DNA from: a virus
Strand: one strand, 5' to 3'
Virus record (IMG/VR): IMGVR_UViG_3300035698_003040
Location: 1-21,961 of that record
DNA: 21,961 bases
The position numbers and the translations under genes are program-made. The notes under the pieces are model-generated. The model was not told the origin of the DNA. It worked only from the letters and a program-made list of their open reading frames with translations, and did no database searches. Shown piece by piece: positions 1 to 21,961 of the stretch (the stretch's first letter is position 1; each line of letters opens with the position of its first letter).

Positions 1-31
1 AATTAAAGTTAAAATTATTGTTTAATGCCAT
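1..31 (-). CDS. Start of an unidentified gene, cut by the window edge
   Basis: An ATG at 31-29 is followed by ten open codons (M A L N N N F N F N) up to the window edge. A good ribosome binding site (CGGAG, about 11 bases upstream) and the position just after the 63..596 gene support a real start. The gene continues the tail tip/fibre operon. Its product cannot be judged from ten residues. Confidence 0.6.
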   Translation of the reverse strand, partial: MALNNNFNFN

Positions 32-62
32 TATATGTCTCTCCGTTTAAATTATCTAATTA

Positions 63-596
63 TTATGTTACAGGCTCGCCGTACACATCAATAAAAACTC
101 TAGTCTGACCATCTTGCAAACTAGTTATGTCCAATTGAATCCAATCACCTTGAGTTACTTTCTCACCATCTACTACAAAAGAAACTGTAGCATTTGTATC
201 ACCATCTCCAAATGTAGAAACAGCAGGTTTAACATTGAATATACTATTTAATGTTGATAAGGTAGTTCCTATCTTAATATCTATCTCAAAAGTTCCACCT
301 GTAGGAGCAACATCTGCATTAGCTCCCCCATGTAGTACATATATTTGTGCATTAACAATACTAAAGTCCCTACTAGCTTTAAATAGTCCTACCCTTGTTA
401 GTGTATTGGTGTTAGGTGAATATTGCTGTAAATTGGCTAATTCACCAATAAACATCTCTACTTTAGATGCACCTGCTGTTAAGTCTGATATTCTCTGCTC
501 ATGATCGTCCTGATTATCCTTAGTAGTTTGAAACAGTTTTTTCTTAACTGCTTTACCTACCTCAATATCGGCTGCATCAATTGGTGTAAATGCCAT
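63..596 (-). CDS. Small tail tip/fibre-like structural protein (177 aa)
   Basis: This 177-residue protein probably belongs to the tail tip or a fibre. Residues 1-45 look helical and polar (MAFTPIDAADIEVGKAVKKK, then an acidic/charged stretch), as in short fibre-base proteins. Residues 50-177 are rich in beta strand, Thr, Asn and Gly, which suggests a beta-sandwich head. No catalytic motif, signal peptide or membrane segment is seen. The ATG follows a strong AGGAG site 6 bases upstream, and the gene starts 8 bases after the 859-aa tail protein ends, so it is cotranscribed. I do not recognise the family; the role rests on composition and position among tail genes. Confidence 0.7.
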   Translation of the reverse strand: MAFTPIDAADIEVGKAVKKKLFQTTKDNQDDHEQRISDLTAGASKVEMFIGELANLQQYSPNTNTLTRVGLFKASRDFSIVNAQIYVLHGGANADVAPTGGTFEIDIKIGTTLSTLNSIFNVKPAVSTFGDGDTNATVSFVVDGEKVTQGDWIQLDITSLQDGQTRVFIDVYGEPVT

Positions 597-604
597 GTTG
601 TCTC

Positions 605-3184
605 CTAGCTTATTAAATTGATATGGTTAGTTGTCTCATCGGAATCAATGATTCCATTATCGTCTGTTATATGACTTGATATTAGTAATCCCTCAGTAGT
701 TTGAAGGCTAAATTCGGCAGATAAATCGTCTGATATAACTGCTGATCTATTAAATAGATTACCTAGATCTGATATAGTTAACTTAATACCCTTACCAGAT
801 CTATCTATACCTATTACTATTCCTACTTTATTTCTACTAGTTATATCCCCTAACCTGTTATACATTCTTCTAAAATTTAATCTAATCTTATCGCCCATTG
901 CTATATCAGATAATAACAGACTAGAATCTATTGTTACTACTGACTGACTTAATGAGTTAAAGTATATATGTCTTTCTGTTAATTCTAATGCGTCATTATC
1001 TCTGTATACAAATAAATCTAATTCGGCAGTATTACTACTGGTTTCAAAGTCAGATACAAAAGTGCTAGTAAACTCTACAATCTTAGTAGTTTCATCTAAT
1101 ACTATAGGATCAAAATCCTTAAATCTATATCTAGAAATTGCATCCTTAAATAAATTAGCTGATCTAGATTTTAGCTCAAACTTAATCTCATCACCCTGCT
1201 CTACCGTTCTTAAAGTCTGAGTTTCTAAACTAACGTCTAATATATTATATGTCATCTGTAATTCATTATTTAATACTAATGAGCCGAATATTGAAGTATT
1301 TATGTCATTAACTATACTTCTAACACTAGATAAGGATTGGCTTCTTATACTTTTAGGTAAGGCCATACTCATTAAAAAGTTAGCATCCTGACTAGCCTGA
1401 TCAAATCCTGTAGCATCTACGAAATCGCCTAGGTCAGTTTCGTCTAATAAGTCTTTTATAATTTCGGCACCAGTTTGAATCCAATCACCTTCAGGAGTTC
1501 CGTCTTTAGTTTTACCTAGAACGTCACTAGATATATTACTATCGTCAGTTATTAAATCCGGTTGACGTATCACAGCCGTTTCTGTTACGGTTACATCAGT
1601 CCAAGGAGTTCTTAAAATTATAGTTTTCTCATCTACAGATAGTATTTCTAGGAATTCTGAGTCTGCATCGTTTGACTTTTTAATCCAATCCCTAGAATTT
1701 AACACCTCTCTAAAATCAATATCGGCTACTGTGGTAAGACTATGGCTACCATTAGTAAATGTTACATCTACAAAGCTAGGTAGCGACCTATTCTTAGCAA
1801 CATTAAATTCTGATAATTCAGAAATTGTAACTGAGGCTTGAGAGGCAGTATTCGATATACTTATAATGTCATCCAGAGGTAGTTGTTTACCTTCTATATA
1901 TACTCTTAGTACAGCCCTTTTAACGACTGATACACCTGCGCTCTCTAAGCTAGTTAGGTTAAACTTAGTAGTAATCCTATTACCACTAACTCTCCTCACC
2001 TCAGCAACTTGTGACCCTATGTCTATAATATCGCCTGCTTCTATTTCCGTTGAATCAGTGACATTAATTCTATTTAATTGTGGATGACTTACTAGTGTAG
2101 TAGTTACCTGTTTTATAGCATGACCTGCTACTAGATATTCTCTATTCTTTTTACGCCAAGGCCTATCTGGTAAATTAGATATAGTTGAACCTGTATGTAA
2201 TGTTTGTATTCCATCACTATCAGATACAGTAAAATTAGTATTACTGGATATACTTTCTACAGTATATTCTGTACCATTAATAGTTACAATATCATTAGGG
2301 CTTAATTCATCCAGAAGAAGACCTCCTGTAACAGTAACAGTTAAAGACCCAATAACAGTATTTGTTGTGCTCCCTGTTAGTTGGTATCCAGCACCAATTT
2401 GATCTATTGATCTAATTAATAAGCTATCAAGTTTACCGTATATTCTTCTTTTATATTCACCTATATACTGCTCAGATACACCACTGTTTTCGGTGTATGC
2501 AGATAAAGGTATTTTCTGATCTAGTTTAAATATACTATCCTGTATTTTAAAAGTAACATCTCTATCAGTAAAATTCTTATCTACAATAAAGCCCTTATAT
2601 ATTACTTTAGCCAGACTAGGTAATAGTTCTCTGTTATATGAATATACTTCTGCCGTTTTCTGCTCAAACTGAAATACATCGTATATATTATCAAAGTACC
2701 CATCTGTATTCTCTAGGAGAAGATTACCTTTACCCGTTACAGATATACCTTGCTGATCTGTTCCAATCTCTGATTTAAATCTAGGTGATAGCCTAATTCT
2801 CGGCTCGTACTCAACCTGTTCACCATTATCAGATAGATCCCATGAAAGATTTATTGGAAGATCAGAAAAGAAAAGCCTATATTCTATAATAGCTTTTTCA
2901 CTAGCTAGATCGCCTGAAGTAGAATATAAATAAAGAGTACTCGTTTTAATATCAAAATAAAATTCTGTAGCATTAGTAACCTCTACGATAGAATTAACTC
3001 TTGTAAGTTTAACATCCAATAGTTTAACATTAGATACAAAATTACTAGTTACTCTTTTGTATACATTACCACTATGTAATGTAAAGTTAAATAACTGCTG
3101 AAATGCATGAACATGTGCTAAGGTTATCTTCTCACTTATCATTGCATTTGCGTATTCTGAATATGTTTGAAATTTAGTACTCAA
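605..3184 (-). CDS. Large tail hub / baseplate-like structural protein (859 aa)
   Basis: This is the second-longest protein in the window, beta-rich throughout. The first 240 residues hold segments that look like tail hub proteins: a stretch near 77-90 ending YLYSTSGD, GKGNLLLENTDGYFD near 150-165, and a following strand-rich part around KVIYKGFIVD. The middle has several strand pairs of the form IVTINGTEYTV. The last residues (839-850) contain an EF-hand-like loop, DDNGIIDSDE, without the first acidic position. The start is TTG at 3184-3182, with AGGG five bases upstream; no ATG fits better. In order it follows the tape measure and fibre genes, so it may form the central tail tip that contacts the host. 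Hub identity is inferred from size, place and fold impression, not from a firm family match. Confidence 0.6.
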   Translation of the reverse strand: MSTKFQTYSEYANAMISEKITLAHVHAFQQLFNFTLHSGNVYKRVTSNFVSNVKLLDVKLTRVNSIVEVTNATEFYFDIKTSTLYLYSTSGDLASEKAIIEYRLFFSDLPINLSWDLSDNGEQVEYEPRIRLSPRFKSEIGTDQQGISVTGKGNLLLENTDGYFDNIYDVFQFEQKTAEVYSYNRELLPSLAKVIYKGFIVDKNFTDRDVTFKIQDSIFKLDQKIPLSAYTENSGVSEQYIGEYKRRIYGKLDSLLIRSIDQIGAGYQLTGSTTNTVIGSLTVTVTGGLLLDELSPNDIVTINGTEYTVESISSNTNFTVSDSDGIQTLHTGSTISNLPDRPWRKKNREYLVAGHAIKQVTTTLVSHPQLNRINVTDSTEIEAGDIIDIGSQVAEVRRVSGNRITTKFNLTSLESAGVSVVKRAVLRVYIEGKQLPLDDIISISNTASQASVTISELSEFNVAKNRSLPSFVDVTFTNGSHSLTTVADIDFREVLNSRDWIKKSNDADSEFLEILSVDEKTIILRTPWTDVTVTETAVIRQPDLITDDSNISSDVLGKTKDGTPEGDWIQTGAEIIKDLLDETDLGDFVDATGFDQASQDANFLMSMALPKSIRSQSLSSVRSIVNDINTSIFGSLVLNNELQMTYNILDVSLETQTLRTVEQGDEIKFELKSRSANLFKDAISRYRFKDFDPIVLDETTKIVEFTSTFVSDFETSSNTAELDLFVYRDNDALELTERHIYFNSLSQSVVTIDSSLLLSDIAMGDKIRLNFRRMYNRLGDITSRNKVGIVIGIDRSGKGIKLTISDLGNLFNRSAVISDDLSAEFSLQTTEGLLISSHITDDNGIIDSDETTNHINLIS

Positions 3185-3191
3185 TTAATCC

Positions 3192-3527
3192 CTATGGTTT
3201 TGGATACTTAGTTTTAATAACTTGCCTAGCTGCTTCTATTGCATCAATGGTAGGTTGATCACCTTCCCACATAGCTACAATCAACTCATTAATAGAGGGA
3301 TATTCTGACTCCCTTAATTCCTGATATCCATTAGCCAATCTAGCTATCTTATAAGGATGTGCGTCACATTCTATTTGAGTCATTAATACTAACTCAGTGG
3401 TATATTTGTAAATATAATCACCAGCAGAATCGGTTAGTACAGCATCATCTACCTCTGTATCATATTCTAAATCTTCCTCCCAAGAATGCCCTAGGATTGT
3501 CTCATTGTCTAATTTTAAGTACATCAT
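3192..3527 (-). CDS. Small phage protein, possibly tail fibre associated (111 aa)
   Basis: This acidic 111-aa protein has a C-terminal part reading EYPSINELIVAMWEGDQP, then a helix ending KTKYPKP. The pattern YPSI-x2-L-x2-A-x-W/Y occurs in small phage proteins encoded beside tail fibre genes (XkdW-like and similar), as far as I recall. No membrane segment is seen. The ATG has GGAG six bases upstream, and this site overlaps the end of the preceding fibre gene, so translation is coupled. A second in-frame ATG directly after the first is equally possible. It may be a fibre-associated or assembly protein; this is weakly supported. Confidence 0.55.
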   Translation of the reverse strand: MMYLKLDNETILGHSWEEDLEYDTEVDDAVLTDSAGDYIYKYTTELVLMTQIECDAHPYKIARLANGYQELRESEYPSINELIVAMWEGDQPTIDAIEAARQVIKTKYPKP

Positions 3528-3530
3528 ATC

Positions 3531-4346
3531 TTACTCCACGAAAGTTGGTTTTACATTTAGCTCTAAGTCGCCCGACATAGCCCAATCTGATCTAGCAATA
3601 GCATTACTAACTCTCAAGTCACTTGTTCCAGATAAAACTAACCCGTTAGATGCATTAGACGTGAACGCTGTCACCGAAAATGATTGGAACGGTCCAGTTA
3701 CCCATGTTATACCTGCAATGACGACAATAATCGATGCTGCAGCTATGGATATATTTCCTACTACATTAAACCTTAAAAACCAGTTACCTTGCATATCCCG
3801 GTAAGGTCTCCCTATAGCAGCGGTAGTAGTCCAATTTGTTGCTGTAGCTGTCATACCATAGCTTTTTAAGATTGTCGTTATGTTATGATTAACTATGAAC
3901 CATTCTGTTCCATCACACTGAATCTCCATAAAACAGTTCTTAAAGTCAAGATCTACAGAAGTAAATCCATCAATAGTTTCTGCGCCCTCACCGTCCACTG
4001 TAACTTTACCTTTCTGAGTCGATGTATTTTTAATAACTATCTTTCTATTGGAGTTATCAGCCGCGGTAGGTAAAGTGATTGTTCTGGTCGCTGTGGTGTC
4101 GTCTACTAATATAGTAGTAAACCCATCACCATCAACAATTGTGTAGTTTGCTGATTTAGTAGATACTGATTCAGAAGATCCTCCTGCACCAATATCACCA
4201 TCAATGATAGCATCGTCTAATGTTTTATTTATACCACTAGCTGTGACATAAACTTTAGTATCATTAAGAAGCTGTGACTTAGCACCACCTGCACCTGTAA
4301 GTTCGGCTTCGGTTTTAAAATCTTCGTTTTGTAATTTACCTGCCAT
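3531..4346 (-). CDS. Tail fibre protein (271 aa)
   Basis: This 271-aa fibre protein has an N-terminal helical stem (residues 1-55) ending in a Gly-rich GAGGSSES linker. Residues 60-155 form a beta domain with alternating hydrophobic residues (YTIVDGDGFTTILVDDTTA, then TRTITLPTAADNSNRKIVI). This is the strand and turn pattern often seen in phage fibres and other trimeric adhesins. Residues 160-271 form a second beta-rich domain with many Thr, Ser and Ala. A good AGGAAA site precedes the ATG, two bases after the 81-aa gene ends. It lies between two other fibre genes, so these probably build one tail fibre complex. Receptor binding is inferred, not shown. Confidence 0.7.
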   Translation of the reverse strand: MAGKLQNEDFKTEAELTGAGGAKSQLLNDTKVYVTASGINKTLDDAIIDGDIGAGGSSESVSTKSANYTIVDGDGFTTILVDDTTATRTITLPTAADNSNRKIVIKNTSTQKGKVTVDGEGAETIDGFTSVDLDFKNCFMEIQCDGTEWFIVNHNITTILKSYGMTATATNWTTTAAIGRPYRDMQGNWFLRFNVVGNISIAAASIIVVIAGITWVTGPFQSFSVTAFTSNASNGLVLSGTSDLRVSNAIARSDWAMSGDLELNVKPTFVE

Positions 4347-4348
4347 AA

Positions 4349-4594
4349 TTATTTCCTAATGTAGTTAAAGTCTATACTTTGTGCATTAGCAGGGGCCGTA
4401 GTAAAAGTTACGTTTGCTCCTGATAAAGTATAATCTATTGTTAATTGTTGCTCTAATCCGTTTATATAGATCCATAATGCACCAGAACCTATAGGCGTAT
4501 CAGCTAAGGCAAATACTGTAGTACTTCCATTTCCTGAAGAAGTATTCCTTCTAAATTCATTTGGATCAAACCATTTCCCTAAATTCTTAGACAT
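4349..4594 (-). CDS. Single beta-module tail fibre accessory protein (81 aa)
   Basis: The protein is almost entirely one beta module: FALADTPIGSGALWIYINGL, then a turn, a strand NVTFTTAPANAQ, and a closing strand SIDFNYIRK. The same scheme (TxFxLxxTPxxxxxxIYVxGxxQ, then a strand ending TxAPxxxxxxxxxY) appears inside the 325-aa fibre protein encoded at 5919..6896. Here it stands alone. The stop codon of the upstream gene forms part of its TAGGAG binding site, so the two are tightly coupled. It may be a separately encoded fibre tip or knob domain. Its existence as a gene is well supported; its exact role is inferred. Confidence 0.72.
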   Translation of the reverse strand: MSKNLGKWFDPNEFRRNTSSGNGSTTVFALADTPIGSGALWIYINGLEQQLTIDYTLSGANVTFTTAPANAQSIDFNYIRK

Positions 4595-4604
4595 TACCTA
4601 TCTC

Positions 4605-5897
4605 CTAGTATTCGTAATTAAAAACAACTTTATCACCGTCAGCCAAATCTGAGGCTAGATCTCCTGCGAAAGTTACTCTTGTATTAGTTGTTACTATTGA
4701 CTCTGTGAAGTCAGCAGTAGGTTCTTGAGATGGTCCTCCTACAGGAGTTACATGTAAAGAATTGGCTAAAATCGGCTGAGCTAACTCAATATACCCATTA
4801 GATATATTTGTACCATTTAATGTAATAACCTCTCTACCTTGACTAGATCCTGACCCTGCAGCAATCGCAGTATCCATTTGACCCTTATTAACAGCCTCAT
4901 CGTTAGATGTACCATTAGATAGTCCTGTAATCTTATTAGAACCCATCGCCTGAGAGCCTGTATAGGCTACTGAGCCATCTTTCTTTATAACATCAGCATC
5001 ATCAGCCTTAGCTGCTAGAGCGTCAAATACCCCATCTGAGGAGACAGAATTAGCTGAATTACCGTCAGTTGGAGCTGAATCTAGTGTTCTATTAACTTCG
5101 GCACCAGTAGCAATACCTGCTAGTTTAGTATTTTTAGTATCAGTATAAGCATTTGCCTCAAGCTCATAAGCAGATTTAATCTCGGCACCTGTCTGATCTG
5201 CTGTAGCACTTGTCTCAATAGCAGCTAACTTACTTTGTTCTGCATCTGAGTATTCATTCGTGTCGGCGTTATTCTCATAAGCCGCCTTGATTTCGGCATC
5301 AGATTGATCAGCAGTTGCAGAAGCTTCAATACCCGCAAGTTTTGAAATTTCGGCAGCAGTTGTATATTTGTTAGTTGTAACAGCATCTGAAATATCATCA
5401 GCATCTAGAACTACTATACCTGTTTGACTATTTACCGAATTTATAGCATCAACATTATCAGCTCTATTCCACACACCATTTGCAAAATAAGCCCAATCTC
5501 CTGCACTCCAAGCAGCTTCACCATCTAGAGAGGTAGATCCGGCAACATTAACAATATACAAATCATTAGCAGTACCTGTAGACGTGACTAGGGTTGGTGT
5601 GTTAGTTGTAGCATTCCAATTACCTTTGACTGTAAATACAGCAGGAATAGCCGGAATAGCAGCAATTTGATCATCTACATATTTCTTATTAGAAACATCC
5701 TCATCAGCACTAGGTGCAGCTGAAGGTATCTTAGGTGTACTACTAAATTCTATCTCATCACTAGCATTAATCTTAACAATATCTATATCGCCATTATCAG
5801 CATTATTACGTCCTCTTAAAGCCCCATTATTACTTAATTTTACTTTGGACTCGTTTACGGCATCATCACTGAGCCACTTGGTATCAAACTTTGACAT
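4605..5897 (-). CDS. Long tail fibre protein with tandem stem repeats (430 aa)
   Basis: The N-terminal 60 residues (MSKFDTKWLSDDAV...) look like a virion attachment segment, followed by the helical DEDVSNKKYVDDQI. Residues 88-150 form a small beta domain (FTVKGNWNAT, then AAWSAGDWAYFANGVWNRAD) that recurs in many phage fibres. Residues 155-185 include VNSQTGIVVLDADDI, a common fibre linker. Residues 186-269 are two and a half repeats beginning KLAGIEASATADQ, likely a trimeric stem. After a Gly/Ser-rich hinge (AAGSGSSQG) there is a C-terminal beta domain. GGAG lies eight bases before the ATG. The neighbours are further fibre genes. Fibre identity is strong; the host receptor is unknown. Confidence 0.82.
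   Translation of the reverse strand: MSKFDTKWLSDDAVNESKVKLSNNGALRGRNNADNGDIDIVKINASDEIEFSSTPKIPSAAPSADEDVSNKKYVDDQIAAIPAIPAVFTVKGNWNATTNTPTLVTSTGTANDLYIVNVAGSTSLDGEAAWSAGDWAYFANGVWNRADNVDAINSVNSQTGIVVLDADDISDAVTTNKYTTAAEISKLAGIEASATADQSDAEIKAAYENNADTNEYSDAEQSKLAAIETSATADQTGAEIKSAYELEANAYTDTKNTKLAGIATGAEVNRTLDSAPTDGNSANSVSSDGVFDALAAKADDADVIKKDGSVAYTGSQAMGSNKITGLSNGTSNDEAVNKGQMDTAIAAGSGSSQGREVITLNGTNISNGYIELAQPILANSLHVTPVGGPSQEPTADFTESIVTTNTRVTFAGDLASDLADGDKVVFNYEY
5091..5342 (-). repeat. In-frame tandem repeats in fibre stem (residues 186-269)
   Basis: The unit is about 35-37 residues and begins KLAGIEASATADQSDAEIKA; the second copy begins KLAAIETSATADQTGAEIKS; a third, partial copy is KLAGIATGAEVN. 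The copies differ at the DNA level, so this is an old duplication kept by protein structure rather than a fresh expansion. Confidence 0.85.
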
Positions 5898-5918
5898 TCT
5901 TTAATCTCCTATTTATTA

Positions 5919-6896
5919 TTAACTAAAATATTTTATTCTTACTACATCGTCTTCTACTAGGACTCCATCAAGTCCTAAACTATCCCAATCAAATATAGCT
6001 CCTGTGATTGTAAAATCTACAGAATAATGTTGACTAGGCCCACTTATTATATCTACTAGAACCTTAGCACTATTGGTAGGTGTGGCAGATAATGTGAATT
6101 GTTTTGCCGTTTCTTCACCTGCCGTCACACTATGGTATTCTATATTTTCTACTCCGCCAATAACGGCTACTGCACCAGAATGTGAATACCAGGCAAATAC
6201 GGACTGTCCTAATGCTGGGGCTGAGGTGAATGTAATAGAGTTTGTAGCTATTACATAATCTGAATCTTGCTGAAAATTACCATCTACATATATAGTTACA
6301 TGACCATCAGTAGTTGGAGTATTTGCTAGAGTGAATACAGTGTTAACTCCATCCACAGTACCAGTAGGTATTTCTCTAACAGAGATACCAGAAGCATCTA
6401 CTCCTGCATCACCTTGAGGACCATCTGCACCTTTTGCGCCAATAAATGCACCGTGATCTTTCCAGACCGTACCATTCCAGGTAATGAGGTGTAAAGTCAT
6501 ATCACCACTTAATTCAGCAGGTAAAGCTTGATTAGCCCTGTCATCAGTCAATACAGTTATAGTATATCGATCTAATGAACTAATACTAGGTAATGCCTCT
6601 ATAGTTATTATCTTAGATTCATCAAAGCTAATAGCTCCTTCATCTACATCTAGGGATTCACCTTTTAAAACTACTATTTCCCAATAGGTAGCATCACTAG
6701 GCTCTTGAGATGCTGTAGTGTCTAGGATACATATATAGCCCGAACCTTCAAAATATACTGCATCATTAACTACATATTCTTGAGAAACCCATGCTCCTCG
6801 CCATACTCCGATAACACCTTCAGCCGAAAGTATAACTGTATCTGGTGTAGTTTCTGAACTAAATCCATCGAAGAAATTTGTGCGTTTTGTACCCAT
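5919..6896 (-). CDS. Tail fibre protein with a carbohydrate-binding-like N-terminal module (325 aa)
   Basis: Residues 30-80 match the look of a small carbohydrate-binding module of the chitin-binding type 5/12 kind: VWRGAWVSQEYVVNDAVYFE, then GSGYICI, EPSDATYWE and a closing KG. Such modules are common in phage tail proteins. Residues about 150-165 hold a short Gly-X-Y run (GAKGADGPQGDAG). Residues 170-245 are a beta module (NTVFTLANTPTTDGHVTIYV, then FTSAPALGQ), like the stand-alone 81-aa protein. The C-terminal 80 residues are another strand-rich module ending RIKYFS. The ATG overlaps the AT-rich end of the preceding gene. A role in the tail tip or fibre that binds surface glycans is inferred. 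Confidence 0.75.
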   Translation of the reverse strand: MGTKRTNFFDGFSSETTPDTVILSAEGVIGVWRGAWVSQEYVVNDAVYFEGSGYICILDTTASQEPSDATYWEIVVLKGESLDVDEGAISFDESKIITIEALPSISSLDRYTITVLTDDRANQALPAELSGDMTLHLITWNGTVWKDHGAFIGAKGADGPQGDAGVDASGISVREIPTGTVDGVNTVFTLANTPTTDGHVTIYVDGNFQQDSDYVIATNSITFTSAPALGQSVFAWYSHSGAVAVIGGVENIEYHSVTAGEETAKQFTLSATPTNSAKVLVDIISGPSQHYSVDFTITGAIFDWDSLGLDGVLVEDDVVRIKYFS

Positions 6897-6899
6897 TAT

Positions 6900-7382
6900 T
6901 TAATTTCCCATCTCATATATCTCTACACCATATGGAGTAGTTCCGGCTAATTGCTCAGGAGTCTCATCAATAACTTTTAGATGATCACCATATTCGGCAA
7001 CAAACACATTATCAAAATCTTTACAAATTGCAAAGAAATTATTAGAATCACTAGCATAGCCACTAGATTCAAATGTAAGCGTATATTCGGCTTCATCCGA
7101 TTCTGGTAATACTCTTAAGAATACCGTATTTGGAAATCGCCAAGTAAACATTCCATGAGCATATGTTGCTGTTATAGAATTAATTTCGGCAGCAGTTATT
7201 GTAGCTACCGCTAAATCTGTACCACTCTGAGAAATAGTACATGTAAAATCGCCACTAGTTATAGTTCCATTCTTAAAACAATGAGTTCTTAAAAATGGCA
7301 TTGCTACACCTTGATGTTGAATACGTATAGTAGTCACTATCGGAGTTGCATCATTAAATTCATCATGTAATAAAAAACTCAT
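6900..7382 (-). CDS. Minor tail protein of unknown family (160 aa)
   Basis: This 160-aa beta-rich protein begins MSFLLHDEFNDATPIVTTIR. It has no obvious enzymatic motif, membrane segment or signal. Two Cys (in CFKNG and FTCTI) lie in the first 50 residues. The segment TITAAEINSITATYAHGMFT resembles the beta-strand/turn style of ligand-binding or spacer domains in tail tip proteins. The gene starts one base after the preceding stop and is followed by the glycan-binding-like fibre gene. Its place between the distal-tail candidate and the fibres suggests a minor tail or adaptor protein. I do not recognise the family. Confidence 0.65.
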   Translation of the reverse strand: MSFLLHDEFNDATPIVTTIRIQHQGVAMPFLRTHCFKNGTITSGDFTCTISQSGTDLAVATITAAEINSITATYAHGMFTWRFPNTVFLRVLPESDEAEYTLTFESSGYASDSNNFFAICKDFDNVFVAEYGDHLKVIDETPEQLAGTTPYGVEIYEMGN

Positions 7383-7383
7383 T

Positions 7384-8157
7384 TTATCCCATCTGCTGTA
7401 AAGTCATTGACATATTATATAACTTATATGCACTTATACTTATAACTTTCATTATTGTAAACCTGCAATACATAGAAAAAACAAACTCACCATCTGTTGC
7501 ACTACATCCTTCAGGATCTACTATTATCCAAATAGGAGTATGTTTTCCTACTTGATTTTGCATCTCTTGTATTAAGTCAAATTCGGAGACATTCATATGC
7601 TGAATAGTCCCACTTATTTGTTTATGTCTAGCCTTTTTATCTACGAATATTTGATTAAATTCATTAGCTCTAACTACACTACCATCTCTATTTGTATATC
7701 TAAAACTAGATGTGGAGAAGCCGTTTTCTAGGAATTGTAATTTGGCACCTAGAAAGATGTTGCTAACTTCTGTAAACGATCCAGTTCCAGTAAATTCTAG
7801 TTTCCAAAACCTAAATGCGGCAGCTGTAAATAACTTAAAGCCCACATTATTTTTATTGTTTAAATCTATAACTATTGGAGTACTTGAACTAAAATCTGTA
7901 CTACCTGATCCATATATTGTTAATGCTGTAAATCCTAATCCAGTAACCGTAGATCCGGCTATCATAAAAGAATCTATAGTTCGAGTTACTAGTAAATCTA
8001 CTTGTAATTCTACAGTATTTGTAGTTGATCTAAATACTTTAGTAGTTCTAGTATTTTTAATATTATTTATAGGAAATTGTGCATCTTCCGTTCCAGTGAT
8101 AACACTAAGAGTAGAATCATCTACAAAATTTTCTGATAAAAAAGTTAACTTTGACAT
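7384..8157 (-). CDS. Distal tail / minor tail protein, discoidin-like N-terminal part (257 aa)
   Basis: The first 130 residues resemble a discoidin (F5/8 type C) beta sandwich: FPINNIKNTRTTKVFRST marks the entry, then VDLLVTRTIDSFMIAGSTV, FTALTIYGS and FRFWKLEFTG. The C-terminal half (residues 140-257) is a second beta domain with KHTPIWIIVDPEG and a closing strand YNMSMTLQQMG. The gene follows the tape measure directly, which is where the distal tail protein sits in siphoviruses. A good AGGAAG site precedes the ATG, overlapping the tape-measure end. Assignment as distal tail or tail-tip adaptor is by order and fold impression. Confidence 0.65.
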   Translation of the reverse strand: MSKLTFLSENFVDDSTLSVITGTEDAQFPINNIKNTRTTKVFRSTTNTVELQVDLLVTRTIDSFMIAGSTVTGLGFTALTIYGSGSTDFSSSTPIVIDLNNKNNVGFKLFTAAAFRFWKLEFTGTGSFTEVSNIFLGAKLQFLENGFSTSSFRYTNRDGSVVRANEFNQIFVDKKARHKQISGTIQHMNVSEFDLIQEMQNQVGKHTPIWIIVDPEGCSATDGEFVFSMYCRFTIMKVISISAYKLYNMSMTLQQMG

Positions 8158-10662
8158 TTATCTACTTCCTATCACTATGCCGTTATCTACACCACGACTA
8201 ACTGATCTAGCTATTTCTGTATCATCTGCTTGTAATACTATACTTACGTTTCCTATTGCTGCTACCACGGCTTCCACCATAGAGTCGTTAGATGCTCCTG
8301 AGGTACCTTCTACCTGAGTTTGACCATTAGCTATACTTAATAATCTACTTTGTTGAGATCTATTTATTATAGCTTCGCCAGAATTAACTCTTACAGGTAC
8401 ATTATCTCCTGTAAAGGAGTTACCTCCCACTATTCCTCCATCCTCAAATCTAGCCACACTAGCTACCGTAGAGGCAGCAATAGCTCCTAAAGCGAAAGTT
8501 GTACTGGTCGTAGTTAACGCGTTTAACTTAAGTGCTGCGGCTGCTACCGCTGCAGGTCCAAGAGGCCCTAAACCTATACCTGCTCCTGCTGCCACTATTC
8601 CATTAGCCGTTCGAGCAAGTCCGTCATTAATAAATACTTGAGCTACTGCGAATGCCTTCTGTAATGCCAGTGCTGCAAACTGATTATCACCTGTTAATGC
8701 CAATATAGCGTCTGCGCCCTGTTGTGCAGCACTAAGTTGGTTTCTATTTATCTCTTTATCTAAAGTCTTTTTTCTTGTGGCGAAGTCTTTTTGGAAGGAG
8801 AGCTTTTTCTTTTCTATTGCTAATTCTTTCTTGGCACCTATTTCCAAAACCTTTAATCTTTGTGTTTCAGCATCCTCTATTAATGCTGCCTTCTCAAGCT
8901 GCGCCTGAAAAGCTATGTCAAACTTACTAGACTCAATTGTAACTAATCGGTCTAACTCCTCCTGACTAGCTGTTGCATCAGATTCCTTGATCCTTAATTT
9001 ACGTTCCTCTTCTAATAAGTCTTGCTCTGCTTTTAAAGCGTTTATATTAGCATTTAATTCAGCCTGTTTTTTAAGCTCCTCATCCGTAGATATAGGTTTA
9101 TCAGGGAAGCCATTATCTTTAGGGATCTCTAAGTCTCGCCCAGGATCTAAGGTAGGGCCTAAGTCTGTTACTTTGGCTCCACCTGTAGGATCAACCTCAG
9201 CTCTTAATTTCATAGCGGCAGCTAGTTCTTCCTCTGCCTTTATATTCTTCTCTATTGCATTTCGTTGAGCATTTAGTTGGGATATTAGTATAAGTGTTCC
9301 ATTTTGACCAAATGTTTTATACGCTGATTCTAAACTTTTTAATTTACCCTCTAGTCTCTTGAGAGCAGCTTCGTTAGTCTCTGTAGCACCTAATGAAAGA
9401 TTTAAATCATCAACCATAATCTGTATAGCTGGAGCTATGTGGGCAAATGCATTAGCAGCCTTATTAGTCACTGTGTTAGATAATTTACGTGTACTAGACT
9501 CTAGTGTTCCAAAGGCCTTTGCAGCTTCTATATTAGTAGCAGTATTCTCACTAGCTCCTGTTGTGGCTAGATTAAGACCTTGCTCAACCTTATCAAATCT
9601 CTCGATCATCGGCCCGAGGACTTTGTTAATCTCATCACCAACTAACTTCATCTTACTAAGGGATATACTAGCGGTGCCTGACTCTTTATTTATCCGAGCT
9701 AACCCTTTGACGAAGGATAAGAATACACCTTTAGCATCATCTTGAAATGTTCTTCTAAGTTGTTTACCAGTTTGACCAGTAATTTTCTGTAATTCCTCAA
9801 ATCTCGAGCCACCTAGTAGAATTACTTCTTCTATTTCTCTTAAAGACCTTCCTATAACAGATCCACCTAATTGCGCTTGAACACCTAATGCTTTTAAGGC
9901 TCCTGCAAATCCTAATACATCTGCTGCAGAGAACTTGAACTTTACAGTAGCTCTACCTACTTCATTAGCAACTCTAAGTATTTCTGATTCACTTGCTTCT
10001 AAATTGTTACCTACATTAACTAAAGCCGACCCTACTCTATCTATATCTTCAACAGTTGTAGTTGTCAGGTTTATTAATCGCGCTAAAGATATGGCAGCTT
10101 GCTCACTACTTACATTTGTAGTAGCACCTAACTTAGCAATAGTCTCGGTAAATTTCTTAAGGTTAGCTGATCCTCTAATTCCTAATTGACCTGCCACATT
10201 AGCTATACCCAGTAATTCTTTAGTGCTTACAGGTATGCTCGAACTAAGCTTCTGAATCTCCCTACCGAAAGATCCCAACTCTTTTTCAGATAAATTAGTT
10301 GTCTTACTTACGTTTACAAGCCCATTTTCAAAATCTATAAATGCAGCAGTTGAAAATTGTGTTAATTCTATTAATTTCCTTAGAACAACAAAACCTGCCC
10401 CAATAGCCAGATAGAATTTTACAGAAGCCTCGGCACCCGCCTTCTTAGAATCTGAATTCTTTCTGGTGGCCGATGTGTTATTATCTATAGCTTTAGCATT
10501 AACATCAGCAGACTTAGCAGACTTCTGGAAGGATTTAGATATTCCTGATTGATTCTTCTTCACTCTACGTTCTAGAAGCTCCAATCTATTGTTCAATTGA
10601 TTTAAAGATTGCTCAAACGCCTTAGTTATGAGTTCAATATCAACGGTAACATCACCTGCCAT
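8158..10662 (-). CDS. Tail tape measure protein (834 aa)
   Basis: This is the length ruler of the tail and is later ejected with the DNA. It starts with a helical, lysine-rich coiled coil (residues 1-70), then a hydrophobic helix near 80-105 and the TP901-type core with repeated GIANVAGQLGIRG and similar helices (residues 140-330). A long Glu/Lys-rich coiled coil spans about 430-640. An Ala/Gly-rich hydrophobic part (670-740) may insert in the host membrane. The closing motif is FEDGGIVGGNSFTGDNVPVR, then NSGEAIINRS, typical of this family. Its start overlaps the chaperone stop as TAATG, the usual order. At the rule-of-thumb 1.5 angstrom per residue, it predicts a tail near 125 nm. Confidence 0.93.
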   Translation of the reverse strand: MAGDVTVDIELITKAFEQSLNQLNNRLELLERRVKKNQSGISKSFQKSAKSADVNAKAIDNNTSATRKNSDSKKAGAEASVKFYLAIGAGFVVLRKLIELTQFSTAAFIDFENGLVNVSKTTNLSEKELGSFGREIQKLSSSIPVSTKELLGIANVAGQLGIRGSANLKKFTETIAKLGATTNVSSEQAAISLARLINLTTTTVEDIDRVGSALVNVGNNLEASESEILRVANEVGRATVKFKFSAADVLGFAGALKALGVQAQLGGSVIGRSLREIEEVILLGGSRFEELQKITGQTGKQLRRTFQDDAKGVFLSFVKGLARINKESGTASISLSKMKLVGDEINKVLGPMIERFDKVEQGLNLATTGASENTATNIEAAKAFGTLESSTRKLSNTVTNKAANAFAHIAPAIQIMVDDLNLSLGATETNEAALKRLEGKLKSLESAYKTFGQNGTLILISQLNAQRNAIEKNIKAEEELAAAMKLRAEVDPTGGAKVTDLGPTLDPGRDLEIPKDNGFPDKPISTDEELKKQAELNANINALKAEQDLLEEERKLRIKESDATASQEELDRLVTIESSKFDIAFQAQLEKAALIEDAETQRLKVLEIGAKKELAIEKKKLSFQKDFATRKKTLDKEINRNQLSAAQQGADAILALTGDNQFAALALQKAFAVAQVFINDGLARTANGIVAAGAGIGLGPLGPAAVAAAALKLNALTTTSTTFALGAIAASTVASVARFEDGGIVGGNSFTGDNVPVRVNSGEAIINRSQQSRLLSIANGQTQVEGTSGASNDSMVEAVVAAIGNVSIVLQADDTEIARSVSRGVDNGIVIGSR

Positions 10663-11554
10663 TACTTACTAACCTTTTTCATCATCTCTGATTCATATTC
10701 TATTTTTAAACCATCTATTAAGGACACTATTTCCATAATCTTATTTGGTTGTCTATTTAATGTACCATCAAAAGGCATAACACCCTTACCCATAGCGTCT
10801 GATAAACTAAAGAAGTAATTCATATCTGCATGTTTATAATTACAAAAACATGAATGATATTCAATATTCTCGACCGTATACTTGGCTTCGACTTCATATT
10901 TATTACATCCATTTGCTTCGTTTATCATATGTCTTGCTTGCTCATAGTTAGTTCTTTTACTAAAATCTCTTACTTTCTGTTCACACCTAAATTTCTCATC
11001 CATAAGGTAATAAAAGTTGGCGTTTATTGTTACATACTCATATATACTCATCGTTGAAAGTTCTATTATTCGCTGACTTATATACTCCCATAGTGGATGT
11101 ATGAAAAAATTCCCACTAGGGCTTACTGCTTTTTTTCTGACTCATCCTTAACAAAACTCACACCTTCTAGGTTTTCTTGAGTAAAAGGATCAGACAGTAA
11201 GTTATCATTAATTCCATTTAATAACTGTGAACAAACGCTTACTAATTTACCGTGATTTCCTAGGTTAAGTAGGTCGTCAACGCACGAATCAGTAAGATAT
11301 CGGCTGTTCTTCTCATCAAACTTTAACTTGTAATTCTTTCCTTCACTATTCTTAATTCCTTGAATACCTTTGATGCCATACTTGAGGGCTAAGGCGGCAC
11401 ATTTCATTGCGGCTTCCATATTCCCATTCTGTGCTAGTAACATTTCTCTATTCAATTCTAATTTCTCTTTGAAAGAAAGAGGTGAAATGTCTATCACTAG
11501 ATCGTCCACCTTAATTGCTATTGTATCATCAATGCTGTAAACTATTGTCTCCAT
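10662..11554 (-). CDS. Tail assembly chaperone long form made by -1 frameshift (gpGT-like, 297 aa)
   Basis: The long chaperone form links tape measure and tail tube during tail assembly. Ribosomes read from the ATG at 11554 to the A AAA AAG site at 11135-11129, slip back one base and continue at G 11129 in the second frame. No stop codon occurs between the slip and the ATG-like codon at 11051, so the fusion has 142 residues of the first frame plus 155 of the second. The second part reads GNFFIHPLWEYISQRIIELS before MSIYEYVT; no ribosome binding site of note precedes that inner ATG, and the HPLWEYI part fits a T-type domain. This matches lambda G/GT organisation. Independent start at 11051 is possible but less likely. 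Confidence 0.88.
11087..11149 (-). promoter_or_regulatory. Programmed -1 ribosomal frameshift signal
   Basis: Three classical parts are visible. An internal Shine-Dalgarno-like AAGGA (11149-11145) lies nine bases before the slippery heptamer A AAA AAG (11135-11129), which is in the correct zero-frame phase. Seven bases later a stem-loop (11121-11087) pairs CCC-TAGTGG with CCACTA-T-GGG, nine base pairs with a one-base bulge and a 16-base loop. The zero-frame stop lies inside the spacer. The layout is like Escherichia coli dnaX. Confidence 0.9.
11123..11554 (-). CDS. Tail assembly chaperone short form (gpG-like, 143 aa)
   Basis: The unshifted product is a 143-residue acidic, helical protein. 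A strand-rich start (VYSIDDTIAIKVDDLVIDIS) precedes helices around FKEKLELNREMLLAQNGN and MKCAALALKYG. The family coats the tape measure and recruits tail tube subunits. It ends ESEKKQ at the TAA 11125-11123, three bases beyond the slippery heptamer, exactly where a frameshift signal belongs. A strong AAGGAG site precedes the ATG, as expected for the abundant short form. Order (tube, chaperones, tape measure) is the standard one. Confidence comes mainly from the frameshift architecture, not from sequence likeness. Confidence 0.85.
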   Translation of the reverse strand: METIVYSIDDTIAIKVDDLVIDISPLSFKEKLELNREMLLAQNGNMEAAMKCAALALKYGIKGIQGIKNSEGKNYKLKFDEKNSRYLTDSCVDDLLNLGNHGKLVSVCSQLLNGINDNLLSDPFTQENLEGVSFVKDESEKKQ

Positions 11555-11574
11555 AGTGTCTCCTTACTTATTGA

Positions 11575-12777
11575 TTAACTAAAACTTACGTATATTTCTT
11601 CTTGTGATCCATCTCCGCCTCTATTAGCGTTATATGTAATCGTTTCTTGTAAAATTCCATCTTGATCAGCTTCACCTAATTCTGTAGTTAAACAGTTTGG
11701 AAGATAAAAACTAACAACATCAGAATATTCACCTGTTGTAGTGGTAGGAACATATGCTGTCCAAAATAATGAGAAGTTTTCAGTATTCTTAAACTTATCA
11801 AAGTTGGCAACACTATCATCCTGCTTATAAGGATTAATAGTTCCAGATACAGATCTCTCTGTAATTCTAGAAGATATCTTACCTGATTCAGAACACGTAC
11901 TAGTAATAAATCCTAGTGAATTCTCTACGCTTACTGCTACTTCATTAACATCGATTAAATTGCCGTCTTGATAAACACATGCCTTCAAAATAACAGGAGG
12001 TAATGCTTGATCAAAAGCTGCTGTAAAAGGAGCTGCGGCTAAAGTTCTATCGAAGTCTAATCCTTCAAATCCAAAAGCTAAATCGGCTAATTGACCAGTA
12101 GTAAAGTTATTTAAAGCCATACTAGTACACTTAGCACCAGTTGCTATTTCTCTAACTGCATTTTCTACATACTTAGTTATTGAAAGACTTGGATGACCAT
12201 CATTAGCAGTAGTATAAGTAGAATGCGCCATGATCTCAATACCGTCTACATAAGCTCCTGCAGGATCAGCTATTAGTAGTGAAACTTCAGTTTCGCCTAC
12301 AGTGTTATTAACTGATTCAATCGGTGAACTATGATAAGCTCCTGCTCTCTTAGTAGTAATGATGTCTCCGATACTATATTTACTAGCGTCGGCATCAGCC
12401 AACCTAATAATTTTATCCGAATAAGCATTTCCACCTGAGTCGTCTGCATCACTCATGATAATAGCGGCTTCACTATTCTTAGCACCTAGGCAAGATTCTA
12501 GTAATGGACCGTACTCAGGCTCAGCACCCTCAACTCCATTTGCTTTCATCTCTACAGGAATAGTACCTGTTACGGACCTCATACCAGTTCTAGGTGTCGA
12601 TTTTCCGATTGATGCGTTTAGATTGTTTCTATCTAGTAATTCTTTAGATGGAGTCATTTCTAACCCATCTGATAATGGCTGAATGAATGAAGTACCTGAT
12701 GTAGGATCTACATGAGTCCCTGCGGTTACTTCTATTTCAACAGCTACGGTTGTATTTTCCTTTACGGTGAATCCCAA
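11575..12777 (-). CDS. Major tail tube protein (400 aa)
   Basis: Predicted to form the tail tube by stacking rings. The start is TTG at 12777-12775, chosen because AGGAG lies six bases upstream; the protein begins MGFTVKENTTVAVEIEV. The segments LEMTPSKELLDRNNLNASIG and TPRTGMRSVTGTIPVEMKAN are typical of tube proteins of this type. The C-terminal half has further beta segments, including VSFYLPNCL and ETITYNANRGGDGS. At 400 residues it is longer than the 150-250 of many tubes, so residues about 100-200 may form an extra surface domain (AIIMSDADDSGGNAYSDKII and on). Placement between the terminator candidate and the chaperones supports the call. Confidence 0.82.
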   Translation of the reverse strand: MGFTVKENTTVAVEIEVTAGTHVDPTSGTSFIQPLSDGLEMTPSKELLDRNNLNASIGKSTPRTGMRSVTGTIPVEMKANGVEGAEPEYGPLLESCLGAKNSEAAIIMSDADDSGGNAYSDKIIRLADADASKYSIGDIITTKRAGAYHSSPIESVNNTVGETEVSLLIADPAGAYVDGIEIMAHSTYTTANDGHPSLSITKYVENAVREIATGAKCTSMALNNFTTGQLADLAFGFEGLDFDRTLAAAPFTAAFDQALPPVILKACVYQDGNLIDVNEVAVSVENSLGFITSTCSESGKISSRITERSVSGTINPYKQDDSVANFDKFKNTENFSLFWTAYVPTTTTGEYSDVVSFYLPNCLTTELGEADQDGILQETITYNANRGGDGSQEEIYVSFS

Positions 12778-12793
12778 AACTTTCTCCTAGTTA

Positions 12794-13243
12794 TTATAGT
12801 GGTGTTCTATACTTTATTGTTACTGTAAATGTTAAAGCTATTACATGATCATCTTCTAAATATGATGGTGAATCTAGTGAATAATCTCTGAGCGCAAATA
12901 CCACTGCTGGACTTCCTGCTCTACTGTTCACTAGGTCTATGTATATATCAGAAGCTAAATCTTGTAAAGCTTGTGTCTTATTTCTTTTATCTATATCATC
13001 TGCTTTAGCCGTTGTAAAAAATCCGTCGGTTAAAGTAATTGAAAATGACTGGTCTACTGTTAATAATTTTAATGGTCCGGCTACTTCTACCCCAGATCCG
13101 GCTAATATCCCATATCTTTTATTAGCTGTCTTAAAAGAGTTCTTTTCGATCTCCGTAACATTAGTTAAAGGAGCATAAGCTAAACCTAAAAAGGTTCCTA
13201 TACGCGCATCTAAATTTGTTGTTAAGTCAGTTATTATTCCCAT
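12794..13243 (-). CDS. Probable tail terminator / tail completion protein (149 aa)
   Basis: This 149-residue alpha/beta protein starts with a helix (MGIITDLTTNLDARIGTFLG) and ends in beta strands (HVIALTFTVTIKYRTPL), a shape like tail terminators and neck proteins that cap the tube. It overlaps the preceding connector gene as TAATG and lies directly before the tail tube gene, the usual terminator slot. Residues 60-75 include LLTVDQSFSITLTDGFF, a strand pair fitting the fold. Sequence-level identity is not certain; the assignment is mainly by gene order and size. Confidence 0.6.
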   Translation of the reverse strand: MGIITDLTTNLDARIGTFLGLAYAPLTNVTEIEKNSFKTANKRYGILAGSGVEVAGPLKLLTVDQSFSITLTDGFFTTAKADDIDKRNKTQALQDLASDIYIDLVNSRAGSPAVVFALRDYSLDSPSYLEDDHVIALTFTVTIKYRTPL

Positions 13244-14100
13244 TATCTCGGCATCTTGTTAGGTTGTATATTACTCTGTGACTCAAAAGGATCTATTTCC
13301 CCATCATCATTCTGATCTATTGATAATTGTGATAACCCATTAATTAAATTTGAGTATTCACCTCTATAAAATAATGATTTCTGATTCCAAACATCGTCAG
13401 GATCATCTGATAAGTTAAAGAATATTTTAGAAATGGCTAAATATGTTGCCGCCTGTCTAATCTCCTGTACATCTAGCATGTCCCAAGGAGTCAGTACTAG
13501 GTTACGACCATTTTCATTATCTCCACGCTTAATAAAACCTCTATCTCTAAACACTTGTACTACTTCATCCCTAGCCGCTTGATGAACTAGTATGTGACTT
13601 GATGCACCCTGTAAAAATGGCTCCTGATCAACACAATTTAAGATTCGCTTTAAATCCTGGTCATCGGCAAATATAATATTTAATCCATTAATAGTTATAG
13701 CTTCAGTACTTGTATCTGTAGTCATCTTATACCAAAAGGCTGTACCCATGCCAGATTCCGGCTCATTTTCTATATGAGTAGCATTAGTATCTTGTCTATC
13801 CCATTGAATGAATCCGCTTCTCTTAAGATTTCTAGTATCATCGTCAAAGTTATTTAGAGCCTCTGTACCACTAGCTATGAATCTCTGTAAATCTATATCT
13901 CCATCAATTGTACTAGCTGTTGCAAGATCAATATATAAAGTATTAATAGGCTTATCGTATCCAACATAAATTATGTCACCTGCTTTAAAGGTAAGGGTAT
14001 AATCATCCCTACCGTAATCTACTACATCTCTAGAAAATTCTACAACGGCATTAACACCATCTTTGTAAAATAGTTTTAATTTATTCTTTGGATTAATCAC
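13243..14100 (-). CDS. Probable head-tail connector/adaptor with EF-hand-type loop (285 aa)
   Basis: The N-terminal half is beta-rich with a FKAGDIIYVGYDKPINTLYI strand pair. The C-terminal helices (VLTPWDMLDVQEIRQAATYL, then FFNLSDDPDDVWNQKSLFYR) resemble the helical part of head-tail adaptors that bind the portal. Residues 262-273 are DQNDDGEIDPFE, which fits the EF-hand calcium loop at positions 1, 3, 5, 6, 8, 9 and 12. The start is GTG in a GTGA overlap with the gene before. Connector function is inferred from position (just before the terminator and tube) and helix pattern. Calcium binding is inferred from the loop only, and there is no paired second loop nearby. Confidence 0.6.
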   Translation of the reverse strand: MINPKNKLKLFYKDGVNAVVEFSRDVVDYGRDDYTLTFKAGDIIYVGYDKPINTLYIDLATASTIDGDIDLQRFIASGTEALNNFDDDTRNLKRSGFIQWDRQDTNATHIENEPESGMGTAFWYKMTTDTSTEAITINGLNIIFADDQDLKRILNCVDQEPFLQGASSHILVHQAARDEVVQVFRDRGFIKRGDNENGRNLVLTPWDMLDVQEIRQAATYLAISKIFFNLSDDPDDVWNQKSLFYRGEYSNLINGLSQLSIDQNDDGEIDPFESQSNIQPNKMPR

Positions 14101-14390
14101 CCTAACAACCTCATAATTGAATAAAGAACACCTAACAACAACCCTGTAGAGGATAATAGCTTAAGTACCTTTGATTTTAGTTTGTCTCCGAATAATTTAC
14201 TTTCTTCTAATGTTGATATTCTTCCTTCGCCTTTAGTCAGACTTTTCTTAACTTCACTAACAGTGGACTCAATTACAGTCATCCTAATCTCTTCACGAGC
14301 ATGCCTAGCAATATCTTTCTCACTCTTAGTTCGCTGCCTATCATCAATCTTAGAAACTAAATCATATATTAAATCTATTTTTTCGCTCAT
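14097..14390 (-). CDS. Small coiled-coil membrane protein, XhlA/holin-like (97 aa)
   Basis: Residues 1-75 are highly charged and helical, likely a coiled coil. Residues 77-96 (KLLSSTGLLLGVLYSIMRLL) form one hydrophobic segment at the very C-terminus. Such a plan, coiled coil then C-terminal membrane helix, is that of XhlA-type lysis proteins and some Rz-like or tail-anchored proteins. It starts in an ATGA overlap with the other small membrane gene, so the two are co-translated. No lysin is in the window, so a lysis role is possible, not shown. An alternative is a virion-membrane interacting factor. Confidence 0.6.
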   Translation of the reverse strand: MSEKIDLIYDLVSKIDDRQRTKSEKDIARHAREEIRMTVIESTVSEVKKSLTKGEGRISTLEESKLFGDKLKSKVLKLLSSTGLLLGVLYSIMRLLG

Positions 14391-14644
14391 TTTTTAGTCC
14401 AGTCCCATATCTCTTTAGCACCTGTCTTCTTAGTTAAGGACTTTTTGATGTGATCTGTTTGTCCTGCCATTAAGAATATTAAATTTATGCTATATGCCAT
14501 GACTGCTAGTGCTGCATTATTCTTTCTTGATACTCTAGCTCTAGCTATTCGGTGACTAAGTGTCTCGTCTGGATTACCACCTAATGATGTATTAAGTAAT
14601 TGATCTAATGAGACTAATATATTAAATATGTATTGTAATATCAT
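14387..14644 (-). CDS. Small phage membrane protein (85 aa)
   Basis: The first 20 residues are hydrophobic (MILQYIFNILVSLDQLLNTS), then a conserved-looking GGNPDETLSHRIARAR motif, then a second hydrophobic helix near residues 45-60 (AALAVMAYSINLIFLMAG). From memory, the LDQxxNxxxGGxPDETLS pattern occurs in small proteins of several unrelated phages and often lies near lysis genes; its function is not known to me. It overlaps both neighbours by ATGA. A weak AGGA site lies nine bases before the ATG. With the 97-aa gene it may form a holin-like pair. Confidence 0.68.
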   Translation of the reverse strand: MILQYIFNILVSLDQLLNTSLGGNPDETLSHRIARARVSRKNNAALAVMAYSINLIFLMAGQTDHIKKSLTKKTGAKEIWDWTKK

Positions 14645-15291
14645 ACTGTAGGTTCCTGTAAGTGAAAGTTACATTTAAAATCTACATCTATTATACCTGT
14701 AGATATATAAACCACTCTTAGAATCATGCCTGTAGGTAATAAGGGCGATATCTGTGGAGGATCTATTTTCTCTTGTTTTTGTCTATCACTATTAACATAC
14801 CAAGTAGACCCAAACTGATTTACTACACCTAAAGTAGGATGTACTATTTGAAAAGTCATATGGTCTGCCCATGCGTGATTGTTTAAATATATTTCTACCG
14901 CATCTATATACGCATCTGCTGTTAATGTGTAATCTAAATTTGTTGTAGTAGTTTTTACTGCGGTGCCTGAAAAACCTTTACCATCAAAACTAAGAGAGGC
15001 ATCTACATACATGCCTTTTATTCTGGTAACTGGATAACCTTCCGCGTCTAATTCGGCAAGGGCTTCTTCAGGATATGGTGTTCCATCATGGTTACTTATT
15101 AATGCTACAAGTGTAGTTATTTCCTCGGTATCTAAACTTGATTCAAAAGTTACAGTTAAAGTATCTCCACTAGTACCTATATTCCCTAATTGTTTTAGTA
15201 TAGTACTAGCAGATATAGAAGCCATTAACTTCTCAGAATTCAACAACGAATTAGAAGTGTCTGTGGCAATGCTAAAACTATGCGCTGACAT
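14641..15291 (-). CDS. Capsid/fibre structural protein sharing N-terminal domain with the collagen-like fibre (216 aa)
   Basis: Residues 5-75 match the start of the neighbouring collagen-like protein: FSIATDTSNSLLNSEKLMAS here, with L-x-V-x-F and ISNHDGTP at the far end of the domain. The rest (residues 75-216) is a beta-rich domain with two aromatic segments (NNHAWADHMTFQIVHPTLGV, NQFGSTWYVNSD). The start chosen is the ATG at 15291-15289 overlapping the TAA of the fibre (TAATG), with GGAG nine bases upstream; an in-frame start five codons earlier has no binding site. It is probably a fibre or spike built on the same attachment base. Function is inferred. Confidence 0.7.
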   Translation of the reverse strand: MSAHSFSIATDTSNSLLNSEKLMASISASTILKQLGNIGTSGDTLTVTFESSLDTEEITTLVALISNHDGTPYPEEALAELDAEGYPVTRIKGMYVDASLSFDGKGFSGTAVKTTTTNLDYTLTADAYIDAVEIYLNNHAWADHMTFQIVHPTLGVVNQFGSTWYVNSDRQKQEKIDPPQISPLLPTGMILRVVYISTGIIDVDFKCNFHLQEPTV

Positions 15292-16628
15292 TAAGCTACT
15301 CTCCATAAAAGTATTGATAAATTAGCAATGGTGGCGGTACTTCCGCTTTGCTCGCTAAAATCGGTATCTATCTGATTTATTCCCGAACCTAAAGTTATAA
15401 CATCACTCCAATGGTTCCATAATATCTGGTTAGTTCCTGTATCCGTAGGTTCCTGCTGATGAGTGAATAAAGTAACAGTATCATTTATTTGTACCCTAGC
15501 CCTAAAGTCATCACTAGTATTAGACTGTCTCCAACTATACTGAACTCTAATATAATAATCGCCTGCTGGTAATGATGTTGTATCAAAAGATGCTTTTTCA
15601 ACGTAAGCATCACTAGTTGTTGAGGCAGATGCTAAGGATTCAAATCTCTGATATTCAGTTCCAAATAATGTTGCTGGACCAGTTGCTCCAGTGTTACCTT
15701 GGATACCTTGAATTCCCTGGTCACCCTGTATACCTTGATCACCTTGATCACCCTGTATTCCCTGTATTCCTTGAAGACCTTGAATCCCGTCATCGCCTTG
15801 AATACCCTGGATACCTTGAATACCTTGGGGTCCTATTACACCTTGTATACCTTGCGGTCCTACTAGTGTGTTTATAAAATCCTGTTCTGTTCCCGTATTA
15901 CCTATATCTAACCAAGTTTCGTAAGAAGAGGTAATACCTTGAGGTCCTGCGTCACCTAAAACTGATATTGAATGAACTTCGTCCATTGCAACATCTATAG
16001 CGGTAGAATTATCTCCTTGACCTATATAAACATCGAAACCATTTACAGTTCTATTATCAACAAATACGTTAGTATCTGTATTACTACTCATATCATATAA
16101 TTGAGCAGATATATTATAATTAGCATCACTAGCTACTGTTGTAAAAGTATAAGTATAAGTTCCTACCCCTGTTCTAACAACATTTAAACCTCTAGCTTTT
16201 AATATTGTTCCATTAGCATCTGTGCTAGAGAAGGCAAATAAACCAAATCCAGATACGCCTGCTGGACCTATAGATCCTTGAGGTCCAGTTAAAACATTAC
16301 TCAGATCTAAAGGTAATCTTAAAGTGCCGGAATCATCAACCCAATCAATTACTTCTCCATCTTGATCTACGAACTGCAACTTAGAAGCATCATCTACTCC
16401 AGGATTACCATCGTGTGCGGCTATAGTTGAAGTAAGCTCTAATTCTTCTGCACCAGATAAATCTATTCTAAATTCTATTTCTAAAGCATCTGCATTAACA
16501 TCTAAGCTAATGCCTTGTAATGCTATTGTAATATTTTCATTAGACTGGATAGCTTTTGAAAGCTTATCACTTGCAACCACTCCATTTAAAGTGTCAGTAG
16601 AAATAGTATAATTAAATATTGTTGCCAC
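15291..16628 (-). CDS. Collagen-like fibre protein (445 aa)
   Basis: The N-terminal domain (residues 1-75, beginning FNYTISTDTLNG) is probably the virion attachment base. A short GPQGSIGPAGVSG run occurs at 115-127. A beta domain follows to about 230. SYETWLDIGNTGTEQDFINT, a common entry to phage collagen stretches, leads to 21 Gly-X-Y triplets (residues 257-319). The last 125 residues form a beta-sandwich tip (PAGDYYIRVQYSWRQSNTSD and on). The start is GTG at 16628-16626, overlapping the previous TAG. Position right after the capsid block suggests a capsid (head) fibre rather than a tail fibre, but this is inferred. Trimeric collagen helices in phages are known to be stable without hydroxyproline. 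Confidence 0.85.
   Translation of the reverse strand: MATIFNYTISTDTLNGVVASDKLSKAIQSNENITIALQGISLDVNADALEIEFRIDLSGAEELELTSTIAAHDGNPGVDDASKLQFVDQDGEVIDWVDDSGTLRLPLDLSNVLTGPQGSIGPAGVSGFGLFAFSSTDANGTILKARGLNVVRTGVGTYTYTFTTVASDANYNISAQLYDMSSNTDTNVFVDNRTVNGFDVYIGQGDNSTAIDVAMDEVHSISVLGDAGPQGITSSYETWLDIGNTGTEQDFINTLVGPQGIQGVIGPQGIQGIQGIQGDDGIQGLQGIQGIQGDQGDQGIQGDQGIQGIQGNTGATGPATLFGTEYQRFESLASASTTSDAYVEKASFDTTSLPAGDYYIRVQYSWRQSNTSDDFRARVQINDTVTLFTHQQEPTDTGTNQILWNHWSDVITLGSGINQIDTDFSEQSGSTATIANLSILLWRVA
15672..15860 (-). repeat. Collagen-like Gly-X-Y repeat region
   Basis: Twenty-one uninterrupted triplets, mainly GIQ, GPQ and GDQ, make a 63-residue stretch (residues 257-319 of the fibre). The DNA is a degenerate nine-base periodic repeat on the plus strand (ccttgaataccctg-like), so the number of copies could vary between strains by slippage. 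Confidence 0.9.
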
Positions 16629-17083
16629 TAACCTATTACCTTAGCTATTGTTATACCTGTAAATTGTATTTTACCTGTACCACCATCATCTGTTTGTCCA
16701 AATCTAACTCTGATTTGTATTACAGTGGGAGAAGTTATATCTACTATATTAAATCCAGTTCTAAGTTGAAACTCATTTGCAACACTTAAACCATCTCTAA
16801 CATCAACCAATTCTATCCAAGAACCTGAAGTACCTTCTCTATATTGTATTTGTAAACCTACTTGCTTCTCTTTATTACTTTGACCTATCTGACTTGAATG
16901 ATCTATCTTGTATTTACCTATAGGAAGTATGGTTGTAGTCACAGGAAAATTATTTCTAGATACCCAACCATTGCTAGTAGTAGTTTGTATAGGATCTTCA
17001 CTGAAAGCCTGGAAGGAAGTACTTTCCTCCTGGCTAAAAGTTTTTAATTTACCGGACTCTAGTCCTATAGGTCTAAACGCCAT
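16628..17083 (-). CDS. Beta-sandwich capsid fibre/decoration-like protein (151 aa)
   Basis: The chosen ATG at 17083-17081 (MAFRPIGLESGKLKTFSQEE) is one base after the preceding stop. An in-frame start 54 bases upstream overlaps the previous gene, adds an unlikely polar/hydrophobic prefix and is less likely, although AGG lies near it. The body (residues 25-151) has TTSNGWVSRNNF, then LPIGKYKI, then a beta sandwich, and resembles the tip domain of the collagen-like fibre (TTSDAYVEKASF, then LPAGDYYI). It therefore seems to be a stand-alone copy of a fibre tip. It may be a decoration protein or ligand domain. Family identity is not recognised. Confidence 0.65.
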   Translation of the reverse strand: MAFRPIGLESGKLKTFSQEESTSFQAFSEDPIQTTTSNGWVSRNNFPVTTTILPIGKYKIDHSSQIGQSNKEKQVGLQIQYREGTSGSWIELVDVRDGLSVANEFQLRTGFNIVDITSPTVIQIRVRFGQTDDGGTGKIQFTGITIAKVIG

Positions 17084-17084
17084 A

Positions 17085-17594
17085 TTATAATTGTACGCAG
17101 TCGTCAATATCGGTGTTAATTTCATTATCATCAACATATGAACCTAATAATTGATGAATTGACCCAATATCTACAGCAGGATCTAATGGGGTTGTTACTG
17201 CACTTCCGGCTGTCCCTAAATAAGCTCTAGTTCCGGCTGTTGAAGCCGGAGCGGCTGTATTAGGACCTTCAAAGAATACTGTTGCGTTAGCGGCTGAGGC
17301 GAAAGCAGCAAGTACAAATCCATGTGCTTCTCTACCATTTGAATTATCGGCCAGTCTTACTTTAACAGTTCCGGTGTCATCAAAAATATTAACATAATCA
17401 CCAGCAGATAAAGCTTCACTAGCCTCTGCTATCTTTACGTCTGGTCCAACTCCTACTGGTAATACTGAAGGATCTAATTTCCCTGTACCATCTAGAGCTA
17501 CTATATCTCCTGCTTCTCCGACTCCTGTACTAGCTACAGTAGCTTCTGTCATTTTATCTTTTCCATTTGCGAGTGTTTTATACCTGTCTGCCAT
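17085..17594 (-). CDS. Putative head fibre / decoration protein (169 aa)
   Basis: Residues 15-50 include VGEAGDIVALDGTGKLDPSV and LPVGVG, a sequence style seen at the start of many phage head fibre and tail spike proteins. The remainder (ALSAGDYVNIFDDTGTVKVR, then REAHGFVLAAFASAANATVF) is close in pattern to DUF2190-like decoration proteins, with small beta barrels and Ala/Gly-rich turns. A strong AGGAG lies five bases before the ATG, overlapping the stop of the upstream gene. It is located soon after the major capsid, fitting a capsid surface role. Assignment is by pattern, not a firm match. Confidence 0.62.
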   Translation of the reverse strand: MADRYKTLANGKDKMTEATVASTGVGEAGDIVALDGTGKLDPSVLPVGVGPDVKIAEASEALSAGDYVNIFDDTGTVKVRLADNSNGREAHGFVLAAFASAANATVFFEGPNTAAPASTAGTRAYLGTAGSAVTTPLDPAVDIGSIHQLLGSYVDDNEINTDIDDCVQL

Positions 17595-17602
17595 TTCTTC
17601 TC

Positions 17603-18013
17603 CTAAAGTATTGTTAAATTATCTATATCTATGTAAATTGCACCTGCACCTAATGATCTTCCTATTGGAACACTATGTCCTGTGATAGGTGGAACATCTG
17701 TAATGGCTCCATTGTTTCCTAAGAAGAGGCAGACATTAACGGCAAAAGTAAAGCTAGCATCTGAGATCTGCCCAAATGTTAATACTGTTAACTCATTACC
17801 TATGGTTGCTGAAGTGACACTTATACCTATTGTTTGAGCATCATTTAGTAACTCTTTATCGGCGATTTCTATATTAGTAGTATTCACCATTGTAACCATC
17901 TTTAAAGCACTTACATTTTCAGAAGCTACATAGGCTTTCTGTAAAGTGCCGGGATCTATTATATCCCCAATTAAATCTAGAAGCCCTGTAGTAGGGTTAA
18001 ACTGTAAACTCAT
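17603..18013 (-). CDS. Small capsid fibre/decoration-like protein (136 aa)
   Basis: The N-terminus MSLQFNPTTGLLDLIG is a short anchor motif (FNPxTGxLDLxG) that recurs in phage structural proteins. Residues 45-136 follow the same beta pattern as the next gene: TIGISVTSATIGNELTVLTF, then CLFLGNNGAIT and a final GAIYIDIDN. It resembles DUF2190-like decoration proteins. The ATG overlaps the upstream gene as ATGA and has no good binding site of its own, so it is probably translated by coupling. Function is inferred from position next to the capsid gene. Confidence 0.62.
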   Translation of the reverse strand: MSLQFNPTTGLLDLIGDIIDPGTLQKAYVASENVSALKMVTMVNTTNIEIADKELLNDAQTIGISVTSATIGNELTVLTFGQISDASFTFAVNVCLFLGNNGAITDVPPITGHSVPIGRSLGAGAIYIDIDNLTIL

Positions 18014-18321
18014 ACTCGTTCTACCGAGGAGATGAACTTCTTATTAGCATTGGTATATATTACCGTTATGGTGGCTGTAGTAGCTCCACCTGATCCACCT
18101 GCCTTATATTCATATACTTCAGTTAAAGTATTAGGAAAACTGGCATCTATATAATCAAAAATTACACCATTTAACAAAGATCCCGATAAAGGGTTTGTTG
18201 GTATAGGGTTATTCTGGTCATTATTTATTTCAGACACGGTATTAACAGCTACATCACTATTACTATCCTCAATAAATTTATTATCTTCATTGTCAGTTCT
18301 TATTGGTGATTTAGCTGTCAT
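18010..18321 (-). CDS. Hypothetical structural protein (103 aa)
   Basis: The first 45 residues are polar and probably disordered (KSPIRTDNEDNKFIEDSNSD and on). Residues 50-103 form a compact beta domain (VIFDYIDASFPNTLTEVYEY, then the loop KAGGSGG and TATITVIYTN). It has no membrane or catalytic signal. The start overlaps the short upstream ORF as TAATG and the end overlaps the next gene as ATGA. I do not recognise the family; as a capsid-proximal gene it may encode a linker or decoration protein. Confidence 0.6.
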   Translation of the reverse strand: MTAKSPIRTDNEDNKFIEDSNSDVAVNTVSEINNDQNNPIPTNPLSGSLLNGVIFDYIDASFPNTLTEVYEYKAGGSGGATTATITVIYTNANKKFISSVERV

Positions 18322-18530
18322 TATGCCTCTATCTCATGATCTACCTTACTCAATCTACGATGATCAAAGTAATACCATGCATACCATTTACTACCTTCCT
18401 TACTAATAAGGTAATATTTGAATTCCGAATTCCAATTAGAGTTATTTTTCCTCATGGCTACGGTTAACTTGTCTGGTGAGTTAGCTACTAGGAATCGAGG
18501 TGAATGTAATGAATTTCCTGCTCCGCTAAT
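18321..18530 (-). CDS. Short ORF with a probable non-AUG (AUU) start behind the capsid terminator (69 aa)
   Basis: An open frame spans the whole 267-base gap between the capsid gene and 18321. The protein end is convincing (SKEGSKWYAWYYFDHRRLSK, then VDHEIEA and TAA overlapping the next ATG as TAATG). There is no ATG before residue 26, and that ATG (18455-18453) has no binding site. The best site, TTGGAG, stands five bases before an ATT codon at 18530-18528, which would give 69 aa. ATT starts are known (infC). Alternatives are the ATG giving 44 aa, or a longer fusion through frameshift. The family is not recognised; aromatic-rich and basic. Confidence 0.6.
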   Translation of the reverse strand: MSGAGNSLHSPRFLVANSPDKLTVAMRKNNSNWNSEFKYYLISKEGSKWYAWYYFDHRRLSKVDHEIEA

Positions 18531-18545
18531 AACAACTCCAAGGAC

Positions 18546-18572
18546 AAAAAAAGAGAGAGCCGAAGCTCTCTC
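18546..18572 (-). terminator. Rho-independent terminator after the major capsid gene
   Basis: The RNA forms a perfect eight-base-pair stem GAGAGAGC / GCUCUCUC closed by a UUCG tetraloop and followed by seven U. It stands 16 bases after the capsid stop. Being strong, it should raise capsid transcript relative to the downstream genes, which then need read-through, antitermination or their own promoter. I see no obvious promoter downstream of it. Confidence 0.93.
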
Positions 18573-18588
18573 GCTAGTTTATTATTTA

Positions 18589-19440
18589 TTAAGCACCTGT
18601 GGTATTGAAAAGTACAGTACGTTTTCCAGAATCTAGAACCTTAACACCATATTTACCACGAATAGAGATGAACTCTCTACCTTGACGACGAACTTTCTCT
18701 TCGATAAATTCGACTTCTTTCTGCATACCATAAGCTAGGGCAGAACGATGATAAGCAATCATTTCGTCAGCAGTAGCATTAGTAGTATCAATCATTCTGA
18801 AACCAAAAAGCTGAGCAAATTCACCATTAACTAAAGCAGTGTTGCTACCAGATTTTGAGGCATCTTGAATTTCTGTTTTTGCTAGTAAATGAATTTTAAT
18901 AGCAGGAGCCATAACCAACCATCTATCAGACTTAGGCACATTAGCCTCATCTAAAAGAAGTTGACATGTTTGAATATCAGCTAGAGATGGTCTAGTGTTT
19001 GTGACTTCACTAAACTGTCTAATATGATCTGGACCAGCAGCAGAAGCTAACTTAAGCTCAGCATAAAGATCACTTTCAATTTCGTCAGCCATAACTTTAG
19101 GAGCAGCAGCCAAATAAGCAGATTTAAGATCTACCATTGACTCAATATCCCCAGCTTCAAAAATATAATCTGGAACTTCTTTAAACTTATCAAGAAGCAT
19201 AACATCAGCAGTAACGCCAAATCCAGAAGAAACTTGATCTGTCCCATCTTGTTTTACATCTAAAGCAGCAAGACCAGAAGTACGAGGAATCGCAACTGAT
19301 TTTCTACCTTTCTTAATTTTACTTGTTAGATCATTAATTGTACCGACAATCACAGCTTCCGCTGATAGGTACTCTTGAACGTCTTGAAACAGAATGTCCT
19401 CTAGGGAAACATCTGCTACACCTGCACTATCTAATGCCAT
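18589..19440 (-). CDS. Major capsid protein (283 aa)
   Basis: The shell protein, probably HK97 fold. The N-terminal arm (residues 1-60) ends in KKGRKSVAIPRTSG; residues 80-110 carry the E-loop-like strand pair (VTADVMLLDKFKEVPDYIF); a long spine-type helix follows (residues 105-135, DIESMVDLKSAYLAAAPKVM). The later part has SDRWLVMAPAIKIHLLAKTE and FGFRMIDTTNATADEMIAYH, which are standard elements of such coats. Length is normal for an unprocessed coat paired with a separate scaffold. A clear AAGGA site lies eight bases upstream of the ATG. It follows the scaffold and is closed by a strong terminator, as expected for the most abundant virion protein. Confidence 0.9.
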   Translation of the reverse strand: MALDSAGVADVSLEDILFQDVQEYLSAEAVIVGTINDLTSKIKKGRKSVAIPRTSGLAALDVKQDGTDQVSSGFGVTADVMLLDKFKEVPDYIFEAGDIESMVDLKSAYLAAAPKVMADEIESDLYAELKLASAAGPDHIRQFSEVTNTRPSLADIQTCQLLLDEANVPKSDRWLVMAPAIKIHLLAKTEIQDASKSGSNTALVNGEFAQLFGFRMIDTTNATADEMIAYHRSALAYGMQKEVEFIEEKVRRQGREFISIRGKYGVKVLDSGKRTVLFNTTGA

Positions 19441-19458
19441 ATTCTAAATCCTTTGTTA

Positions 19459-20115
19459 TTATCGATTCTTAAGTCGATCTTTTACTATATTACGTTTCGC
19501 TTCTTCGCGTTGTGCTGTATTCATTTCTGTCGCAGATCTCGGCTGTTGTAATATGTTGGATTGTTGGTTAGGTGCTTGACTATTAATTCTAGCTGAAGGT
19601 GATGAGGCTAATACTAATTCAGGAAATTGTTCTCTAAATCTATTAGCTTCTAATTTAACAGAGTTTTTATCTACACTGCCAGTATCTTCATCTATAACTA
19701 CATTTGATAAATCAATAAAGCGAAAGTATGCGTTGTTACGAAGACCACCTAGTTCTTTTTCCACTGCTCGTCTCTTATGATCATCTACTAGGGCCTGCTC
19801 TTTTTGTGTAATTTCAGTTTTTACACTTTCTAGCTCGCCTAGAGTGTGTTCGTACAGTTTCTTATACTCTTGTTTTTCTTCCAACTTCTGCGTTTCTGCC
19901 ACTTTAACTTGACTTTTCATTGCATCTAACTCATCCATCATTTTACGCATCTTATCTTGATCCGCTTTTCGTTGGTTGAGAAGTTTTTCATGGTTCTTGT
20001 AAGAAACTGACTCCTCCTTAGGTTCCGATACAATCGGCTCTAATTCTGGCTCTACGCGGTTTTCAATGATTGGCTCAATGATATCAGCGTTTACGTTGTC
20101 TCCGTTCTCACTCAT
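19459..20115 (-). CDS. Capsid scaffolding protein (218 aa)
   Basis: The protein is acidic at the N-terminus (residues 1-40, several Glu/Pro), then a long Lys/Glu coiled coil (residues 45-115, LLNQRKADQDKMRKMMDELD and on), then a small helical region (AYFRFIDLSNVVIDEDTGSV), a Gln/Asn-rich linker and a basic C-terminal helix (EAKRNIVKDRLKNR) that would bind the coat. This is the plan of phage scaffolds. No Ser protease motif is seen, so it is not a protease-scaffold fusion. AAAGGAG precedes the ATG, and the gene stands directly before the major capsid gene. Confidence 0.88.
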   Translation of the reverse strand: MSENGDNVNADIIEPIIENRVEPELEPIVSEPKEESVSYKNHEKLLNQRKADQDKMRKMMDELDAMKSQVKVAETQKLEEKQEYKKLYEHTLGELESVKTEITQKEQALVDDHKRRAVEKELGGLRNNAYFRFIDLSNVVIDEDTGSVDKNSVKLEANRFREQFPELVLASSPSARINSQAPNQQSNILQQPRSATEMNTAQREEAKRNIVKDRLKNR

Positions 20116-20194
20116 GAATTCTCCTTTAGGTCACAAACCTTAATTGGTTGCAGTTACAAACTACTATGTATATACTATATTAAACAATGTTTGG
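20116..20194. other. Intergenic gap before the scaffold gene
   Basis: This 79-base AT-rich gap is the longest true gene-free stretch in the window. It holds the scaffold ribosome binding site and the palindrome AAACATTGTTT (20182-20192). TATA-like hexamers (TATAGT, TATACA on the minus strand) have no matching -35 box, so a promoter is only a guess. Confidence 0.35.
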
Positions 20195-20671
20195 CTATTT
20201 TAGGTTTTTTATCTGTTTTCTAACGATTTCAGCTACTTGCAGACGCACTTTTTTGTTGACTTTCTTTATTTCGGGACCTGTGAGGAACAGAAATGGCCTT
20301 GCTTCTGAGACAAATGCGGCAATTTTAGCGGATCTATCTGTTTTCATACCTATAAATATCTTCCCATCTAAGATGATTCCATCAAGATCAGTTTCAATCA
20401 TCGTACTGGATTTATGTAAATTGGACTTATTCTTACTAGCATTAGGCCCTAAATCAAATCTGGATCTGGCTTTCTTATAACTTTTGGATAGCTTAGTAAA
20501 CTTTTCCCTGCGCCTACCATTAGCTCTAACACCAAATCCGGCTGTAACCCTAATCTTAATCATATCAACTATGACGTTTTTAAGATCAGTCATATTTTCC
20601 TTATTAGTTATCTCTTTAATTACATTCTCAAGAGCCTTCTTAAATTTAGGTATAAACTTATCTAGCTTCAT
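20195..20671 (-). CDS. HK97 gp10 / Mu gpG-like morphogenesis protein, second copy (158 aa)
   Basis: The protein has basic N-terminal helices (MKLDKFIPKFKKALENVIKE), a KLSKSYKKARSRFD segment, and the C-terminal motif ARPFLFLTGPEIKKVN before a final helix. The RPFLxLT-x-x-[ED] motif near the C-terminus is characteristic of small HK97 gp10/Mu gpG-like virion morphogenesis and neck proteins. The start is the ATG at 20671, which overlaps the upstream 40-aa ORF as ATGA and has GGAG 11 bases upstream. A TTG eight codons earlier is in frame but would overlap that ORF. It probably acts in head completion or tail attachment. Confidence 0.7.
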   Translation of the reverse strand: MKLDKFIPKFKKALENVIKEITNKENMTDLKNVIVDMIKIRVTAGFGVRANGRRREKFTKLSKSYKKARSRFDLGPNASKNKSNLHKSSTMIETDLDGIILDGKIFIGMKTDRSAKIAAFVSEARPFLFLTGPEIKKVNKKVRLQVAEIVRKQIKNLK

Positions 20672-20790
20672 TGATATAAATTCTCCAAGTACCAAGCTAC
20701 AATTACTTCTTCAGTCCAACCAATGAAATTCATAGATGTTAAAGTTATAGCAATTGCCTTCATAGGATCTTTCTCATGATCATATAACAC
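20668..20790 (-). CDS. Small ORF between the two gp10-like genes (40 aa)
   Basis: The start is GTG at 20790-20788, overlapping the stop of the first gp10-like gene (TAGTG), with AGGAG seven bases upstream. The end overlaps the next ATG (ATGA). The product begins MLYDHEKDPMKAIAITLTSM and is rich in Trp, Glu and Ile, with one amphipathic helix likely. It fills the gap exactly, with two overlapping junctions, which supports a real gene. I do not recognise it; a helical neck accessory protein is possible. Confidence 0.65.
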   Translation of the reverse strand: MLYDHEKDPMKAIAITLTSMNFIGWTEEVIVAWYLENLYQ

Positions 20791-21260
20791 TATGAATCTC
20801 CTAGGATTCTGTTAAAGATAGCTCTAGCCTCTCTTTGTACTCTAGTCGATAATTCATTTTCGGCAGGAGTCCTTTTCTTGACCCGATTAATAAGTTTATT
20901 CAGGTCATCAGAGGTTATTCCTAGAAAATCTCTATCGGGTCGCACAAATTCGGCTCGTTGATTCTCCTCAGTGCCATTAGGATAGCCAACCACTAGGCTA
21001 CCTACGGCATGAGATAATACTTCTAACTCTATAAGCATATCACCAGATAAGGTTAAGTTGACCTTACTGGTTTTATTGAATGCTTTATACGCTTCTGATT
21101 CTTTATACGCAGTAGAGTAGGGCTTAAAAGGTATATTATTTTTATCTAATCCTCTCTCAGATCTTTTAACTATAAAATCTACGACATCTTGTCCTAGTAA
21201 TTGCCGTCCTATGGCATCTATATCTGGAGGAATTGTAATTGTTATTTTCTGCTGGGCCAT
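20790..21260 (-). CDS. HK97 gp10 / Mu gpG-like morphogenesis protein, first copy (156 aa)
   Basis: The protein starts MAQQKITITIPPDIDAIGRQ. The middle reads NIPFKPYSTAYKESEAYK and VNLTLSGDMLIEL, with a C-terminal FVRPDRDFLGITSDDLNKL and a final helix. The PYS-x-x-Y...VNLTxSGDML and RxFLGIT-x-x-[DE] pattern is that of Mu gpG-like virion morphogenesis proteins, which act late in head completion and tail joining. It follows the portal region, as gpG follows gpF in Mu-like heads. The start ATG is two bases after the stop of a 30-codon micro-ORF; its own binding site is weak. Confidence 0.78.
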   Translation of the reverse strand: MAQQKITITIPPDIDAIGRQLLGQDVVDFIVKRSERGLDKNNIPFKPYSTAYKESEAYKAFNKTSKVNLTLSGDMLIELEVLSHAVGSLVVGYPNGTEENQRAEFVRPDRDFLGITSDDLNKLINRVKKRTPAENELSTRVQREARAIFNRILGDS

Positions 21261-21261
21261 T

Positions 21262-21354
21262 TTATTTACTCAGGATGTTAATAATTGTTATATATGCCAT
21301 TGGCACTGCCACTATTAAAGCCGCATGAATTACATCTATGTTATTCAATAACAT
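21262..21354 (-). CDS. Membrane micro-ORF overlapping the portal end (30 aa)
   Basis: The ATG at 21354-21352 lies inside the last codons of the portal gene, with AGAGG nine bases upstream. The frame runs to TAA at 21264-21262, leaving one base before the next ATG. The product is a single hydrophobic helix (residues 8-27, including ALIVAVPMAYITIINI) with a short polar start and a Ser-Lys end. The exact fit between two genes, the binding site and the composition suggest it is expressed, but a chance ORF of this length cannot be excluded. It may be a small membrane peptide or a coupling leader for the next gene. Confidence 0.5.
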   Translation of the reverse strand: MLLNNIDVIHAALIVAVPMAYITIINILSK

Positions 21355-21961
21355 CTTCAATATCCTCTTTAGGAGGCTCAATCATATTCATTGCTATTTC
21401 CCTCTCACTTTCAATTTCGGCTAGCAACTCAGATATCTGTGTATCAGTTAAATCAGGGTTAGCCCTAGAAACGGCTCGTCGTTTACTGGTCATTCCTTCA
21501 TTAAGTTTCATTGCTTCAATTCTAATTATCTTTTCTTCATCTATGATCGCTTCTTGTGGCTGATATACAACATTAACATTTACATCACCACTAAAGGTTC
21601 TCTTCTCAGTTATCTGCTCACCTGAAGTAATCCAAACATTATGAATAATACTCATCATCTTCCAGAAAGACCATTCAGCCTGCTTATAAATCATTTCTTG
21701 TTCACCACGCACGGCACTAGCGTCTGACTCATCTACGATCTTAGAAATACCAGATGCAATATTATCAGAATCTAGTTCGCCAACACTAGCGGCTCTAAGT
21801 CCTTTAGTATCTAGCCAGATCTGTATCTGTGTTTTAATTAATTGTAATGTTTCATTAATATCTACTTCAGGTTTAATAGTTCCTATAGATGCTTGTTTAT
21901 TATCTTCACCTGTTTCTGATACCTCAGATTTAATATGCCATATAGCATCTGGGTTAGCTGA
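21341..21961 (-). CDS. Portal protein, C-terminal part (partial, 206 aa in window)
   Basis: The frame is open from the window edge to TAA at 21343-21341. The part at 21950-21720 includes SANPDAIWHIKSEVSETGED, then QASIGTIKPEVDINETLQLI, WLDTKGLRAASVG and GISKIVDESDASAVRGEQ. The stretch from about residue 85 on is the helical stem/wing region of a phage portal (gp6-like type). Later helices read YKQAEWSFWKMMSIIHNVWI. The portal forms the dodecameric DNA gate at one capsid vertex. It begins outside the window, so its start and N-terminal domain are unseen. The GTG at 21712 inside the frame is not a start, as similarity runs through it. Confidence 0.88.
   Translation of the reverse strand, partial: SANPDAIWHIKSEVSETGEDNKQASIGTIKPEVDINETLQLIKTQIQIWLDTKGLRAASVGELDSDNIASGISKIVDESDASAVRGEQEMIYKQAEWSFWKMMSIIHNVWITSGEQITEKRTFSGDVNVNVVYQPQEAIIDEEKIIRIEAMKLNEGMTSKRRAVSRANPDLTDTQISELLAEIESEREIAMNMIEPPKEDIEDVIE

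Follow-up and report, generated by a model that had tools for sequence, protein, structure and literature searches.

A probable programmed −1 ribosomal frameshift between G- and T-like tail assembly chaperone domains in a family of uncultivated tailed phages

Two reading frames lie between the genes for the tail tube protein and the tape measure protein in the phage DNA studied here, and the locus raises the question of whether the second of them is a gene in its own right or is translated as a −1-frame extension of the first. The window, i.e., the whole stretch of DNA analysed, is the 21,961-base record IMGVR_UViG_3300035698_003040 of an uncultivated tailed phage, and its content is that of a siphovirus structural region encoded on the minus strand. 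Read from right to left, the gene order is capsid genes, tail tube, ORF1, the −1-frame ORF2, tape measure, and distal tail genes (Table 1). The ATG of the tape measure gene overlaps the stop of the T-like frame (10662), and the same order, with two ORFs between the tube and tape measure genes, is found in relatives. From this position, and by analogy with phage lambda, ORF1 and the −1 frame would encode the counterparts of gpG and of the T domain of gpGT; the assignment to tail chaperone genes in an initial annotation of the sequence is supported by the tube-G-T-tape measure succession and by the same arrangement in 25 relatives. Elsewhere in the window, a stretch of small unidentified genes (14097-18321) harbors a gene for a collagen-like protein with GIQ repeats (15291-16628, minus strand; Pfam Collagen, E 2e-9), which has the capsid gene on one side and the head-tail genes on the other and whose position is taken by other genes in the related contig L002. 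Two small proteins, also encoded on the minus strand, match PHROG families of unknown function, namely phrog_3342 (14387-14644; E 7e-12) and phrog_4368 (17603-18013; E 9e-13).

Table 1. Features of the tail chaperone locus in the window and corresponding regions in three named phages (positions of the latter refer to their own records)
Feature	Positions	Strand	Basis
Tail tube protein gene	11575-12777	-	Pfam PF18906 Phage_tube_2, E 2.5e-12
ORF1, G-like tail assembly chaperone, 143 aa (predicted zero-frame product)	11123-11554	-	Family alignment of 25 members; tube/tape measure position
SD-like AAGGA, 9-nt spacer, upstream of heptamer	11145-11149	-	Sequence; SD-like pairing enriched here family-wide
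Slippery heptamer A AAA AAG, in phase (A|AAA|AAG)	11129-11135	-	Sequence; in-phase −1 heptamer in 26/26 distinct family members
−1 frame, T-like domain, 155 residues after the predicted shift	10662-11129	-	Open frame; start-codon survey; alignment
Stem-loop, 9 bp, one bulged T (11090), 16-nt loop	11087-11121	-	Sequence and fold
ATG (start chosen by ORF callers, separate 129-aa gene)	11049-11051	-	Without SD; inside conserved domain, past first predicted helix
Tape measure protein gene	8158-10662	-	Pfam PF10145, E 2.8e-13, and several PHROG tape measure families
Frameshift region, L035, Alteromonas phage P24	5619-6258		
Frameshift region, L036, Agrobacterium phage JP1	4405-5180		
Frameshift region, L037, Rhizobium phage P11VFA	4403-5236		

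ORF1 is preceded by a Shine-Dalgarno (SD) sequence of its own (AAGGAG at 11565-11560) and ends with TCA GAA AAA AAG CAG TAA, the TAA occupying positions 11125-11123. The heptamer A AAA AAG thus lies one codon ahead of the zero-frame stop. Open already a short way upstream of the heptamer, the −1 frame takes in the ATG at 11051 as an in-frame codon and continues to the stop at 10662, so that a ribosome slipping at the heptamer would produce a fusion of 142 + 155 = 297 amino acyl residues whose junction reads SEKKAVSPSGN. Every coordinate of the three-part cassette that had been described from the DNA alone, i.e., a heptamer in correct phase, AAGGA nine nucleotides upstream and a stem of nine base pairs seven nucleotides downstream, proved correct on re-reading, as did the continuity of the second frame through the junction and the length of the fusion. 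For the window by itself, 2% of codon shuffles produce a strong heptamer in phase within the final 12-13 codons.

Direct searches with the G- and T-like proteins in phages and viral contigs found no relatives, and therefore the search was anchored on the tail tube protein. By this route, after removal of near-identical contigs, a family of 26 distinct members was assembled, consisting of the window and 25 metagenomic virus contigs. A search for relatives among genome contigs found none. In all 26 members an in-phase −1 heptamer stands at the end of ORF1, and the homologous second domain is always encoded in the −1 frame; the phase is thus kept throughout the relatives with intact genes, where its loss would have spoken against the reading given above. 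Most members employ A AAA AAG (21), the others A AAA AAC (2), G GGA AAG (2), or C CCA AAG (1), and the distance from heptamer to zero-frame stop varies from 0 to 9 codons. Codon shuffles of each ORF1 tail yield such a site by chance with a frequency of 0.7-10% (median 4% over the 26 members). Runs of six or more As in slip phase number 23 of 24 in the last 20 codons of ORF1, compared with 0 of 4 in gene bodies.

The elements flanking the heptamer are less uniform. The spacing of 9 nt between AAGGA and the heptamer falls within the range of 9-14 nt in which SD stimulators of −1 shifts are active (PMC5009743). Upstream SD-like pairing beats control windows from the member's own genes in most of the family (median rank 0.08), whereas downstream folding varies from member to member (median rank 0.24); the corresponding combined P values, about 3e-9 and about 3e-5, treat related loci as independent and hence overstate significance. 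In the window, the 5′ arm (11121-11113) and the 3′ arm (11096-11087) of the stem are separated from the heptamer by the 7-nt spacer CAGTAAG and fold with −11.7 kcal/mol. Strong downstream folds are present in the window, L002, L022, L017, L019, and L026, and many other members are without one. Between L002 and L022 the loop varies while both arms of the hairpin are kept. A comparison of the stem across related phages had been proposed at the outset; over the 26 members, family-wide conservation was not found, strong folds occurring in about one quarter of them, and the stem therefore does not count among the conserved elements. Across the family, the heptamer is universal, the SD-like sequence common, and the stem optional.

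This unevenness bears on a variant that is fully compatible with ribosomal frameshifting, namely that the stem is incidental, the SD-like sequence is the sole stimulator, and the shift proceeds at a low, lambda-like level. The significance of the window stem is modest, as 26 of 200 dinucleotide shuffles of the 63-nt stretch fold as well (the stem beats 87% of them), and in only about 6 of the 26 members does the fold rank among the top 5% for that member's own genes. On the other hand, the window fold has rank 0, i.e., none of the control windows sampled from the two genes equals it, only 0.9% of synonymous recodings fold as well, so that it surpasses 99% of them, and its spacing and size suit a stimulator. 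Weighing both sides, we consider a purely incidental stem rather unlikely, though a serious contender.

Judged from the sequence, the arrangement is of the lambda G/GT type, which is known and widespread in long-tailed phages, and the site described here seems to be a further example. The heptamer of lambda is G GGA AAG, and L025 and L026 use the same one. As in lambda, the two frames of the window occupy the interval between tube and tape measure genes, a heptamer ends the first ORF, and the second domain is encoded only in the −1 frame. Conservation of G-T frameshifting extends widely across long-tailed phages, and for lambda the ratio of gpG to gpGT is 30:1 (PMC5009743). Unlike lambda, the window has a stem and an SD-like sequence in addition, and its efficiency may therefore depart from the 30:1 of lambda; a further difference is that its proteins resemble no known family in sequence at a detectable level. 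Comparison of G and T with Pfam and PHROG gave nothing reliable, a sequence search against the PDB gave no match, and fold searches with the models of G (pLDDT 93.1) and T (pLDDT 89.6) gave no significant match. In the search with the G model, the HK97 tail assembly chaperone 2ob9 ranked third at a non-significant level (E 2.3, probability 0.15).

Three named phages show a comparable organization, although the similarity of their tube proteins is only distant (21-30% identity). As in the window, ORF1 ends with an in-phase heptamer, A AAA AAC in Alteromonas phage P24 and Agrobacterium phage JP1 and G GGA AAC in Rhizobium phage P11VFA, and a cysteine-bearing −1 domain with a G...G...QP motif is situated ahead of the tape measure gene. 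None of the three records joins the frameshift; in that of P24 the −1 domain is unannotated, and those of JP1 and P11VFA contain hypothetical genes that are not joined.

The layout of the cassette also resembles that of E. coli dnaX, with A AAA AAG, an upstream SD-like sequence at a spacing within the published range, and a stem-loop a few nucleotides downstream. In dnaX, however, the shift leads to the short product, whereas in the window the zero frame would give the short and the shift the long one; moreover, the loop of the window stem spans 16 nt, and the family does not conserve the stem. A high, dnaX-like efficiency (about 50%) might be read into this layout, that of lambda being low. 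That the window cassette operates at tens of percent as opposed to the few percent of lambda, with a G:GT ratio far from 30:1, and that some T domains in addition contain a metal site, is a combination that seems improbable to us. As regards the putative metal site, exactly four cysteines in register (C-x21..28-GC-x18-C-x-C) occur in the T domains of the window, L008, L013, L021, L025, and L026, and L033 has a variant set (C-x2-C...GC...C). The remaining members are without this set, and most of them have a DPRLLxRGY-like stretch in its place. The cysteines look like a putative metal site in one version of the T domain.

If the second frame were a separate gene, translated from the ATG at 11051 or by reinitiation past the first stop, no frameshift would be needed, and the in-frame ATG does provide an ORF of 129 amino acyl residues. 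The beginning of the T domain speaks against this. An alignment of the 26 T domains places the onset of conservation about 10 residues past the slip, with the motif xWxYIxxxIxxISSLSxxEY, whereas the first ATG of the window in the T frame is codon 26 and no earlier start codon exists. In the T model the first helix comprises residues 12-25 and hence lies entirely upstream of that ATG, which itself is without SD. In the family, −1-frame coding is conserved upstream of any start codon: six members (L009, L011, L012, L016, L021, and L026) have neither ATG nor GTG within the first 45 T codons, and the candidate starts that do occur in the early T region are nearly all without SD. Since the peptide preceding it is conserved, the ATG at 11051 is, on the evidence of the alignment, not the start of the T domain, which would instead be reached by frameshifting; the N-terminal extension of the second domain that had been predicted is thereby borne out. 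In L002 (6583-6585) and L022, the stop of G overlaps an ATG in the T frame (TAATG), directly ahead of a perfect hairpin with conserved arms. Reinitiation is thinkable there and could possibly add some free T beside frameshifting, but it is not the general route. As two separate genes would also leave the in-phase heptamer of all 26 members unexplained, this reading is very unlikely. Least probable of all is transcriptional slippage, in which RNA polymerase would stutter on the seven As at the window site and add an A, so that a fraction of the mRNAs encodes the fusion in the identical frame, because the run is limited to six As in most relatives and to three in L013, L025, and L026, whose heptamers are C CCA AAG or G GGA AAG, and because every member keeps its heptamer in phase although a polymerase needs no codon phase. 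Reinitiation and transcriptional slippage were thus rejected as main mechanism on the start-codon survey, the A-run lengths, and the heptamer phase.

We are therefore highly confident that a programmed −1 ribosomal frameshift at A AAA AAG yields two tail assembly chaperones from one start. In the proposed mechanism, the majority of ribosomes would terminate at the TAA and release the G-like protein, and some would slip one base back in tandem on the heptamer, with the help of the upstream AAGGA and possibly of the downstream stem, and continue to the GT-like fusion. In lambda, the tape measure protein is a binding partner of both G and GT, and T recruits tube subunits (PMC5009743). By analogy, coating of the tape measure protein would fall to the G part and recruitment of tail tube subunits to the T part.

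The tail-chaperone frameshift thus seems to persist in deeply diverged uncultivated phages whose proteins escape all family models. That annotation would miss the extent of the second domain had been foreseen, and it agrees with what was found, as ORF callers would start at the internal ATG; gene calling in contigs of this kind, and in no fewer than three records of named phages, overlooks the second domain or cuts it short. The 26 natural sites, which have the slippery heptamer in common and vary in SD-like sequence and stem, could be used for measuring the contribution of each stimulator.
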